Below, in pieces: positions 1 to 64,000 of a stretch of DNA of 64,000 bases. Source of the stretch: a bacterium (GTDB lineage: Bacteria; JAMCPX01); the NCBI GenBank assembly GCA_021792615.1, contig JAJYUJ010000011.1:1-64000 (forward strand), written 5' to 3'. Each line of letters starts with the position of its first letter. Position 1 is the first letter of the stretch. Position numbers and translations under genes: made by a program. The notes below the pieces were generated by a model that worked only from the letters and a program-made list of their open reading frames with translations, was not told the origin of the DNA and made no database searches.

Positions 1-8
1 CTTCTGGA

Positions 9-127
9 TGTCATTCCCGCGAAAGCGGGAATCCATCCTCTCCTTTCTTAACCTTGCAGAACGGGAAACAAATAACTGGATTCCTGCTCAAGAATACCTC
101 CGAAGAATCTCACGGGCAGGAATGACA
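9..127. repeat. MITE-like intergenic repeat, copy 1
   Basis: The element begins TGTCATTCC and ends GGAATGACA, giving 9-bp terminal inverted repeats. Just inside the left end is the palindrome TTCCCGCGAAAGCGGGAA. It lies in a perfect 127-bp direct duplication (1-127 equals 171-297). Elements with the same TGTCATTC...GAATGACA ends recur at 45742-45910 and 56672-56738. It is non-coding; it probably forms a hairpin in RNA or is a miniature mobile element. Confidence 0.8.
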
Positions 128-178
128 TACAAAGTGATTCAGATGCTCGCCGGCTTTGCCGTTTCTCGTCCTTCTGGA

Positions 179-297
179 TGTCATTCCCGCGAAAGCGGGA
201 ATCCATCCTCTCCTTTCTTAACCTTGCAGAACGGGAAACAAATAACTGGATTCCTGCTCAAGAATACCTCCGAAGAATCTCACGGGCAGGAATGACA
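179..297. repeat. MITE-like intergenic repeat, copy 2
   Basis: This is an exact copy of the element at 9-127, separated from it by about 50 bases of unrelated sequence. The identity also covers the eight bases before the left end, so the duplicated unit is 171-297. The remaining intergenic stretch, 298-636, is AT-rich and shows no gene or convincing promoter. Confidence 0.8.
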
Positions 298-636
298 AAC
301 TTTTACCATGGTAATTACAATCAAAACGAGGAGCAATAAGGTTAAATAAGATTATTTTAGTGGTTTTAAAGCTAATAAGAATCTTTCTTTAATCAGCATT
401 CCACATCATAGTAATTATATAAGATAATAAACAGAATAGCAACTTTGGGGGTGAGATTCTTACCAATGAAAAAACATACATCCATAAGTTGAGCTATCTG
501 TTATTCTATTGGGAGAGAAATACTTCAGTGCCGGATATGAAAGATTTATCGTTTTTCATTTTACAGGACATTGCCATGATTCTTTTTGACATTTCTAAAA
601 TTCACTGACAAAATAAAGCAAACAAAGGGAGGCTGT

Positions 637-1464
637 ATGCCCGGAATAAAAGATTTCAAAAATAAGGTTGTTGTGATAACTGGCGCCGGCTCCGGCATTG
701 GCAGGGCCACAGCACTTGCCTTTGCAAAAGAGGGTGCTGTCCTCGTCATTGCGGATAAGGATGAGCAGCGTCTCAAAACCGTACAGGGAGAAATCCAGTC
801 CCTCGCTGCAAAGGCACTGATCAAGCCGACGGACGTTTCGGACAAAGAACAGGTGCGTCAGTTGTCGGAGTTTGTGATCCGGGAATTGGGCAGGGTCGAT
901 ATCCTGCACAATAACGCCGGGGTATCGGTCGGCGGCAGGATAGAAGACACCCCTCTTGAAGACTGGGAATGGCTCCTCGGCATAAATCTCTGGGGGGTAA
1001 TCTACGGGGTACATTACTTCCTTCCCTCCATGATAAAACAACGCGGCGGGCATATCGTGAATACATCCAGCGTGCTCGGACTTGCAGCCACACCAGCGAC
1101 AGGAACATATTCAACGGCAAAATTTGCTGTTACGGGGCTCGGTGAGGCATTGAGACCCGAGGTCCGTAAGTACGGTATAGGCGTGACCACGGTATGTCCA
1201 GGCCTGATAAATACACGCATCGTTGCCGACGGCAGATTGAAAACGAAAGACGACAGCAGAAGCAGAAAGGAAAATGTCGTTGCCTATTTCAAGAACCACG
1301 GCAAACCACCGGAATTAGTGGCAAAAGCCATTTTGAATGCCGTAAGAAAAGACAGGGCCGTTGTTCCAGTGGGAGGAGATGCATGGACGTATTGGTACAT
1401 AAAACGTATTTCTCAAAGACTGTTCAACAGGATTATGAACTACTCGGACCGTCACTTCGTATAG
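637..1464 (+). CDS. Short-chain dehydrogenase/reductase (SDR)
   Basis: This is a classical SDR of 275 residues, an NAD(P)-dependent oxidoreductase acting in the cytoplasm on an unknown hydroxyl or keto substrate. Visible motifs in order are the dinucleotide-binding glycine motif TGAGSGIG near the N-terminus, NNAG, the catalytic Ser in VNTSSVLG, and YSTAK (YxxxK). The ATG at 637 is preferred over the in-frame upstream ATG at 586 because GGGAGG lies a few bases before it and the upstream codons extend before the usual SDR start. A C-terminal extension of about 40 residues follows the Rossmann core. plsY begins 18 bases after the stop, so the two may be co-transcribed. Confidence 0.9.
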   Translation: MPGIKDFKNKVVVITGAGSGIGRATALAFAKEGAVLVIADKDEQRLKTVQGEIQSLAAKALIKPTDVSDKEQVRQLSEFVIRELGRVDILHNNAGVSVGGRIEDTPLEDWEWLLGINLWGVIYGVHYFLPSMIKQRGGHIVNTSSVLGLAATPATGTYSTAKFAVTGLGEALRPEVRKYGIGVTTVCPGLINTRIVADGRLKTKDDSRSRKENVVAYFKNHGKPPELVAKAILNAVRKDRAVVPVGGDAWTYWYIKRISQRLFNRIMNYSDRHFV

Positions 1465-1482
1465 GATAAAAAGGATACTCTT

Positions 1483-2103
1483 ATGATTTTATACTCCAGT
1501 ATCATATGTATTACCGCGTTTTTCATGGGTTCCGTGCCAACGGGTTATCTCGTTGCCCGGACAAAAGGCATTAACATAAAATCAGTAGGCAGCGGCAATA
1601 TCGGAGCAACAAACGTTACACGGGCAATGGGCAAAGGATGGGGTGCATTCGTTCTCGTCATCGATGCACTCAAAGGGTTTATACCTGTCCTGTTTGTAAA
1701 GCTCTACTTTGCGTCCCTGCCTCAGACGGATCTTTATGTCCTGATGACCATCAGCGGTGTTTGTGCAGTCGCGGGACATGTTTTTACTCCCTTCCTTGGA
1801 TTCAAGGGCGGTAAAGGTATTGCAACAACCCTCGGCATGCTCCTCGCCTTAAACTATCTGTTCGCCTTTCTCGTAATCCTGGTCTGGCTCCTTCTTTTCT
1901 TATTCACCCGGGTATCATCCGTCGGAGCATTGTCCGCAGCCCTGTCTATGCCTGTTATTGCATTTTTCTTATTTCACCATAAGCCCGTATTTCTCATTAT
2001 GATGACCTTTGCCTGCTTTATGACTTTATTTATATTTTTCACCCACAGGGAAAACATACAGCGTCTATACAGAGGCGAAGAAAAGGCATTTAAAAAGAAA
2101 TGA
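1483..2103 (+). CDS. plsY: Acyl-phosphate:glycerol-3-phosphate acyltransferase PlsY
   Basis: PlsY moves the acyl group from acyl-phosphate to glycerol-3-phosphate, the first step of phospholipid synthesis, at the inner membrane. The 206-residue protein has the family's signatures: GSVPTGYL near the N-terminus, SGNIGATNVTR, and GFKGGKGIATTLG, with about five hydrophobic membrane segments between them. Length is normal for the family. An AAGGA ribosome-binding site precedes the ATG at 1483. It sits between the SDR and pyruvate carboxylase genes on the same strand. The partner PlsX is not in the window. Confidence 0.96.
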   Translation: MILYSSIICITAFFMGSVPTGYLVARTKGINIKSVGSGNIGATNVTRAMGKGWGAFVLVIDALKGFIPVLFVKLYFASLPQTDLYVLMTISGVCAVAGHVFTPFLGFKGGKGIATTLGMLLALNYLFAFLVILVWLLLFLFTRVSSVGALSAALSMPVIAFFLFHHKPVFLIMMTFACFMTLFIFFTHRENIQRLYRGEEKAFKKK

Positions 2104-2134
2104 ACTATGGTATAAGAAGAAGTGGAGCAGAGGC

Positions 2135-3553
2135 ATGTTTAAAAAAATACTCATAGCAAACAGAGGCGAGATAGCAACCCGGATAATACGGGCATGCAAG
2201 GAAATGGGCATCAGGAGTGCCGTTATTTACACCGAAGAGGATTCAACGGCGCTTTACATCAAGAAGGCCGATGAGGCGTATCTGGTCACACCCGGTCCCA
2301 TAGAGGCTTATCTCAATATTCATAGAATCGTGGATATAGCCCAGAAGATAAGGGCGGATGCAATACATCCGGGATACGGATTTGTATCGGAAAACCCCAA
2401 AATGGCAGAACTGTGCGAGAAAAGAGGCATAGTTTTCATCGGGCCTTCCTCTTCCGCAATAGAACTCATGGGTAACAAACTGAAAGCACGCGAATTCATG
2501 AAAGAGCACAATATACCCGTGGTTTTCGGCAGTGACGGACCCGTAGAAAATGAGAAAGATGCCATAACATGGGGCAAGAAGATCGGTTTTCCCGTCATAT
2601 TGAAGGCATCCGGGGGAGGCGGCGGCAGAGGTCTGAGGATCGCAAACAGCGAGAACGAACTCAAAAGATACTATGGACTTGCAAAATCAGAGGCTGCAAA
2701 ATTCTTCGATAATCCCGAGATCTTCATCGAAAAATATATCATCAAGCCCCACCATATAGAGGTACAGGTTCTCGCGGATCATCACGGCAATGTCATTCAT
2801 CTCGGTGAACGCGATTGCTCCATACAAAGACGGCATCAGAAGGTTATCGAAATAGCTCCTTCACTGGTGTTAAGTGATAAGAAAAGGAAAGAGCTCGGCG
2901 CTCTTGCCGTAAAAATAGCAAAGCTTGTACACTACACCAATGCCGGTACGATTGAATTTATCGTTGACAGCAACATGCGGTATTATTTCATGGAGATGAA
3001 CACGAGGCTTCAGGTCGAGCATCCGGTTACAGAATCCGTAACGGGCATCGACATCGTAAAAAAACAGATAGAGATAGCGGCAGGCCTCGAACTCGGCATA
3101 AAACAAAAGGACGTCAAGATAAAAGGCAATGCAATAGAGTGCAGACTGATAGCCGAAGATCCCCAGAATGCATTTTTGCCGAACGGAGGCAGGATTACGG
3201 CTTATTACTCTCCGGGCGGTATCGGGGTAAGGATAGACGGCGCTGTGTATAAAGACTATGTCGTACCCGACTACTACGATCCGCTCCTCTTAAAGCTGAC
3301 GGTCATGGGAGGGACATGGCAGGAATCCGTGAACAGAATGCGGAGAGCTCTGGACGAATTCGTCATACGGGGCATCAAGACCAATATTCCGTACCTGCAG
3401 GCCATTGTGAACAGCGAGGATTTTAAAAAGGGGTATTTCGATACGGAGTTTGTCAATGAACACCCCGAACTCATGGAATACGTAAACAAGGTAGACCCTG
3501 CAGATATGGTTATAGCAATTGCATCGGCCATTGCCATGCATGAAGGACTATAA
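2135..3553 (+). CDS. pycA: Pyruvate carboxylase subunit A (biotin carboxylase)
   Basis: This is the ATP-dependent biotin carboxylase half of a two-subunit carboxylase; it carboxylates the biotin carried on the neighbouring subunit. The 472-residue protein has the N-terminal domain starting KKILIANRGEIATRI, the ATP-grasp glycine loop KASGGGGGRGLR near residue 160, the catalytic stretch EMNTRLQVEHPVTE near residue 290, and a biotin carboxylase C-terminal domain. The C-terminal tail ending IASAIAMHEGL is typical of PycA-type proteins rather than acetyl-CoA carboxylase AccC. The adjacent gene encodes a carboxyltransferase plus biotin carrier, which supports pyruvate as substrate. AccC remains a possible alternative name. 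Confidence 0.88.
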   Translation: MFKKILIANRGEIATRIIRACKEMGIRSAVIYTEEDSTALYIKKADEAYLVTPGPIEAYLNIHRIVDIAQKIRADAIHPGYGFVSENPKMAELCEKRGIVFIGPSSSAIELMGNKLKAREFMKEHNIPVVFGSDGPVENEKDAITWGKKIGFPVILKASGGGGGRGLRIANSENELKRYYGLAKSEAAKFFDNPEIFIEKYIIKPHHIEVQVLADHHGNVIHLGERDCSIQRRHQKVIEIAPSLVLSDKKRKELGALAVKIAKLVHYTNAGTIEFIVDSNMRYYFMEMNTRLQVEHPVTESVTGIDIVKKQIEIAAGLELGIKQKDVKIKGNAIECRLIAEDPQNAFLPNGGRITAYYSPGGIGVRIDGAVYKDYVVPDYYDPLLLKLTVMGGTWQESVNRMRRALDEFVIRGIKTNIPYLQAIVNSEDFKKGYFDTEFVNEHPELMEYVNKVDPADMVIAIASAIAMHEGL

Positions 3554-3611
3554 AGATAAAGTTCTTTTTCATAATGAGTGATAATTTAAAAATAGAAAGC
3601 AGAGAGTAGAG

Positions 3612-5450
3612 ATGATCAAAAAAATAAATATAACGGACACAACATTGAGAGACGCACACCAGTCACATATAGCAACAAGACTGAAAACGGAAGATATGCT
3701 TCCTATCTGCGAGAAGATGGACAAGGTCGGCTTCTGGTCAATGGAGGTATGGGGCGGCGCGACATTCGATACAGCCATGCGGTTCCTCAGGGAGGATCCG
3801 TGGGAAAGACTCAAGGAACTGAAGAAAGCGCTGCCGAACACAAAACTCCAGATGCTGCTGAGGGGACAGAACCTTGTCGGGTATAAGCATTACCCGGACG
3901 ATATCGTATGGAAATTCGTAGAAAAATCCGCGGAGAACGGCATCGATATATTCAGGATCTTCGATGCCCTCAATGATATAAGAAACGTTCGTTCATCCAT
4001 AAAGGCGGCGAAGCAGTTCGGAAAGTTTGTCGAAGGCGCACTCAGTTACACCACCAGCCCTGTCCATACAACCGAGTATTTTTTAGATTATGCGAAGGCC
4101 CTTGAAGATCTCGGCGTAGACAGCATCTGCATAAAAGACATGGCAGGCCTGATTAAACCTTACGAGGCCTATGATCTTGTCGGGAGGTTGAATGAGTCAA
4201 TAAAGGTCCCGCTCCATTTCCACACCCATGATACCGCCGGGTTTGCCACGATGTCCGTTTTAAAAGCAATTGAGGCAGGTATAGATATCGTCGACACTGC
4301 AATATCGCCCTTTGCTTCGGGTACGTCCCAGGCACCGACAGAATCCATCGTGGCCGCTTTGAAGGATACCGATTATGACACAGGCTTATCGCTCGAAATA
4401 CTTGCCGACATTGCGGATTATTTTAGAGAGATTAAAAAGAAATATGCCGCGTTCGAGAGCGAGTATACCGGTATAAACACCAAGATACTCTTATGGCAGA
4501 TACCCGGCGGTATGCTATCGAACCTGGCATCCCAGCTCAAAGAGCAGAACGCTCTGGATAAAATAAACGATGTCCTGGACGAGGTACCCGCCGTGAGGCA
4601 GGACCTCGGGTACCCCCCGCTCGTGACACCGACAAGCCAGATAGTCGGTTCTCAGGCAACGCTGAATATCATCAGCGGAGAGAGATACAAAGTAATAACG
4701 AATGAAATAAAAAATTATCTGAAAGGACTTTACGGCAAGCCGCCGGGCACGATAAACGAAAACTTAAGAAAACTTGCCATAGGAACAGAAAAGGTTATCG
4801 ATCGCAGGCCTGCTGACTACCTTGAATCCGAATTTAATAAACTCAAAGCAGAGATCGGCAACAGGGCAAAATCGGAAGAAGATGTGCTCTCGTATGCCCT
4901 GTTCCCCCAGGTTGCATCCGAGTTTTTTGAACTCAGGGAAAAAGGAGAGTTAAAGGTCTTAATGCCGAGATTCGAAGCTCCGCAAAAAGAAAAAGAGAAA
5001 AAACTTATAGCGCGGTTTGCACCGAGCGAATTTAATGTGAAACTTCATGGGGAGATGTACCATATCAGGATAGCAGGGTCGGGGCAAAGAACCGAAAACC
5101 CACGGATGTTTTTCGTCTACGTAGACGGAAAACTTGAAGAGGTGATCGTTGAGCCGCTTGTCGAGGTCGTCACCTCTCAGGAAGGCGAACTGATACCGAA
5201 GGCGGCAATCAAAACGGAGCGACCGAAAGCAACGGAGGTCGGCGACGTAACGACAACAATCCCGGGTAAGGTATCTTCTATCAAAGTCAAAAAGGGAGAC
5301 ACGGTGGTTGCAGGCGATGCCGTCATGGTAATAGAAGCCATGAAAATGGAAAACGAAGTCCACACACCTATAGACGGCGTCGTATATGAAATTTATGTAA
5401 ATGACGGCGATACCGTCAACCCCGGAGAAGCCCTTATCAGGATACGCTGA
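3612..5450 (+). CDS. pycB: Pyruvate carboxylase subunit B (carboxyltransferase + biotinyl domain)
   Basis: The 612-residue protein joins a DRE-TIM carboxyltransferase domain (TDTTLRDAHQS at the N-terminus; EVWGGATFDTAMRFL) to a conserved PYC/OADA middle domain and a C-terminal biotinyl domain. The biotin attachment site is EAMKMEN, with the target lysine at about residue 578. With PycA it should make oxaloacetate from pyruvate and bicarbonate, filling the citric-acid cycle or gluconeogenesis. The same architecture is used by the alpha subunit of sodium-pumping oxaloacetate decarboxylase, but no membrane beta or gamma subunit is nearby and the biotin carboxylase gene is adjacent. Pyruvate carboxylase is therefore the better reading. 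Confidence 0.88.
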   Translation: MIKKINITDTTLRDAHQSHIATRLKTEDMLPICEKMDKVGFWSMEVWGGATFDTAMRFLREDPWERLKELKKALPNTKLQMLLRGQNLVGYKHYPDDIVWKFVEKSAENGIDIFRIFDALNDIRNVRSSIKAAKQFGKFVEGALSYTTSPVHTTEYFLDYAKALEDLGVDSICIKDMAGLIKPYEAYDLVGRLNESIKVPLHFHTHDTAGFATMSVLKAIEAGIDIVDTAISPFASGTSQAPTESIVAALKDTDYDTGLSLEILADIADYFREIKKKYAAFESEYTGINTKILLWQIPGGMLSNLASQLKEQNALDKINDVLDEVPAVRQDLGYPPLVTPTSQIVGSQATLNIISGERYKVITNEIKNYLKGLYGKPPGTINENLRKLAIGTEKVIDRRPADYLESEFNKLKAEIGNRAKSEEDVLSYALFPQVASEFFELREKGELKVLMPRFEAPQKEKEKKLIARFAPSEFNVKLHGEMYHIRIAGSGQRTENPRMFFVYVDGKLEEVIVEPLVEVVTSQEGELIPKAAIKTERPKATEVGDVTTTIPGKVSSIKVKKGDTVVAGDAVMVIEAMKMENEVHTPIDGVVYEIYVNDGDTVNPGEALIRIR

Positions 5451-5472
5451 AAATAATAATTCAGGAGGATGT

Positions 5473-6276
5473 ATGAAAAGAACACCCGCAGTTGCAGGGA
5501 CGTTTTATCCTGCGAATGCAGCAAGTCTCGGGAGACTGGTCGAGGAATTTTCATTGCCTGAACAAAATCGAGTAAAAGCAAAAGGCATCGTTTCACCCCA
5601 CGCCGGGTATATCTATTCAGGCAGTGTTGCGGGTAAAGTATACTCGAGTGTTGAAGTACCCGGTACAGTTGTTGTCATAGGACCCAACCACACCGGATAT
5701 GGAAGCAAGGCTGGTATACTGACGAAAGGTGTTTTCAGTATGCCTGGATTCTCCATGGAAATCGATCATGAACTTGCGGTATCGATTATGAAAAATTCCG
5801 ATATCGTAGAGGAAGATACCGACTCGCACACGCACGAACATTCCCTCGAGGTTCAACTCCCCTTTATCCACTACCATAATCCTTCAGCCAGAATTGTACC
5901 ACTCTGTGTTATGGGCAGAGGGTATGATTTTGTAAGTTCAATTGGAAACGCTTTGGCGAAGTCAATAAGAGACAGCGGCAAAGATGTGCTGATAGTCGCA
6001 AGCTCGGATATGACCCATTATGAATCGCAGCAGATTGCCCGGGAAAAGGACAACCTTGCGATCGAGAAGGTCATTGGCCTCGACCCGTTCGGCCTTATGA
6101 AGATCACCGTCGAAAGAGACATCTCCATGTGCGGAGTGATTCCCGTTGCAATCATGCTTATCAGTGCAAAACAACTCGGTGCCAAAAAAGCAAAGCTTGT
6201 CGATTATAAAACATCGGGAGAAGTGACCAACGAATACGACGAAGTCGTCGGATACGCCGGCATCATGGTGTATTAA
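5473..6276 (+). CDS. MEMO1 family protein (AmmeMemoRadiSam system protein B)
   Basis: This 267-residue cytoplasmic protein belongs to the MEMO1/class III extradiol dioxygenase-like family. Its signatures are RTPAVAGTFYPA at the start, SPHAGYIYSG, GPNHTGYG, HTHEHSLEVQLPF and SSDMTHYE; the histidines are the likely metal ligands. In bacteria the family is called AmmeMemoRadiSam system protein B when found with an AMMECR1-domain protein and a radical-SAM enzyme, but neither partner is in this window. The reaction is unknown. The start at 5473 follows a strong AGGAGG; an in-frame ATG at 5401 would overlap pycB and is unlikely. It ends 11 bases from the convergent hisIE. Confidence 0.9.
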   Translation: MKRTPAVAGTFYPANAASLGRLVEEFSLPEQNRVKAKGIVSPHAGYIYSGSVAGKVYSSVEVPGTVVVIGPNHTGYGSKAGILTKGVFSMPGFSMEIDHELAVSIMKNSDIVEEDTDSHTHEHSLEVQLPFIHYHNPSARIVPLCVMGRGYDFVSSIGNALAKSIRDSGKDVLIVASSDMTHYESQQIAREKDNLAIEKVIGLDPFGLMKITVERDISMCGVIPVAIMLISAKQLGAKKAKLVDYKTSGEVTNEYDEVVGYAGIMVY

Positions 6277-6287
6277 CCCGAAAAACG

Positions 6288-7001
6288 CTACTTCTTTCTT
6301 GATTCCTTCTCTTCTATGCCGGAAACACCGAATCGTCGCGCGAGCTCCTGATACACATCGGCAATCGCAATATCCCTGAACCCGAGGAGGACCAGCAGGT
6401 GGAAGATAAGGTCTGCTGCTTCATAGACAACGTCGGCGTCCTTCTTTTCTTTTCCGGCCTCTGCTACCTCCGACGCTTCTTCCGTGATCTTTGCATTGAT
6501 CGCAGCAACACCTTTGGCCATTAGAGAATGGACGTACGATTTCGGCGGCGGATTGTTCTTCCTTTGCAGGATGACGCCGTATACCGCATCGATGATCCCG
6601 GCATCGTCCGGGAGCGGATGTCCTGCCTTCGGACCGTTACGATGTTGCTTTTCTACATCGATGACCGCATTGCCCGTGAATTCCGAGAAGAAGCAGCTCC
6701 TATGACCCGTATGACAGGCAGCACCCGTTTGATCGATCCTGACCAGTATTGCATCGTTATCACAATCGTACCTCAGCGATTTGAGGCGTTGGAAATGACC
6801 CGATGTTTCTCCCTTGAGCCATAGGGACTTCCTCGAGCGCGAATAGTAGTGTACCCTGCCCGTGGACAGGGTCTTTTTTAAGGCCTCTTCATCCATGTAC
6901 GCGAGCATGAGTACATCGTTTGTCAGGTAGTCCTGGGCAATCGCAGGTACAAGACCATTCTTATCGAACTTTATTGTTTTTATCAATTCGTCGATATCCA
7001 T
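6288..7001 (-). CDS. hisI: Bifunctional phosphoribosyl-AMP cyclohydrolase / phosphoribosyl-ATP pyrophosphatase
   Basis: This is the fused HisIE enzyme (237 residues), catalysing steps 2 and 3 of histidine synthesis. The N-terminal HisI domain (about residues 1-120) shows LAYMDEEAL, GRVHYYSRSR, the metal-binding YDCDNDA and the cysteine pair in CHTGHRSCF. The C-terminal HisE domain (about 125-230) shows the acidic helix EEASEVAEAG and EAADLIFHLLVLL. The start codon lies immediately after the hisF stop, so the two are translated from one transcript. It is the last gene of the his block. Confidence 0.95.
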   Translation of the reverse strand: MDIDELIKTIKFDKNGLVPAIAQDYLTNDVLMLAYMDEEALKKTLSTGRVHYYSRSRKSLWLKGETSGHFQRLKSLRYDCDNDAILVRIDQTGAACHTGHRSCFFSEFTGNAVIDVEKQHRNGPKAGHPLPDDAGIIDAVYGVILQRKNNPPPKSYVHSLMAKGVAAINAKITEEASEVAEAGKEKKDADVVYEAADLIFHLLVLLGFRDIAIADVYQELARRFGVSGIEEKESRKK

Positions 7002-7784
7002 TTATACCAGCCTTATCGCCACACCTTTATTGTGCAAATATTCCTTGAGTTCTTTTATGGAAAGCTCCCTGAAATGGAACAGGCTTGCAGCGAGACAGGC
7101 ATCCGCACCGCCTCTGACAAACCCTTCGTAAAAATGCTCCATGTTCCCTGCACCCCCCGATGCTATGACCGGTATCCCTACCCTTTTTGTTATCTCTGCA
7201 GTTAGCTCTATATCATATCCGGATTTAGTTCCGTCCCGGTCAATACTTGTGAGCAGGATCTCACCTGCACCGGCGTGTTCCATCTTTTGTGACCATTCTA
7301 CGGCATCTATGCCCGTAGCCTTCCTTCCTCCGTATATGTAGACCTCCCACGTCCCGCTCTTTCCCCCGTTTGCGGGGCCAGGTATCCTCTTCGCATCTAT
7401 TGCCACAACGATACACTGGGCGCCAAAACGGTAAGATGCCTGTTTAACGAAGTCCGGGTTAAGGACTGCTTGTGTGTTGATGGATACCTTGTCCGCACCG
7501 GCACGCAGCAGGGTTTTTATATCCTCGAGTTCATTGATCCCTCCGCCCACCGTGAGAGGCATAAAGACTGCGTCGGCTGTTCTCTCCACAGCATCGATCA
7601 GCGTCGACCTGTGCTCGCTCGATGCTGTTATATCAAGGAACACTATCTCGTCCGCACCTTCCCTATCATATACCACGGCATTGTCCGCCGGGTCCCCTGC
7701 ATCCCTTAATGCAATGAATTTGACACCCTTTACAACCCTTCCGTCCTTTATATCGAGACACGGTATTATTCTTTTCGTAAGCAT
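7002..7784 (-). CDS. hisF: Imidazole glycerol phosphate synthase cyclase subunit HisF
   Basis: HisF forms the imidazole ring from PRFAR using ammonia delivered by HisH. The 260-residue (beta/alpha)8 barrel begins [17 protein letters not shown], with the catalytic Asp in LDIKDG and the second catalytic Asp in [12 protein letters not shown]. The phosphate-binding regions VGGGI and ASGGAG are present. The start overlaps the hisA stop by one base (TAATG), indicating translational coupling. Length is normal. Confidence 0.97.
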
Positions 7785-8506
7785 TACTCAACAGCCTTCA
7801 TTGCATCGATTAATTTTATTGCACCCGTGTACAGTGCCCTTCCTATGATAACGCCGGTAATGTTCTTATTGCGCAGGAGTTTTATAGTTCGGATATCGTC
7901 GATGTTCGATACACCCCCGGATAGGATCACCGGCTCTGATACCCCGTCAAGTGCCTTCTTTATTCTTTCGGGTTCTATGCCACTGAGCGTGCCGTCCTTA
8001 TAGATGTCCGTGACGATAAATGCATACACCGGAGCATCACTGAATTTTTTTATAAAATCATAGGAAGAGACATTTCCTGTCTGGGTCCAGCCCTTGATTG
8101 CAACAGCACCCGAAAGTACGTCTACACCTATGGATATTTTGCCCGGGTAATGTTTTGCTATCTTTATCACTTCCTCCGGGTGTTCATAAGCAAACGTCGT
8201 TATAACAATAGATCTCGCGCCATGCTCTATATAATATTCAACCATAGTGCGGTCGCGCACCCCGCCGCCTATCTGTACAGGTACATGGACGGCTTTCAAT
8301 ATGCCGGTAATATAATCTCGATTCACCGGTTTGCCGGTAACGGCAGCATCGAGATCGACTATGTGAAGCATGCCGGCGCCTTCTTTTTCCCATTTTAATG
8401 CCATTTCCACAGGATCATCGCCGTATATATCTACGCGGTTGAATGACCCTTGCCATAACCTCACACATTTGCCTGATTTTATGTCTATAGCAGGTAGTAT
8501 ATTCAT
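7784..8506 (-). CDS. hisA: ProFAR isomerase HisA
   Basis: HisA converts ProFAR to PRFAR in histidine synthesis. The 240-residue barrel begins [16 protein letters not shown], with the catalytic Asp in AIDIKSG and the second Asp in [19 protein letters not shown] and LSGGVS phosphate-binding loops are present. It lies one base downstream of hisH and overlaps hisF by one base. It is similar in fold to HisF, but the N-terminal and active-site motifs separate the two. Confidence 0.96.
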
Positions 8507-8507
8507 C

Positions 8508-9128
8508 TCAACCCCTGTAATTTATGAAATTCGAAAGCAGCCTCAACCCGTTTTTCTGGCTCTTCTCCGGATGAAACTGTGTAGCTACGACATTATCCTT
8601 CTGAACGACGCTGGTGAAATCGATGCCGTAATCCGTGGTACCGATTGTGATGTCATCAAGAGGTGCCGGATAATATGAATGCACAAAGTAAAAATAGCTT
8701 TTATCTTTGATACCTTCAAACAAAAAACTCTTTTTCCCCTGTTTCACCGTGTTCCAGCCCATATGCGGTATCTTCAGTCCCTTTCCGGCGAGTTGCTCAT
8801 GATCAAACCCTTTAACGCTGCCTTTCATCAACCCAAGGCCTTTTACACCCGGGTTCTCATCACCGCCTTCAAAGAGCATCTGCATACCCACGCATATACC
8901 AATCGTCGGCCTGCCTTTTGCAATGAACTGTTTTACAGCGTCTTCAATGCCGTATGCCCTGATATTATTCATACAATCGCCGAATGCTCCGACACCCGGT
9001 ATTACCAGCTTATCCGCCTTCGAGATTGCATCGGGATCGTTCGATATCAGGGAGGATGCACCTATAGATGCAATCGCCTTTTCAACACTGCGCAGGTTAC
9101 CCATCCCATAATCAACAATAACTATCAT
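8508..9128 (-). CDS. hisH: Imidazole glycerol phosphate synthase glutaminase subunit HisH
   Basis: HisH is the class I glutamine amidotransferase that supplies ammonia to HisF. The 206-residue protein begins with VDYGMGNLRSVEKA, has the nucleophile Cys at about residue 79 in GICVGMQMLFEG, and the His-Glu pair of the triad in QFHPEKSQ near the C-terminus. It is separated from hisB by 60 bases with no obvious terminator. Confidence 0.96.
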   Translation of the reverse strand: MIVIVDYGMGNLRSVEKAIASIGASSLISNDPDAISKADKLVIPGVGAFGDCMNNIRAYGIEDAVKQFIAKGRPTIGICVGMQMLFEGGDENPGVKGLGLMKGSVKGFDHEQLAGKGLKIPHMGWNTVKQGKKSFLFEGIKDKSYFYFVHSYYPAPLDDITIGTTDYGIDFTSVVQKDNVVATQFHPEKSQKNGLRLLSNFINYRG

Positions 9129-9188
9129 AGTTATCTTCTTTCAATGTAAACTTATTCATCGGTTTGAACGGTTTAAACTTCCCATGTC

Positions 9189-9767
9189 TTATAAAACTCC
9201 CTTGGTGCTCGGCACGTCCTGGTCCGTAACTTTTACAGCCTGCCTCATCGCCCTGCCTAACCCTTTGAAACAAGACTCTATGATATGATGTCCATTGTCT
9301 CCATACAGCATATTGATGTGCAGGGTAATCCTTGATCTGAATGCAAATGCCTGAAAGAACACCTCGAACAACTCAGAATCCATTTCGCCGATCTTTTCCG
9401 GGAGCTGAACAGACTTATAAACAAGGAACGGTCTTCCGCTGATATCCACAACCACCTGCGACAGTGCTTCATCCATCGGGGTTGCTGCGTGACCGAACCT
9501 GTGGATACCGGTTTTATCCGAAAGGGCTTTAAAAAAAACTTCGCCGATACTGAGGCCGGCATCTTCAACGGTATGGTGAAGATCGACATTGACATCACCT
9601 GATGCCTTGAGTTTAAGGTCGATCCTTGAAAAGAAGGTAAACAATTCAAGCATGTGATTCAAAAAGCCGATGGGTGTATTGATCTCGGCCTTACCCGTAC
9701 CATCAAGATCGAGTTCTACACTGATGTCTGTTTCTTTTGTCTTTCTTTCGAATTTGGCTTTTCTCAT
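9189..9767 (-). CDS. hisB: Imidazoleglycerol-phosphate dehydratase HisB
   Basis: This is a monofunctional dehydratase of 192 residues, the usual size for HisB without the phosphatase domain. It removes water from imidazole glycerol phosphate. Metal-binding histidine clusters are visible as HHTVEDAG and NGHHIIESCFKG, with GFLNHML near the N-terminus. It is the first gene of the his block (hisB-H-A-F-IE). hisG, hisD and hisC are absent from the window and must be elsewhere. Confidence 0.96.
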   Translation of the reverse strand: MRKAKFERKTKETDISVELDLDGTGKAEINTPIGFLNHMLELFTFFSRIDLKLKASGDVNVDLHHTVEDAGLSIGEVFFKALSDKTGIHRFGHAATPMDEALSQVVVDISGRPFLVYKSVQLPEKIGEMDSELFEVFFQAFAFRSRITLHINMLYGDNGHHIIESCFKGLGRAMRQAVKVTDQDVPSTKGVL

Positions 9768-9840
9768 ATCATACCTCCTTCTTATTTCCGCCTCTCAACC
9801 TCTCTCCTCACACCTTTCCCCTGCCCTATCGATCGTCTTC

Positions 9841-10998
9841 TCATATTACGCCTTTTCTCTTCAATTCTTCTATTTGTTCGTTCGTGTATCCAGCTTTTTT
9901 CAGGATCTCAACCGTGTGTTCGCCACCCGCCGGGGCTCTTTTGAAATCCCTTTTCTGTTCATTTCTGTGAAACGGATTTTTTATTGTAATGAATTCGTCC
10001 GCTCCTGCCTTTATAGAACCGAATATGCCTCTATATTTAATATGAGGATCATTGAGCAATTCATCAAGTTCGTTTACCGGTTCGACACACACATCTTCAT
10101 TCTCAAAAAACTCCAGCCATTCTTTTCTTGTCTTTGAAAGAAAAACCTGCTGCACTTCATGGTATACCCGTTTGAAATCTTCATCCTTTGCAAGCTGTTC
10201 CTCCACCAGATCCATCCTGTTTATCATCTCCAAGAACCTATTCCAGAATTTAGGTTCCAGTGCGCCGAGTGTAACAAATTTATCGTCTTGTGTTCTGTAA
10301 ACATTGTAACAGGGAATGCTGCCGGTAAGCTCCATCTCTTCCCTCTTTAAGTTTGTTTTCAGGTAAGGGAGATAGGGTGTCATAAAGCCTATCAAGCCGT
10401 CTACCATGGAGATGTCGAGGAATAAACCCTTTCCTGTCCTCTGTTTATGGAAAAGTCCAAGCATAATCGCCCCGAACGCCGTGATGCTGCCGCCCGCAAT
10501 ATCACCTATCTGCACACCGGGTATGAACGGTTTTTCCCGGGTGCCGGTTACACCGAGCGTACCGGCAACACCGATATAATTCAGGTCGTGACCCGCTTTC
10601 CCGGAGTATGGACCGTCTTTACCGTAGCCGGAGAGAGAGCAGTACACGATTGCAGGATTAACCTGTTTGATTGCTTCATAACCGACCCCGAGCTTATCCA
10701 TGACACCCGGCCTGAAGCCTTCAACGACGACATCTGCTTCTTTTGCCAGCCTTTTGAACACCTTTACACCTTCCGGTGTTTTCAGGTTCAGTTTTATGCC
10801 TTTCTTGTCCCTGTTTAACGCCTCAAAAAGATTGCCGGACCCATTGCCTGCCACAGACATCCAGCGAAGATAGTCCCCCTGATCCGTATCTTCAATTTTG
10901 ACAACCTCTGCACCGAGATCAGCGAGATACAGGGTCAGCAAAGGGCCCGGCAAAAGCCTTGTAAGGTCCAGGACCTTTATGCTGTTCAGCAGCATCAT
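9841..10998 (-). CDS. CoA transferase family III (CaiB/BaiF), racemase-like
   Basis: This is a 385-residue family III CoA transferase, an interdigitated-dimer fold. Visible signatures are LDLTRLLPGPLLTLYLADLGAE at the N-terminus (in pieces, LLPGP and DLGAEVVKIE), GHDLNY near residue 130 and GDIAGGS near residue 165. In alpha-methylacyl-CoA racemases the His of GHDxNY and the Asp of the GDxxGGS stretch are the catalytic pair, so an acyl-CoA epimerase is a better guess than a formyl-CoA-type transferase. The substrate cannot be read from the sequence. Its ATG overlaps the stop of the upstream glycosyltransferase by 4 bases, so they share a transcript even though no shared pathway is obvious. 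Confidence 0.85.
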   Translation of the reverse strand: MMLLNSIKVLDLTRLLPGPLLTLYLADLGAEVVKIEDTDQGDYLRWMSVAGNGSGNLFEALNRDKKGIKLNLKTPEGVKVFKRLAKEADVVVEGFRPGVMDKLGVGYEAIKQVNPAIVYCSLSGYGKDGPYSGKAGHDLNYIGVAGTLGVTGTREKPFIPGVQIGDIAGGSITAFGAIMLGLFHKQRTGKGLFLDISMVDGLIGFMTPYLPYLKTNLKREEMELTGSIPCYNVYRTQDDKFVTLGALEPKFWNRFLEMINRMDLVEEQLAKDEDFKRVYHEVQQVFLSKTRKEWLEFFENEDVCVEPVNELDELLNDPHIKYRGIFGSIKAGADEFITIKNPFHRNEQKRDFKRAPAGGEHTVEILKKAGYTNEQIEELKRKGVI

Positions 10999-11693
10999 AT
11001 ATGTAACCTCATCATGAAAACCCGGACAAAGGCCTCGAGAACGATGTCCTTCGACATCTTTGACTGCCCTGCCCTCCTGTCTTCGAATATGATGGGCACT
11101 TCCTGGATACCGTAGCCTGCTTGTTTAATCCGGTAAGCCATTTCTACCTGAAAACCATACCCGTCCGATTTTATCTGATCAAGATCGATCTTCTTCAGGG
11201 CCTCTGTGGAATAGCATCTGAAACCCGCTGTAATATCCCGTACCCGCATGCCGAGTATTACCCTTGCATAGAGGTTTCCGAACTTGCTTATCAACCGTCT
11301 CGACGTACCCCAGTTGACGGTCCCTCCTCCATCGACATACCGGGACCCGATCACAAGCCCGTTATTACGTAACTTTTCCAATAGCCGCGGCAGGTCAGAA
11401 GGTTTGTGCGAAAAATCGGCATCCATCTCAAACACGATATCGTATCCATGTTCCATTGCATACCTGAACCCCCGATTATAGGCATTGCCCATGCCCATCT
11501 TTTTTGGCCTGTGCATGACCTGTACCGTGCTCATGGCTGCTGCAAGCCCGTCTGCTATCTTTCCCGTTCCGTCAGGGGAGTTATCATCTATGATAAGTAT
11601 TTCGGCATCCGGGAGACTGGTGATGGTCTCACGCACAATCTTTTCTATATTTTCCGACTCATTGTAGGTCGGTATGATGACAAGGCTCCTCAC
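10995..11693 (-). CDS. Polyprenol-phosphate mannosyltransferase-like GT2
   Basis: This is a 232-residue family 2 glycosyltransferase resembling dolichol-phosphate mannose synthase. It has the GT-A start IIPTYNESENI, the nucleotide-binding IIDDNSPDGT and the metal-binding FEMDADFSHKPSDL. No C-terminal membrane domain is present, so it is a soluble or peripheral enzyme like short DPM1 types. The likely role is to load a sugar on undecaprenyl phosphate for the GT39-like transferases encoded just upstream. It overlaps both neighbours by 4 bases (ATGA), which is good evidence for an operon. Confidence 0.87.
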   Translation of the reverse strand: MRSLVIIPTYNESENIEKIVRETITSLPDAEILIIDDNSPDGTGKIADGLAAAMSTVQVMHRPKKMGMGNAYNRGFRYAMEHGYDIVFEMDADFSHKPSDLPRLLEKLRNNGLVIGSRYVDGGGTVNWGTSRRLISKFGNLYARVILGMRVRDITAGFRCYSTEALKKIDLDQIKSDGYGFQVEMAYRIKQAGYGIQEVPIIFEDRRAGQSKMSKDIVLEAFVRVFMMRLHI

Positions 11694-13168
11694 GGCCGGA
11701 TAATCCCTTCAAAATCATAACACTTGTAGATATAAAATGTCCGTGCATAATGCCCGTAACGGTAAATTTTGAGAGGCGGCAATTCCTCCCATTTCTTGCA
11801 TTTGAAATGCTTATAGGGATCTATCCTGAAGCTGTTGTCGTTGATATAAACCGCATTCCATCCGTCAAGCGCGGATGTTACATTATAGCCCCAGTCGTGA
11901 TAAGAATCGCCTGTTGTATTCGATGTATAAACCTGCGGCTGCCCCGGCGCATTGAAAGCGAGCTGGCTCGAGAGTTGGTATTTGTGTGTAAAGAGAAACG
12001 TCGGCCTGTTTTTTGAAAGTTCTTGATAGGCAGCTTCGACCTCCTTACCTGCGGTATGCCAGCCGTACAGATCGTTGGTAAGGTCCGTGTCCACAGGTCT
12101 GAGAGGTATCAAAGGATAATACAACTGAACATGGATGATTATGGTAAAGAGAAGTGCCAGTGCCCATCCTATCCAGAGGTATTTTCTGAACCAGTTTTTA
12201 TTCAACATCCCGTACGATAACTCCACGGACAGGATCACCCCCGGTATATATCCCATCAATGCCCAGTTCGGCTTGGAATCAACAATAAAGCTTACAGCAA
12301 AAAAGAAGACTATGATGGGGGCTGCGAAAGCGGACAGGAACAGGTACCCTTTGTTTTGAGTCTTCCTCTTAAACCCGTAGTATATTGCGTAGATAATGAG
12401 AAAGAACACAAGTGGAGAAATGAGCCCGACCTGAGAGCCCAGAAATGTAATAAATTTAACTATGCTGATATGGAAATTCGGGTTACGGGATACCAGCTCA
12501 AAGCCGAGTGATTCGAAGTGGTGCTGGATATTCCAGACAATGACGGGCGAAAAGATGAGCAAGGCAATAACTGTTGCGATATAAGGCCGTGCATCCTTGA
12601 ACCATTTCCTGTCCTCTTTCGAAACAATCATAAAAAGCAAGGCAGAAATAGGAATGAAAATGGAGTGGTACTTGCTGAGCATATCAAGTCCAAGTGCTAT
12701 GCCAGCAGCGTACCAGTATTGTCCTTTACCATCCAGAAACACCTTCATAAGAAAGTACAGGGTCAATAGCCAGAAGAAGCCGAGCGGCGCATCCGGGAGC
12801 ATCATCAGACCGCCTATCGCATAGGCAGGTATGATGTTCAGGGCAAGCACCGAAAGGAAAGCCTTCATTTTGTCTTGCAGTATTTTACCTGCGATAAGCC
12901 AAACCAGAATAGAATCACCTATCGAATACAGGAATGCAGACATTCTGACGGCATAAGCAGTACTGCCAAACAGTTGCATCATGAGATAATTCGACCATGC
13001 AACGAGAGGAGGATGTTCGTAATAGCTCAGGGACAGGTGGCGTGCATACTGCCAATAATAGGCTTCGTCATCGCTTAAGTTCAGGGTAAAGATAAACACG
13101 AGTCTGATGCAGACGAGCAGTATGATCGTCAATAAAAACAATAAGGTAGCTTTTTTATTTTTATCCAT
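11690..13168 (-). CDS. GT39-family membrane glycosyltransferase
   Basis: This is a 492-residue membrane protein with about ten hydrophobic segments and a soluble C-terminal region. Near the N-terminus the pattern DDEAYYWQYARHLSLSYYEHPP matches the acidic first-loop motif and the YYEHPPLVAW stretch of the PMT/ArnT family (GT-C fold), which transfers sugars from polyprenyl-phosphate donors to lipid A, lipids or proteins on the periplasmic face. The acceptor is unknown. It overlaps the GT2 gene that could make its donor. A second GT39-like gene lies 66 bases upstream. Confidence 0.85.
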   Translation of the reverse strand: MDKNKKATLLFLLTIILLVCIRLVFIFTLNLSDDEAYYWQYARHLSLSYYEHPPLVAWSNYLMMQLFGSTAYAVRMSAFLYSIGDSILVWLIAGKILQDKMKAFLSVLALNIIPAYAIGGLMMLPDAPLGFFWLLTLYFLMKVFLDGKGQYWYAAGIALGLDMLSKYHSIFIPISALLFMIVSKEDRKWFKDARPYIATVIALLIFSPVIVWNIQHHFESLGFELVSRNPNFHISIVKFITFLGSQVGLISPLVFFLIIYAIYYGFKRKTQNKGYLFLSAFAAPIIVFFFAVSFIVDSKPNWALMGYIPGVILSVELSYGMLNKNWFRKYLWIGWALALLFTIIIHVQLYYPLIPLRPVDTDLTNDLYGWHTAGKEVEAAYQELSKNRPTFLFTHKYQLSSQLAFNAPGQPQVYTSNTTGDSYHDWGYNVTSALDGWNAVYINDNSFRIDPYKHFKCKKWEELPPLKIYRYGHYARTFYIYKCYDFEGIIRP

Positions 13169-13234
13169 AATTGATTATTATATGCCTTGTTTGAATGATA
13201 GGTCAATATAATCGCAAGTACATGAAGACCCTGA

Positions 13235-14878
13235 TTAACGTTTTTGCCTGCTTATGGTACCGATGGACAACGGAGTCAAAGAGGTATTCCTGTCCCATTT
13301 CAGAATAAAAGACATATCCATCCTTGACGTAGGATAGAACGGCAGGGTGTTAATCACGTCGATATCGTATCCCATTCCCTCAAGTTTTTTGATCTGATTG
13401 TTCGTTGTAATAAAGAATGACGGGTTCTGGGTTTTCAAATATTGATCGACTTCTTGTGCAGTATCAACCTTTCTGACGGGCATCCTGCTGTAATAATTCA
13501 GTGTCCCGCGCTCACCATACTGATAAGAAAGTATTACGGATTTCTTGCCTCCTGCGAGTTCCCGTATTTGTTTTCCAAAGATCTGGAACGGCTGGTATTT
13601 TAAGACGGCAGGATACAAATATCCACCGAAGAGCACATCGAACGTTACCATGGAGATTACAGAAAGGACGATGACCTTTTTAACCTTCTGTATCCCTGTG
13701 AATAAAACAATAAGGACAACGAACAGTCCCGCACCAAGCACGAGCCATGGAAGAAGCGTTTCCGGCGGGAAAGATAGTATGAACAGGATTGCTAAAAACA
13801 GCAGAGGTAAAAATACAATAACATATTGGACGGAGAATATGGTATTCTCATGTTTTGATAACCCCTTATCGAGTTTTTCATCAAGCCACCGTCCGGTCAG
13901 TAGTGCAGCCGGCGGCAGGATCCAGAAGATATACTGCGGCAGCTTGCTGATTGCCAGGGAAAGTATGACAAACGGCAGAATCCACCACCACAAGGTAAAA
14001 ACCTCTCCATCATCGGGTCTCGTCTTATTTCTCCAGTTGATAAACCGCTGGACAAGGATGGTAATAAAGAAAAGCGTCCATGGTAAAAATGCCCAAGCAA
14101 AGGTATGAATATAGAATAGGTCATCGCCACCGTAGTTGAATTGTTTTGCATAAAACCTGCCGAAACTCTGCTTGAACAGCATAAAGTATGCAGAGTAGTC
14201 CCCCCTTCTCAAAGCAACCGCTGTATACCACGGGAGGATAAGGGCTGCGGTAAGAAGCAACCCTCTGACAGGTTTCAGCCTCTTTATCAATGAACTGTCT
14301 TTTTTCCAAAAGGCATACGCACCGAAGGCAAGCGCAGGAATACCTATGCTGATGGGACCTTTCGTCAGAAAGGCAAACGCCATGACTGCATATCCGGGCC
14401 AGAGGTATCTTGGATCGGACAATCCGCGGTAGAGCAAGGCGACGCTCAATGTCATGAAGCCGATAAGCACCATATCGATCTTCGGATCCTGGATCATGAG
14501 TCTTGATGCAGCAGAAGAGGCCATTATCAATGCCGAAAGCAAGCCTGCTTGTTTGTTCCAGAGCATGGTCCCAAGCCAGTAAACAGAAAGTATTGCTGCG
14601 AGCGCCATCACGAGTGAAGGGATTCTTACGGCGTAATTCTTTATCCCGAATATTTTATAACAAGCCGCTATAAGCCACATGGTTACCGGAGGTTTGTCGA
14701 GATATTGCCGATAGTTGTCGTGAAGATATATATAGTCGTGGGATTCGACCATCTCCCGGGAAACCTCTGCGTATGTGGCCGGATCCACCTCCTGTATATA
14801 TGCATTGATGCCGGTAAAATAACCGGCCACCAAAAATGCTATCAAAACGATTATCCATGCATAATTGTTTTTTCCCAT
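13235..14878 (-). CDS. GT39/ArnT-like membrane glycosyltransferase
   Basis: This 547-residue protein has an N-terminal membrane helix, the acidic first-loop motif (EVDPATYAEVSREM), and the DKPPVTMWLIA stretch typical of ArnT-like proteins. Multiple transmembrane segments follow and a soluble domain of about 120 residues closes the chain. It probably moves a sugar from an undecaprenyl-phosphate carrier onto an envelope acceptor. It is more ArnT-like than its neighbour at 11690-13168 and is not a recent duplicate, since the two share little beyond the family motifs. The 83 bases upstream show no clear promoter. Confidence 0.84.
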   Translation of the reverse strand: MGKNNYAWIIVLIAFLVAGYFTGINAYIQEVDPATYAEVSREMVESHDYIYLHDNYRQYLDKPPVTMWLIAACYKIFGIKNYAVRIPSLVMALAAILSVYWLGTMLWNKQAGLLSALIMASSAASRLMIQDPKIDMVLIGFMTLSVALLYRGLSDPRYLWPGYAVMAFAFLTKGPISIGIPALAFGAYAFWKKDSSLIKRLKPVRGLLLTAALILPWYTAVALRRGDYSAYFMLFKQSFGRFYAKQFNYGGDDLFYIHTFAWAFLPWTLFFITILVQRFINWRNKTRPDDGEVFTLWWWILPFVILSLAISKLPQYIFWILPPAALLTGRWLDEKLDKGLSKHENTIFSVQYVIVFLPLLFLAILFILSFPPETLLPWLVLGAGLFVVLIVLFTGIQKVKKVIVLSVISMVTFDVLFGGYLYPAVLKYQPFQIFGKQIRELAGGKKSVILSYQYGERGTLNYYSRMPVRKVDTAQEVDQYLKTQNPSFFITTNNQIKKLEGMGYDIDVINTLPFYPTSRMDMSFILKWDRNTSLTPLSIGTISRQKR

Positions 14879-14961
14879 GAACCCGGTGATACCCTAAAAC
14901 AGGCTATCTGTAAACAGGTTGTTTTACCAGCTGAGGAGAAAACTCATACCTTGAAAAGGCC

Positions 14962-16347
14962 CTACACCGTCAGAAGAGACTGAAGTGCGGTCTTTAACTC
15001 GCCGAGCGTTCTTACCACAAACAGTTCGTCCGTATAATTGCTGTACAGGTTCATCTCGCTATCACCGGTAAACCATGAATACCGTTCATCCGGCGTAAAC
15101 CAGAGTATGTCTTTTACCCTTTTCTTCAGCAATTCGAGTTCTTCGTCACCGGGATACTGATAATTTGTCCTGCCGTCGCCGATGATGAGCAATCGTGTTT
15201 TTGAAGTGAGTAAGCCAAGATACCTGCCGGTAAACTGCCGGAACACATTGCCGTAATCGGTGTATGTTCTTGCCTCGCGGTAATCCGAGAATATCCTGTC
15301 TACAAGTTCATCCGCCGGTTTTGTTCTGACAAGCTGGGTAACGTCTTCGATACCGGACACGAATACAAAGACTTTCAGCTTTTTGAATGTATCCTTGACA
15401 ACCGATATGAATTGCATAAAAAACCGTGCGTAATTACGCATCGAACCCGATATATCGCACAGCACTATCAGAGGAGACTCCAGTTTTTTGATCTTGCCGT
15501 AGCCAAGCTGGATAAGCATATCCCTGCCGGCATTGAGCCTGAAGGTCTGCCGTATCGAAATATCCTTCGTAGTAATACCGTACTGTCTCCTTTTGATATC
15601 GTCCCGGAGATGAAGGGCCATGCGCCTGATTATCTGATTGATTGTTTCAATATCTTTTTTCGATAAAAAAGACAGCGGTATGTTCCATAATTCCTTTTCT
15701 CCGGACTTCGGCTCATTGCCGTGAAGCAACGCCGTCACTCCGGTAACCTTCGAAGCATGGAGGATAAACTCGGATATATTCCGCCGAATAAAGGTCAGCA
15801 TATTTTCTATGGCTGATGTGATACCGGCAATGTCTTCCGGACACCACCCCGCAAGTTCGAGCGCCTTGCCGAGGACAACGAGTTCCTTCTCGGGCCTGTC
15901 GAGCTCAAGTGCTTCGGCAAGAAGCATGTAACCCGAGTTCTCCATCCTCTCCTGATAACGGTCATGAAGTTCCAGATAGAGCTCCTGCAGGCGTTTATAA
16001 AATAGTTCGGGATGAGCAACCCAATCCAATATTTTTGCAATGGTCGGTGCGGATTCCCGAAGGATTAACGGATCGATATGCTTTATTCCCATAGAATCAC
16101 CGAAGTGTTCCCAATCCTCAGAGGTATTGAGGAGGAAATCGATGATCTGAAGGAGCAGGAGATGCTGCTCTTTATTTCTCGCCATGATGGGAACAATGAT
16201 CCTCTTCAGGGTCTCATAGGTTTTTGGTTTTGCCTGTTCGATGCTATAGACGGTTTGTGCAAATTCAACAGGCGACACCGGCATGCCGAGTCCCGAGAGA
16301 AAATTGTAAATCTTTGTGGTAAACTTTATTGATTCTTTGACTTCCAT
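14962..16347 (-). CDS. VWA domain protein, CoxE-like
   Basis: This is a 461-residue cytoplasmic protein with a helical N-terminal half and a C-terminal von Willebrand A domain. The MIDAS motif is visible as DISGSM at about residue 295, with the conserved Thr in TDYGN and the Asp in IIGDGR. Proteins of this kind pair with MoxR-type AAA ATPases and act as metal-insertion or complex-assembly chaperones in characterised cases such as CO dehydrogenase CoxE. The target here is unknown. It overlaps the MoxR gene by 22 bases. It ends the long downstream-of-uppS transcript. Confidence 0.87.
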   Translation of the reverse strand: MEVKESIKFTTKIYNFLSGLGMPVSPVEFAQTVYSIEQAKPKTYETLKRIIVPIMARNKEQHLLLLQIIDFLLNTSEDWEHFGDSMGIKHIDPLILRESAPTIAKILDWVAHPELFYKRLQELYLELHDRYQERMENSGYMLLAEALELDRPEKELVVLGKALELAGWCPEDIAGITSAIENMLTFIRRNISEFILHASKVTGVTALLHGNEPKSGEKELWNIPLSFLSKKDIETINQIIRRMALHLRDDIKRRQYGITTKDISIRQTFRLNAGRDMLIQLGYGKIKKLESPLIVLCDISGSMRNYARFFMQFISVVKDTFKKLKVFVFVSGIEDVTQLVRTKPADELVDRIFSDYREARTYTDYGNVFRQFTGRYLGLLTSKTRLLIIGDGRTNYQYPGDEELELLKKRVKDILWFTPDERYSWFTGDSEMNLYSNYTDELFVVRTLGELKTALQSLLTV

Positions 16348-17246
16348 AACGCGTTGAATGCCTTCTTTTGATCCGCGCTGTCCTTGAGCAGGCTGCCGAG
16401 CGAAGAGAGAGACACCTCACTCTTTCCCAGACCCGCCGAAGCCATGGATACAGACCAGTCGATGATCTCGGAAAGGCTGGGCGGCCTCTTTAAATCCTGT
16501 GCGTTGATGAGAGAGAGCATGCCGTTAATCGTACCGAGAAAGTCCTCAGGCACGATTCCCTGAAGCTTCGCCTTTATTATCTCCATCTGCCTCGCACTGT
16601 CCGGCATATTCATGTAAAGGTATATACACCTGCGTCTGAGTTCGTCGGAAAGTTCCCGTGCGTTGTTGCTCGTCAGAAGAACGAAGGGGATGGACTTCGC
16701 TTTTATGGTTCCTATCTCGGGAATAGTGATCTGATAATCGCTCAGCACTTCGAGCAAAAGTGCCTCGAACGACGGTTCGGACTTATCGACCTCGTCGATG
16801 AGAAGGACAACGGGGTCCGGTGACGATATTGCCCGGAGCAACGGGCGCTTGATCAGGAATTCTTCCGAAAAAAAAGTGCTGTTGAACTTTTTCAATTTAT
16901 CCATCGCAGGGGAAAGCCCCGTGGTACCTTTTAAGATGTCGTCGATTTTGTCTTTCAGAAGCTGGGCATAGAGGAGCTGCTTCGAATATTCCCACTCATA
17001 GATTGCCTTCGTATCATCGATGCCTTCGTAACACTGAAGCCGAATCAGTTCGAGATCGAGCGACTTCGCAATGGCCTTTGCAAGCTCTGTTTTTCCGACG
17101 CCAGGCTGCCCTTCCACAAGCAATGGCTTTGATAGCAGGGATGCAATATAGACCGCGGTCGATATGTCCTCGCTGGATATGTAACCAGCTTTGCGCAGGA
17201 GGTCTGTAATCTCTTCCTGTGATTTAAACTGCTTTATCTTTTTCAT
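16326..17246 (-). CDS. MoxR-family AAA ATPase
   Basis: This 306-residue ATPase has Walker A GQPGVGKTEL at about residue 42, Walker B VVLLIDEVDKS, sensor I LTSNNARELSD and the arginine finger region RRRCIYLY, all typical of MoxR proteins. It should act with the adjacent VWA protein as an ATP-driven maturation chaperone. The start overlaps the tsaB stop by 23 bases and the stop overlaps the VWA gene by 22 bases, so this pair is embedded in an operon of essential genes. Confidence 0.92.
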   Translation of the reverse strand: MKKIKQFKSQEEITDLLRKAGYISSEDISTAVYIASLLSKPLLVEGQPGVGKTELAKAIAKSLDLELIRLQCYEGIDDTKAIYEWEYSKQLLYAQLLKDKIDDILKGTTGLSPAMDKLKKFNSTFFSEEFLIKRPLLRAISSPDPVVLLIDEVDKSEPSFEALLLEVLSDYQITIPEIGTIKAKSIPFVLLTSNNARELSDELRRRCIYLYMNMPDSARQMEIIKAKLQGIVPEDFLGTINGMLSLINAQDLKRPPSLSEIIDWSVSMASAGLGKSEVSLSSLGSLLKDSADQKKAFNALWKSKNQ

Positions 17247-17934
17247 AAACCACCTTTATCTGTTTTTTTGTTTTTGCATCCGGTTCTCTGAGATACCGGG
17301 GTATAAAGGTTGCCGCAGACACCGGTTTTGTGTCATACAGCTTTCCATGGGCAATACGAACAAGGGCCCCGCCCATCTGCAGGACATCAAGTTTTTGCAG
17401 GTCTATGCCCTCCGTATATATTTTATTCAACATACCTTCATACTGATCAACGCCCCATCCGACTATACGGGCGTGACCCTGTCTATGGTATCCGCCTTCC
17501 CCGGCTTTCAGGACCATTTCAGATACCGTTTTTTTCAATACACCGCTGCGGCACGTATACTCCGCAAAATACAGATTGCTGTTTTTCCCGTCTATCGCAG
17601 CGGCAAGAATACCATCTGCCTTCTGCACGGTGTGCACCATCGCATCGAGGGTTGATACGGGCACAAGCGGTATATCAAGTGCCATGCCCAATCCCTTGGC
17701 AAGGCTTAACCCTGTCCTCAAGCCGGTAAAGGTGCCCGGGCCTGCTGCTACGATAATTTCATCGAGCTGCTCTTTTTTATGACCTGTAGATTCGAGCAGA
17801 TTCTTAATCGCCGGGACGGCAAGGCTTGTTACGGTAGATGGTTTTTCCATAACAACGTACGAGAGCAGCTCTGCATCATGCGCAACACCTATACCAAGGT
17901 ACCCCAGTGCGGTGTCTATGACGAGTCCGAGCAT
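17224..17934 (-). CDS. tsaB: tRNA threonylcarbamoyladenosine biosynthesis protein TsaB
   Basis: TsaB is the non-catalytic actin-fold partner of TsaD in making t6A at position 37 of ANN-decoding tRNAs. The 236-residue protein begins GLVIDTALGYLGIGV and carries the hallmark AGPGTFTGLRTGLSLAKGL. Length is normal. It begins 2 bases after the rseP stop. TsaC, TsaD and TsaE are not in this window. Confidence 0.94.
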   Translation of the reverse strand: MLGLVIDTALGYLGIGVAHDAELLSYVVMEKPSTVTSLAVPAIKNLLESTGHKKEQLDEIIVAAGPGTFTGLRTGLSLAKGLGMALDIPLVPVSTLDAMVHTVQKADGILAAAIDGKNSNLYFAEYTCRSGVLKKTVSEMVLKAGEGGYHRQGHARIVGWGVDQYEGMLNKIYTEGIDLQKLDVLQMGGALVRIAHGKLYDTKPVSAATFIPRYLREPDAKTKKQIKVVYEKDKAV

Positions 17935-17936
17935 GG

Positions 17937-19013
17937 TTAATGATGCGAAATTATAATTCTGCTTATATCGTTGTAAAAAACAAATACGGTCAGCAGGATT
18001 ATAAACAATACGCCGAGCTGTAATATAGCGACCTTGAGTTTCTTGTTGATAGGTTTTCTTATAGCAGCCTCAATGAGTGTAAACAGTACATTACCGCCAT
18101 CCAGAACGGGAATAGGCAGAATATTGAGTACGGCAAAATTGATGCTGATAAGTGCCATGAAATACATGAGCGCTTCGATGCCCCTTTTCGCCTGATGCGC
18201 AGCCTGCTGTGCTATCAGTATGGGCCCCCCGAGGTCTTTCGTAGGTATTTTTCCCTCGACGAGTTTAACCAGGGATAGTGCAACAAGGTACGATATACTC
18301 ACGGATTCCTTTCCTGCGAGTGACACCGCTGCAACGGGATTGCTCTTTTTTACCTCATAATCACCCGCGGGCATGATTCCGATAATGGGGGTTTTTACCG
18401 GCTCGCCGAAAATATCCTTTTCTGTTTCCATTCTGGGTTTCACGTTCACCGTGAATTGCTTATTATCGCGCAGAATGGTAAGGACCATATTTTTATCGGC
18501 ATTCCCAACGATGATCTTCTTCATCGAATCCCACTCGTTTACCTTTACGCCGTTGATCTGTACTATCGTATCTCCTTTTTGAATGCCCGCGGAATACGCA
18601 GGACTTCCCTGCTTAACTTCGCCTATCGTCGTCGTCATGTAGGGCACTCCGTGCATAAATACAATCCACAGCAGAAATACGGCAAATATCCAGTTTGAGA
18701 GTGGCCCGGCAACAAGAATCAGCAATTTTTTCCAATTTGCCTGAGTTGCATAGCTCCTTGCCTGGTCTTCCGGTGGAATGGGGTCCTCCGTTTCATCGAG
18801 GTTCTCTCCCACCATTTTGACATATCCTCCCAGCGGGAGTACCGACAGACGGTACTCTGTTTCACCGAATTTCTTTTTGAGGATGGCAGGACCAAACCCG
18901 AGAGAAAATATCAGGACCTTGACCTTGAACAATTTTGCAAACGTAAAATGTCCAAGTTCATGCACAAATATAAGAATCGATATGACAACTACAGCGGAAA
19001 TTACAGCTACCAC
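17937..19013 (-). CDS. rseP: Site-2 protease RseP (M50B)
   Basis: This 358-residue intramembrane zinc metalloprotease has HELGH at residues 18-22 in the first membrane helix, the LPLGGYVKM segment, one PDZ domain in the middle (around AGIQKGDTIVQINGVKV), and the second active-site motif NILPIPVLDGG. E. coli RseP has two PDZ domains; a single one is common outside Gammaproteobacteria. It probably cleaves anti-sigma factors or signal peptides at the inner membrane. It overlaps dxr by 7 bases, the typical dxr-rseP order. Confidence 0.95.
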   Translation of the reverse strand: MVAVISAVVVISILIFVHELGHFTFAKLFKVKVLIFSLGFGPAILKKKFGETEYRLSVLPLGGYVKMVGENLDETEDPIPPEDQARSYATQANWKKLLILVAGPLSNWIFAVFLLWIVFMHGVPYMTTTIGEVKQGSPAYSAGIQKGDTIVQINGVKVNEWDSMKKIIVGNADKNMVLTILRDNKQFTVNVKPRMETEKDIFGEPVKTPIIGIMPAGDYEVKKSNPVAAVSLAGKESVSISYLVALSLVKLVEGKIPTKDLGGPILIAQQAAHQAKRGIEALMYFMALISINFAVLNILPIPVLDGGNVLFTLIEAAIRKPINKKLKVAILQLGVLFIILLTVFVFYNDISRIIISHH

Positions 19014-20155
19014 AGTTTTTGTATCCTTTCATCAACGTATTTTTTTACCTCTCTGTCTATGACCATGATTTCATACACAGAGCTGACAGGTTTATAATAA
19101 TATCTATTGAGGGTATATTCAACAACATCTGCGATGTCCGTGAACGCGATCCTGTTCTCGAGAAATGCCTCAACCGCACGATCATTTGCCGCATTCATGA
19201 CAATCGCCGAATCATCTCCCTGCTTTAGAACGTCCATGGCAATTTTCAAACACTTGAATTTTTTCAAATCGGGCAGGATAAAATTGAGGACCTTTATTTT
19301 TTTGAAATCGAGCTTTTTCATGCCGAGGTTAATTCTTTTTCTCGTATTCATGGCATACGCAATGGGAAGCCTCATGTCCGGAACCCCCATCTGTGCAAGA
19401 ACTGCGCCATCCGCCAATTCTATCATGGAGTGTATGATACTCTCCGGATGGATGATGACATCGATCTGTCCGGGGTTGAGGTTGAACAGCCATCTCGCCT
19501 CTATCATCTCAAGACCCTTGTTCATCATTGTTGCCGAATCGATCGTTATTTTTTTCCCCATCTTCCATTTTGGATGCTTCAGTGCCTGCCGGGGGGTTAT
19601 TGACTTCAAGTCCTTGATGTTTGTCCTTAAAAAAGGACCGCCGGAAGCCGTCAGGAGTATCTTTCTCAGCTCATCATAAGCAACACCGTGTAATAACTGA
19701 TAAATTGCGCTGTGCTCGCTGTCTACCGGGATAAGCAAATCGTCGCTGCCCTTCATTTCCTTGATCTTTCTCCCTCCGGCAACCATAACCTCCTTGCTTG
19801 CAAGCGCTACCTTCTTCTTTTCTTTGAGAGCGAGATAGGTGGGCATAAGCGCATCAAGCCCGAGTATCGCCATGATGATGAGGTCGACGCCCTCGAGCAT
19901 GGCAAGGATATTCAGTCCTTCCTGACCCCAGAAAAACTTCGTCTTCGGGAATTCTTTCTTTAACATGACCGCTTCTTTCTCATCTATAACTGATGCATAG
20001 CGCGGTGAGAAAGAACGTATCTGTTTTTTGAAAAGATCTATGTTGCGGCCGGCGGCAAGAGCTTCAACACGAAACAGATCCGGATATTTTTTTACGATGG
20101 AAAGTGTCGTTTTGCCGATACTTCCCGTTGATCCGAACAGAGCTATATTATTCAT
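19007..20155 (-). CDS. dxr: 1-deoxy-D-xylulose 5-phosphate reductoisomerase
   Basis: Dxr makes MEP, the committed step of the non-mevalonate isoprenoid pathway. The 382-residue protein begins NNIALFGSTGSIGKTTLSI (NADPH site), and shows ALASKEVMVAGG, the metal-binding DSEHSAIYQLL, TASGGPF and ATMMNKGLEMIEA. The family's usual length is 380-400. It overlaps uppS by 8 bases. In many bacteria cdsA sits between uppS and dxr; here there is no room for it. Confidence 0.97.
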   Translation of the reverse strand: MNNIALFGSTGSIGKTTLSIVKKYPDLFRVEALAAGRNIDLFKKQIRSFSPRYASVIDEKEAVMLKKEFPKTKFFWGQEGLNILAMLEGVDLIIMAILGLDALMPTYLALKEKKKVALASKEVMVAGGRKIKEMKGSDDLLIPVDSEHSAIYQLLHGVAYDELRKILLTASGGPFLRTNIKDLKSITPRQALKHPKWKMGKKITIDSATMMNKGLEMIEARWLFNLNPGQIDVIIHPESIIHSMIELADGAVLAQMGVPDMRLPIAYAMNTRKRINLGMKKLDFKKIKVLNFILPDLKKFKCLKIAMDVLKQGDDSAIVMNAANDRAVEAFLENRIAFTDIADVVEYTLNRYYYKPVSSVYEIMVIDREVKKYVDERIQKLW

Positions 20156-20939
20156 TCAAAGAATGTCCGCGGGAACTGTCCTGCTGCGAAATGAGCTGAT
20201 CGCCGGTCATCCCGAAACGCCGTTCTCTCTTCTGAAAGCTTATGATGGACTTCAGAAACTCTTCTTTCGTAAAATCAGGCCAGAGGGTTTTCGTGATGTA
20301 AAGCTCCGTGTATGCTATCTGCCACAGCATGAAGTTGCTTATTCTTTTCTCGGCGCTTGTCCTTATAAGGAGATCCGGATCGGGGAGTCCTTTCGTAAAC
20401 AAATAGCCGGCGAACACATCCTCGTTGACATCCTCAACGGCAATCTTTTTCCTCTGCACATCGTTTATGACAGCCTTAACCGCTTCGACGATCTCATACC
20501 TTCCGCTGTAGCTCAGAGCGATAACAACCCTTGTGCCCGTATTATTTTTGGAACGGATGCGTACATCCGATATTAATTCCCGCAGTGTCGGTGAAAGGCT
20601 TTTCAGGTCCCCGATGATCGAAAGCCTGACCCCATTTTTTATCAAATTATTGCTTTCCACGAGGAGGTACCGGTGCAGTAATTGCATGAGTGCATCAACT
20701 TCTTCCCTCGGCCTGTTCCAGTTCTCTTTGGAAAAAGCATACAGGGAAAGGACGTCTATCCCTAAATTTGAGGCTGTCTCTACAATACTTTTTACTACCT
20801 TTGAGCCCTGTTCATGTCCTTTTACGCGCGCCAGATGCCTTTTTTTTGCCCACCTGCCGTTGCCATCCATGATGATGGCGACGTGGGCAGGCAAATTTTT
20901 TTTATCCACTTTTTTCAGCAGTTCGTTATAGGTTGACAT
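20148..20939 (-). CDS. uppS: Undecaprenyl diphosphate synthase (UppS)
   Basis: UppS is the cis-prenyltransferase that makes the C55 lipid carrier for peptidoglycan and O-antigen. The 263-residue protein has the catalytic Asp25 in IIMDGNGRWAKKR, the FSKENWNRP loop, and the C-terminal DLLIRTSAEKRISNFMLWQ. It is the first gene of the minus-strand run uppS-dxr-rseP-tsaB-MoxR-VWA. The product would also serve the GT2/GT39 genes nearby. The 62 bases upstream show no clear promoter. Confidence 0.96.
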   Translation of the reverse strand: MSTYNELLKKVDKKNLPAHVAIIMDGNGRWAKKRHLARVKGHEQGSKVVKSIVETASNLGIDVLSLYAFSKENWNRPREEVDALMQLLHRYLLVESNNLIKNGVRLSIIGDLKSLSPTLRELISDVRIRSKNNTGTRVVIALSYSGRYEIVEAVKAVINDVQRKKIAVEDVNEDVFAGYLFTKGLPDPDLLIRTSAEKRISNFMLWQIAYTELYITKTLWPDFTKEEFLKSIISFQKRERRFGMTGDQLISQQDSSRGHSLNE

Positions 20940-21001
20940 ACGATTAAATTAACACACAAGACCGTACAATTCAATAATGTTTTTCCGATTCCGTCTGCGG
21001 T

Positions 21002-22000
21002 TCAATGCCTCACCTGTTTTACCATGGTATCTATGGTATCGATAACGAGCCCCGGCTGGTCAAGCTGAATAAAATGTCCGCTTTTCCGCGCTATGATCTG
21101 TTTCGCACCCGGTATGCTCCGGGCAAGATCGACCTGCAATTGTTTCCATTGGTCAAAGAGCCCCGTACTGACGAGGAAAGGAGGATAGTCTCTTGGAAGT
21201 GCCCCGCTGAGCACGACTACGGGGATGCCCCGGTGCTTTATATCCTGATATTTGATATCCGGGAACTGCCGGTCAAACTCAACTTCGCTCTCATGGAGTG
21301 CATTCAGTTCGTCATAGATGACCTGATAAGATTTTGTCTTATATGCGAGGGAGTAAGCAACAGGCTGAAGTTTTTTCGGCAGTTTCGGGATAATGATGCT
21401 CGACGGCATATGCAGAAGACGGGGGATGCCGAACGGTGCGCCGAGCTTTCCCAAATAAATGTAAAATTTAAGATCATTTTCGAATCTGTCGAGTTTCTTC
21501 TTTGGTATTATTTTATCCATGTCCCTGTTTACCGAATCTATCAGAACAACACCGGCGGTCTCCGTTGGATGCTCGAGCGCAAAAAGCTGAACGTATATTC
21601 CGCCAAGCGATTGTCCGGCGAGTATATACGGACTTTTTACACCGGCTACTGTCAGTAACTCCTGGAGCTCTTTTACTATTTCCTGTGCTGTGCGCGGTTT
21701 CGGACCCGGCTCGCTCCATCCATACCCTGCCCTGTCATACGAGCAAACCTCCGTGGTTTTTGCAATTTCCGGCTGTACCCTGCTCCAGTCAAGAGAATAA
21801 CTGGAAAGGCCGGCTTCGAGGATCACGACGGGACTACCGCTGCCGGTACAATACAGGTGCATCATATGACCGTACACCTTGATAAGCCTGCCCGGAGGCG
21901 GGTATTTGTAATGTTCATCCGCAAAGCATGTACGAAGAAAGACACCGGAGATTAAAACGATAAAACTTACAAGATAAACGATGAGCCTTACCCTCTTCAT
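21002..22000 (-). CDS. Exported alpha/beta hydrolase
   Basis: This is a 332-residue hydrolase with an N-terminal hydrophobic segment (about residues 5-25) ending near CFADE, so it is probably exported or membrane-anchored. The fold is an alpha/beta hydrolase with the nucleophile elbow GQSLGG, an oxyanion region ILEAGLSSYS after the first strands, and the catalytic His in KSGHFIQLDQP near the C-terminus. The substrate is unknown. Annotation could be esterase, lipase or epoxide-type hydrolase; the sequence does not decide. It stands alone, followed by a 62-base gap to uppS. Confidence 0.82.
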   Translation of the reverse strand: MKRVRLIVYLVSFIVLISGVFLRTCFADEHYKYPPPGRLIKVYGHMMHLYCTGSGSPVVILEAGLSSYSLDWSRVQPEIAKTTEVCSYDRAGYGWSEPGPKPRTAQEIVKELQELLTVAGVKSPYILAGQSLGGIYVQLFALEHPTETAGVVLIDSVNRDMDKIIPKKKLDRFENDLKFYIYLGKLGAPFGIPRLLHMPSSIIIPKLPKKLQPVAYSLAYKTKSYQVIYDELNALHESEVEFDRQFPDIKYQDIKHRGIPVVVLSGALPRDYPPFLVSTGLFDQWKQLQVDLARSIPGAKQIIARKSGHFIQLDQPGLVIDTIDTMVKQVRH

Positions 22001-22601
22001 GGTACCTCCCTATCAACAATATTTCTTCTCCTATCTTCCGTCTTCCGTAAGAACAGAGATCTGCAGGAACAGGATTTCTTTGACTTATTGCAAAATATCC
22101 GTTCTGTCAATACTCCATCCGTTGAACGGGCGCACTCCCGTACCGGCAGAGCGGGACCGGGACGAACGGTACAATCGCCAGAGCTCATACCGTCATAGAA
22201 TTTGCTCCGTTTGCAGTATGATTCTGCAACTAAATACTCCCCGGTGTTGCCATTTATGGTCAAGGCTATTTAATACAACAAAGGAACTTGCGTTCGCATA
22301 AGAAAGGTTATGTCAACTCATACATTTCATATCCTATGGAATCGATTTAGAAAGTCGTTTTTCCGGGATGGATTAATTCTTACCATCCAGGAAGCTTGTG
22401 CATGGTCGCGAGGAACTGTCCATATGTATGGAAACATCCAAGGGGATCCAAACATATTGACAATCTTGGTTTGGTATGATGTCATAAGCCTAATACGAAA
22501 AGCGAAGCTAACTCCATTCACCTCCGGAAGCAGATTTATTTAGATTATTGAAACCCGGCAAAGGGTTTATAAATATATAAACATACATACAGGAGGTTTT
22601 T
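22001..22601. other. 601-bp intergenic region between divergent genes
   Basis: I see no supported gene here; short open frames on both strands lack ribosome-binding sites and family features. The right end holds the inverted repeat GTTTATA-aata-TATAAAC at 22565-22582, followed by a strong AGGAGG at about 22591-22596 serving the gene at 22602. The region must hold the promoters of both divergent neighbours. Confidence 0.6.
22565..22582 (+). promoter_or_regulatory. Inverted repeat upstream of the surface-protein operon
   Basis: A 7-4-7 inverted repeat (GTTTATA, aata, TATAAAC) lies about 20 bases upstream of the start codon at 22602 and just before its AGGAGG site. It could be an operator or part of a promoter. 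The evidence is symmetry and position only. Confidence 0.35.
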
Positions 22602-23441
22602 ATGAAAAGCTTCACCCAGAAGCGACATAGTGGGAAAATATTGTGTTTCGTCAGTCTCTTCTTGATTCCTATATCGATACTATTCTTCAGTATTCATGCA
22701 ACTGCAGACGAAGGTCAAAATAACTGTAATGGATGGAAATCTGGCTGGCAACAGAACTATTGCAGTGACATCAATGTAGATACTGCCAGAGATGAATTAT
22801 TATCTTCAAAGCCATTTTTAAAACTGTATGCCGCACATGAGATATTACGGGCACCTGTATGTTACGGTATTGGTCTGAGTCAGCTTGCGGAAGATATTGT
22901 GGCAAAGTACGCAGATATAGGATCGATTCCTTTTCTTTTAAGGATACTCAAACCGAACGATGATCATCAGTGCGGCTCGGGACTTGATATAAACTTACGG
23001 GCAATGGCCGCTCTTTCGATTGGTAAAATTGTAAACCAACACATAGGGGATAAATATAGAGAAGATGAGAGCACGCGCCATGATGTTGTGGATACACTTA
23101 TTGATACGCTGGGCAATGGTTATGATTTAAGGATACGAATGGCCTCAGCACAAGCACTTGGAGATGCACGAGATGATGAAGCAATACCTGTATTACAGAC
23201 CATCGTTTCAAACCCCAATGAAAATCCAACATTACAATTCGTAGCCATGCAGTCTCTTGCAACTCTTCAATCGGTTGCAATTAACAAAGGCTGCTCGCGA
23301 CAATCGGGACAGACAAATGCGGATCCGGCGATCAATGGTTCTGCAATTGGGGACCCTCCCCCCGATATTGCCCAATCGGCACAAAACTATCTTTTACTCA
23401 ACTTTGCTCCTGCATATTATAGATTATCACCACAACCATAA
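22602..23441 (+). CDS. Exported HEAT-repeat-like protein
   Basis: This is a 279-residue protein with a basic N-terminus, a hydrophobic segment at about residues 15-35 and a likely signal peptidase site near ATADE. The mature part is helical, with HEAT-like units (for example MASAQALGDARDDEAIPVLQTIV, seen in pieces as AQALGDARDDEAIPVL, and LRAMAALSIGKIV), and several cysteines that could form disulphides outside the cytoplasm. Function is unknown; HEAT arrays usually bind proteins. It opens the AT-richer surface-protein operon, with 15 bases to the next gene and a strong AGGAGG before its own ATG. Confidence 0.75.
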   Translation: MKSFTQKRHSGKILCFVSLFLIPISILFFSIHATADEGQNNCNGWKSGWQQNYCSDINVDTARDELLSSKPFLKLYAAHEILRAPVCYGIGLSQLAEDIVAKYADIGSIPFLLRILKPNDDHQCGSGLDINLRAMAALSIGKIVNQHIGDKYREDESTRHDVVDTLIDTLGNGYDLRIRMASAQALGDARDDEAIPVLQTIVSNPNENPTLQFVAMQSLATLQSVAINKGCSRQSGQTNADPAINGSAIGDPPPDIAQSAQNYLLLNFAPAYYRLSPQP

Positions 23442-23456
23442 ATAATAGGAGGAAGT

Positions 23457-26400
23457 ATGAATATATGGAAACTACGGCATTATATCCCTGTAGTTCTTAT
23501 TTTAGCATTTTTTATCGGGGTGGATGCATGCAGTAATGGTGCATCTTGGTCGGCCACTACATTTTCATGCACTCTTCCGCCACCTGCAAATTATCCGCCT
23601 CTTTCAGAGTATATTAACAGTATTCATATTGCCAATCAAAACAGTGTTTCTGTCCCAGGGCCGATCCTCGAATATGGTGTACCGTATGAGCTTATGATAA
23701 AATTCAGTGTGCCGATAGCCGGATTTCCTATAACCGTGCTCACTATGATTCCTGCCGGTACCTGTACAGGGGAACCGAACATTATAACAGCAGGGCCTCC
23801 CTCGATTTCTACGGATGGTTTGACCATAGCGATACCAATAACAACCCCTGCATCTCAATCCGGAGTAAGCGGATCCGGATGCCCCTCTTATCCGTATGGC
23901 TATCAAATAAACATATGCGGCGCCGGCTCTTCGGAATGCTTAGGTTTTTTCAGTATAACTACAGTCAACGCTATCAGTTATCAGGGTACGAATACGCATG
24001 TACTTGCCGGTGGATTTTCATTCAATGTCTGGCTGAACAACCTTGACAATGATTTTCCCTATATCATGAGTTTTCTACCGGGATATCCGGCCCCTATTGA
24101 CAGCTATCCCCCGCCCGTGCCTGCCTCTGGATATTTCCCTCCCCATTCGCCGATAAATGTGGTGTTCAGTGAAGTAATGATGGGGGGGACAAGCATGCCT
24201 ATCTCTATGCTGTATAGTAGAAACAATGCTTCAGAAGGCGATGTGTTTACACCATCCGAGTTACCGGAGATAAGTTTTACCCGTACTGACACAAGTAACA
24301 ATCAGACCGTTCTTATATCAAACGGATTACTCGAACCTGCAAGCGAATATATGTTTACCTTTTTATCGGCAGGCAACATCGATTTATATCATAATCTGTA
24401 TGGAAATCAGGATTCTTCAGGGATGCCGCTGTTTCCTTATGTGAATACCGTTAATTGTGCGCAGGGTGATAAGACTTGTATAGAAAATGCTTATTGGACT
24501 GCTATTGAAAATGGCATTCCCAATGACCTTCGAGCTTTCAATACAAGCCTTGTAGGGATTGAAGGTCCCTCCTACCCCGCATTCAGCGGTTTCAATTACA
24601 GAGATGCAATATATGTCACTCCGACATCACTCTCGCTCAATGTTACCGGAAGCACAGGATCTGGAGTAAGTGCGGTGCTGTTTACTGCAGAATCTTATTT
24701 AAATGGCTCTATAACTCCCTTGGGCTCTACTAGTGTAACGAACAATCAATATTCTGCGAGTGTGCCTTTTACTGGTCTTACGGATGGTCCCTATTATTTT
24801 GTGGCACAGGAGACCACAGATAACAGTTATGATTTAATACCAGTAGTTAAAGATACAGTTCCTCCGTCAGCTCCTGGAAGTGTAATAATCTCACCAACGG
24901 ACATGAGCATTGATAATATGCAAGACTTGAATTCTGTTTGTGCAACGGCGAATACATGGAATATAGGAGAGGCGCAGTTGTATATAGTGGATCCTAATAA
25001 TCAGAGTACTTACATAACATCGGTAACCCTGCCCGCTAATATGACGAGTTCACAGGGATATCAATTTTGTTTCAGCAATATCGGTATTAATCCTACAGTT
25101 ACCGATATAGGGCAGAACGAGGCCGGCTATTCAGTAAATATTCCGGCGGCAGGTATTTATACTGTAGAAATAAGATTTGTTGATTTCGGAGGTCTGGAAA
25201 GCGCTGCGGGAATAGCACAACTGAAAATACATCCTGAGATAAACTACGTTATAAATGGTAACGCAGCTCCGGGATCGTCATACGACGGCTGCCCGGGACA
25301 GATATTTACTGTTTATGGGGATGGATTCAATTTAACCAATACCACGGTTTTTGTTAATGGCATAGCATGGCCTACTACGCCCTATATAGTCTCTACAAAC
25401 TGGAGCATATTATATGGACAACCAGTCCCAACTTCTATAGCTTTATCAACAGCCATGCCGTCAAACGCGATATCCGGGTATATAACGGTCGCAACCAACG
25501 GTGTAGCAAGCGTCCCGGGCACATCACCTTTAACTAATACTAAAGTAATTGTGCCGTGGGCAATAGATAAGTATGTTGATACAGGGTATACGCCTGTAGG
25601 TATATCGATAGTGCTCGGTCAATTTGATTATCCAAGAATTGCGTCTACAGATGGAAATAATTTGTATTATTATTTTTGGAATGGAACACAATGGATTACG
25701 AATGCTGTCAAAGTAGATTATGTAACTCCCTTTACTGATGTGACGGATTTGTCTCAAAGTATGAGTAGTAAAATTTCACTTGCACTTGATCAATCAGGCA
25801 ATCCAGACATAGCCTATGCGAAACTATTTAAATTGCCTAATGGTCAACCCGCCATAGGTCTTTACTTCGCCTATGGAACAAAAAAGATATTGGGTAGCCT
25901 TATATACTATTCATTTAACCAACAATTAATTGATACATTAGCTACTTGTACATATCAATCAACAATTAATAATATTAAACAATATAGTTGTGATAATGAA
26001 TGGCTTAGTGGTAATTATTCTATTTCGATTGTTTACAATACCAGTACGGGGAATCCGGTCATTTCTTATCGTGGATTGTGGAGTGCAACACCTGCTATAA
26101 TTTCCACGGAAATCTCTTCTTCCGGTAACATGATAAAATCAGAAGTAGCACCAATTAATAGCACTGGTGGTTTTTATAGTGATATGAAACAAGATGAATC
26201 TGGGGATCTTGGCATTATATTTAACACCTCATTTGTTCCAGTACCACTTTTTAACAACAATATGGAAGGTGGAGTGGAATATGCACAACAACCACCGAAC
26301 CTTAACTGGATAACAAGTTGGGTAGATTCTCTTACGTATCTTGCAGCACCATATAGCTTAACATTTGCCAATAATACAGCTATGGCAAGTACCTGCGTAC

Positions 26401-28097
26401 CTAATAGCGGTATCGTTGTTTGGAATAATTCGAGCAACAATGTATGGTCGGATTATATTGTTGATGGTATAGCCTGCCCATACAACCTGCCTATTATAAC
26501 TTCTCTGGGGTATGACCAAAACAATGGCGAGCTTGATGTTAGTTACTATGATTCCACTAAACATATATTAAAAATGGCAACAGGAAGTTATAAGACTTGG
26601 TTACCTAACATAGCTGATATAGGTATAAATGCAGGCACAGTAAATTCCGTTGCAATTGATAGCAACGGCAAGGCGGATATTGCATATAGTGATAATAACA
26701 ACGGCAGATTACTTTTCTTTCAAGAAGCAAACGGGAACTTTATTTCTACCAACCCAAATTATGTTAACAGTCCGACATCGTGTGATGTGAACAAATTCAG
26801 TAAAATTAGCATTCCAACAACGACTATAGATTCATTTGCAAATAGTATTATATCGAATCCTTTAATAACTTTACCATTCCCACTTAATCTATTTTCTCTC
26901 AATCAAAATAATTTTACTATGTTTCTTTTAGGTGCTCTGGATAGAAATGATACCCTAACAATTGATCAGAATAACAATACATCATCTTATACATTGACAT
27001 TGTCCAATTCTGCCGGTCAAAATATAGGTGATGGCGAGACACTCGATATTACCGTAGACTTGAATGCATTACAAAATAACATCTTAAACATCAGTACAAA
27101 TTTTATGGATGTCGATGATACATTATTTTCCAGTGTCCCACATAATATGTTGATGGTTGCTTCAACTACTACGGGATTAACTATTGAATATACTGTTGAT
27201 GGGCTTAATTATGGAACCATAGCTATTGGGAATGGGAGTTATTTAGGGTCTATTTATGGCCTTTCAAAGACCTGTCCGTCGGGAAGCACAGCGATAGGAT
27301 TCGGGGCATGTGATATTAGTAAAATATCATTACAAAGTTTTCTAACTTCATTTTTTCCTATAGGAATGGGTAACACTTTAGAATTAGCTATAGTTACTCA
27401 AGGTATAAATGTTACGAAGACCTCCGTAGAACAATATTTTTCTAACAATACAAATATGTTCACGAGTCTGTTAGGAAGCTTACAGCAAATTAATGGATAT
27501 ATTCCACAACTTGTAAATCTTATTAATCAGAATGGCAATGGTTATGTAGCGTCTCATGCATATATTACTTTAAGTGGCGTACAGCATAGCATAACAGGCG
27601 ACGGCTCATCTGAAGGTGTTATGAATCTGACAGTACCTATATATGCAGAGGTATGGGGAATCTATCATGGGTACGGCATAAGAGCTACTTGTCCCGGTAC
27701 CATAAATTTACCTCTATCACCCAATCCATATACAAGCAGTAAAGTGACATCGGTAACTGCGAGTGATATTACCAGTACGGGGATTGATATGTTTGGACAA
27801 AATCCATACAGTTCTCCTTTTAGTTATAACTGCTCCCTTCATTATACAGGGACTCTAACTCAAGCAGATGAATATCTTCTTACCCATTTATTCGATGTGT
27901 CTGTATCTCTGAATGGTTCAACAACTACTGTCGGGAATTACATTAGTCATTTACTCAACTCAAATATATTATCTCAGGATCTCACTAATGATATAGTAAC
28001 TGCTACGCCGCTCAGTGTTTCTTTGACCACACCACAGTTTATTGATTCTTTGATCTTATCTACCAATAACTTAGATGTGTATATGGAGAGTAAGTGA
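23457..28097 (+). CDS. Giant exported multidomain surface protein (1546 aa)
   Basis: I do not recognise this protein as a whole. The N-terminus has a hydrophobic segment ending GVDAC, a possible but atypical lipobox. Beta-rich units follow: two Ig-like stretches (about residues 45-330, the second beginning SPINVVFSEVMMGG), another after DTVPPSAPG near 470, an IPT/TIG-like unit near 615-690 (GQIFTVYGDGFNLTN), then propeller-like repeats (LALDQSGNPDIAYA, LGYDQNNGELDVSYY, VAIDSNGKADIAYSD) to about 1100. The last 400 residues are unassigned. Rich in Asn, Thr, Ser and Tyr, it looks like an adhesin or surface-layer-type protein. Its DNA is more AT-rich than flanking genes. AGGAGG precedes the ATG. 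Confidence 0.8.
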   Translation: MNIWKLRHYIPVVLILAFFIGVDACSNGASWSATTFSCTLPPPANYPPLSEYINSIHIANQNSVSVPGPILEYGVPYELMIKFSVPIAGFPITVLTMIPAGTCTGEPNIITAGPPSISTDGLTIAIPITTPASQSGVSGSGCPSYPYGYQINICGAGSSECLGFFSITTVNAISYQGTNTHVLAGGFSFNVWLNNLDNDFPYIMSFLPGYPAPIDSYPPPVPASGYFPPHSPINVVFSEVMMGGTSMPISMLYSRNNASEGDVFTPSELPEISFTRTDTSNNQTVLISNGLLEPASEYMFTFLSAGNIDLYHNLYGNQDSSGMPLFPYVNTVNCAQGDKTCIENAYWTAIENGIPNDLRAFNTSLVGIEGPSYPAFSGFNYRDAIYVTPTSLSLNVTGSTGSGVSAVLFTAESYLNGSITPLGSTSVTNNQYSASVPFTGLTDGPYYFVAQETTDNSYDLIPVVKDTVPPSAPGSVIISPTDMSIDNMQDLNSVCATANTWNIGEAQLYIVDPNNQSTYITSVTLPANMTSSQGYQFCFSNIGINPTVTDIGQNEAGYSVNIPAAGIYTVEIRFVDFGGLESAAGIAQLKIHPEINYVINGNAAPGSSYDGCPGQIFTVYGDGFNLTNTTVFVNGIAWPTTPYIVSTNWSILYGQPVPTSIALSTAMPSNAISGYITVATNGVASVPGTSPLTNTKVIVPWAIDKYVDTGYTPVGISIVLGQFDYPRIASTDGNNLYYYFWNGTQWITNAVKVDYVTPFTDVTDLSQSMSSKISLALDQSGNPDIAYAKLFKLPNGQPAIGLYFAYGTKKILGSLIYYSFNQQLIDTLATCTYQSTINNIKQYSCDNEWLSGNYSISIVYNTSTGNPVISYRGLWSATPAIISTEISSSGNMIKSEVAPINSTGGFYSDMKQDESGDLGIIFNTSFVPVPLFNNNMEGGVEYAQQPPNLNWITSWVDSLTYLAAPYSLTFANNTAMASTCVPNSGIVVWNNSSNNVWSDYIVDGIACPYNLPIITSLGYDQNNGELDVSYYDSTKHILKMATGSYKTWLPNIADIGINAGTVNSVAIDSNGKADIAYSDNNNGRLLFFQEANGNFISTNPNYVNSPTSCDVNKFSKISIPTTTIDSFANSIISNPLITLPFPLNLFSLNQNNFTMFLLGALDRNDTLTIDQNNNTSSYTLTLSNSAGQNIGDGETLDITVDLNALQNNILNISTNFMDVDDTLFSSVPHNMLMVASTTTGLTIEYTVDGLNYGTIAIGNGSYLGSIYGLSKTCPSGSTAIGFGACDISKISLQSFLTSFFPIGMGNTLELAIVTQGINVTKTSVEQYFSNNTNMFTSLLGSLQQINGYIPQLVNLINQNGNGYVASHAYITLSGVQHSITGDGSSEGVMNLTVPIYAEVWGIYHGYGIRATCPGTINLPLSPNPYTSSKVTSVTASDITSTGIDMFGQNPYSSPFSYNCSLHYTGTLTQADEYLLTHLFDVSVSLNGSTTTVGNYISHLLNSNILSQDLTNDIVTATPLSVSLTTPQFIDSLILSTNNLDVYMESK

Positions 28098-28098
28098 T

Positions 28099-29109
28099 AT
28101 GAAAAGATGCACAGTAATATTCTGCAAACTATGTTTATCTACAATATTGTTAGGTTTTATTTTGGTAAATTGTGGTCAATCACCTCATCACGGCCCCGTA
28201 TCCCATACATATCAAGTTGGTGTTGCTCCTTGGGGAATAGCAATAGACAGTGCCGGGAATGTCTGGGTTGCTAATGGCACTAACAATGTTACTGAGCTCA
28301 GTTCTTTCGGTGCAACCATAAAGGCTTATAATGTTGGTACAGGTCCTAGAGGGATAGCAGTAGATAGTGCTGGAAATGTTTGGGTAAGCAACTACGCAGA
28401 TGGAACCGTTTCGGAAATAAACTTTTCTGCTTGCCCACCTTATACACCTTATAGTTGTACACTTGCCACCTATACTTATTCTGTAGGTTCTTACCCATCA
28501 GGCATTGCTATAGATTCATCAGATAACGTATGGGTATCTAATTTTACTACTGTAACAGAAATAAGCTCTTCAGGTATAACCATAGGTACCTATCCGGACA
28601 ATATCAACGGAGGATTTGGTAGTGGTATAGCAATAGACGCATCTGGCAATGTATGGGTAGCCAATGGAAATATTACAGAATTAAGCCCCACAGGTACAAC
28701 TTTAAACACTTATCAGATTGAGGCGAATGCTGTAGCAATAGATACCTCGGGGAACGTGTGGGTAGTTAATGGTAATTATTATAATCATATCGTCAGTCAA
28801 CTAAATCTTAATAAAGGTGTAATTAAGACTATCGGTGTATATTCTGTAGGAAGCAATCCTCAGAGCATAGCAATCGATGCATCCGGCAATGTCTGGGTTA
28901 CTAATAGAGGGGACGATACTGTAACCGAGTTAAGTCCTGTAGGTAAAACTATTAATACTTATTCAGTAGGCGTTAAACCTCAAGGTATAGCTATAGATAC
29001 AGTGGGTAACGTATGGGTGGCCAATGAAGGTGATATGACTGTAACAGAATTCCCTGGTATAACTAAAGGTCCTCAGTTCTTTCCATACGCGGGCCCGCAA
29101 TGGCCATGA
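28099..29109 (+). CDS. Seven-bladed NHL/Vgb-like beta-propeller lipoprotein
   Basis: This is a 336-residue protein with a signal peptide ending LVNCGQ, which may be a lipobox although Asn before the Cys is unusual. I count seven copies of a blade motif of the form G-I-A-I-D-x-x-G-N-V-W-V-x-N followed by VTEL/VTEF, so a complete seven-bladed propeller is likely. The blades resemble NHL and virginiamycin B lyase-like propellers, but no catalytic role can be claimed. The ATG at 28099 comes one base after the previous stop and precedes the signal peptide; an upstream in-frame ATG at 28075 would add non-signal residues. It is translationally linked to the giant protein before it. Confidence 0.82.
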   Translation: MKRCTVIFCKLCLSTILLGFILVNCGQSPHHGPVSHTYQVGVAPWGIAIDSAGNVWVANGTNNVTELSSFGATIKAYNVGTGPRGIAVDSAGNVWVSNYADGTVSEINFSACPPYTPYSCTLATYTYSVGSYPSGIAIDSSDNVWVSNFTTVTEISSSGITIGTYPDNINGGFGSGIAIDASGNVWVANGNITELSPTGTTLNTYQIEANAVAIDTSGNVWVVNGNYYNHIVSQLNLNKGVIKTIGVYSVGSNPQSIAIDASGNVWVTNRGDDTVTELSPVGKTINTYSVGVKPQGIAIDTVGNVWVANEGDMTVTEFPGITKGPQFFPYAGPQWP

Positions 29110-29134
29110 GGAAACCATAGGGGGTTAACGATAG

Positions 29135-29338
29135 ATGAATAATTATTTATACTTTACAAAAAGTCTTGTTATAAGTTTAACAATATTGGGCATACTGGGG
29201 TCATTTGGTGGAGAGGTAATCTACCATAATCTGACTTCCACAAAATACTCATTAAGCCCGGGAGTTTCGTCTACTCTTTCTTTTGCTGAGAATGGGAGCT
29301 CGACTTCTATAAATTTTGCATTCCTATACCATTTTTGA
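29135..29338 (+). CDS. Small exported or membrane peptide, hypothetical
   Basis: This is a 67-residue open frame with one N-terminal hydrophobic segment (about residues 9-28, including VISLTILGILG) and a Ser/Thr-rich tail. A GGGGG run lies about 10 bases before the ATG. It follows the propeller gene by 25 bases on the same strand and shares its composition, so it could be the last gene of the surface-protein operon. There is no family match that I recognise and it may be spurious. Confidence 0.35.
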   Translation: MNNYLYFTKSLVISLTILGILGSFGGEVIYHNLTSTKYSLSPGVSSTLSFAENGSSTSINFAFLYHF

Positions 29339-29571
29339 TTTGAAATAAATTGTCCATGAATCCTCGAAGCCGGTCGGCAACCACCTGTCCAAAAAACGTC
29401 CGTTTTTGGTACGCTCTTTTATTATTTTGTTTTCAGAGGGAAGCCCCTACCCTATTTTTGGCACCCCTTTTTTGGACACCTAAATATTGCGATAAAAAGT
29501 GGGAGATTACCGGTGCCGGTCACTGTATAGCTCAGAATCTGCGTGAATATCCTTGGTGCTAAAGGAACACC

Positions 29572-29596
29572 AAAAAAAAGAGGGCATACCGCCCTC
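29572..29596 (-). terminator. Intrinsic terminator of the radC remnant
   Basis: On the minus strand, the stem GAGGGC-ggtat-GCCCTC is followed by a run of eight Ts. The stem contains the TGA stop of the radC remnant. The structure is a textbook rho-independent terminator and shows that the remnant was once the 3' end of a real gene. Confidence 0.75.
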
Positions 29597-29900
29597 ATAA
29601 CTCATGCAAATCCGCAAAGCTGGCATACCTGCCATGCCCTATAATGATATGATCCACAAGGTTAATTCCTACCAGCTCGCACACCTGTTTGATGTTTCTT
29701 GTTCCTGCCTTGTCTTCTGCCGATGGATCTACTTCTCCTGACAGATGAGGTTGAATCGAAAACAGTTCGATTGCGCTGTTGCTGCTCCCACCATCCCCAA
29801 GGTCGTCTGATATGATTGTCATATGGCTTTACATTCTCATAAATCCATACCGGTTTACTGTTATTGCTGTACCGTGGACCCCTTCTTTGAAAAGTGCGAT
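29595..29900 (-). pseudogene. radC: radC remnant (JAB/MPN-domain C-terminus)
   Basis: The 75-codon open frame from 29822 to 29595 ends in a sequence typical of the RadC C-terminus: DPSAEDKAGTRNIKQV, GINLVDHIIIGHGRYASF. The metal-binding HNHPSG motif of intact RadC has become QPHLSG. Upstream on the same strand, after a stop near 29830, a short stretch reading FKEGVHGTA in one frame looks like the preceding RadC strand. The N-terminal helix-hairpin-helix half is absent. This is therefore a truncated and frame-broken relic rather than a working gene. Its exact left boundary is uncertain. Confidence 0.7.
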
Positions 29901-30053
29901 GTTCTGAGCAGGTTTTTTATACCTTGAACAGCCTTGTTTATAATCTTACCATTTGAAACTGGGGATCACTCATGTTTCGTACTTCAATCTCTTGTCTTTT
30001 CAATAAAGAGGCGTTATGATATCAAAATGAATAAACCGAATACGGAGGAAAAT

Positions 30054-31379
30054 ATGAAACCGAAAACGATGCGGGGCTGGTTGATAGTAATTCTTATTCT
30101 TGCAGTTACCTCAGCATTTGCAGCAAAAATTGTAGCAAACAAGGAACAACCGAAAAGCACTGAAAGCCGGTACGAAGAACTCGGGCTGTTTACATCCGTT
30201 CTGAACAAGGTCCAGAAAGATTATGTAGAACAGGTAAGCACAAAGAAACTTATATACGGCGCATTAAAGGGCATGATCAATTCTCTCGACCCTCATTCAG
30301 GCTTCATGACGCCCAGCGAATATAAGGACCTTGAAGTAAGTACCCAGGGACAATTCGGCGGAGTCGGAATGACCATCACCTTAAAGGACGGCATATTGAC
30401 GGTAATAGCACCCATAGAAGATACCCCTGCCGCAAAAGCAGGTATAGAGCATGGCGATAAAATCATCATGATCGATGGCAAACCAACAAGGGACCTCACC
30501 CTCGAACAGGACCTTAAGATGATACGCGGGCCGAGCGGCACAAAAGTCAAAATAACCGTTCTACGGGAAGGGATGAAACAACCCATGACATTTGTGCTCA
30601 CCCGTGAGATCATAAAGATCAAGAGTGTCAGATATGACGTCATCGACGGACATTATGCATACATAAGGATTATTCAATTCCAGGAAACGACAAACAGCGA
30701 ACTCATGAAGGCCCTTGATGAAATACATAAGAAAACAGGTAATAACGTCGAAGGTGTTATACTCGATTTGAGAAATAACCCCGGCGGATTGCTCAATCAG
30801 GCAGTCGATGTCGCCTCCCGTTTTATTAAGAGCGGCCTCATTGTCTACACCAAGGGGAGACTTCCGGATCAACAAATGAAGTTTATGGCGAGCGGCAAAA
30901 ACGTCGAGCCAGATTATCCCATAGTAGCTCTCATTAACGGAGGTACGGCAAGTGCTTCTGAAATAGTAGCCGGTGCGCTGCAGGATCACCACAGAGCCAT
31001 AATCGTCGGGACGCCAAGCTTCGGCAAGGGATCCGTCCAAACGATCATTCCGTTGGAAGACGGCTCGGCACTGCGGCTTACTACAGCCCTTTACTACACG
31101 CCGAACGGAAAATCCATCCAGGCTGAGGGGATACAGCCCAACATAACCATGCATGAAGAAAAGGTCGTAGAAGAGGGATCCCAGAATATTTTCGGCGTTA
31201 AAGAAAAGGACCTCGAAGGGCATTTCCCGGCACAAAACAAACTGACTCATAAAAAGCTCAAGGAAACAAAAACAACCGAGGATCTGTTGCGTGACAGTGA
31301 GATAAAACGCGCTCTCGATATACTGAAAGGTATCCATCTTTACACTGCTTTACAGGGAGGTAACACCGTTACAAATTGA
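30054..31379 (+). CDS. ctpA: Carboxyl-terminal processing protease CtpA (S41)
   Basis: This 441-residue periplasmic serine protease has a single N-terminal membrane/signal segment, a PDZ domain at about residues 95-175 (GGVGMTITL, AGIEHGDKIIMIDG), and the S41 core with nucleophile Ser near residue 302 (GGTASASEIVAGA) and base Lys near 325 (FGKGSVQT). It trims the C-termini of envelope proteins, often peptidoglycan enzymes. The start at 30054 is chosen because GGAGG lies five bases upstream; in-frame ATGs at 29934 and 30027 lack such a site. Its stop overlaps the ftsB-like start. Confidence 0.93.
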   Translation: MKPKTMRGWLIVILILAVTSAFAAKIVANKEQPKSTESRYEELGLFTSVLNKVQKDYVEQVSTKKLIYGALKGMINSLDPHSGFMTPSEYKDLEVSTQGQFGGVGMTITLKDGILTVIAPIEDTPAAKAGIEHGDKIIMIDGKPTRDLTLEQDLKMIRGPSGTKVKITVLREGMKQPMTFVLTREIIKIKSVRYDVIDGHYAYIRIIQFQETTNSELMKALDEIHKKTGNNVEGVILDLRNNPGGLLNQAVDVASRFIKSGLIVYTKGRLPDQQMKFMASGKNVEPDYPIVALINGGTASASEIVAGALQDHHRAIIVGTPSFGKGSVQTIIPLEDGSALRLTTALYYTPNGKSIQAEGIQPNITMHEEKVVEEGSQNIFGVKEKDLEGHFPAQNKLTHKKLKETKTTEDLLRDSEIKRALDILKGIHLYTALQGGNTVTN

Positions 31380-31696
31380 TGAAGTGGTTTTATAGATTTC
31401 TATTGCTTCTCATTATAGGAATGGCAGTATACGTTACAGCCTCGCACGGTGGCGTATACGATCTGTGGAAAATCAAAAAAAATATAGCACGGACCGATGC
31501 AAAGAATCAGTTATTGCTGCAGGAAAAGAACGACGGTGCAGCGGAAATAAATTTATTGCAGTCGAATAACCTGTATATCGAAAAAATAGCGCGCGAGGAG
31601 CTTGGTATGGTGAAAAAAAATGATGTAGTAGTCTACCTTAAAAAAAATAACCGTCGTGCTCTTCAGTTTTCACCGGTAGTCCCCCAAGAGAAATAA
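31379..31696 (+). CDS. ftsB: FtsB/DivIC-like septum formation initiator
   Basis: This 105-residue protein has one N-terminal transmembrane helix (about residues 5-24), a coiled-coil stretch with QLLLQEKN and a conserved IEKIAREELGMVKKNDVVVY end. That is the DivIC/FtsB layout: a bitopic division protein that links FtsL to FtsQ at the septum. The EELGMVKK motif is the family's best signature. The ATG at 31379 overlaps the ctpA TGA; a TTG one codon earlier is possible. The partner FtsL cannot be seen here. Confidence 0.82.
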   Translation: MKWFYRFLLLLIIGMAVYVTASHGGVYDLWKIKKNIARTDAKNQLLLQEKNDGAAEINLLQSNNLYIEKIAREELGMVKKNDVVVYLKKNNRRALQFSPVVPQEK

Positions 31697-31714
31697 AAGC
31701 GCTGTTTCCACATA

Positions 31715-33811
31715 ATGCTGAATCTTAAGAAGAAACATGTTTTTATCATATTCCTGTTTTTCCTCATGCTTGCAGCCACTTCTGCCTGTTATCTATTCGG
31801 CATAGGTTATGGCAGTGATTACAACAATATTTTATTTCTGATCTTTATAGCTCTCTTTTTTATCTTTTCGATTACTTCTTACATAGCGACTAAAATTCCA
31901 CAGAATATAAAAAATACCATGCTTTCCCTGCTCATTGTTGCTGCCTTCATGGTAATGCTTGCTTATATTGAGCTTACCTTCCGGTTCAACGCTTATTCTT
32001 CCATATATTTGATATTCAGTCTTATAACATTGTTGTTCGGTATTGCCGATGGGGTTATCACCGTAGTATACGCGGCAGTATTGTTCTTAACAAAGGATTA
32101 TATCTCTTCAACACCGTACGGCCGTTTTTTGTTTTATTCCATTGTTTCCATAATATCGGTCATAACCATTGGGTTGCTGGTAGCATATGAAAGAAAGATA
32201 ATAGACCGGCTGAAAAACAAGATAGCCACGCTCCAGGAGGCACCTATAGAGTTCAGCCTGAAACCGGGAGGAAAGGCCGATTCCGTACAATACTCTGAAA
32301 TTATTTCTGACGACGGACTGAAGAAGGAAAAAAACAGACTTATGGTCATGCTCAATGAAAGGTTGTTCAATATCGTAGAGACACTACGCTCGACGATACA
32401 TGCGTTCACCGTGATCCTCTACCTTACCGATAACGACATGAAATTGAGAGGCAGGGAAATATCCTCGAACAGCGAATGGATAACTATGGATAAACCCCTG
32501 TCGACGGATGATCCCTATATAGGCTGGATATTGAAAAATAAGAAAAGCATGCTCCTCAACGAGATAAAAGGCGACATCAAGGACATACCCTACTACACGA
32601 GAAATGAAGGCATTAAGTCTTTCATGGCTGTGCCTGCTGTGCGGGCAAATGATATCATAGGTATAATCTGTGTCGATAGCCTTGAGGTGCAGGCCTTCAC
32701 AGACGAACACATCAAACTGTTAACAGTAATATCGAATCAGATTATCGATCTGATGGACAATATAGAACTGCAGTATAAATTACGGTACGACATGTATGAG
32801 AAAGGCGCCATGTATACCTTCGTAAGAACCCTTTCCCATCATATCGATGCATCAGATATAGCGAAAGCATCCCTCAGTGAGATCATAAGAATCACCAGTG
32901 CCAGCGCGGGTATTTTTGCAACAAAGAATGAGCACAGAAGTTTTGATATAGTTTTCACGCAGAATATCGATAAAGATCTTGTCGGTAAAGATTTATTCAT
33001 CGACACCGAACCCATGCATGACGGAATACTGGAAAACCAGTTGTCGGTAAACTCGCAGGTCATGACATCCCAGATAAAGCTCCTGTATCCCGCATTGTAC
33101 AATCTTTATACGCCGGACAAAGCCCTCAAATATACTGCCATCATATCCCTGCGAGGAAAGATGGAAGAAGTGGGACTGATAGTTTTATTCATGGAAAGCA
33201 CCATAAATGAGCGGATAAGCATAATTCTGGACACGCTTATCAATCAGGTTTCCATTTCATTGTATAACTCGATCCTCTTCGATAAACTCGGTAAACTGGC
33301 CATAACAGACGGTCTCACCAACCTGCACAATCACCGTCATTTTCAGGAGTACCTGGAGGCAGAGATCAAAGAGGCTATCAGGTACAACAAACCGCTGGCA
33401 TTACTCATGATAGATATCGATCATTTCAAGATATTAAACGATACCCACGGACATCCTCAGGGTGACAGAGTATTAAAAAAACTATCGGAAATCATCATGC
33501 AGACCATAAGGGATGTCGATTATGCGGCTCGATACGGCGGCGAAGAATTCTGCATCCTCCTGCCGAGTACGGATGCAAAAGGTGCGTACAAAACAGCGGA
33601 ACGGTTGAGAAAAAAAATCGAAACATCGGCCATGAAATCAGATACTGGAGAAGCCATGAAGTTTACCATCAGCATCGGAATATCTTCCATGCCGGAAGAT
33701 GCCAAGAACAAAGACGAACTCATACTCCATGCGGACAAGGGGATGTATGGATCCAAAGAAAATGGTAGGAATAGAACGACCATATATGATATTATAGGGT
33801 CAAAGGAGTGA
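31715..33811 (+). CDS. Membrane GAF-GGDEF diguanylate cyclase
   Basis: This 698-residue protein has about six N-terminal membrane helices (residues 8-160), a coiled linker, a GAF domain near 210-345 (FMAVPAVRANDIIGIICVDS), a second GAF-like region near 360-520, and a C-terminal GGDEF domain (about 535-690). The active site is GGEEF near residue 608, and RDVD five residues before it is an intact inhibitory I-site (RxxD). It should make cyclic di-GMP with product feedback. The ligand sensed by the membrane and GAF parts is unknown. It follows the ftsB-like gene by 18 bases and precedes pdxJ by 6. Confidence 0.9.
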   Translation: MLNLKKKHVFIIFLFFLMLAATSACYLFGIGYGSDYNNILFLIFIALFFIFSITSYIATKIPQNIKNTMLSLLIVAAFMVMLAYIELTFRFNAYSSIYLIFSLITLLFGIADGVITVVYAAVLFLTKDYISSTPYGRFLFYSIVSIISVITIGLLVAYERKIIDRLKNKIATLQEAPIEFSLKPGGKADSVQYSEIISDDGLKKEKNRLMVMLNERLFNIVETLRSTIHAFTVILYLTDNDMKLRGREISSNSEWITMDKPLSTDDPYIGWILKNKKSMLLNEIKGDIKDIPYYTRNEGIKSFMAVPAVRANDIIGIICVDSLEVQAFTDEHIKLLTVISNQIIDLMDNIELQYKLRYDMYEKGAMYTFVRTLSHHIDASDIAKASLSEIIRITSASAGIFATKNEHRSFDIVFTQNIDKDLVGKDLFIDTEPMHDGILENQLSVNSQVMTSQIKLLYPALYNLYTPDKALKYTAIISLRGKMEEVGLIVLFMESTINERISIILDTLINQVSISLYNSILFDKLGKLAITDGLTNLHNHRHFQEYLEAEIKEAIRYNKPLALLMIDIDHFKILNDTHGHPQGDRVLKKLSEIIMQTIRDVDYAARYGGEEFCILLPSTDAKGAYKTAERLRKKIETSAMKSDTGEAMKFTISIGISSMPEDAKNKDELILHADKGMYGSKENGRNRTTIYDIIGSKE

Positions 33812-33817
33812 CGAACC

Positions 33818-34540
33818 ATGAAGAAACTTGGCGTTAATCTCGATCATATAGCAACCATACGGCAGGCGAGGAAAACCAGCGATCCCGATCCGGTATCTGC
33901 AATCAGTCTCATAGAGCTTGCCGGCGCGAACAGTATCGTTATGCATCTCAGAGAGGACAGACGGCATACCCAGGACAGGGATATTGAGCTTGCACGGAAG
34001 ATCGTCAAAACGAAGCTAAACCTTGAGATGGCTCCGACACAGGAAATGATAAAGATAGCACTCGACGTAAAACCGGATACCGTGACGCTGGTGCCGGAAC
34101 GCAGGGAAGAGCTTACCACCGAGGGAGGACTCGAAGTTGCCCTGAACATGGAATCGTTTAAAAAATACATACGGTTGTTTCACGATGCCGATATCACCGT
34201 AAGCCTTTTCATAGATCCCGACCTCGACCAGGTGAAAGCAGCCCACCGGGTAGGCGCCGATGTAATCGAAATAAGTACAGCGCGGTACAGTGAATCAAAA
34301 ACGGGCAAAGAGCTTGAAACAAATATCCAACAAATAGTCAACGCGGTTATTACTGCGGAAAAACTCAAGCTTGGCATAGCGGCGGGACACGGACTTACGT
34401 ATCTCAACATAGAACCAATAATAAGAATAGACGCGATAACGGAGTACAACATCGGCCATTCAATCATAGCAAGGGCAGTATTCACCGGTATTATGTCCGC
34501 TGTAAGAGAAATGAAAGATAAGATCAATTCGAGGTTATAG
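33818..34540 (+). CDS. pdxJ: Pyridoxine 5'-phosphate synthase PdxJ
   Basis: PdxJ condenses 3-amino-1-hydroxyacetone phosphate with DXP to give pyridoxine phosphate. The 240-residue barrel begins LGVNLDHIATIRQARKT and shows MHLREDRRHTQDRD, NLEMAPT, LVPERREELTTEGG and AAGHGL. Length matches the family. It may use DXP made upstream of the Dxr step encoded elsewhere in the window. AAAGGAG lies before the start. Confidence 0.97.
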   Translation: MKKLGVNLDHIATIRQARKTSDPDPVSAISLIELAGANSIVMHLREDRRHTQDRDIELARKIVKTKLNLEMAPTQEMIKIALDVKPDTVTLVPERREELTTEGGLEVALNMESFKKYIRLFHDADITVSLFIDPDLDQVKAAHRVGADVIEISTARYSESKTGKELETNIQQIVNAVITAEKLKLGIAAGHGLTYLNIEPIIRIDAITEYNIGHSIIARAVFTGIMSAVREMKDKINSRL

Positions 34541-34574
34541 ATTCATAAAATCTGATCGAAGGAGATAACCGGCC

Positions 34575-35402
34575 ATGTCCATAATAACCATATCAAGAGG
34601 AACGTTCAGCGGCGGAGAAAAACTCGCCGAATGTCTCGCAAAAAAACTCGGGTATAAACCGGTCAGCAGGGAGATCCTTGTGGAAGCCGCAGAAAAGTAC
34701 GGCATTTCCGAAAACCAGCTCATATCAGCCATGGAAACAAAACCGGCCATCAAAGAACGACTGTCGTTGAATATCGACAGGTTCCGCTACCTGTCTTATA
34801 TACAAGCGACGCTCTGTGAACAGGCAAAAAACGATAACATTGTGTATTATGGCCATGCAGGCCACCTTCTCTTGAAAAATGCGTGCCCGGTCATCAAGGT
34901 CAAGGTCATAGCAAGTTTGGAACAGCGGATACTCTTTGTCATGGAACACAACAAGATTACCCGGGAAGAGGCGATACCGTATATCAAAAAAATGGACAAA
35001 TACAGGAAACAATGGACAAAGTTCCTCTACGACATAGATTGGAAAGATCCCTCACTGTACAACGTTATAATCAATCTGAAGGATACGAGCATACCGACGG
35101 CATGTGATATGATAGCCGTCATGACGACAGAACCGGAATTCCAGCTTACCGAGGTTTCAAAAAGGGCCATAGCTGATCTCACACTCGAGAGCCAGATAAA
35201 AGCGAAGCTAGCATCTGACGATACGACAAAAAACTACATGCTGAATGTGATGGTCAAGAATGGCAATGTCCGGGTCAGTGGCAGGGTTCGGAATTCCGAG
35301 CATGCGGGCAGAATAAAATCACTTATCGAAGAAATGCCGGAGGTCAAAACCATGGACTGCGGCTGCGTAAATTATTACATCAATGACGATGTAATCTTAT
35401 AG
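34575..35402 (+). CDS. Cytidylate-kinase-like domain fused to BON domain
   Basis: This 275-residue protein joins two domains. Residues 1 to about 185 resemble the cytidylate-kinase-like family: ITISRGTFSGGEKLAECLA at the N-terminus and GHAGHLLL in the middle. The P-loop lacks the usual GKST ending (GTFSGGEKL), so kinase activity is doubtful. Residues 195 to 270 look like a BON domain (LTLESQIKAKLASD, VMVKNGNVRVSGRV), which usually binds lipids or stabilises envelope proteins. There is no signal peptide. AAGGAG precedes the ATG, 34 bases after pdxJ. Function is unknown. Confidence 0.72.
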   Translation: MSIITISRGTFSGGEKLAECLAKKLGYKPVSREILVEAAEKYGISENQLISAMETKPAIKERLSLNIDRFRYLSYIQATLCEQAKNDNIVYYGHAGHLLLKNACPVIKVKVIASLEQRILFVMEHNKITREEAIPYIKKMDKYRKQWTKFLYDIDWKDPSLYNVIINLKDTSIPTACDMIAVMTTEPEFQLTEVSKRAIADLTLESQIKAKLASDDTTKNYMLNVMVKNGNVRVSGRVRNSEHAGRIKSLIEEMPEVKTMDCGCVNYYINDDVIL

Positions 35403-35746
35403 GTAAACCGGACAAAGCGATAAACCTGAAAAATACAATAAGGAAGTTTACTTATTCGCTCAATCCCGCGATCCACCTGATATCTATAAGTTTCTTTATA
35501 GGAACGAGATTTTAGTCCGCTGTATGTTTACCCCGTTAGAAACTCAGCAGACGATAATTTGTACAACAATAGATTTAAAATTCATTAAAAAATCTGTATT
35601 ATTCTAACATTTCTAACGGGGTTTATATGCTATTACCCGGTATAGTTTCCTCATCGGATTTTCGAAGAATACCTGTATTTGACGCGGGATTATCGCTCAT
35701 TGCATAAACTTTCTTATTTTTCAAACGCATTTTTCGGGTAAAGAAA
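35403..35746. other. 344-bp intergenic region with an inverted-repeat element
   Basis: No gene is visible between the kinase-like/BON gene and the convergent transporter gene. The stretch holds the CCCGTTAGAAA-ended element at 35530-35622, and otherwise AT-rich sequence without a clear terminator. Confidence 0.6.
35530..35622. repeat. CCCGTTAGAAA terminal-inverted-repeat element, copy 1
   Basis: The 13-bp ends ACCCCGTTAGAAA and TTTCTAACGGGGT are perfect inverted repeats enclosing 67 bases of AT-rich sequence. A similar element with 12-bp ends is at 62521-62618. The insides do not look alike, so the shared part is the ends. It could be a miniature transposable element or a REP-like unit mobilised by a transposase elsewhere. 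Confidence 0.7.
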
Positions 35747-37255
35747 TTATTCCGAAAGAAAATGCTCTTTCGCCATCTTCACCCTGCCCTTCTTGGTTAT
35801 AGAAAGTACCGCTGAAACGAAATTGAGGACCGTGTAGGTAATAATGACTATAACAAACCCGTGCATAAACCCGGTTTCCCGGAGCTGATGAGGTACGCCG
35901 CTCAGGTCCACATGAAGATAGCCTCTTTTGCCCAGATACGCTGCTGTTACCGACATAAGGATGAGTCCGGAAATATCTATACCGAACACCCTGCCGCTTG
36001 CCCGCATCATATTCAGAATACCGCCCGCACTCCCCAGCCTTTCTTCAGGAACACTTCCCATAACAGCGCTGTTGTTTGGCGGGGTGAATAGTCCCATCCC
36101 TAATCCCAGTGCCGTAAATTCAATGAGCAGAACAGCAACATCAGGGCTTCTGCCGGAGAAGATCATACAGAAAGATGCAAGAGAACATATAAACATACCG
36201 ATGGAAGTCATGATGGGAGGACCATACTTGTCGGAGAGTGCACCTGCAATGGGGGCAACAATAGACATGGTAATGGGTATGGGGGTTAACAATGAGCCTG
36301 CCGTAAACGCTGAAAATCTCGCTATATTTTCGAGATAGAACGGCATGATAAACAGAATACCGAACAGGACATAATAGGAAAAGAACCCGGTAATATTCCC
36401 TGCCGAGAAATCATATATCTTATACAATTTGAAATCCATCATCGGATACTTGAAATTCAATTCCCGGACTATGAAAATGCCGAAAAAGATAATGAATAAT
36501 ACAATATAGGTTACAATCGTATCTGATTCCCAGCCCAATTTCCGTCCTTCGTTCAATGCCAGCACAAGAAACAATAATGCGGCAGCAAAGGTAATGCTGC
36601 CGATGTAATCCATTTTTTCTTTGATTTTTACTCTCTTGTCCCTGGGTAATATGTACAACGCTGCGAGTGTTCCAAGAATCCCGACCGGGACATTGACATA
36701 GAAAATGGAACGCCATTTTGTGCCGAAGAGGTTCAGATTTATAAGAAGTCCTCCAAGAAACGGACCTATTGACATGGCAATGGCCTGCACGGCGCCCTGA
36801 ATACCGATGGCCTTCCCGAGCTCTTTTGATGGAAAACATTGAGTTATGATTGCGACCGAGTTCGCCTGCAGCAACCCGCCGCCGATGGCCTGGATCACCC
36901 GTGCAATTATCATAAATTCTATGTTGGGTGCCATGCCGCATAATGCAGAACCTATGGTAAAAATGATAAAACCAAGATTGTACATCCTGCTTCTTCCAAA
37001 CATGTCTGCGAGCCTCCCGAAAAAAGGGAGAAAAATGGTAAGCGTCAGCATGTACGCCATTGCGACCCATTCATCGAGGTGCAGGGATATGTGGTAATAT
37101 TTTTTTAATGTCGGTAATGCAATGTTCTCGATGCTTACATCGAGTGCAGACATAGATGCTCCGATGAGGACGGTTGTCAGGATAAACCAACGCCATCGCG
37201 GATGTGACGAAAAAAACGGATGAGGCCATTTAGATTTCAGAGTATTATCTTCCAT
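35747..37255 (-). CDS. DHA2-family MFS drug/proton antiporter
   Basis: This is a 502-residue inner-membrane transporter with about 14 hydrophobic segments, the DHA2 (EmrB/QacA) topology. Motif A is visible as GRLADMFGRSRMYN and motif C-like IGPFLGGLLI follows the conserved AIGGGLLQANSVAII. It should export hydrophobic drugs or metabolites using the proton gradient. No periplasmic adaptor (EmrA) gene is adjacent. A perfect palindrome 53-73 bases upstream of the start suggests control by a repressor. Confidence 0.9.
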   Translation of the reverse strand: MEDNTLKSKWPHPFFSSHPRWRWFILTTVLIGASMSALDVSIENIALPTLKKYYHISLHLDEWVAMAYMLTLTIFLPFFGRLADMFGRSRMYNLGFIIFTIGSALCGMAPNIEFMIIARVIQAIGGGLLQANSVAIITQCFPSKELGKAIGIQGAVQAIAMSIGPFLGGLLINLNLFGTKWRSIFYVNVPVGILGTLAALYILPRDKRVKIKEKMDYIGSITFAAALLFLVLALNEGRKLGWESDTIVTYIVLFIIFFGIFIVRELNFKYPMMDFKLYKIYDFSAGNITGFFSYYVLFGILFIMPFYLENIARFSAFTAGSLLTPIPITMSIVAPIAGALSDKYGPPIMTSIGMFICSLASFCMIFSGRSPDVAVLLIEFTALGLGMGLFTPPNNSAVMGSVPEERLGSAGGILNMMRASGRVFGIDISGLILMSVTAAYLGKRGYLHVDLSGVPHQLRETGFMHGFVIVIITYTVLNFVSAVLSITKKGRVKMAKEHFLSE

Positions 37256-37307
37256 AATTTGTTCTGATTATCCTTTCTCAAAATTATCGAGGGTTACTCT
37301 TGATTAA

Positions 37308-37328
37308 TATATTGTATACAATATACAA
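37308..37328 (-). promoter_or_regulatory. Operator-like palindrome upstream of the DHA2 transporter
   Basis: The sequence TATATTGTATACAATATA (37308-37325) is a perfect 18-bp palindrome, and it overlaps a second perfect inverted repeat TTGTATA-caa-TATACAA (37312-37328). It lies 53-73 bases upstream of the transporter ATG, where promoter elements are expected. TTGTATACAA-like sites are typical of GntR regulators of the FadR type, but no regulator gene is adjacent. Confidence 0.6.
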
Positions 37329-37414
37329 ATATCGTAAACCGGAACAGATATGGCGTCAAGGAATTTTACTTGCATTGGATCTGAACAATCTTGAATCTTT
37401 AATCTTGAATTTCT

Positions 37415-40003
37415 TTAAATATCCGCCCAGCTTTTGCCGAAGTTTATGGAAACCTTGAGCGGGACCAACAGTTTCATCGCTCCTTCCATTTCTCTTTTGA
37501 TGACCTGGGAGAACATCTCTATCTGGCCGTCGTTGACTTCGAAAATAAGCTCGTCGTGTATCTGGAGCAGCATCTTTGCATCGTACTCATTTTTTCTGAG
37601 ACTATCATCGATCCTCAGCATTGCGACCTTGATAAGGTCTGCAGCACTCCCCTGCACCGGTGTATTGATAGCTATCCTCTGGTAAGCCGGGTTATCAAGA
37701 GTTCTGGGAATATACCTGCGTCTGCCGAGGATCGTACCGACATACCCTGTCTGGCGCACACCGTTCAGTATATCATCGATATATGCCCTCACGCCCTTAT
37801 ATTCGTTAAAATACGAATCTATGATGACCTGCGCCTGATCCGGCGATATACCGAGCTGCTTTGAAAGTCCGTAAGCAGATATGCCGTACATAATACCGAA
37901 GTTTACGACCTTCGCCGTGTTCCTCATCCCGGGCGTAACATCCGGAACAGGAACCTGAAAGATGCCCGATGCCGTTGCCGTATGGATATCCTGATCATGC
38001 ATAAACGCATCCATCAGCACCTCATCCGATGAAAGGTGGGCCATGATCCTGAGCTCTATCTGGGAATAATCGGCACTCACGATGGAGTTGCCGGTACCGG
38101 CTATGAATGCCCTTCGTATCAGCCTGCCCTTCTCGTCCTTGACCGGTATGTTCTGAAGGTTCGGCTCACTGCTTGCAAGCCTGCCTGTTGCTGCTCCTGT
38201 CTGAATAAAATTCGTATGGATCCTTCCCGTTTGCGGGTTGATGAATGCAGGGAGCGTATCGACAAAGCTGTTCTTCAGCTTCGCAATGCCTCTGTACTCG
38301 AGCAGGTTACTCACGAACGGGTGCTTATCACGCAGGCCTTCGAGCACTTCGCTGTCCGTGGAATATCCTGTTTTTGTTTTCTTTGCACCGGGTAATTTCA
38401 GTTCCTCAAACAGGATAGCGGCTATCTGCTTTGGTGAATCCGGATTAAACTCATGAGGCACGAAAGCCTGCATCTTTGACGTCAGATCTTTCAACTGATG
38501 GTCGAACTGTTTCGACAGCCCGGACAGGTATGCCTGATCGACGCGTATACCGGTATGCTCCATCCTTGCAAGAACCGCCGCCAACGGCATTTCTATCTTT
38601 TCAAAGAGCGGTTCCAGCGCATCCTGTTTTAATCTTTCCCTGTAAACCACGGCGAGCCTGCTTAAAAGCGCCGCAGCCTTTGTTACGTAAACAGCCCTGA
38701 CCTGCGGTTTATCGAACATGCCGTTGTCCCTGTCGCCGTCCTCTGGAGATATGTCTGGAAGTTCCTCGCCCAGTTCTGAAAGGAAAAGGGATTCCATGGA
38801 ATAGCTCTTTGACTCGGGATTGCAGAGATATGCAGCGAGCTCAAGGGAAAACAGGGATGCCTTCATGTCTATGCCGTGCTCTATGCAAAATCTATGGACG
38901 GCTTTTGCATCATGGACAATAATCCCGCGGTCAAGCGACATCATCTGCTTCATGGCATCAACACCGGCGCTGCCAAAATAATAAGCCCTGTCTGCATAAA
39001 CCCCCATCTCGTTGTCCCTGTAAACGAGCGCGACCTCTTTAGCATCTTTCACTGCCTCTTTGATTTGATCGATGGAAACTATCTCCTGATAATCGAACTT
39101 CACCTCCACCTTGCCGAGCTTGTCTATAAGCCTGCGGAACTCAAACTCCGAAAACAACTTTATAAGTCTTTCCCTGTGATCCGGCTGCAGGGAACCAAAC
39201 AAAGACTCCGGCATTTTGAACGAGTCAAGTGCGATGTCGACCGGCACATCATGTTTGAGCTGGACAAGCCCTCTGGTTACCCCGTACAGATGCTCTTTTG
39301 CATCTATGAGAGCCGTTTTCACCCGCTTGTTTGCGATGTCTTCGATATGCATATAGATCCCGTCGATACTGCCGTATTTTCCAAGCAGGTCCATTGCTGT
39401 CTTCTTACCTATGCCCTGGACGCCCCTGATGTTGTCGATACTGTCACCGGTCAACATCAGGAATTCGGTCATCTGCAAGGGGCTGACGCCGAACTTCTGC
39501 ACAACATCCGCGGATGTTATCCATTGGTCCTTCATGGTATCCAGCATGACCACGTCATCGCTCACGACTGACATAAGGTCTTTGTCGCTGCCAACGATGA
39601 CAACGCCAAAGCCCATGGCCGTTGCACGGTCGGCCAGCGTTGCTATCACATCATCTGCCTCATAGCCTTCTTTATTCAGGCGCTGTATACCCATGGTGTC
39701 CGTAATCTCGAAGATAGAGGGAAACTGCACGGAAAGGTCATCGGGCGGCGCTCCCCGGTTTGCCTTATACTCTGCATCGATACTGTCCCTGAAGGTTGGT
39801 CCTTTTGAATCAAACACGACGACGAAATAATCCGGCTTGTACTGCTCAATGGTTTTGATAATCATGTTTGTGTAACCGTAAACAGCATTCGTTGGTATGC
39901 CCTTCTTGCTGGTCAGGGGCGGAAGTGCATGGTATGCGCGGAAGATATAGGTACTGCCGTCAACAACGAACAGCAGCGGGCGCCTGGTAAGGGGAATGCT
40001 CAT
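37415..40003 (-). CDS. polA: DNA polymerase I
   Basis: This 862-residue enzyme has an N-terminal 5'-3' exonuclease (about 1-290; VVDGSTYIFRAYHAL, SDKDLMSVV), a central 3'-5' exonuclease-like domain (about 300-470) and a C-terminal polymerase domain. Polymerase motif A is DYSQIELRIMAHLS, motif B is NTAKVVNFGIMYG and motif C is IHDELIFEV. In the central domain the expected DxE metal-binding pair is replaced by ALVYRDNEMG, so proofreading is probably lost, as in Thermus and Bacillus enzymes. It works in Okazaki fragment maturation and repair. Its start overlaps the nnr stop by 4 bases. Confidence 0.97.
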   Translation of the reverse strand: MSIPLTRRPLLFVVDGSTYIFRAYHALPPLTSKKGIPTNAVYGYTNMIIKTIEQYKPDYFVVVFDSKGPTFRDSIDAEYKANRGAPPDDLSVQFPSIFEITDTMGIQRLNKEGYEADDVIATLADRATAMGFGVVIVGSDKDLMSVVSDDVVMLDTMKDQWITSADVVQKFGVSPLQMTEFLMLTGDSIDNIRGVQGIGKKTAMDLLGKYGSIDGIYMHIEDIANKRVKTALIDAKEHLYGVTRGLVQLKHDVPVDIALDSFKMPESLFGSLQPDHRERLIKLFSEFEFRRLIDKLGKVEVKFDYQEIVSIDQIKEAVKDAKEVALVYRDNEMGVYADRAYYFGSAGVDAMKQMMSLDRGIIVHDAKAVHRFCIEHGIDMKASLFSLELAAYLCNPESKSYSMESLFLSELGEELPDISPEDGDRDNGMFDKPQVRAVYVTKAAALLSRLAVVYRERLKQDALEPLFEKIEMPLAAVLARMEHTGIRVDQAYLSGLSKQFDHQLKDLTSKMQAFVPHEFNPDSPKQIAAILFEELKLPGAKKTKTGYSTDSEVLEGLRDKHPFVSNLLEYRGIAKLKNSFVDTLPAFINPQTGRIHTNFIQTGAATGRLASSEPNLQNIPVKDEKGRLIRRAFIAGTGNSIVSADYSQIELRIMAHLSSDEVLMDAFMHDQDIHTATASGIFQVPVPDVTPGMRNTAKVVNFGIMYGISAYGLSKQLGISPDQAQVIIDSYFNEYKGVRAYIDDILNGVRQTGYVGTILGRRRYIPRTLDNPAYQRIAINTPVQGSAADLIKVAMLRIDDSLRKNEYDAKMLLQIHDELIFEVNDGQIEMFSQVIKREMEGAMKLLVPLKVSINFGKSWADI

Positions 40004-41556
40004 AGTTCGATCAGACTTGAGATGACATACGGTATTCGCTCAAGCAGATCGGATGCGAGCACAGCGCTGTTCTTATGATAGGCATACACGATATCTCCCG
40101 CCATGCCATGGACATATACCCCTGCAACCGCCGCATCACGCGGACGCAGGCCCAGTGCTATGAAACCCGCAATAATGCCGGTCAGTACATCTCCCATACC
40201 ACCGGTCGACATACCCGGATTACCGGTCGGGTTTATCCAGACGTTGCCTTCTTTATCCGCTATAACGGTTCGTGCGCCCTTGAGCACGAGTGTACAGTTA
40301 TACTGTTTTGCGAAGTCTATGGAAAGGCTGACCCTGTTCTGATTTACCTCTTTCGGGTTCATATTGATAAGCCTGCCGAATTCGCCGGGATGCGGGGTCA
40401 GCACGATGTTCTCGTTGTTAAACTCAAGAAGCATATCCGGGTTCTGCGCAATAATATTAATCGCGTCGGCATCTATCACAACGGGCAGGCGGCACCTCTT
40501 TAAAAATTCAAAGACAAATCCGGATGTCTGCTTTTCTGTTCCTATACCCGGTCCCAGTGCGACAACGTCCCTTGTCTGCAAAAGTTTTTCCGCCTGTGCG
40601 ATTGCCGGTGTGCCTATGGCACCGCCGGGGGTCTCCGTTAACGGCTCTTTCAATGCTTCGAGAACCGTTGTTTCGAATACCGGTATCAGGCTTTCCGGTC
40701 CGGCAATGGTAACAAGGCCGCTGCCTGTACGCAATGCACCCTTTGCACTCAATACAGCGGCACCGCTTTTACCTTGAGAACCTGCTATGACCAGTGTATG
40801 TCCATAATCTCCCTTGTTTGTAGCATAATTACGGGGTTTCAAGAGGGAATTTATAAGGTCGTGGCTGGAAAGATTATAGGGAATGTGAGTTTGCTGAACA
40901 AGCCTGTCCGGTATTGATATATCAACGACCTCCACATTGCCTGCAAACTCGGCACCCGGGTAAACAACAAGTCCAATCTTTGCAAGCCCGAATGTAATGG
41001 TCTTCTTTGCCCGGACGGTAATACCGGCAACATCGCCTGTGTCCGCATCGATTCCGGATGGTATATCGACTGCAACGACGGGAAGGCCCGAGTTGTTGAT
41101 AAGATCTATCGCACTTGCGTACGGCTCTTTAACGGAACCTTTTATACCAGTACCGAGCAAGGCATCTATGATAATACCCTTTTCTTTGAGATTGATATCC
41201 GTCTTGTCAAATTCGCTGATGTCCTTCATCTCGTGTATGACATCCGTAATCCTGCTCAGTGCCGTATAATTTACACCCGCATCTTCCGATAGCTCCTTAT
41301 TCTTGCCAAAGAAAATCACATCGACATGATATCCTTTGTTGATAAGGTGCCGTGCCGCAACGAACCCATCACCGCCATTGTTCCCCTTGCCGCAGAACAC
41401 GACGACGCCTTTTCTTGCCTGCGAATCAAATTCCTTTATAATTGCCTGAGCAACGGACCGTCCCGCGTTCTCCATGAGAATACTGCTTGCGATGCCGAAC
41501 GATTCGGCGGTCTTTCTATCAAGGGATCTCATTATTTCAGATGTGACAACCTTCAT
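40000..41556 (-). CDS. nnr: Bifunctional NAD(P)H-hydrate epimerase / ADP-dependent dehydratase
   Basis: This 518-residue enzyme repairs NAD(P)H hydrates. The N-terminal epimerase (YjeF_N, about 1-210) shows SSILMENAGRSVAQ, GKGNNGGDGFVAARHL and DALLGTGIKG. The C-terminal dehydratase (about 220-515) shows LTPHPGEFGRL, LKGARTVIA and NPTGNPGMSTGGMGDVLTG with the catalytic Asp in GMGDVL. The start at 41556 is set by GGGAGG a few bases upstream; an in-frame start at 41613 would add 19 residues without such a site. It is coupled to polA through an ATGA overlap. Confidence 0.96.
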   Translation of the reverse strand: MKVVTSEIMRSLDRKTAESFGIASSILMENAGRSVAQAIIKEFDSQARKGVVVFCGKGNNGGDGFVAARHLINKGYHVDVIFFGKNKELSEDAGVNYTALSRITDVIHEMKDISEFDKTDINLKEKGIIIDALLGTGIKGSVKEPYASAIDLINNSGLPVVAVDIPSGIDADTGDVAGITVRAKKTITFGLAKIGLVVYPGAEFAGNVEVVDISIPDRLVQQTHIPYNLSSHDLINSLLKPRNYATNKGDYGHTLVIAGSQGKSGAAVLSAKGALRTGSGLVTIAGPESLIPVFETTVLEALKEPLTETPGGAIGTPAIAQAEKLLQTRDVVALGPGIGTEKQTSGFVFEFLKRCRLPVVIDADAINIIAQNPDMLLEFNNENIVLTPHPGEFGRLINMNPKEVNQNRVSLSIDFAKQYNCTLVLKGARTVIADKEGNVWINPTGNPGMSTGGMGDVLTGIIAGFIALGLRPRDAAVAGVYVHGMAGDIVYAYHKNSAVLASDLLERIPYVISSLIEL

Positions 41557-41686
41557 ATAACCTCCCTGCTCTTCCATTCCGTATTTATCTGACTTTATCT
41601 TTTTTTTCATCAAGTATCAATCTTTATATTCTTATAATAAATCATTGACAGCGCACGGTACATGTTATTACATAAAAAATTCATAT

Positions 41687-42376
41687 ATGGACACTTCAAG
41701 CTTAAAAGAGTTTATTCTCCTGATACCGGTTATACTGTTTTCGTTGACCGTGCATGAGGTATGTCATGGCTGGGTAGCCGACAGGTTTGGAGACCCGACT
41801 GCGCGGGCAACGGGCAGATTAACACTCAACCCCATAGCACACCTGGATCCTATAGGGACAATCATGCTTTTTATAGCCCATTTCGGCTGGGCAAAGCCGG
41901 TGATGGTAAACCCGTACAATCTCAAAGACCCCAAAAAGGATATGATATGGATATCACTTGCAGGGCCTGGCGCTAATTTCCTTCTCGCGCTGATCGCAGG
42001 CATAACCCTCCGGGTCCTCATGGCTTTCGGGAACATCAATATTTCAGGTTTGATGTGGTCGTCGATATACGCCCTGCTTATACTCACCCTGCAGATCAAT
42101 CTCGCTCTCGGTATATTCAACCTGATTCCCATACCGCCGCTCGATGGTGCAAAGGTATTATTCGGGCTTCTGCCGTATCGTTATGAACAACATTATCAAT
42201 GGCTGGAGCGGTACGGTATGGTCATCCTCCTCGCACTGTTTGTGCTGGACAGTTTTACACCGTTCAAGATACTGTCATTAATTTTATGGCTTCCGGCAAA
42301 CCTGCTTTCGTATCTTTTTGCGGGCAGATCGCTTTTCTACTTGCTCGGTGTATTGAACATGCTATTGGGTGTATAG
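41687..42376 (+). CDS. Site-2 protease, M50 family (YwhC-like)
   Basis: This 229-residue membrane metalloprotease has HEVCH at residues 23-27 in the first helix, GRLTLNPIAHLDPIG after it, and the second zinc motif NLIPIPPLDGAKVL. It lacks PDZ domains. Its substrate is unknown; family members lie next to trpS-scpA-scpB in many deltaproteobacteria and firmicutes. The ATG at 41687 matches the family N-terminus; a TTG at 41645 would add 14 residues. No clear ribosome-binding site precedes either start. Confidence 0.88.
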   Translation: MDTSSLKEFILLIPVILFSLTVHEVCHGWVADRFGDPTARATGRLTLNPIAHLDPIGTIMLFIAHFGWAKPVMVNPYNLKDPKKDMIWISLAGPGANFLLALIAGITLRVLMAFGNINISGLMWSSIYALLILTLQINLALGIFNLIPIPPLDGAKVLFGLLPYRYEQHYQWLERYGMVILLALFVLDSFTPFKILSLILWLPANLLSYLFAGRSLFYLLGVLNMLLGV

Positions 42377-42384
42377 AGGGAGAA

Positions 42385-43389
42385 ATGGAAAGAGTATTAA
42401 GCGGATTGAGACCTACCGGGAAACTTCACCTTGGACATTACCATGGAGTGCTTACCAATTTTATAAAGCTGCAGGATATGTATGAATGTTATTTTTTTGT
42501 CGCCGACCTTCATGCGCTTACGACAAACTATGCAAAAACAGAGGACATACAATCCAGTGTCATACAGATGCTCGCGGATTGGATTGCCGTCGGCATTGAC
42601 CCTGAAAAAGCCTCGATCTTCATACAGTCATCCATACCCCAGCATTCGGAACTGCACACGATACTCTCCATGATAACACCGCTCGGCTGGCTCGAGCGCG
42701 TGCCCAGCTACAAGGAAAAGCTCGGCGAGGAAACACCCTCCGATCTCCATACGTATGGATTTCTCGGTTATCCCGTGCTCATGGCATCCGACATCCTCAT
42801 CTATAAAGCCCATAAAGTACCCATTGGAGAAGATCAACTTGCGCATCTGGAGTTCACCCGTGAAATAGTACGGCGGTTCAACTATCTGTACAAAACCGTA
42901 TTCCCCGAGCCGCAGCCGCTCCTGACAACAGCCCCGAAAGTTCCGGGAACCGACGGCAGAAAAATGAGCAAAAGCTACGACAATTGCCTGTATATATCCG
43001 ATCCCCCCGATGTGATTTCAAAAAAGATACTCACCATGGTGACGGACCCGCACAGGATAAGGAGGACGGACAAAGGGAACCCGGATCTCTGTCCCGTTTA
43101 TGATCTCCATAAACTCCATACGCCGCCGGACAGGTTACAGGAGATAAACACCGGCTGCAGGACGGCAGGCATTGGGTGCGTAGACTGCAAAAAGGTGGTT
43201 ATAGGAGAGATAAACACCTTGCTTGCACCAATAAGGGAGAAGCGGGAAAGCCTCGTGAAACAGCCGGACATCCTCAGGAACATTGTCGAACGGGGCAATA
43301 AAAAGGCCGCGACGTTTGCAGCCGCAACGATGCAGGAAGTAAAAGAGGCAATCAGGATCGTTTATGATTTCAGAACCGCAGGACTATAG
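42385..43389 (+). CDS. trpS: Tryptophanyl-tRNA synthetase
   Basis: This 334-residue class I synthetase charges tRNA-Trp. The HIGH-type motif is HLGHYHG at residues 15-21 and the KMSKS motif is near residue 193. A C-x-x-C pair (GCVDCKK) near 275 is seen in some family members. The start at 42385 follows AGAGGGAG and gives the canonical ERVLSGLRPTGKLHLGH beginning. The next gene, scpA, starts 26 bases before its stop. Confidence 0.97.
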   Translation: MERVLSGLRPTGKLHLGHYHGVLTNFIKLQDMYECYFFVADLHALTTNYAKTEDIQSSVIQMLADWIAVGIDPEKASIFIQSSIPQHSELHTILSMITPLGWLERVPSYKEKLGEETPSDLHTYGFLGYPVLMASDILIYKAHKVPIGEDQLAHLEFTREIVRRFNYLYKTVFPEPQPLLTTAPKVPGTDGRKMSKSYDNCLYISDPPDVISKKILTMVTDPHRIRRTDKGNPDLCPVYDLHKLHTPPDRLQEINTGCRTAGIGCVDCKKVVIGEINTLLAPIREKRESLVKQPDILRNIVERGNKKAATFAAATMQEVKEAIRIVYDFRTAGL

Positions 43390-44083
43390 GGTTAAGCTCG
43401 AAATATTCGAAGGTCCGCTCGACCTTCTGCTGTTCCTCATCAAGAGGAACGAGCTCGATATCTACGATATCCCGGTTTCGTTTATTACGGAACAGTACCT
43501 CACTTACCTCGGCATGATGCAGGTGCTCAATGTCGAGCTTGCCTCGGAATTCCTGGTAATAGCCGCAACACTGCTTGAGATAAAGGCGCGGATGCTTATC
43601 CCGGCATCGGCTGAACCGGAAGAAGAAATAGAAGATCCAAGACTGGAACTTACCAACAGGCTGCTCGAGTATCAGCGTTTCAAGAACGCAGCCGGTCAGT
43701 TGAACAATCTCAACATGCTGTACAGGGACACGTTTCCGAAGGGTATGCAGGAAAGCATAGAGGCCGAGGACACGTCTTTAAACATAGAGGCAGATGCCTA
43801 TGAGCTGCTGGTCGCATTCAAATCCATTCTGGACAGGGCCAAGGGCGAGAAAATAGCCTACATGACCGTAGAAAGGATCAGCGTCGCCCAGAGAATAAAC
43901 GATATCATGGAGCGTATTAGTATTGCAAAAAGTATTGTATTTGATACACTTCTTCCCGAAGAGTACACCAAAATGGATATTGTCATAACAATACTCGCGG
44001 TACTTGAACTGCTCAGGCTCAGAATGATACGGTGTGAACAAAAAGAACCATTCGGTAATATATGGCTCTATGTGCCGGAATAA
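43364..44083 (+). CDS. scpA: Segregation and condensation protein A
   Basis: ScpA is the kleisin subunit that joins SMC heads. The 239-residue protein has the N-terminal family signature EIFEGPLDLLLFLIKRNELDIYDIP and a C-terminal winged-helix region ending with LELLRLRMIRCEQ. It works with ScpB and SMC in chromosome condensation. It overlaps trpS by 26 bases and is followed by scpB after 18. SMC itself is not in the window. Confidence 0.95.
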   Translation: MISEPQDYRVKLEIFEGPLDLLLFLIKRNELDIYDIPVSFITEQYLTYLGMMQVLNVELASEFLVIAATLLEIKARMLIPASAEPEEEIEDPRLELTNRLLEYQRFKNAAGQLNNLNMLYRDTFPKGMQESIEAEDTSLNIEADAYELLVAFKSILDRAKGEKIAYMTVERISVAQRINDIMERISIAKSIVFDTLLPEEYTKMDIVITILAVLELLRLRMIRCEQKEPFGNIWLYVPE

Positions 44084-44101
44084 GAACAATACAGAGGTAA
44101 T

Positions 44102-44704
44102 ATGGAAACAGAAAAACTCATAGCAATAATCGAAACCCTTATATTTGCGTCCGAGAAACCGCTCAAAGTAAAGTATATCGAGCAGGTTATGTCCGTCATC
44201 GACCTTGGAGAGCTTACGATTCCGGGGCTTTTAGAGACATTAAAGGCCGGGTATGCGTCCGAAGAGAGCGGGATTGAGCTTGTAGAGGTTGCCGAAGGCT
44301 GGCAATTCAGGACAAAGCCGCAGTTTGCAGAATGGATAAAAAGACTGAATACCGTACGGCCTTCAAAACTATCGGCTCCTGCCATGGAAACCCTGGCCAT
44401 CGTGGCGTACCGCCAGCCCATAACAAGGGCGGAGATAGATTATGTCAGGGGTGTCGACAGCGGCGGTGTTATAAAAACGCTGCTCGATAAAAGGCTGATA
44501 AAGATCATAGGGAAAAAAGAATTGCCGGGAAGACCTCTTGTTTATGGGACAACGCAGGAGTTCCTCGAGGTATTCAGTTTAAAGGACATCTCAGCCTTGC
44601 CGAACCTGCAGGATATTAAACAGATGAGTTCAGCGGAAGAAGAACTCGAGCGCAACCAGACCGAGCTTCCCCTTCCGGCATCCGAACCAACGGATGAAGA
44701 ATAA
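44102..44704 (+). CDS. scpB: Segregation and condensation protein B
   Basis: This 200-residue protein is the ScpB partner of ScpA in the SMC complex. It has two winged-helix domains; the signatures are IIETLIFASEKPLKVKYIE at the N-terminus and PAMETLAIVAYRQPITRAEID with GRPLVYGTTQEFLEVF later. AGAGG lies before the ATG. The acidic tail after residue 180 is typical. It ends the M50-trpS-scpA-scpB string. Confidence 0.95.
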   Translation: METEKLIAIIETLIFASEKPLKVKYIEQVMSVIDLGELTIPGLLETLKAGYASEESGIELVEVAEGWQFRTKPQFAEWIKRLNTVRPSKLSAPAMETLAIVAYRQPITRAEIDYVRGVDSGGVIKTLLDKRLIKIIGKKELPGRPLVYGTTQEFLEVFSLKDISALPNLQDIKQMSSAEEELERNQTELPLPASEPTDEE

Positions 44705-45128
44705 TCTCTTTATTTAATTTTTAATTTTGAATTATATAAGAGAATAGGGCGCATCCGACTTCTTAATGGGTATATACAAGATATAGTGGTTTATGTATAA
44801 TATAAAATTATGGATGAGAAAACTTTTTGGCTCTTCGGGCTTTTATGTGGATAGGTAAAAATGTGCAAGATACTTTTCCCCCTTTGAAAAAGGGGGATTA
44901 AGGGGGATTTTAAGGGCATGCTCTTGTACAATAGTCATTTGAAGCAATATTCATGGAGCGTTTTATGATTATAAAATCTCCCCCTGCCCCTCTTTTCCAA
45001 AGAGGGGATAGCACACAAAAAAGTCTGATACGCCACTACTCTATGTTGGGGGTACCCATTAAAAAGCCTGATGCTCCGAAAATAGTAACGGCCGGTCTAC
45101 CCCGGACGCCATGAGACGTTGAATATCT
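44705..45128. other. 424-bp intergenic region filled by nested inverted repeats
   Basis: No gene is visible between scpB and rnhB. Most of the space is the nested inverted-repeat structure at 44751-45074. A promoter for rnhB should lie near its right end but no clear boxes are seen. Confidence 0.6.
44751..45074. repeat. Nested inverted-repeat element (about 324 bp)
   Basis: The outer arms at 44751-44772 and 45053-45074 are imperfect inverted repeats (19 of 22 bases match). The inner arms are G-rich and C-rich: 44877-44911 (AAAGGGGGATTAAGGGGGAT) pairs with 44973-45010 (ATCTCCCCCTGCCCCTCTTT-like). It has no coding capacity. The layout resembles a miniature transposable element that carries a second repeat unit inside. 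Confidence 0.6.
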
Positions 45129-45731
45129 ATGGTAAAATATAACTCCTACTCACGCATCGCCGGCATAGATGAAGTCGGCAGGGGACCGCTTGCAGGCCCC
45201 GTCGTAGCATGTGCGGTCGTTATTCCCGACGACACGAACTGTAAATTCATAAAGGACTCAAAACTTCTGACACCATCGGCGCGGGTCAAGGCCTATGAAT
45301 ATCTTACCGAGCACGCACTGTCGTACAGCATAGGGGTTATTGACGAGCACACGATCGACGCGATCAATATACGAAATGCGACCAAGCGTGCAATGGAGCA
45401 GGCATTGTCTCTGCTGCATTATACCGTTGATCTTGTCTTGATCGACGGGAACATGGAAATCAATACGGACCTGCCGCAGAAAACGATTATTGACGGGGAC
45501 AGACTGCATCAGAGCATATCCTCTGCCTCAATCATAGCGAAGGTCTACCGTGACAGCATCATGGAAAGATACGCGGTGCAATATCCTGAATACGGATTTG
45601 CCAAACACAAGGGTTACGGAACGAAAGAACACGTAAAGGCCTTGTTGAAATACGGTCCCTGCCCCATTCACAGGAGGTCCTTTCTGCACAACATATTTTC
45701 CGGCCAGCACAAATTCGGCTTCAGCGATTGA
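45129..45731 (+). CDS. rnhB: Ribonuclease HII
   Basis: RNase HII cuts the RNA strand of RNA-DNA hybrids and single ribonucleotides in DNA. The 200-residue protein has the catalytic start GIDEVGRGPLAGPVVACAVV (Asp and Glu of the DEDD set), IDGN for the third Asp, and ASIIAKVYRDSIM with the fourth. Length is normal. There is no good ribosome-binding site immediately upstream of the ATG at 45129, though the N-terminal match supports this start. Confidence 0.95.
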   Translation: MVKYNSYSRIAGIDEVGRGPLAGPVVACAVVIPDDTNCKFIKDSKLLTPSARVKAYEYLTEHALSYSIGVIDEHTIDAINIRNATKRAMEQALSLLHYTVDLVLIDGNMEINTDLPQKTIIDGDRLHQSISSASIIAKVYRDSIMERYAVQYPEYGFAKHKGYGTKEHVKALLKYGPCPIHRRSFLHNIFSGQHKFGFSD

Positions 45732-45741
45732 CCGTTCCATG

Positions 45742-45910
45742 TGTCATTCTTGTCCCGCCTTTGGCGGGATAAATCCCAATGGGAATCCACCGTCAAAGAC
45801 GATGGGGCCATCCGTTCACTCAAAAAATGCATTTGAAAAATAAACCGGTAGGGGCGAGGTTACCTCGCCCCTACAATATTTTCTGGATTCCCACTTGCGT
45901 GGGAATGACA
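45742..45910. repeat. MITE-like TGTCATTC...GAATGACA element, copy 3
   Basis: The element starts TGTCATTC, has inner palindromes (CCCGCCTTTGGCGGG on the left, ATTCCCACTTGCGTGGGAAT on the right) and ends GAATGACA. In its middle lies another palindrome, GTAGGGGCGAGG-ttA-CCTCGCCCCTAC (45848-45874), so one repeat family is inserted in another. The short open frame through it is not a gene. Confidence 0.7.
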
Positions 45911-45988
45911 GAAAACTGGCAAAGCCAACTCTCCATAACCACCGTCAAAGATGGTGGGTTTCTACGTTAATCTAAAACACATGAAATC

Positions 45989-46756
45989 TTACTTTTTATC
46001 CTTGATGGAATCGAGCAGCTTGTGTGCGAGGGGTATATCGTACATAACCCAGCCTGCACGGTAGGAAGGGTCATTGAATTGCAGCACACGGTTCAGGACA
46101 TCGCGTGCTTCGGCATAGCGCCCCTCACTGATGTACACCTTGGCCAGTGTGGTCAGGGGCATGGTATAACGGGGATCGATCTTCAATGCCTCATGAATAT
46201 ACTGGATCGATTTTTCATCGCTGCCTCCGAATGCACCGGGAAGCTGATAATACAGCTCAGCGTATGCCTCCAATACGAACAATGATTTTGGATTCAATGT
46301 ATACGCTTTATTAAGATTTGTTAAAAACGCCGGCAGGGAGAGCAGCGCCTTTATGAGGTTTTCACGCTGTGCCATCCTCCCTATGTTCCCCGCATACCAG
46401 AAATAAGCGTCGGATCCTTCGGGATTGAGTTTGATCGCTTTTTGTGCGGCAAGCTTACCGGCTTCATAATCCTTCAGCGCGTCCGTATGCGTGAGATCGG
46501 CGAAATCCCCCATAGTCAGGTCTGCCATGGCAATCTGCGTATATGCCGTTGACAGGACTACCGGATCCCTGTTCTCCTTGATAATCTGCTCGTACAGGAC
46601 AATGGCCTTGGGGATGTTCGAAATATCCTTGTCGTAATTGTAAAACACCTGGTTTGCCCGTTCGATTGTCGCTGCACGCACATTCGTACCGAGGGCGGAC
46701 AACAGTATAAGACATAACAGTACAACCGTATTTTTCCATTTCAGATCATTTTGCAT
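45989..46756 (-). CDS. Exported TPR protein
   Basis: This 255-residue protein has a signal peptide (hydrophobic residues 11-24, cleavage near VRAAT) and four or more TPR-like helical pairs, for example EGSDAYFWYAGNIGRMA and YTMPLTTLAKVYISEGRYAEA. It is likely a periplasmic scaffold; TatT-like TRAP-transporter proteins look similar. The start at 46756 is chosen because the open frame upstream to 46948 is encoded by palindromic repeats and does not look like protein. A large membrane protein lies upstream on the same strand. Confidence 0.8.
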   Translation of the reverse strand: MQNDLKWKNTVVLLCLILLSALGTNVRAATIERANQVFYNYDKDISNIPKAIVLYEQIIKENRDPVVLSTAYTQIAMADLTMGDFADLTHTDALKDYEAGKLAAQKAIKLNPEGSDAYFWYAGNIGRMAQRENLIKALLSLPAFLTNLNKAYTLNPKSLFVLEAYAELYYQLPGAFGGSDEKSIQYIHEALKIDPRYTMPLTTLAKVYISEGRYAEARDVLNRVLQFNDPSYRAGWVMYDIPLAHKLLDSIKDKK

Positions 46757-46784
46757 AATTTTTGTTTCCCGTTTCCTTTTAGTT

Positions 46785-46926
46785 CCCTCTCCTTTTAAGA
46801 GAGGGCTTGGTGAGGTCTTGCTTTTTTCCCCCGTTTTCCCATTTCCGTCTCTCTCGTCCCCCTGACAAGGGGGATTAAGGGGGTTAAAAATGATCGACAA
46901 CCCCTGAAGTCCCCTTTTCAGGGGAC
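46785..46926. repeat. Cluster of three palindromic repeats
   Basis: Three short palindromes follow one another: CCCTCTCCTTTTAAGAGAGGG (46785-46805), CCCCCTGACAAGGGGG (46858-46873) and GTCCCCTTTTCAGGGGAC (46909-46926). Each can fold as a hairpin in RNA. They fill the gap between the TPR gene and the large membrane protein gene and belong to the same general class of dispersed repeats as 44877-45010. Confidence 0.7.
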
Positions 46927-46944
46927 GTTTAAAAAACGCGGTAT

Positions 46945-49167
46945 TCACTTCCCGATCCTGTTTTTTTTCACAGGACCGATCCTTACCTGGCTTATGGCCA
47001 GGCTGTACGGGTTTACATCGGGGAACCCCGATTCCATGAAAAACGGTTCAAAGGGCCCCTGCTCGACATGCAGTACAATGGTACTATTTCCGTCAGGCAG
47101 ATACACGGACGGCAGGGTAATTTTCCCGACATTCGGAGGTACGATGGACGATATATCGAGATGGGCCACGAGCGTTGCATCGAGGAATACGTCGAGGTCC
47201 GTTACCTTCATAAAGGGACGGAACACGGAGAACTCCACGGATGCATACCCGCCCCGCCAGTGCGACAGCCGTATCTCCGCATCGTTCGACATCCAGCGGT
47301 ACGCAATGCCGTTTTGATAATACTTCGGCTCATACCATCCCGTTCCGAGATAGAGAATCGGTTTAAAAACAGGCTTTGACAGCCGCGGCACGTCAAACAT
47401 CTCGGTACGGTGATCGTTAAAGACAGGCTTGCCGAATGTCCTTGTCAGTTGTTTGGAGAGCGCCTTCTCCGTATTTTTATCGAAGTCCGTGGACAAAAAC
47501 GTTTTATGCAGGACCACCGTATGAATATCATCACGGTCGAGCGCCGCGATGCCGTAGGGCACATAATCGGGCATGTCCCGCTGTATGATATCTCCATAGT
47601 TGAGCGCCTGGGGCTCGCTGAATACCTGCAGCAACGGGTTCAAAAGCGTAAAATCGTTCCCATGGTTCGGTGTTCTCGGCAGGTGGCCGTAAACGATGCT
47701 TTTATGATGGTACGACTGATAATACATGTACTTGTATGCATAGTCCACGTACGGCAGGGTGAGATCGTTGCCAGACGGCAGGTCGTAAATCACGTGGATA
47801 GCGGGATTGGATTTCAAGGATTTGTAGACCGCTGGTATGACTGCATCGGACGTGGTGAAGGGTATATGGGTGATTGTTTCGAACGGTATCACGACGGCAA
47901 GAACGACGGTTGCTATGATCGTCGATATGTTCCTGCGCATCATGACGGAAAGTCCCGATGCCGCAAATATGGACAGCATCAGTTCGACGTCCAGCGAGTA
48001 CCTGTTGGGGAACCTCAGGAAATCAAGCACCGGTATCTTCCATATCACGTAATACGGCATCGGAATCATCACGTACGATTTTCCTTCATTGAAGAGCATG
48101 GGGCCGTTGATCTGAAGATACGGACCCAGGGAAAGAACGAACGCCGTTATGAGAAAAGCAAGGAACAGCACCTTGAACCTGGGGCTCGACTTGAATATGC
48201 CTATAAGACTCAGCACCAGGACAATGAAGCCGATGAAATAATGGGCTATCGTCGGATTGAAGTTATAGTTTATAGAGAACTTACGCCACAAAAAGGTGGT
48301 ATGGGTCGGTATGAAATAACCGAGGAGGTCCTCGGAGTAAAGTACCGCATCCTTTGCCAATGAATGTGCTGAATGCAGAGATTCAACCGTGCCCACCATC
48401 GGAAGATAAAAAGGCAGGACCGCGGCAGCCGTCAGGATACCGGATACCACGAGCCCCCAAAATCTTTTCTCATGCAGTATCAGCCGCCGCTCCGCAAGCA
48501 GGGCATACAGGACGAAAACGTCACTGAAGGTAACGAGAAAATAGATGGCGATATAGGGGTCTGAGAGTGCTACCAGAATTGCAAAACATGTCATCAGAAC
48601 AACGCTTTTGATTGTTTGTTCGTCGATAAAACGTATGAACGCGTACAGGAACAGGGGTATGAATTCGATGGTCGTCAGCCCGAGCGTGCCGACGTTCCCG
48701 GCAACAAAATGATAGGTCGAAAATGTATAGATGACCCCTCCTATGAATGCGGGCAGGTCGTTTCTGATAAGCTTCTTCAGGAAGATAAACATAAAAAAAC
48801 CGGAAAGGACGAAATGGGTGAGTATCAAGAGGTTGTAGGTAACGAGGTTCCCGAATATGAATTGGAACGGCAGGGAGCCGAGCTCGTTGACCGGCGTTGA
48901 CCAGACCATCGGGATGTTGTGCATGGGATAGTAAATGGTATTGTTCACCAGGGGATTGGTATGCAGGGTAAAGAGAGCATATTTAAACCACCAGATGTCC
49001 CATAAGAACATATACGCATCACCGCCCCCGATAACCCTGCTGCCCAGATTTATGACAGCCGGATACGTAAATCCGATTGTCAGGAGAAGATAAAGCAGGA
49101 ACGCAAGCCATAGGGGAAGCCTGTACGATGCATTCTCATTTTCAACTGTTATAAACCGTTCAGTCAT
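46945..49167 (-). CDS. Large membrane protein, GT-C glycosyltransferase-like
   Basis: This 740-residue protein has about 11-12 hydrophobic segments in its first 460 residues. The first loop holds GGGDAYMFLWDIWWF, an acidic periplasmic loop as in GT-C sugar transferases and YfhO-type proteins, and TFSTYHFVAGN lies in a later loop. Residues 470-740 are soluble, with a beta-rich C-terminal part (about 600-735) like a carbohydrate-binding sandwich. Transfer of a lipid-linked sugar to an envelope acceptor is a reasonable guess, but the family is not firmly recognised. The flanking palindromic repeats bracket the gene. Confidence 0.72.
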   Translation of the reverse strand: MTERFITVENENASYRLPLWLAFLLYLLLTIGFTYPAVINLGSRVIGGGDAYMFLWDIWWFKYALFTLHTNPLVNNTIYYPMHNIPMVWSTPVNELGSLPFQFIFGNLVTYNLLILTHFVLSGFFMFIFLKKLIRNDLPAFIGGVIYTFSTYHFVAGNVGTLGLTTIEFIPLFLYAFIRFIDEQTIKSVVLMTCFAILVALSDPYIAIYFLVTFSDVFVLYALLAERRLILHEKRFWGLVVSGILTAAAVLPFYLPMVGTVESLHSAHSLAKDAVLYSEDLLGYFIPTHTTFLWRKFSINYNFNPTIAHYFIGFIVLVLSLIGIFKSSPRFKVLFLAFLITAFVLSLGPYLQINGPMLFNEGKSYVMIPMPYYVIWKIPVLDFLRFPNRYSLDVELMLSIFAASGLSVMMRRNISTIIATVVLAVVIPFETITHIPFTTSDAVIPAVYKSLKSNPAIHVIYDLPSGNDLTLPYVDYAYKYMYYQSYHHKSIVYGHLPRTPNHGNDFTLLNPLLQVFSEPQALNYGDIIQRDMPDYVPYGIAALDRDDIHTVVLHKTFLSTDFDKNTEKALSKQLTRTFGKPVFNDHRTEMFDVPRLSKPVFKPILYLGTGWYEPKYYQNGIAYRWMSNDAEIRLSHWRGGYASVEFSVFRPFMKVTDLDVFLDATLVAHLDISSIVPPNVGKITLPSVYLPDGNSTIVLHVEQGPFEPFFMESGFPDVNPYSLAISQVRIGPVKKNRIGK

Positions 49168-49238
49168 TTTTTATTCCTCTCTTCTCCCCTTGCCCCCTCG
49201 CTCCTCTACCTCGTCCCCTTTTCCAATCTTAATTCCGT

Positions 49239-49324
49239 CCCTTCCCCTTTTAGGGGAAGGATAGGATGAGGTCTCGCGATGTAGACCAGAGACCTCACCT
49301 TAATCCTCTCCTAAGAGGAGAGGA
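49239..49324. repeat. Long palindromic intergenic repeat
   Basis: Two hairpins, CCTTCCCCTTTTAGGGGAAGG on the left and CCTCTCCTAAGAGGAGAGG on the right, flank a larger symmetric part (AGGATAGGATGAGGTCTC and GAGACCTCACCTTAATCCT, imperfectly complementary). It could form a cruciform. The element belongs to the CCCTCTCC...GAGAGGG style of repeat also seen at 46785-46805. Confidence 0.65.
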
Positions 49325-49415
49325 AACAAATGGGGATAAGGTTCTTTAGTGTTGAATCTTCTCCCTTTCTCTTCCTTCGTCCCCTTTTCCCTTTTTCCTC
49401 ACTTCTCACTCCTCG

Positions 49416-50735
49416 CTACTCTCCCCTGACCCCTTGTCCCCTGTTCCCTCTCCCCAATGCCGTCAACTTTTTCCCTCTGGTTTCCGGGAATGTCCAAATC
49501 CACAGACCGGCAAGCACGGCAAACAAAGAGGCAATTGATATACCTCCGCCCAGCCCGTAATATCTTGCCACGACAACGATAACAACAGGCGTAAAGAACT
49601 GTACACCCCTCGCAAGATTAAACGCAGTACCCATGGCCGTGTTGCGGATTTTGGTCGGGAACAATTCGGACATAATGGGTCCGTATCCACCGAAAAATCC
49701 TGTGCCGAACCCGACCATGAACATGAAAGCGAGAATGACAGAGGGATACTGCGCAATGACACTCCACATCAAGGTTATCATAATAAGGCCGGTTGCCATA
49801 AGAAACGCATAGAGGGTAAACGCCGGTCTTCTGCCAAACCGGTCTGCAACAAAACCAAAGGTTGCATAACCAATGAAGCCGCCCGTCTGCGTTATAATCA
49901 TCCATAGGCCGGACTTCGTCATGGAGAAATGCCTCTGCTCGTAAAGGTATCCCGGCAGCCACGCGTAGGTAAACCAATACGCAGACATAATAAATATCGC
50001 GAGGAGCAGGGACTTCAGAAACGTTGCGATATAATCCGATGAAAAAAGAGACATGAATCCACTTCCGCTCTCGTCCTCAGAGACGGCCTTTGATAATTTT
50101 CCGCTCTTTATCATACTCTTGCGTTCTTCCCAGAGATCGGATTCCGGAAGTTTTTTTCTGACTATGATAACCAGCACCGCAGGCAATACGGAAACCATGA
50201 ATGAAGCCCTCCAACCTATTAATGGCGACAGAAAGCCGCCGACCAGGGCAGCAAGGGCAACACCGACGGGCGCTCCGGTCTGCATAAAGGCACCGAACCT
50301 TCCCCTTACCTTTGGAGGAAATGTCTCACCAACGTAGGTTTGTCCCGTCGCCCATTCACCGCCGACACCTATGCCTGTAATGATCCGGAACAGGATGAGA
50401 AAATAAAAGTCCGGAGCAAGACCGCTCAAGAACGTCCCTATACTATACGTAAGGATGGTCCACTGTAAAACGCTCCTCCTTCCATAACGATCCGCGAGTA
50501 CACCGAAGACAATACCGCCAAGTGCAGTCGCAGCGAGTGATGTACCGAGTATATAAGAAAGATGGATATTGGAGAGATGAAGCTCCTTTCCAATCGGAAT
50601 AAGAAGGAATGTATAGAGCGTCAGGTCGTAAAAATCGAACACCCAGCCGGCCCAGCTCATCAAAAGAATGTAATAATGCTCTTTTATGGGAATATCATAT
50701 TCGCTTAAAAGTTTGCCGTTCATAAACTTTATCAT
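49416..50735 (-). CDS. MFS transporter, organic acid/proton symporter type
   Basis: This 439-residue inner-membrane transporter has 12 hydrophobic segments. The loop 2-3 motif is GVLADRYGRRSVLQ and the GIGVGGEWATGQTYVGE and PESDLWEERKS segments match the AAHS/metabolite:H+ symporter group (benzoate, lactate or sialic acid type transporters). The substrate is not decidable. The final 14 or so residues (after GKKLT) are Gly- and Arg-rich and are encoded by the C-rich intergenic repeat, so the original stop may have been lost to a repeat insertion. Confidence 0.87.
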   Translation of the reverse strand: MIKFMNGKLLSEYDIPIKEHYYILLMSWAGWVFDFYDLTLYTFLLIPIGKELHLSNIHLSYILGTSLAATALGGIVFGVLADRYGRRSVLQWTILTYSIGTFLSGLAPDFYFLILFRIITGIGVGGEWATGQTYVGETFPPKVRGRFGAFMQTGAPVGVALAALVGGFLSPLIGWRASFMVSVLPAVLVIIVRKKLPESDLWEERKSMIKSGKLSKAVSEDESGSGFMSLFSSDYIATFLKSLLLAIFIMSAYWFTYAWLPGYLYEQRHFSMTKSGLWMIITQTGGFIGYATFGFVADRFGRRPAFTLYAFLMATGLIMITLMWSVIAQYPSVILAFMFMVGFGTGFFGGYGPIMSELFPTKIRNTAMGTAFNLARGVQFFTPVVIVVVARYYGLGGGISIASLFAVLAGLWIWTFPETRGKKLTALGRGNRGQGVRGE

Positions 50736-50783
50736 TAAACCGATCGGTATCCTTTGGCAAGAAAAAGGTTGAGCCTCTCTTTA

Positions 50784-50815
50784 TTGACAAAATCTACGTT
50801 TACGCTATGTATAGA
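50784..50815 (+). promoter_or_regulatory. Possible promoter of the receptor operon
   Basis: A perfect TTGACA (50784-50789) is followed after about 16 bases by TATGTATAGA (50806-50815), which could serve as a weak -10 box. The ATG of the receptor gene is at 50818, and there is no visible ribosome-binding site, so transcription would start at or next to the start codon. Either the mRNA is leaderless or the promoter is elsewhere. Confidence 0.35.
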
Positions 50816-50817
50816 GT

Positions 50818-53346
50818 ATGAACTTTAAAACGCGGATAACGATTGCAAATTCACTCATAACCGTCATTGCCGTCGCTATTATATATTATGTAGCCATTAA
50901 AACCATAACCTTCACTCTGGAAACCATCAAATTCATTTCCATTGTGACGATATTTATTGTCATCATAGCCTTGACCATACAGTACCTCGCGAGCTTGAAA
51001 CCATTTACGATCATAAACGAATTCGAGAAACGGTTGAAAAACAACACCATGGACGAACGGTTTACCATGACAGCTTTTTACACCGCTGTTTCTTTCCCAT
51101 TATATTTTATGAGTGTTTCCGCTGCACAATGGTATTTCTCTTCCATAATTTATTTCATACTTCTCTATGGCTTTACGCAGGCAGGATTAATTACCGCCCT
51201 AAAAACCGTATTTGCCATTATCAGCGGTGCAACCATTGCGAACATATTCCAATATTTTGTTTATCAACGGTTGACCGAACCTCTCGTTATAACCATTCAA
51301 CAGCATTTGAAAGATGCGGAGATCAACATAAAAAAGAGAATCGGTGTTTTTACAAAGATCTTTTTCAGTGCTTCCCTGCTGATCATTATCTTTCTTATAT
51401 TTGCAAGGACTATCAGCATACAGCTCATGACCGATGCTCTTCAGTCAAACGGCATCGAGTCGGCAAAACTGGACATGGCAGGCTCTCTGCCAAAAGTGGA
51501 TTCCATTCTGTCTCAGGGCCTTTCCGCAGCACAAACGTCATTGGAATTATCCAGGATGAAGCTCGGGTCGCACGGTTATATGCTTCTGATGGACAGTTCA
51601 TACGATGATGTCTTCAATATATCCGAGAACTATGCCGGCGTTGTGCCTTTAAAAAAGCTGGCCGCAAGAGATGTATACAATGATCAGACCATCGATGCCA
51701 CCTTGATCAAGATGCCGATCAGCAAGGAACTCTACCTCGTCGGTGTCTACTCATGGTCGGATTACGCCGGTATATTGGCCAAATTCGCCGACGCAATTAA
51801 CTGGCTGATCCTTACTGTTATACTTGCACTGGTCATGGTGTCCCTCTTCGTTACCCTGGACATCTATCTTCCGGTCAAGGCAATCGTCTCTGCAGTGGAA
51901 AGGCTTGCCAACGGAGATTTTTCCACTCAATCAGGCCTGTTTGTAGAAGACGAAGCCGGAACGGTGTCAAACAACATCAGGAAGACAACGGAAAATATAA
52001 AGTCCGTCATCAAAACAATAAAATTATCAAGCTCGAATATTGCTGACATTTCGGATAAAATGATGAATTCGATAGACCTGACAAAGGAAAATGTTCTCAT
52101 CCTCGACAAGGAAATAAAAAGCAATGCAGAGATCATCGCATCGGTACAAAAAACACTCGACCAGCTCATGGAATACATCGAAGGACTGATAAACTCCATA
52201 AATGATACAATCATAAACAGCGATAAAATGCAGGAATTTATGGACAGCAACAAAGACGTATTCTCCGGATTAAGCGGCTCGATTACCTCCATTATTGCGT
52301 CAAACAACAATCTTCTCGAAACCATAAAAAATATACAAAAAACTACCGCAGAGAGCATCAACAGCGGTCCGGTAAACAATTTGGATTATCTGAGAACGGC
52401 AACCATGCAAAATGAACAGGCCGTCAAGAGATTGGGAATTATCACTGAATCTCTGACAGACAATATCAACAGACTGAACGCGGAGATAAGAAAAGGCGGA
52501 AGCAACAAACAAAAAATCGATACCATCTTCAACAGTTCTCTTGCCACGGTTTCCTCCCTCAACGATAATGTAGAAAGAATAGTAACCGACCTGAACAAGA
52601 TAGACCTTGTCATCGATGATACGAATTTACTGGCTATGAATTCCTCGGTCATATCCGCTCAGGCAGGAAAGGCAGGCAGAGGGTTCGACGTTGTATCCGA
52701 TGAGATTACAAAACTTGCAAGTGTAACACAGACAAAAATCCTCGAGGTAAAAAACCTGACAGAGCTCCTCGTAAAAGAAAAAGATACGATAAAGAGCAAT
52801 ATATACGAGAAAAAGAGATTCATAGATAACGTAGACAACAGGTTGAACTCTTTCCGTGAAGAAACAGGCGTTGTAACAAACCTTGTTCTCCGTCTGAAGG
52901 AATCTTACGAAAACATTGTAAAAACCACTAACAACCTGCACTCGAAATGGGAAAAATTATCGACCGATATGATGGCAGAAAAGGAAATGCACCATCTCAT
53001 GAAGACCAAGCTCATGTACGTAGAAAACAGTGTGGCGGACATAAACAAATATTCCGCCGATCTGAAAGATGTTATCGATACTATTGTGCATAAATGGGGG
53101 GGCTACCGGGAAATCATGGGACAAATACCCGCTGAGCTTTCTACAATCAATACACCTGCAAATACGATCAACGGTTACATGAGTGTCATCAAAACAAAAA
53201 CATCGGAGATACACGCGATACTTGACAGCATATCCGAAACATCGCGGCACCTGAACAGGCAATTGGGCCATCTCGATATACGGAGTGATATCGAAATCGT
53301 ATCGGATAAAATAAATGAGGAACCAAGAAGGTTCAGGATATTATGA
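50818..53346 (+). CDS. Divergent methyl-accepting-chemotaxis-like receptor 1
   Basis: This 842-residue membrane receptor has N-terminal hydrophobic segments (about residues 9-155), another near 180-200, an extracytoplasmic sensor of about 120 residues (SHGYMLLMDSSYDD, Cache-like), a final helix near 325-350, a HAMP domain (LPVKAIVSAVERLANGDF) and a long coiled-coil signalling region. The hairpin tip near residue 597 reads DDTNLLAMNSSVISAQAGKA, a recognisable but altered version of the MCP tip: the usual E of AAIEAARAGE is lost. CheA/CheW contact is therefore uncertain. No che gene is in the window. It overlaps the next receptor by 4 bases. Confidence 0.8.
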   Translation: MNFKTRITIANSLITVIAVAIIYYVAIKTITFTLETIKFISIVTIFIVIIALTIQYLASLKPFTIINEFEKRLKNNTMDERFTMTAFYTAVSFPLYFMSVSAAQWYFSSIIYFILLYGFTQAGLITALKTVFAIISGATIANIFQYFVYQRLTEPLVITIQQHLKDAEINIKKRIGVFTKIFFSASLLIIIFLIFARTISIQLMTDALQSNGIESAKLDMAGSLPKVDSILSQGLSAAQTSLELSRMKLGSHGYMLLMDSSYDDVFNISENYAGVVPLKKLAARDVYNDQTIDATLIKMPISKELYLVGVYSWSDYAGILAKFADAINWLILTVILALVMVSLFVTLDIYLPVKAIVSAVERLANGDFSTQSGLFVEDEAGTVSNNIRKTTENIKSVIKTIKLSSSNIADISDKMMNSIDLTKENVLILDKEIKSNAEIIASVQKTLDQLMEYIEGLINSINDTIINSDKMQEFMDSNKDVFSGLSGSITSIIASNNNLLETIKNIQKTTAESINSGPVNNLDYLRTATMQNEQAVKRLGIITESLTDNINRLNAEIRKGGSNKQKIDTIFNSSLATVSSLNDNVERIVTDLNKIDLVIDDTNLLAMNSSVISAQAGKAGRGFDVVSDEITKLASVTQTKILEVKNLTELLVKEKDTIKSNIYEKKRFIDNVDNRLNSFREETGVVTNLVLRLKESYENIVKTTNNLHSKWEKLSTDMMAEKEMHHLMKTKLMYVENSVADINKYSADLKDVIDTIVHKWGGYREIMGQIPAELSTINTPANTINGYMSVIKTKTSEIHAILDSISETSRHLNRQLGHLDIRSDIEIVSDKINEEPRRFRIL

Positions 53347-55883
53347 TAAAAGCAAACCGGATTTTGACGATATTTTATTTGATTCTCCTGTTTGTGGCAA
53401 TCAGCATATTCAGTGCCCTGCTTTCGACCACCCGGCTCATAACGATAAACGACCATATCGTAAACATTGTCCTTATCCTTGTTTCCACTTCAATTGCCGT
53501 TCTTATTTTTTATTTCGTCAACCCGTTAAGCCTCCGGAAAGTAAAAGACCTTCTTGACGAAACCTACTCGGCGTCTTCAGAAAAACATATAGCTGTTCTC
53601 GTACGGTATCCGTTCGCCATACTGCCGCTGACCGTCATGACGGAATTGGCAGGAATGTTCGCATATCTTATTACCGGCAGTATTGCGAAGATAATAGAAT
53701 TAGACGGTACACTATCCTCGCTCGGGGGCATCGCGGTTACCTTTCTGTTTGTGTTGATCATCGGGGAACTCTCGCAGATTTATGTATTCAAGATCGTAAC
53801 GAACACGTCTGCCTCAAAAGCCATCAGGAAGTTAAACATCATCGAATTGAAAAGCATCTATATTCCCATAAAGTATAAGCTCATTGGAGTCTTCAGTATC
53901 ATTTCGGTAGCTGCATTTATCATCGTTGCGTACGCTGTTTTCAATAATGCCGACCGGTACATAAAACAGAGTTTATACAATAACACCATGAAATCGGCAT
54001 CACTCATCGCCGGTACGGTCGACCAAAATCCGAACGCAGACAGCATATTAAAAGGAATAGCTGGATCTTCCGGGGGCACCTACAGGATCTATGTATACAA
54101 TCTTCACAGCGGCACGATAAAGTCTTATTCCGGGGCAACGCTCGGCAGCCGGATAATAAAGGGATTAAGCACAGAGAACATGGTGCCGGATACAGCGAAC
54201 AAACAACTGCTGTTTTCCCTCCATAAGCCGCTCTTGATCGACGGGTCACCCCATCTTCTTGTTATCGGAGCCAGAGACAGTCTTTACACGAAGCTTTTGT
54301 ACCGTTTTATTTCCAATATGACCATAGCGGGCATCTTTATACTCTTCATAGTGCTTATCACAACATTCCTCATATCAAATGACATCGCGTCCCATGAAAA
54401 GAAACTTGCCGATTACTCTGCGGCCCTCTCAGGAAATAAATTGTCCCAAACACCGGGATTGTTTTCAACCGATGAACTCGGAATGATCGCTTTAAACTTA
54501 AGAACACTCATGAGGACATTCAAAGAATCAAGGATCCGTACGAACGAAAACGTGTCCGGCATGAACAGCCTGATAAGTGCAACGTTCAAAAATATTGCCG
54601 CAGTAAGATCAACCATTACGCAGCAATCGAAACACACGGACGATTTGTTCGGTATCATAAATTCTATAAAAGACATCGCTCAGCAGATAACCGATCTGAG
54701 TGTGCCGTTCAGGGCGAGAATAGAAAAGGACAGCGAAGCCATATTTCGCGCGATACAACGTAATAAGGAAACGAAATCTTCCGTGACCGCAGCATCAACG
54801 CGCATTACGAGGACGTTAAAATTGATCGAGAAGGATGTGAATGCATACGAAGACATGAAATATACTATAAACAAACTGAAGACCATACTCCTTTCGTTTG
54901 ATTCTACCACGCAATCGTACACTTCGGATACAGGCGCCGCAAACACGCTGCTGAACGGATTTACAGGTTTAATGACCGATATAAAGAAATCGAACGTCAG
55001 CGGCATGGAACTTACGAAAGATATGGAAGTTATAATAAACGAAACGCAGAGTATAGCGGAAGGCGTACTTTCCCTTTTATCCTCTTTCCTTTCCCACATT
55101 CAGCAGTCAGATGAAATGCTGGGTATGATAAACAACGTTGCGGAGCGTACAAACCTCTTGTCCGTCAACGCCTTTATACTCGCATCTTCACCCCAAACCG
55201 AAGGAAACAACTTCAGGGTCGTGGCGGAAGAGATCAAGAGGCTCGCAGGGAGAGCAAGAACCGGCTCCAAAGATATCTCGGATTATATAACAAAAGTGCG
55301 AAGAAATGTTGATGAGGTTTCTTCCGGCATAAAAGACATCAACGGCATGTTTACGGGATTGAAACAATCCATGAGTGATATTAATTCCATTACGCAGAGG
55401 ACCGAAGAGCTCTCGAACTCGGCAATCGATATAGCCGCTCATATCATCGGCGGCACTGCAGGTAAAACCGTGCAGAGGAATGCCGGATCCGATTCTTCAG
55501 TGAATGCGCACAGCATGGAGATTGTCTCGAAACTGACGGTAGACATAGCGGCCACTTTAGACAGTTTAAAGGGCATCGGCCGTGTTTTCGGTCAAATCAA
55601 AGACACACTCATAAATTTAGCCGAGATCAATAATGCCCATGATACGACATTACTATCCATAAGCAACGCTGTCGAGAATATAAAAACATTTATAGGCTAT
55701 ATAAACGACAGCCTTGCAATCGACATCAAAGAGCAGGTAGCTTATTCCTCGGATTCCGCAAAGGAGTTAATAGACCATATAAGAAATAATGAACAGAACA
55801 TTTCAGACCTCGATACCATCATGAACCAGCTTATACAGGAGCTTGATCTCTTAAAGGAAAATATAAATTTATTCATAGTTTAA
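53343..55883 (+). CDS. Divergent methyl-accepting-chemotaxis-like receptor 2
   Basis: This 846-residue protein has the same layout as the receptor before it: several N-terminal membrane helices, a helix near residue 185, an extracytoplasmic sensor (about 205-320; YRIYVYNLHSGTIKSYSG), a helix near 325-345, a HAMP-like stretch and a coiled-coil region. The tip near residue 597 reads AERTNLLSVNAFILASSPQT, and only TNLL and the following RVVAEEIKRLAGRA resemble MCPs. It is further from the consensus than receptor 1. The start overlaps the previous stop (ATGA), so the two are made together and may act as a pair. recO follows after 4 bases. Confidence 0.78.
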   Translation: MIKANRILTIFYLILLFVAISIFSALLSTTRLITINDHIVNIVLILVSTSIAVLIFYFVNPLSLRKVKDLLDETYSASSEKHIAVLVRYPFAILPLTVMTELAGMFAYLITGSIAKIIELDGTLSSLGGIAVTFLFVLIIGELSQIYVFKIVTNTSASKAIRKLNIIELKSIYIPIKYKLIGVFSIISVAAFIIVAYAVFNNADRYIKQSLYNNTMKSASLIAGTVDQNPNADSILKGIAGSSGGTYRIYVYNLHSGTIKSYSGATLGSRIIKGLSTENMVPDTANKQLLFSLHKPLLIDGSPHLLVIGARDSLYTKLLYRFISNMTIAGIFILFIVLITTFLISNDIASHEKKLADYSAALSGNKLSQTPGLFSTDELGMIALNLRTLMRTFKESRIRTNENVSGMNSLISATFKNIAAVRSTITQQSKHTDDLFGIINSIKDIAQQITDLSVPFRARIEKDSEAIFRAIQRNKETKSSVTAASTRITRTLKLIEKDVNAYEDMKYTINKLKTILLSFDSTTQSYTSDTGAANTLLNGFTGLMTDIKKSNVSGMELTKDMEVIINETQSIAEGVLSLLSSFLSHIQQSDEMLGMINNVAERTNLLSVNAFILASSPQTEGNNFRVVAEEIKRLAGRARTGSKDISDYITKVRRNVDEVSSGIKDINGMFTGLKQSMSDINSITQRTEELSNSAIDIAAHIIGGTAGKTVQRNAGSDSSVNAHSMEIVSKLTVDIAATLDSLKGIGRVFGQIKDTLINLAEINNAHDTTLLSISNAVENIKTFIGYINDSLAIDIKEQVAYSSDSAKELIDHIRNNEQNISDLDTIMNQLIQELDLLKENINLFIV

Positions 55884-55887
55884 CACC

Positions 55888-56634
55888 ATGCATCTTTTCA
55901 CCACAGAGGGTATCGTTATCCACAAATTGAAATATCTTGAATCCGATTTAATCGTAACCATTTTCTCGATAAAAGAGGGCAAGATAAAAGCAATTGTAAA
56001 GGGAGGGGTAAACAGCAGAAAAAGGTTTCCCGGAGCTTTTGAAGTCGGGAATATCGGCGAGTTCGGATTTACGGCCAAAAATCCATACCAGCTTATGTAT
56101 ATAAACCATGCAAAGGTGAATAATTATCTTATCGATCTAAAAAAGGATTACGATAAGATCATGATGTTATTTTATATGGCGGGTATTACCGATGCTATGC
56201 TTATTGAACATCAGAGTCACCCAAAGCTGTTTGAATTTTTGGTTTATACAATCCAATTTCTCGAAAAGAACAAGGCGCTCAATCAGATCAGGCTGTTCTA
56301 CGAATTCCACTTATTAAAGGAAACCGGGTTGCTTCCTGCCATAGAAAAATGCGAATCATGCGGCATGCCGTTTGCCGGTAACCGGGTAAATTTTCTGCAA
56401 CAAACAGGGAAACTGGTATGTGAGTCCTGCATACCCCATAACACCGGATCATTCGCGATACCGGACAATTTATTGCTGCTGATAAAAGCGGTAAACAACG
56501 ACTCTCTCAACATTGACGAATTTCTCATGGTGGATGTACCTCATGCGATGTTCGATATTACAACAAGGCTCATGAGCAATTACATAGATAGACCATTGAA
56601 AATATGGCAGATGATTGATACTATATACTTTTAA
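55888..56634 (+). CDS. recO: DNA repair protein RecO
   Basis: RecO anneals single-stranded DNA and loads RecA with RecR in recombinational repair. The 248-residue protein has an N-terminal OB fold (TTEGIVIHKLKYLESDLIVTIFS), a helical middle, and a zinc finger near residues 154-187 with cysteine pairs CESCGMPF and VCESC. It begins 4 bases after the second receptor gene, which is an unusual partner; co-transcription may be chance. Confidence 0.93.
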   Translation: MHLFTTEGIVIHKLKYLESDLIVTIFSIKEGKIKAIVKGGVNSRKRFPGAFEVGNIGEFGFTAKNPYQLMYINHAKVNNYLIDLKKDYDKIMMLFYMAGITDAMLIEHQSHPKLFEFLVYTIQFLEKNKALNQIRLFYEFHLLKETGLLPAIEKCESCGMPFAGNRVNFLQQTGKLVCESCIPHNTGSFAIPDNLLLLIKAVNNDSLNIDEFLMVDVPHAMFDITTRLMSNYIDRPLKIWQMIDTIYF

Positions 56635-56671
56635 AAGTATATATAAATACCTATATTAAAAAACCTCCCTC

Positions 56672-56738
56672 TGTCATTCCGCACTTGATGCGGAATCCAG
56701 TTTTCTGTTTATGGATTCCCGCTTTCGCGGGAATGACA
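56672..56738. repeat. MITE-like TGTCATTC...GAATGACA element, copy 4
   Basis: This short version has ends TGTCATTCC and GGAATGACA, a left palindrome TTCCGCACTTGATGCGGAA and a right palindrome TTCCCGCTTTCGCGGGAA. At 67 bp it is the smallest copy of the family in the window. It sits between recO and the M50 gene and could form a hairpin in the transcript. Confidence 0.75.
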
Positions 56739-56790
56739 AAGGAGAAGATTATTTTATTGGTACTGACCATGAGTTGAAAGGAATTAAACT

Positions 56791-57705
56791 ATGAACAAAG
56801 ATTATATTGATAATACACAGATAGACCTCGAGCAGCTCCATGATGATTACTATGGATGGAAACAGCCCGAAAAGCCTAAAATAAAGATACTGACGCCCCT
56901 TATCTTGTTCTGCGTAACATTTATTGCCGTAGTCTTTGCAGGCGCATTTCAGTATGGGGTAAACCCTTTTACCAATTTATCGGAGGCATACAAAGGGCTG
57001 CCCTTTGCACTCATCCTGATGGGTATTCTCCTTTCCCATGAAATGGGACATTTTCTTATGTCCAAACATCACGATGTTGCGGCAACCCTGCCCTATTTCA
57101 TACCTGCACCGAACATACTCGGAACATTTGGGGCATTTATACGCATGAAATCGCCCATACCGGACCGCAATGCACTCGTTGATATCGGTGCAGCAGGACC
57201 GATTGCAGGCTTTGTCATAGCACTGCCTGCCCTTATAATCGGTATCAAGCTTTCTCCTCTTGTACCCATAGCATCCGTAAGCGGCATTACATTGGGGGAC
57301 TCGTTGCTCGTCAAATTTTTATCGTTCATTATAAGGCCGGGCATCCCTGCCGGTTACGAGATAGGACTCAGTCCTATAGCATTTGCTGGCTGGATAGGCA
57401 TGTTCGTCACCGCAATGAACCTCATACCCATAGGTCAGCTCGATGGCGGGCACATTGCATACGCACTTTTCGGCAAATGGTATAATGTAATTGCAAGGAT
57501 TGCGCTTATCACGCTTGTTGTCATGGGTATATGGGGATGGGAGGTATGGCTTTTCTGGGCATTGATTATCCTGATCCTCGGTATCAGGCATCCAAGCCCC
57601 ATGGACCCGTATCAGCCTCTCGACACAAAGAGAAAGGCAATTGCATGGTTTGCGATAATCATATTGATAATAACGTTTATACCGGTCCCATTCTCAGGAT
57701 TGTAA
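56791..57705 (+). CDS. Site-2 protease, M50 family (long type)
   Basis: This 304-residue membrane metalloprotease has HEMGH at about residues 83-87, ending the second hydrophobic segment, and the second zinc motif NLIPIGQLDGGHIAYAL near residue 210. A soluble N-terminal part of about 35 residues precedes the first helix. It matches site-2 proteases with a buried FIPAPNILGTFGAFIRMKSP segment, found widely in bacteria and plants (EGY-like). The substrate is unknown. AAAGGAA lies before the ATG. It is the third S2P family gene in the window. Confidence 0.87.
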   Translation: MNKDYIDNTQIDLEQLHDDYYGWKQPEKPKIKILTPLILFCVTFIAVVFAGAFQYGVNPFTNLSEAYKGLPFALILMGILLSHEMGHFLMSKHHDVAATLPYFIPAPNILGTFGAFIRMKSPIPDRNALVDIGAAGPIAGFVIALPALIIGIKLSPLVPIASVSGITLGDSLLVKFLSFIIRPGIPAGYEIGLSPIAFAGWIGMFVTAMNLIPIGQLDGGHIAYALFGKWYNVIARIALITLVVMGIWGWEVWLFWALIILILGIRHPSPMDPYQPLDTKRKAIAWFAIIILIITFIPVPFSGL

Positions 57706-57743
57706 GCGTTCGACAAAGCTAATCGCCGCATCATAAGCCGTTG

Positions 57744-57818
57744 CGAGGAGCCCGCCGGAGGCGGGTCGACGAAGCAATCTATAAGTTATTGATGTATAAA
57801 AACCGGGATTGCTCGACC
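57744..57818. repeat. Palindromic intergenic repeat with CCCGCCGGAGGCGGG
   Basis: The palindrome CCCGCCGGAGGCGGG (57751-57765) is followed by GGGTCGACGAAGCAATC, and about 25 bases on by the imperfect inverted copy GATTGCTCGACCC. The unit is non-coding and differs from the other repeat families here. The 298-bp gap 57706-58003 holds this repeat and the terminator at 57941-57966, and no gene. Confidence 0.6.
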
Positions 57819-57940
57819 CATCTCAGCTGTGTGCCCGCGTTAGCGATGAAAGTAATTCGAGTTTTTCATCAGCCTGAAAGATGCGATCCGGTGAATCACT
57901 GCTATTTTAGTTCGTTGTACAAAGGATTAATACGATAAAG

Positions 57941-57966
57941 AAACCCCGCCTTGTGAGCGGGGTTTT
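57941..57966. terminator. Bidirectional intrinsic terminator
   Basis: The stem AAACCCCGC-cttgtga-GCGGGGTTT ends in a short T run on the plus strand and has AAAG before it, so it can work in both directions. It lies between the plus-strand M50 gene and the convergent lipoprotein gene at 58004-59200. Confidence 0.8.
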
Positions 57967-58003
57967 AAATGTATCTCTTTTATTCTATTTTATGCGCTGA
58001 ATA

Positions 58004-59200
58004 TCAGTAGCCTATCATCAATACCGTGCCATTGACCGTAGCCATTGTCTGAGCATTCTGCAATGTACCAAATATGCCGGGGAAGGTAACAGTCTGGTTA
58101 TTCTGCAACCTGACTACTCCGGTATATCCGTAAGTAATCGTTGCACCCTTAGCTGTCGGGTTGGTCGTGAAGTTCGGCGTAAGGGTCAGAGTCATTCCAT
58201 TCGCCGACAGGGTCGCATTTACCGCAGGTGCACCAAGCACACCACCAGAACCGCCCGAAAGTGCTGCAGTAAAGAGCGTTGTATCTATCATAACAGGCTG
58301 GTTGAAGGTGATAGTGAGTACACCGCTTGGAGTAATTGCAGACTGTACCGAGTTGGTCGCAGTTACTACGTAGAGAAGAGGCATGGCCGTTGGTACCATA
58401 TGGATGGCAAAAGTCGACGGAAATAACCCGACTTGAATGGGCATACCCGGCAACACTGGGAAAGTTGGATCGTTCAATATTTCGCCATTGAATGTCAGGG
58501 AAGCTGCCTGGAGGTAGTAAGAGCCGCCAAGGACAAGTGTTCCGCTGGTGAATGTGGCCAATCCCTGTGCATTGGTCGTAGCTTGCAAGCTTGGGTACAG
58601 GCCGCTCGAAGGGGCGAGTCTATCGCCGCTTACAGGAACGGTTGTAAAATTATTGGTTACGTTTTGCTTTAAATTCACCGTTGCGTTAGGAATGGGTAAT
58701 CCGGTCGGATCGTATACATAAACATTTAAATCGGCAGGAGCAGATCCCTCAGGATAAAGATAGATATCGCCGATCATGTTATACTGATTATCGACAATCG
58801 GTGCATTTGTCGTATTGTTTACGGTCGCCTGCAGCTCCACATCTCCTTCAAACGGCTGATACCCGGGTTCTGCCACATCAATCCTGTATCGAATCTCTCC
58901 GGTATTAATATCAACAGGAATGTTGTTGAAGGCATAATCCCCGCATAGCGGATTCTTTGGGTCGGTAATCAGCATATTTGGGCCTCGGACCGATGTTCCC
59001 TGGATCAAGTACACCTTGAGATTACTCCCGCTGATGGGGTCACCGGTAATGGCATCCATAATCTTTCCCTGGATTGAACCTGTGATGTTATAATATTGCA
59101 GGCCGTTTGTGTTGGGATTATTGGTATTTGAGGTTGAACCGCATCCCCATAACATCCCTCCTACGAGCACCAAGCTTAAAACAAACAATACTTTTTTCAT
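58004..59200 (-). CDS. Lipoprotein with carboxypeptidase-regulatory-like and Ig-like domains
   Basis: This 398-residue protein has a signal peptide ending MLWGCGS, a plausible lipobox with Cys near residue 20, then an Asn/Thr-rich linker. A carboxypeptidase-regulatory-like beta-sandwich follows (about 40-125; IQGKIMDAITGDPISGSNL), a second similar one (about 155-245; VYDPTGLPIPNATVNL) and a C-terminal Ig-like domain (about 275-385; GVLTITFNQPV). It is likely a surface or periplasmic lipoprotein binding carbohydrate or protein. The start at 59200 follows GGAGAAAA; an upstream ATG at 59248 would put 16 residues before the signal. Confidence 0.8.
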   Translation of the reverse strand: MKKVLFVLSLVLVGGMLWGCGSTSNTNNPNTNGLQYYNITGSIQGKIMDAITGDPISGSNLKVYLIQGTSVRGPNMLITDPKNPLCGDYAFNNIPVDINTGEIRYRIDVAEPGYQPFEGDVELQATVNNTTNAPIVDNQYNMIGDIYLYPEGSAPADLNVYVYDPTGLPIPNATVNLKQNVTNNFTTVPVSGDRLAPSSGLYPSLQATTNAQGLATFTSGTLVLGGSYYLQAASLTFNGEILNDPTFPVLPGMPIQVGLFPSTFAIHMVPTAMPLLYVVTATNSVQSAITPSGVLTITFNQPVMIDTTLFTAALSGGSGGVLGAPAVNATLSANGMTLTLTPNFTTNPTAKGATITYGYTGVVRLQNNQTVTFPGIFGTLQNAQTMATVNGTVLMIGY

Positions 59201-59325
59201 TGGATTTTTCTCCTTTTTTCCAAGATTATCACTTTCTATGGAATACAAGGATAAAAGTCAATAGTTTTATTTGGAACTATTTTTAACTGACAAATCGTAT
59301 AAAAGAGGGAATTCCCCGTTTCCCC

Positions 59326-61437
59326 TCATACTTCTATAAAGCTGATTGCCTTTTTATCCGATTCGTAAAGATGCCGGTAAAGCATGTCTTTATCCTGCTT
59401 TTCGAGGTCAATGTTGCCGTTCACGATATCGAATGCAGTGTCCTTTGCCAGCTTGAGTATGTCAATATCATGAATGATACTCGCCATCTTGAAATCAGGC
59501 ATACCGGATTGCTTAATGCCCAGCATCTCGCCGGGGCCCCTTATCTCAAGGTCCATCTCCGCTATTTTAAACCCGTCGCTGGTCTTGACCATTGCGCCAA
59601 GCCTCTTGCGGGCAGTAACGGTAAGACTATGGGCATACAGTATGCACAGGGACTGCTCGCTCCCCCTGCCTACCCTGCCTCTGAGCTGATGAAGCTGGGA
59701 TAAGCCGAATCGTTCTGCGTGCTCTATCATCATAACCGTGGCATTCGGGACATCAATACCCACCTCTATGACCGTGGTAGCAACAAGCATATTCACCAGG
59801 CCGGTTCTGAAATCATCCATAATCCGGTCCCGGTCATTATTCTTTACCCTGCCGTGGAGCAGTTCCACCTTATATTCTTTGAACACCTTCTTCAGTTCTT
59901 CGTACATCTTCGTTGCGGCCATAAGCTCAAGGGCGTCAGATTCTTCAATCAAGGGATATACGACATAAACCTGAGACCCTTTTTTCATTTCATCACGCAA
60001 AATCCCGTAGATCTCCTGTCTCTGGCTTGTCTTGTAAAACAAGAGGGTCTTTACAGGTTTTTTGTGCGGCGGCATCTGGCGTATGACGGAAATATCCAGG
60101 TCACCATACGCTGTCATGGCAAGGGTACGCGGGATGGGAGTTGCCGTCATAATGAGCATGTGAGGGTTATTTCCTTTCTTTTTCAGTTCCATCCTCTGGA
60201 CAACACCAAACCTGTGCTGTTCGTCTATGACGATGAGCCCGCAGTTATGGAACTTCACCTCCGGTTGTATCAGTGCATGGGTACCGATGATTAGATTCAG
60301 CGAGCCGTCCGATAGCCGCGTAAGTATCTGTCTCCTCTCCAACTCTTTTGTATCGCCCTTCAGGAGATCGAAGGTTATATCCATTCCGGCAGTGAGCGCC
60401 CGTATCGTGGTATAATGCTGCTGCGCGAGCAGCTCTGTAGGGGCCATAAATGCAGCCTGATAGCCATTATTGATGGCAAGCAAAGCAGCGTACAGCGCAA
60501 CGACGGTCTTCCCGCTGCCGACATCTCCCTGTAAAAGCCTGTTCATGGGATAACCAGTTGCAAGGTCATGGAATATTTCTTTGATGACATACCCCTGGTC
60601 ATCCGTGAGTGTAAACGGCAGGCTTTTATCGAGTGCGGCTATATAATCCATTTTTGAGGACTTTATGCCGGGTAACGGCATGGAAAAAACAATGCCGTCC
60701 TTTTTCAGGCTTGCCTGTTTTTTGAGTGCCAGTGCTATTTCAAAAAAGAAAAATTCATCGAATTTTATCCTTCTATGGAACGCGGACACCTGTGTATTCA
60801 GGGCATCCAAAGAGACATCGTCAGAGGGGAAATGAAGGTTATACAGGGATTCGTTCAAATCGGACAGTATGCACTTTTGTTTTATCAGACCCGGCAGGTA
60901 ATCATGAACCGTGGTAATAGAGGCATCGAGTGCGTTTTTCATGATTTTGCGTAACACCCTTTGTGGAATACCTTCGATTGCAGAGTACACCGGCACTATC
61001 CTCCCGAAATTTAGCGTGTCATCGCCTTCGAGATCGAACTCCTCGATATCCGGGTGGATCATCTGCGGACGGCCTGCATACGACCGTATGTCTCCATAGG
61101 CAAGGATACGTGCACCTGTCCTGAACCTCTTGACCATGTATGCATACTCGAAATTAAACCACACAAGGGAAAGATAGCCGGTATTGTCTTTCAGAATAAC
61201 CTCGAACAAGCTCCTGCCCTTGAAGTTCTTCAGGGATACCTTGGAAACCTCTCCGATAACAACCTCTTTTACGCCGAACCGTGCGGAAGCTATTTTGCTA
61301 ATCTGCCTCCGGTCTTCATAACGGATCGGGAAAAAATACGTGAGAGACGAAAGGTCTGTAATACCTTTCTTTTCGAACAACCTTGCCCGCTGCGGACCTA
61401 CGCCTTTAATGTACTGGATTGAATCATGAGAATCCAT
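59326..61437 (-). CDS. recG: ATP-dependent DNA helicase RecG
   Basis: RecG reverses stalled replication forks and drives branch migration. The 703-residue protein has the N-terminal wedge domain (about 50-160), Walker A GDVGSGKTVVAL near residue 312, the DEQH box (VIDEQHRFGV) near 405, motif III MTATPIPRTLAMT, and in the second RecA domain EVGIDVPNATVM and QLRGRVGRG. Length is at the short end of the family; the extra N-terminal extension of some RecGs is absent. The four-helix-bundle gene lies 58 bases upstream. Confidence 0.97.
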   Translation of the reverse strand: MDSHDSIQYIKGVGPQRARLFEKKGITDLSSLTYFFPIRYEDRRQISKIASARFGVKEVVIGEVSKVSLKNFKGRSLFEVILKDNTGYLSLVWFNFEYAYMVKRFRTGARILAYGDIRSYAGRPQMIHPDIEEFDLEGDDTLNFGRIVPVYSAIEGIPQRVLRKIMKNALDASITTVHDYLPGLIKQKCILSDLNESLYNLHFPSDDVSLDALNTQVSAFHRRIKFDEFFFFEIALALKKQASLKKDGIVFSMPLPGIKSSKMDYIAALDKSLPFTLTDDQGYVIKEIFHDLATGYPMNRLLQGDVGSGKTVVALYAALLAINNGYQAAFMAPTELLAQQHYTTIRALTAGMDITFDLLKGDTKELERRQILTRLSDGSLNLIIGTHALIQPEVKFHNCGLIVIDEQHRFGVVQRMELKKKGNNPHMLIMTATPIPRTLAMTAYGDLDISVIRQMPPHKKPVKTLLFYKTSQRQEIYGILRDEMKKGSQVYVVYPLIEESDALELMAATKMYEELKKVFKEYKVELLHGRVKNNDRDRIMDDFRTGLVNMLVATTVIEVGIDVPNATVMMIEHAERFGLSQLHQLRGRVGRGSEQSLCILYAHSLTVTARKRLGAMVKTSDGFKIAEMDLEIRGPGEMLGIKQSGMPDFKMASIIHDIDILKLAKDTAFDIVNGNIDLEKQDKDMLYRHLYESDKKAISFIEV

Positions 61438-61495
61438 TAGAATAGTAGCGAGGGGTGAGTAGCGAGTAGTGATGAGGAAATAGAAAGAACTGTCA

Positions 61496-61867
61496 TTATT
61501 TACGGCCGTTTATTGATTGTATCAGACCTGATAACATCCTTGCTATTTCCTCGATTTGATCAACAAAGCTTACGTTATTGAGGATGTATTCTAAATCCTT
61601 TGAAAGGATTATATAATAAGAAAGTTCGTCAAGAGATGCCTGGGCGATATTGTAAAACTTTGTTTTATCTTTGATGCCATGTTTTCTAAAACCTTCTGTG
61701 ATGTTTGCAGGGACTGATACAGCCGCCCTCCGCATCTGTGAAACAAGCCCATATTTTTCTTCTTTAGGATATTCTTTTGTGATCTTATATATATCAATCA
61801 CCAAACTATGGGCCTTTTGCCAAACTTGCAAATCCTTAAAGGTATTAATGTTATTATTACTACTCAT
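61496..61867 (-). CDS. Four-helix-bundle protein (S23-like)
   Basis: This 123-residue protein belongs to the S23/four-helix-bundle family, with the signature FKDLQVWQKAHSLVIDIYKI at the N-terminus and RRAAVSVPANITEGF in the second helix pair. Members occur in 23S rRNA intervening sequences and as stand-alone genes; their role is unclear, and they may bind RNA. The start codon lies inside the first copy of a short repeat (61862-61920). Confidence 0.88.
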   Translation of the reverse strand: MSSNNNINTFKDLQVWQKAHSLVIDIYKITKEYPKEEKYGLVSQMRRAAVSVPANITEGFRKHGIKDKTKFYNIAQASLDELSYYIILSKDLEYILNNVSFVDQIEEIARMLSGLIQSINGRK

Positions 61868-61920
61868 TCCTCACTACTTTCTTCTCCCCCCTCATTCCTC
61901 ACTACTCATTCCTCACTACT
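61862..61920. repeat. Short direct repeats ACTCATTCCTCACTACT
   Basis: The unit ACTCATTCCTCACTACT occurs at 61862-61878 and 61904-61920, with a nearly complete copy (lacking the first A) at 61891-61906. The second and third overlap by a few bases. Similar C/T-rich text appears near 49390-49440. It includes the start codon of the four-helix-bundle gene. Confidence 0.7.
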
Positions 61921-61929
61921 AAAATAAAA

Positions 61930-62004
61930 CGTCCCCAACGGGATTTGAACCCGTGTTACCACCTTGAAAGGGTGATGTCCTTGGCCGGTCTAGACGATGG
62001 GGAC
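61930..62004 (-). tRNA. tRNA-Glu (anticodon UUC)
   Basis: On the minus strand the sequence begins GTCCCCATCGTCTAGACC and the acceptor stem GTCCCCA pairs with TGGGGAC. The anticodon loop is CTTTCAA between CACC and GGTG stems, giving anticodon TTC (Glu). The T arm GGGTTCAAATCCC is intact. CCA is not encoded. It is 75 nt with the discriminator G at 61930. Confidence 0.95.
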
Positions 62005-62012
62005 ATAAAATT

Positions 62013-62085
62013 TGAGCCGCGCCGGGATCGAACCGGCGACCCTTTGCTTAAAAGGCAAATGCTCTACCGACTGAGCTAGCGGCTC
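62013..62085 (-). tRNA. tRNA-Lys (anticodon UUU)
   Basis: On the minus strand the sequence begins GAGCCGCTAGCTCAGTCGG and the acceptor stem GAGCCGC pairs with GCGGCTC, followed by discriminator A. The loop CTTTTAA between TTTGC and GCAAA gives anticodon TTT (Lys). The T arm CCGGTTCGATCCCGG is perfect. CCA is not encoded. The 5' end abuts the stop codon of the DUF5618-like gene, and tRNA-Glu follows 8 bases downstream. Confidence 0.95.
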
Positions 62086-62469
62086 TCAATCAATCTTTTC
62101 TATAAAAGACCTTGCTGCTTTCAAATAATCTTTAACAGCATTCGTATCATAAATAAGTCCTCTATAATAGCCTGCTATATGCAAAGCATCATAGAGTTTA
62201 TCAAATTCTCTCAAAAGTCTGCCGTTATGTCCTGTGTGAGACATATATTTTTTTAACAACACCTTATATTCATCCACTGACTTTGGGAGTTCCTTTTTTA
62301 AAAAACCTTTTCTCTCAAGAAGGTATTCATTTATCGCCTCTAAAATGGCAAGATATGCGGTGCCCATTGCCTCTCTTACAGGCTTAACATCTGTATACGT
62401 ATCATCTTCTACAGGGACTTTCTTTAAGATCTCTTTTGCATTGTTTAAATATCTTATAGCTTCTTTCAT
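62086..62469 (-). CDS. DUF5618-like small helical protein
   Basis: This 127-residue protein is all-helical and matches what I recall of the DUF5618 family: MKEAIRYLNNAKEILKKVP at the start, GTAYLAILEAINEYLL, KELPKSVDEYKVLLKKY and LHIAGYYRGLIYD. The fold may be HEPN-like. Function is unknown. Its stop codon touches the 5' end of tRNA-Lys, so the tRNA promoter must lie inside this gene or the tRNAs are processed from its transcript. The inverted-repeat element at 62521-62618 lies just upstream. Confidence 0.75.
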   Translation of the reverse strand: MKEAIRYLNNAKEILKKVPVEDDTYTDVKPVREAMGTAYLAILEAINEYLLERKGFLKKELPKSVDEYKVLLKKYMSHTGHNGRLLREFDKLYDALHIAGYYRGLIYDTNAVKDYLKAARSFIEKID

Positions 62470-62520
62470 GTAAACACCGTTTTTAAATATTATATACTGT
62501 AGAGATTATGTCAAGACAAA

Positions 62521-62618
62521 TCCCGTTAGAAAGTATACAATTGTTGAGATATCCACGGTAAATCGGAGGAACTCTGGTTCATCTTTTCTTCATACTATGG
62601 ATAAGATTTCTAACGGGA
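62521..62618. repeat. CCCGTTAGAAA terminal-inverted-repeat element, copy 2
   Basis: The 12-bp ends TCCCGTTAGAAA and TTTCTAACGGGA are perfect inverted repeats around 74 bases of other sequence. They share 11 bases (CCCGTTAGAAA) with the ends at 35530-35622. It sits upstream of the DUF5618-like gene and next to the tRNA pair. Confidence 0.7.
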
Positions 62619-62625
62619 CAAAACA

Positions 62626-62656
62626 CAAAAAAAGAGGGGGCAAAGCCCCCTCTTTT
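62626..62656 (-). terminator. Intrinsic terminator of the secreted-protein gene
   Basis: The stem GAGGGGGC-aaa-GCCCCCTC (62634-62652) is followed on the minus strand by seven Ts (AAAAAAA on the plus strand at the left). It ends the gene at 62682-64000. The T run on the plus side is short. Confidence 0.85.
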
Positions 62657-62681
62657 GAATTCACACTATTTATACAAACCT

Positions 62682-64000
62682 TTACCAGATCGGGTTGTAA
62701 CCAACAGTTGTTGTATATGGTGACCCGGTTGTCGAATCCGTAAACAAACCGTAGATACCGCCTGCGATGACCTTGTCAAGCCTGTAGTTGTCTGCAGGTA
62801 CGAAATTTGCTGTAGCATTTGCAGGACATGAACCCGCAAGTGTGCCCTCGGTAGAGCCCTGTGCTTCACAGAACTCAAGCATCTGACTCAAGTCGATTGA
62901 AAGTACGCCATCCATGGTTGGATCGCTGAATGATATGTACGGAATCATAGCGGGTACCGTCAATTGCATACCAAGCAGGCTGCCGGTAAATAGATTTGCT
63001 GCAGTAAACGGTACAGAAATACCGTCTGGCGCTATAGAGTTTGTTCCATCGGTAAAGTGGCTTACATCACCTGCCTCATAATACCAGGGCACGCCAGTTG
63101 TTGTAGCGGTGACCTCCGCCTCTACCTGGAACTGGCCAACCGGCGTCGTTGTGGTCCACGAACTCGTTGATAATGTCGGGAAGAAGTGACGCAAGGGCTG
63201 GGGATTGGCAAAAAAGGCATTCGGATCAAGGCTCATGACATTTGTCTGGAATGACATTGCAGTCAAACCAACTGCACCTAATAGGTTATTGATGTCTATC
63301 GGTACAATGTCCGGTGTTCCGTTCGTCAGATTGTTCGAAAACTCTGTCAGCAATGCATCCATATCAGGCATTACATTTTTTGATACCCTGGCCGGTAGTG
63401 TGATGGTCTCTGCACCGGTTAAATTCTGTACTATATTCACCCATGTTGAATTTGTGTAGTATAAAGCCCCTACGGTGAACGTATCGCCGCCGTCTACCAC
63501 GCCATCACCATTTACATCATTATAAGACAGTACCTTTGCAGTATTGCCTTTATCGAGCTGGAGACTGGCATTCAATCCGTTTATCTCTTTCAATGCTGCA
63601 TTTATTTCATTGCCTGCATTGGTTATGTCCGCCGGCCCTGTGCCCTGAACGTTAAATGCGAGGAGTGTCGGTGCCGCTGTAAATATACTGGCCAGGCCTC
63701 TCACAAGACCTATAGGGTCGGATGAATTCAGCTTCGGCAGGCCACCACCGCCGGTAAACATAGATATAAGAGCAGAGGTATCGAGAGCGTGTGCACTGAG
63801 CACATTGATGACTGCAAGTAATGAATTTGCAGTGGAACCAAGGACCTTTGCCTCTGCAGGTCCCCATTGTGATCCGAAAGCAAACTGTGCATTCACCGAA
63901 GACGGCAGAGCCGATAAAGGACCGGAAAGAGAAGATGAAAGCGATGAAAGACTCTGGAGAGAACTTAAGTCCAACTGTACGGTAACCGGAAGGGTCGGCA
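62682..64000 (-). CDS. Secreted protein with EF-hand-like loop, 5'-truncated by window edge
   Basis: The open frame continues past the right edge without a start, so only the last 438 codons are seen; a TTG at 63974 is not a convincing start. The visible part is Ser-, Thr-, Ala- and Gly-rich with few charges, as in exported proteins. A calcium-binding dockerin/EF-hand-like loop NDVNGDGVVDGGD lies in the middle. Hydrophobic FTGGGG and LSSLSSSLSGP stretches are low-complexity. Two cysteine pairs occur near the C-terminus. Composition resembles the lipoprotein at 58004-59200, but no family is recognised. The stop is followed by the terminator at 62626-62656. Confidence 0.7.
   Translation of the reverse strand, partial: PTLPVTVQLDLSSLQSLSSLSSSLSGPLSALPSSVNAQFAFGSQWGPAEAKVLGSTANSLLAVINVLSAHALDTSALISMFTGGGGLPKLNSSDPIGLVRGLASIFTAAPTLLAFNVQGTGPADITNAGNEINAALKEINGLNASLQLDKGNTAKVLSYNDVNGDGVVDGGDTFTVGALYYTNSTWVNIVQNLTGAETITLPARVSKNVMPDMDALLTEFSNNLTNGTPDIVPIDINNLLGAVGLTAMSFQTNVMSLDPNAFFANPQPLRHFFPTLSTSSWTTTTPVGQFQVEAEVTATTTGVPWYYEAGDVSHFTDGTNSIAPDGISVPFTAANLFTGSLLGMQLTVPAMIPYISFSDPTMDGVLSIDLSQMLEFCEAQGSTEGTLAGSCPANATANFVPADNYRLDKVIAGGIYGLFTDSTTGSPYTTTVGYNPIW

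Follow-up and report, generated by a model that had tools for sequence, protein, structure and literature searches.

A conserved pair of long-arm MCP homologues with divergent hairpin tips beside recO in a JAMCPX01 bacterium

The gene pair and its neighbourhood

The window, a stretch of 64,000 nucleotides, carries two adjacent receptor genes followed by recO and a membrane protease gene, all on the same strand.

50818..53346, forward strand: receptor 1 (R1), open reading frame of 842 amino acids, long-arm MCP homologue
53343..55883, forward strand: receptor 2 (R2), open reading frame of 846 amino acids, long-arm MCP homologue
55888..56634, forward strand: recO (Pfam RecO_N/RecO_C), starting 4 bp past R2
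56791..57705, forward strand: M50 family membrane protease (Pfam Peptidase_M50), closing the conserved block

Both receptor frames are intact and co-directional, and they share 4 bp (ATGA), in agreement with the two overlapping receptors described in the initial annotation. The two genes are presumably co-transcribed. The order R1-R2-recO-M50 recurs in relatives as far as their contigs extend, so the pair is indeed found next to recO elsewhere. R1 has orthologues in seven other genomes of the family, which align without gaps apart from one shortened row, and the R1/R2 pair is found in 7 of the 8 other family genomes (R2 being split or cut at contig ends in some). A loss of the pair in the remaining genome (G004) was considered and rejected: this bin is incomplete and also misses recO, so the locus was probably not assembled and the pair is present wherever it was. 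Within the genus, the adjacency and translational overlap of R1 and R2 are constant. Among genera, recO and the M50 protease stay linked to the receptors even though the upstream genes vary, and the protease (78-98% identity) is far more conserved than the receptors themselves. According to public records the relatives are uncultured MAGs which, to judge by the codes of their samples, may come from acid mine drainage or tailings.

Domain architecture and homology of the two receptors

R1 and R2 have the same predicted order of elements, as first described: four N-terminal helices, a TM helix, a Cache/PAS-like sensor, a second TM helix, a HAMP-like linker and a long hairpin. The parts that could be placed are as follows.

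50824..51303, forward strand: four-helix membrane region at the N-terminus of R1, aa 3-162 (from AlphaFold2 secondary structure, at moderate confidence)
51442..51762, forward strand: extracytoplasmic sensor of R1, Cache/PAS-like, aa ~209-315 (Z up to 12.1 against Cache domains in a structure comparison)
51871..51999, forward strand: R1 HAMP-like linker, aa 352-394 (Pfam HAMP 16.9 bits, under the cut-off of 25)
52579..52746, forward strand: tip of the R1 hairpin, aa 588-643, with the tip Asn at residue 608 (most conserved 56-column window, 0.88)
53346..53831, forward strand: four-helix membrane region at the N-terminus of R2, aa 2-163 (from AlphaFold2 secondary structure, at low confidence)
53970..54275, forward strand: R2 extracytoplasmic PAS/Cache-like sensor, aa ~210-311 (Foldseek)
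55107..55274, forward strand: tip of the R2 hairpin, aa 589-644, with the tip Asn at residue 609 (among the most conserved windows, 0.84)

The AlphaFold2 models of the two N-terminal halves have mean pLDDT values of 64 and 57, and in these models the N-terminal helices of R2 end at most 4 residues away from those of R1. Among 386 sampled genomes, the N-terminal region of R1 found no relative outside the family, except through the HAMP end of the query. For the R2 sensor, the best Foldseek matches were the PAS sensor 3cwf (target TM-score 0.66) and, next, dCache chemoreceptor domains. Alignment to Pfam gave a clear result at the hairpin and a faint one at the linker: MCPsignal (PF00015) matches R1 at 66.2 and R2 at 51.7 bits (cut-off 34.6), together with all 8 R1 rows and all 7 R2 rows extending to the tip; HAMP stays under its cut-off in R1, attains E<=0.1 in 3 of 8 R1 orthologues and is not recognised by Pfam in R2. 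Searches of PHROGs and NCBIfam returned only general MCP/coiled-coil or unnamed matches.

The proposed paralogy of the two receptors is borne out by BLASTP (E=5e-10) and by profile-profile comparison (98.7%). The N-terminal halves, taken alone, have no BLASTP similarity and a weak profile similarity. In the tree, the receptors sit on long stems, and grouping R1 with R2 as sisters is not rejected (p-AU 0.47).

The hairpin tips are conserved

The initial annotation described the tips as degraded and placed them near residue 597 in both proteins. They do occupy equivalent positions, with the tip Asn at 608 and 609 instead. The R1 tip string that it quoted is present in R1, and its statement that R2 keeps only TNLL and VVAEEIKRLA is an undercount (R2 still has ERTNLL, the Asn of the tip, FxVVAEEI and KRLA).

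Could the two genes simply be decaying? Their tip residues depart from the textbook consensus, which is what such a reading would draw on. Against it, the genes are open in every family genome with an assembled locus, even in the bins whose contig breaks divide R2, and conservation is highest at the tip. Pairwise identity among orthologues is 0.88 in the R1 tip window (median window 0.55) and 0.84-0.85 in the R2 tip window (median 0.43); outside the tips it lies between 0.3 and 0.6, and orthologues differ overall by up to 59-66%. Between the two closest genomes (G000 and G003), dN/dS is 0.19 for R1 and 0.16 for R2, and neither tip has a nonsynonymous change. In comparisons with two farther congeners, where synonymous sites are near saturation, 2-3% of the nonsynonymous sites in the R1 tip are changed. 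Conservation and dN/dS together rule decay out as an explanation, and we regard it as very improbable. With both tips above the MCPsignal cut-off, the word 'degraded' does not fit them.

Individual residues, in E. coli Tsr numbering, separate the two tips. R1 keeps Ile385, Gln388, Arg/Lys394, Phe396 and Glu402; its invariant departures include Asp374, Met380, Ser382/383/386, Asp397 and Thr404, and position 391 is variable. R2 keeps Phe396, Glu402 and Lys404, departs at Arg374, Phe383, Ser388, Asn395 and Lys/Arg397, and has Pro/His-Gln-Thr in place of Ala389-Gly390-Glu391. About two of the three positions that form receptor-CheW salt bridges (394, 402 and 404; PMC6954272) are retained in R1 and in R2, and likewise in another MCP of the same genome, on contig C38. 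No CheR/CheB methylation motif, strict or loose, was found in the arms of R1 and R2, an absence that is no proof against methylation. Such motifs are usual, not universal, among MCPs: the MCP of the genome's che operon has two strict motifs and the C38 MCP has no strict one.

Loss of Glu385 marks a long-arm receptor class

The trimer lock of E. coli Tsr consists of Glu385 and Arg388' (PMC8144572). Hairpins without this Glu (n=46) all have Ile or Leu in its place, and 39 of the 46 have a HAMP-to-tip spacing of 229-232, a spacing seen in 0 of 21 hairpins with Glu385. This set, whose loci include L018, L022, L162 and L168-L180, was gathered by similarity and contains orthologues of one family, so the sample is biased; of the class members taken from beyond the family, all 20 have Ile/Leu385 together with Gln388. 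R1 carries the class pair as Ile385/Gln388 in 8 of 8 sequences, while R2 has Leu385 with Ser388 in 6 of 6. The idea that both tips strongly match working MCP classes thus holds in part for R1 and not for R2, whose tip is, to judge from these residues, truly divergent.

In the same scan, a spacing of 133 marks the 36H type and 161 the 44H type, a scale on which 231 corresponds to 64H. Twelve heptad classes of MCPs have been listed, 64H being one of them (PMC6943060). Arm lengths (HAMP DExG to tip/post-tip) are 229/234 in R1, 231/237 in R2, 231/234 in the class and in the che-operon MCP, and 231/235 in the C38 MCP, giving 64 heptads in total. Judged by sequence, the missing Glu is a trait of the long-arm (~64H) MCP class.

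As a side observation, long-arm MCPs have Ile/Leu385, Gln388 and Ile403, where shorter-arm MCPs have Glu385, Arg388 and mostly Val403. No paper stating this switch at 385/388/403 was found in the literature searched.

One CheA system in the genome

The initial annotation reported no che genes. This is correct for the surroundings of the pair, with neither CheA nor CheW on contig C21, and it does not extend to the genome (99.55% complete), which encodes a single CheA, two stand-alone CheW, CheR, CheB and four MCPs. The genes for CheA, CheW, CheR and CheB stand together on contig C11 in a complete che operon, so a genome without CheA was rejected. The operon (L081:3452-16671) has an unusual content: a DUF4388-receiver, CheA, an ExeA-like ATPase, two CheW, a long-arm MCP, a zinc-ribbon receiver, a HEAT-repeat protein, CheR and CheB. 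Its order is largely repeated in unrelated genomes (L184, L191, L192 and L194).

The other family genomes with CheW matches have the same set of one CheA and two CheW, and one has a second set. This additional CheA/CheW set (G003:C195:6268-12091) lies on another contig with a Glu385-type MCP, and is either a second system or bin contamination. In a genome of 80% completeness (G001), the pair is present and CheW was not detected. FlhA was not found in the genome under study, and six PilB/PilT/T2SE-type ATPases score over the cut-off.

The tips of the genome's other two MCPs read NAAIIASQSGE (che operon) and NAAIIANQAGE (C38), both without Glu385. MCPs with a Glu385-less tip also occur within syntenic che operons of four unrelated genomes (G051, G022, G157 and G131), in three of which CheA lies inside the fetched stretch. 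Loss of the tip Glu had been taken as loss of CheA/CheW coupling. Because long-arm MCPs without it sit in che operons, in this genome and in unrelated ones, the missing Glu is no argument against coupling to CheA.

R1 and R2 as receptors of the CheA array

We think it probable that R1 and R2 serve as accessory receptors in the one CheA-CheW array, whose genes lie on contig C11, and that they are diverged members of the long-arm (~64H) class. Their arm lengths equal those of the cell's other MCPs, so they most likely feed its one CheA system. Work on Geobacter and Myxococcus has argued for joint assembly of receptors that share a length class (PMC2577667, PMC3945109). In the proposed mechanism, the single Cache/PAS domain of each receptor would sense an envelope or extracellular signal, which would pass through the HAMP-like linker and along a hairpin of ~33 heptads per arm. 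The tips of R1 and R2 would lie in one plane with those of the other two MCPs, which would allow them to join mixed trimers of dimers and there to bias the shared CheA. Since recognisable methylation sites are lacking, receptor adaptation would probably play no part in their signalling. Given the six ATPases and no FlhA, the output is presumably the behaviour of type IV pili or some other function unrelated to flagella. Several findings count against array membership, which we infer together with coupling to CheA: the pair lies outside the che operon, both receptors have no methylation sites, R1 has Thr404 and a variable 391, R2 has Ser388 and Pro/His-Gln-Thr at 389-391, and G001 has the pair with no CheW detected. 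The matched arm length could also be inherited rather than selected.

A refinement compatible with this explanation is an obligate hetero-oligomer of R1 and R2 (a heterodimer or a mixed trimer) with mutually adapted tips, which would join the CheA array as a unit. Such a partnership would fit genes that in the genus are always adjacent and overlap in translation, as well as the like architecture with helix ends a few residues apart and the possible sister relation in the tree. The tips also have opposite charges at the same positions (Asp374 in R1 and Arg374 in R2, Asp397 and Lys/Arg397) and a further contrast at 383 (Ser and Phe). As proof of a heteromer the charges were rejected: two opposite-charge positions arise at about 0.3 in a shuffle test, so they stay a lead only. 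MCPs, moreover, generally form homodimers, and the N-terminal halves have little in common in sequence. We hold the hetero-oligomer to be plausible without calling it probable.

The divergence of the R2 tip keeps a heteromeric or a CheA-independent role in play. Receptors that work with other signalling partners, independently of CheA, would explain why no che genes lie beside the pair, why the R2 tip has lost the turn and several class-invariant residues, and why methylation sites are missing from both. We consider this unlikely, as no part of the proteins is more conserved than the tip, which also keeps several CheW-contact positions, the arms are as long as those of array receptors, and the sole CheA operon in the genome employs a receptor with the identical Glu loss. 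Alternatively, R1 and R2 may enter trimers of dimers without coupling to CheW/CheA, and damp or bias their neighbours. The features that are kept at the trimer level (matched length, L377, L378, N381, F396, and I385/Q388 in R1) would suit such modulators, as would the altered coupling positions (T404 and variable 391 in R1, PQT at 389-391 in R2). Glu402 and at least one of 394/404 are kept, though, and structural and signalling membership look alike in the present data; we rate the modulator role as quite improbable. An obligate heteromeric, methylation-free receptor with co-adapted tips, entering the array without standard CheW coupling or bypassing CheA, is in our view rather doubtful.

Accessory membership of the array remains our preferred reading. 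As proteins, R1 and R2 belong to an ordinary kind, of which they represent an unusual and conserved variant. They form a paired branch of the long-arm MCPs that probably does not adapt and most likely feeds the single CheA system. From a tip unlike that of textbook MCPs one should not conclude loss of function, since a whole length class without the Glu-Arg trimer lock still sits in che operons. Four receptors and one CheA make a small natural system in which to ask how far tips can diverge and still join an array, and the pair lets one ask whether two different MCP chains act as a single unit. If true, the heteromeric reading would mean a receptor unit built from two different MCP chains.

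Comparison with known receptors

The che-operon MCP on C11 is like R1 and R2 in arm length, in Ile385 at the tip (Leu in R2) and in its layout past the sensor. It differs by its two strict methylation motifs, its Glu391 and its clear HAMP, and by lying beside CheA, CheW, CheR and CheB. With the 64H class at large, R1 and R2 share the arm length (231 from HAMP to tip, ~234 post-tip), the MCPsignal match and the absence of Glu385, and R1 also the Ile385/Gln388 pair. The two receptors differ from this class by additional family-invariant tip changes, by the N-terminal four-helix membrane region and by having no methylation motifs. Compared to E. coli Tsr/Tar (36H), they have the same hairpin fold, as judged from sequence, and the same N381, L378, F396, V398 and E402. 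However, each arm is ~14 heptads longer, the Glu385-Arg388 lock and the methylation sites are absent, and the sensor is Cache-like rather than a four-helix bundle.
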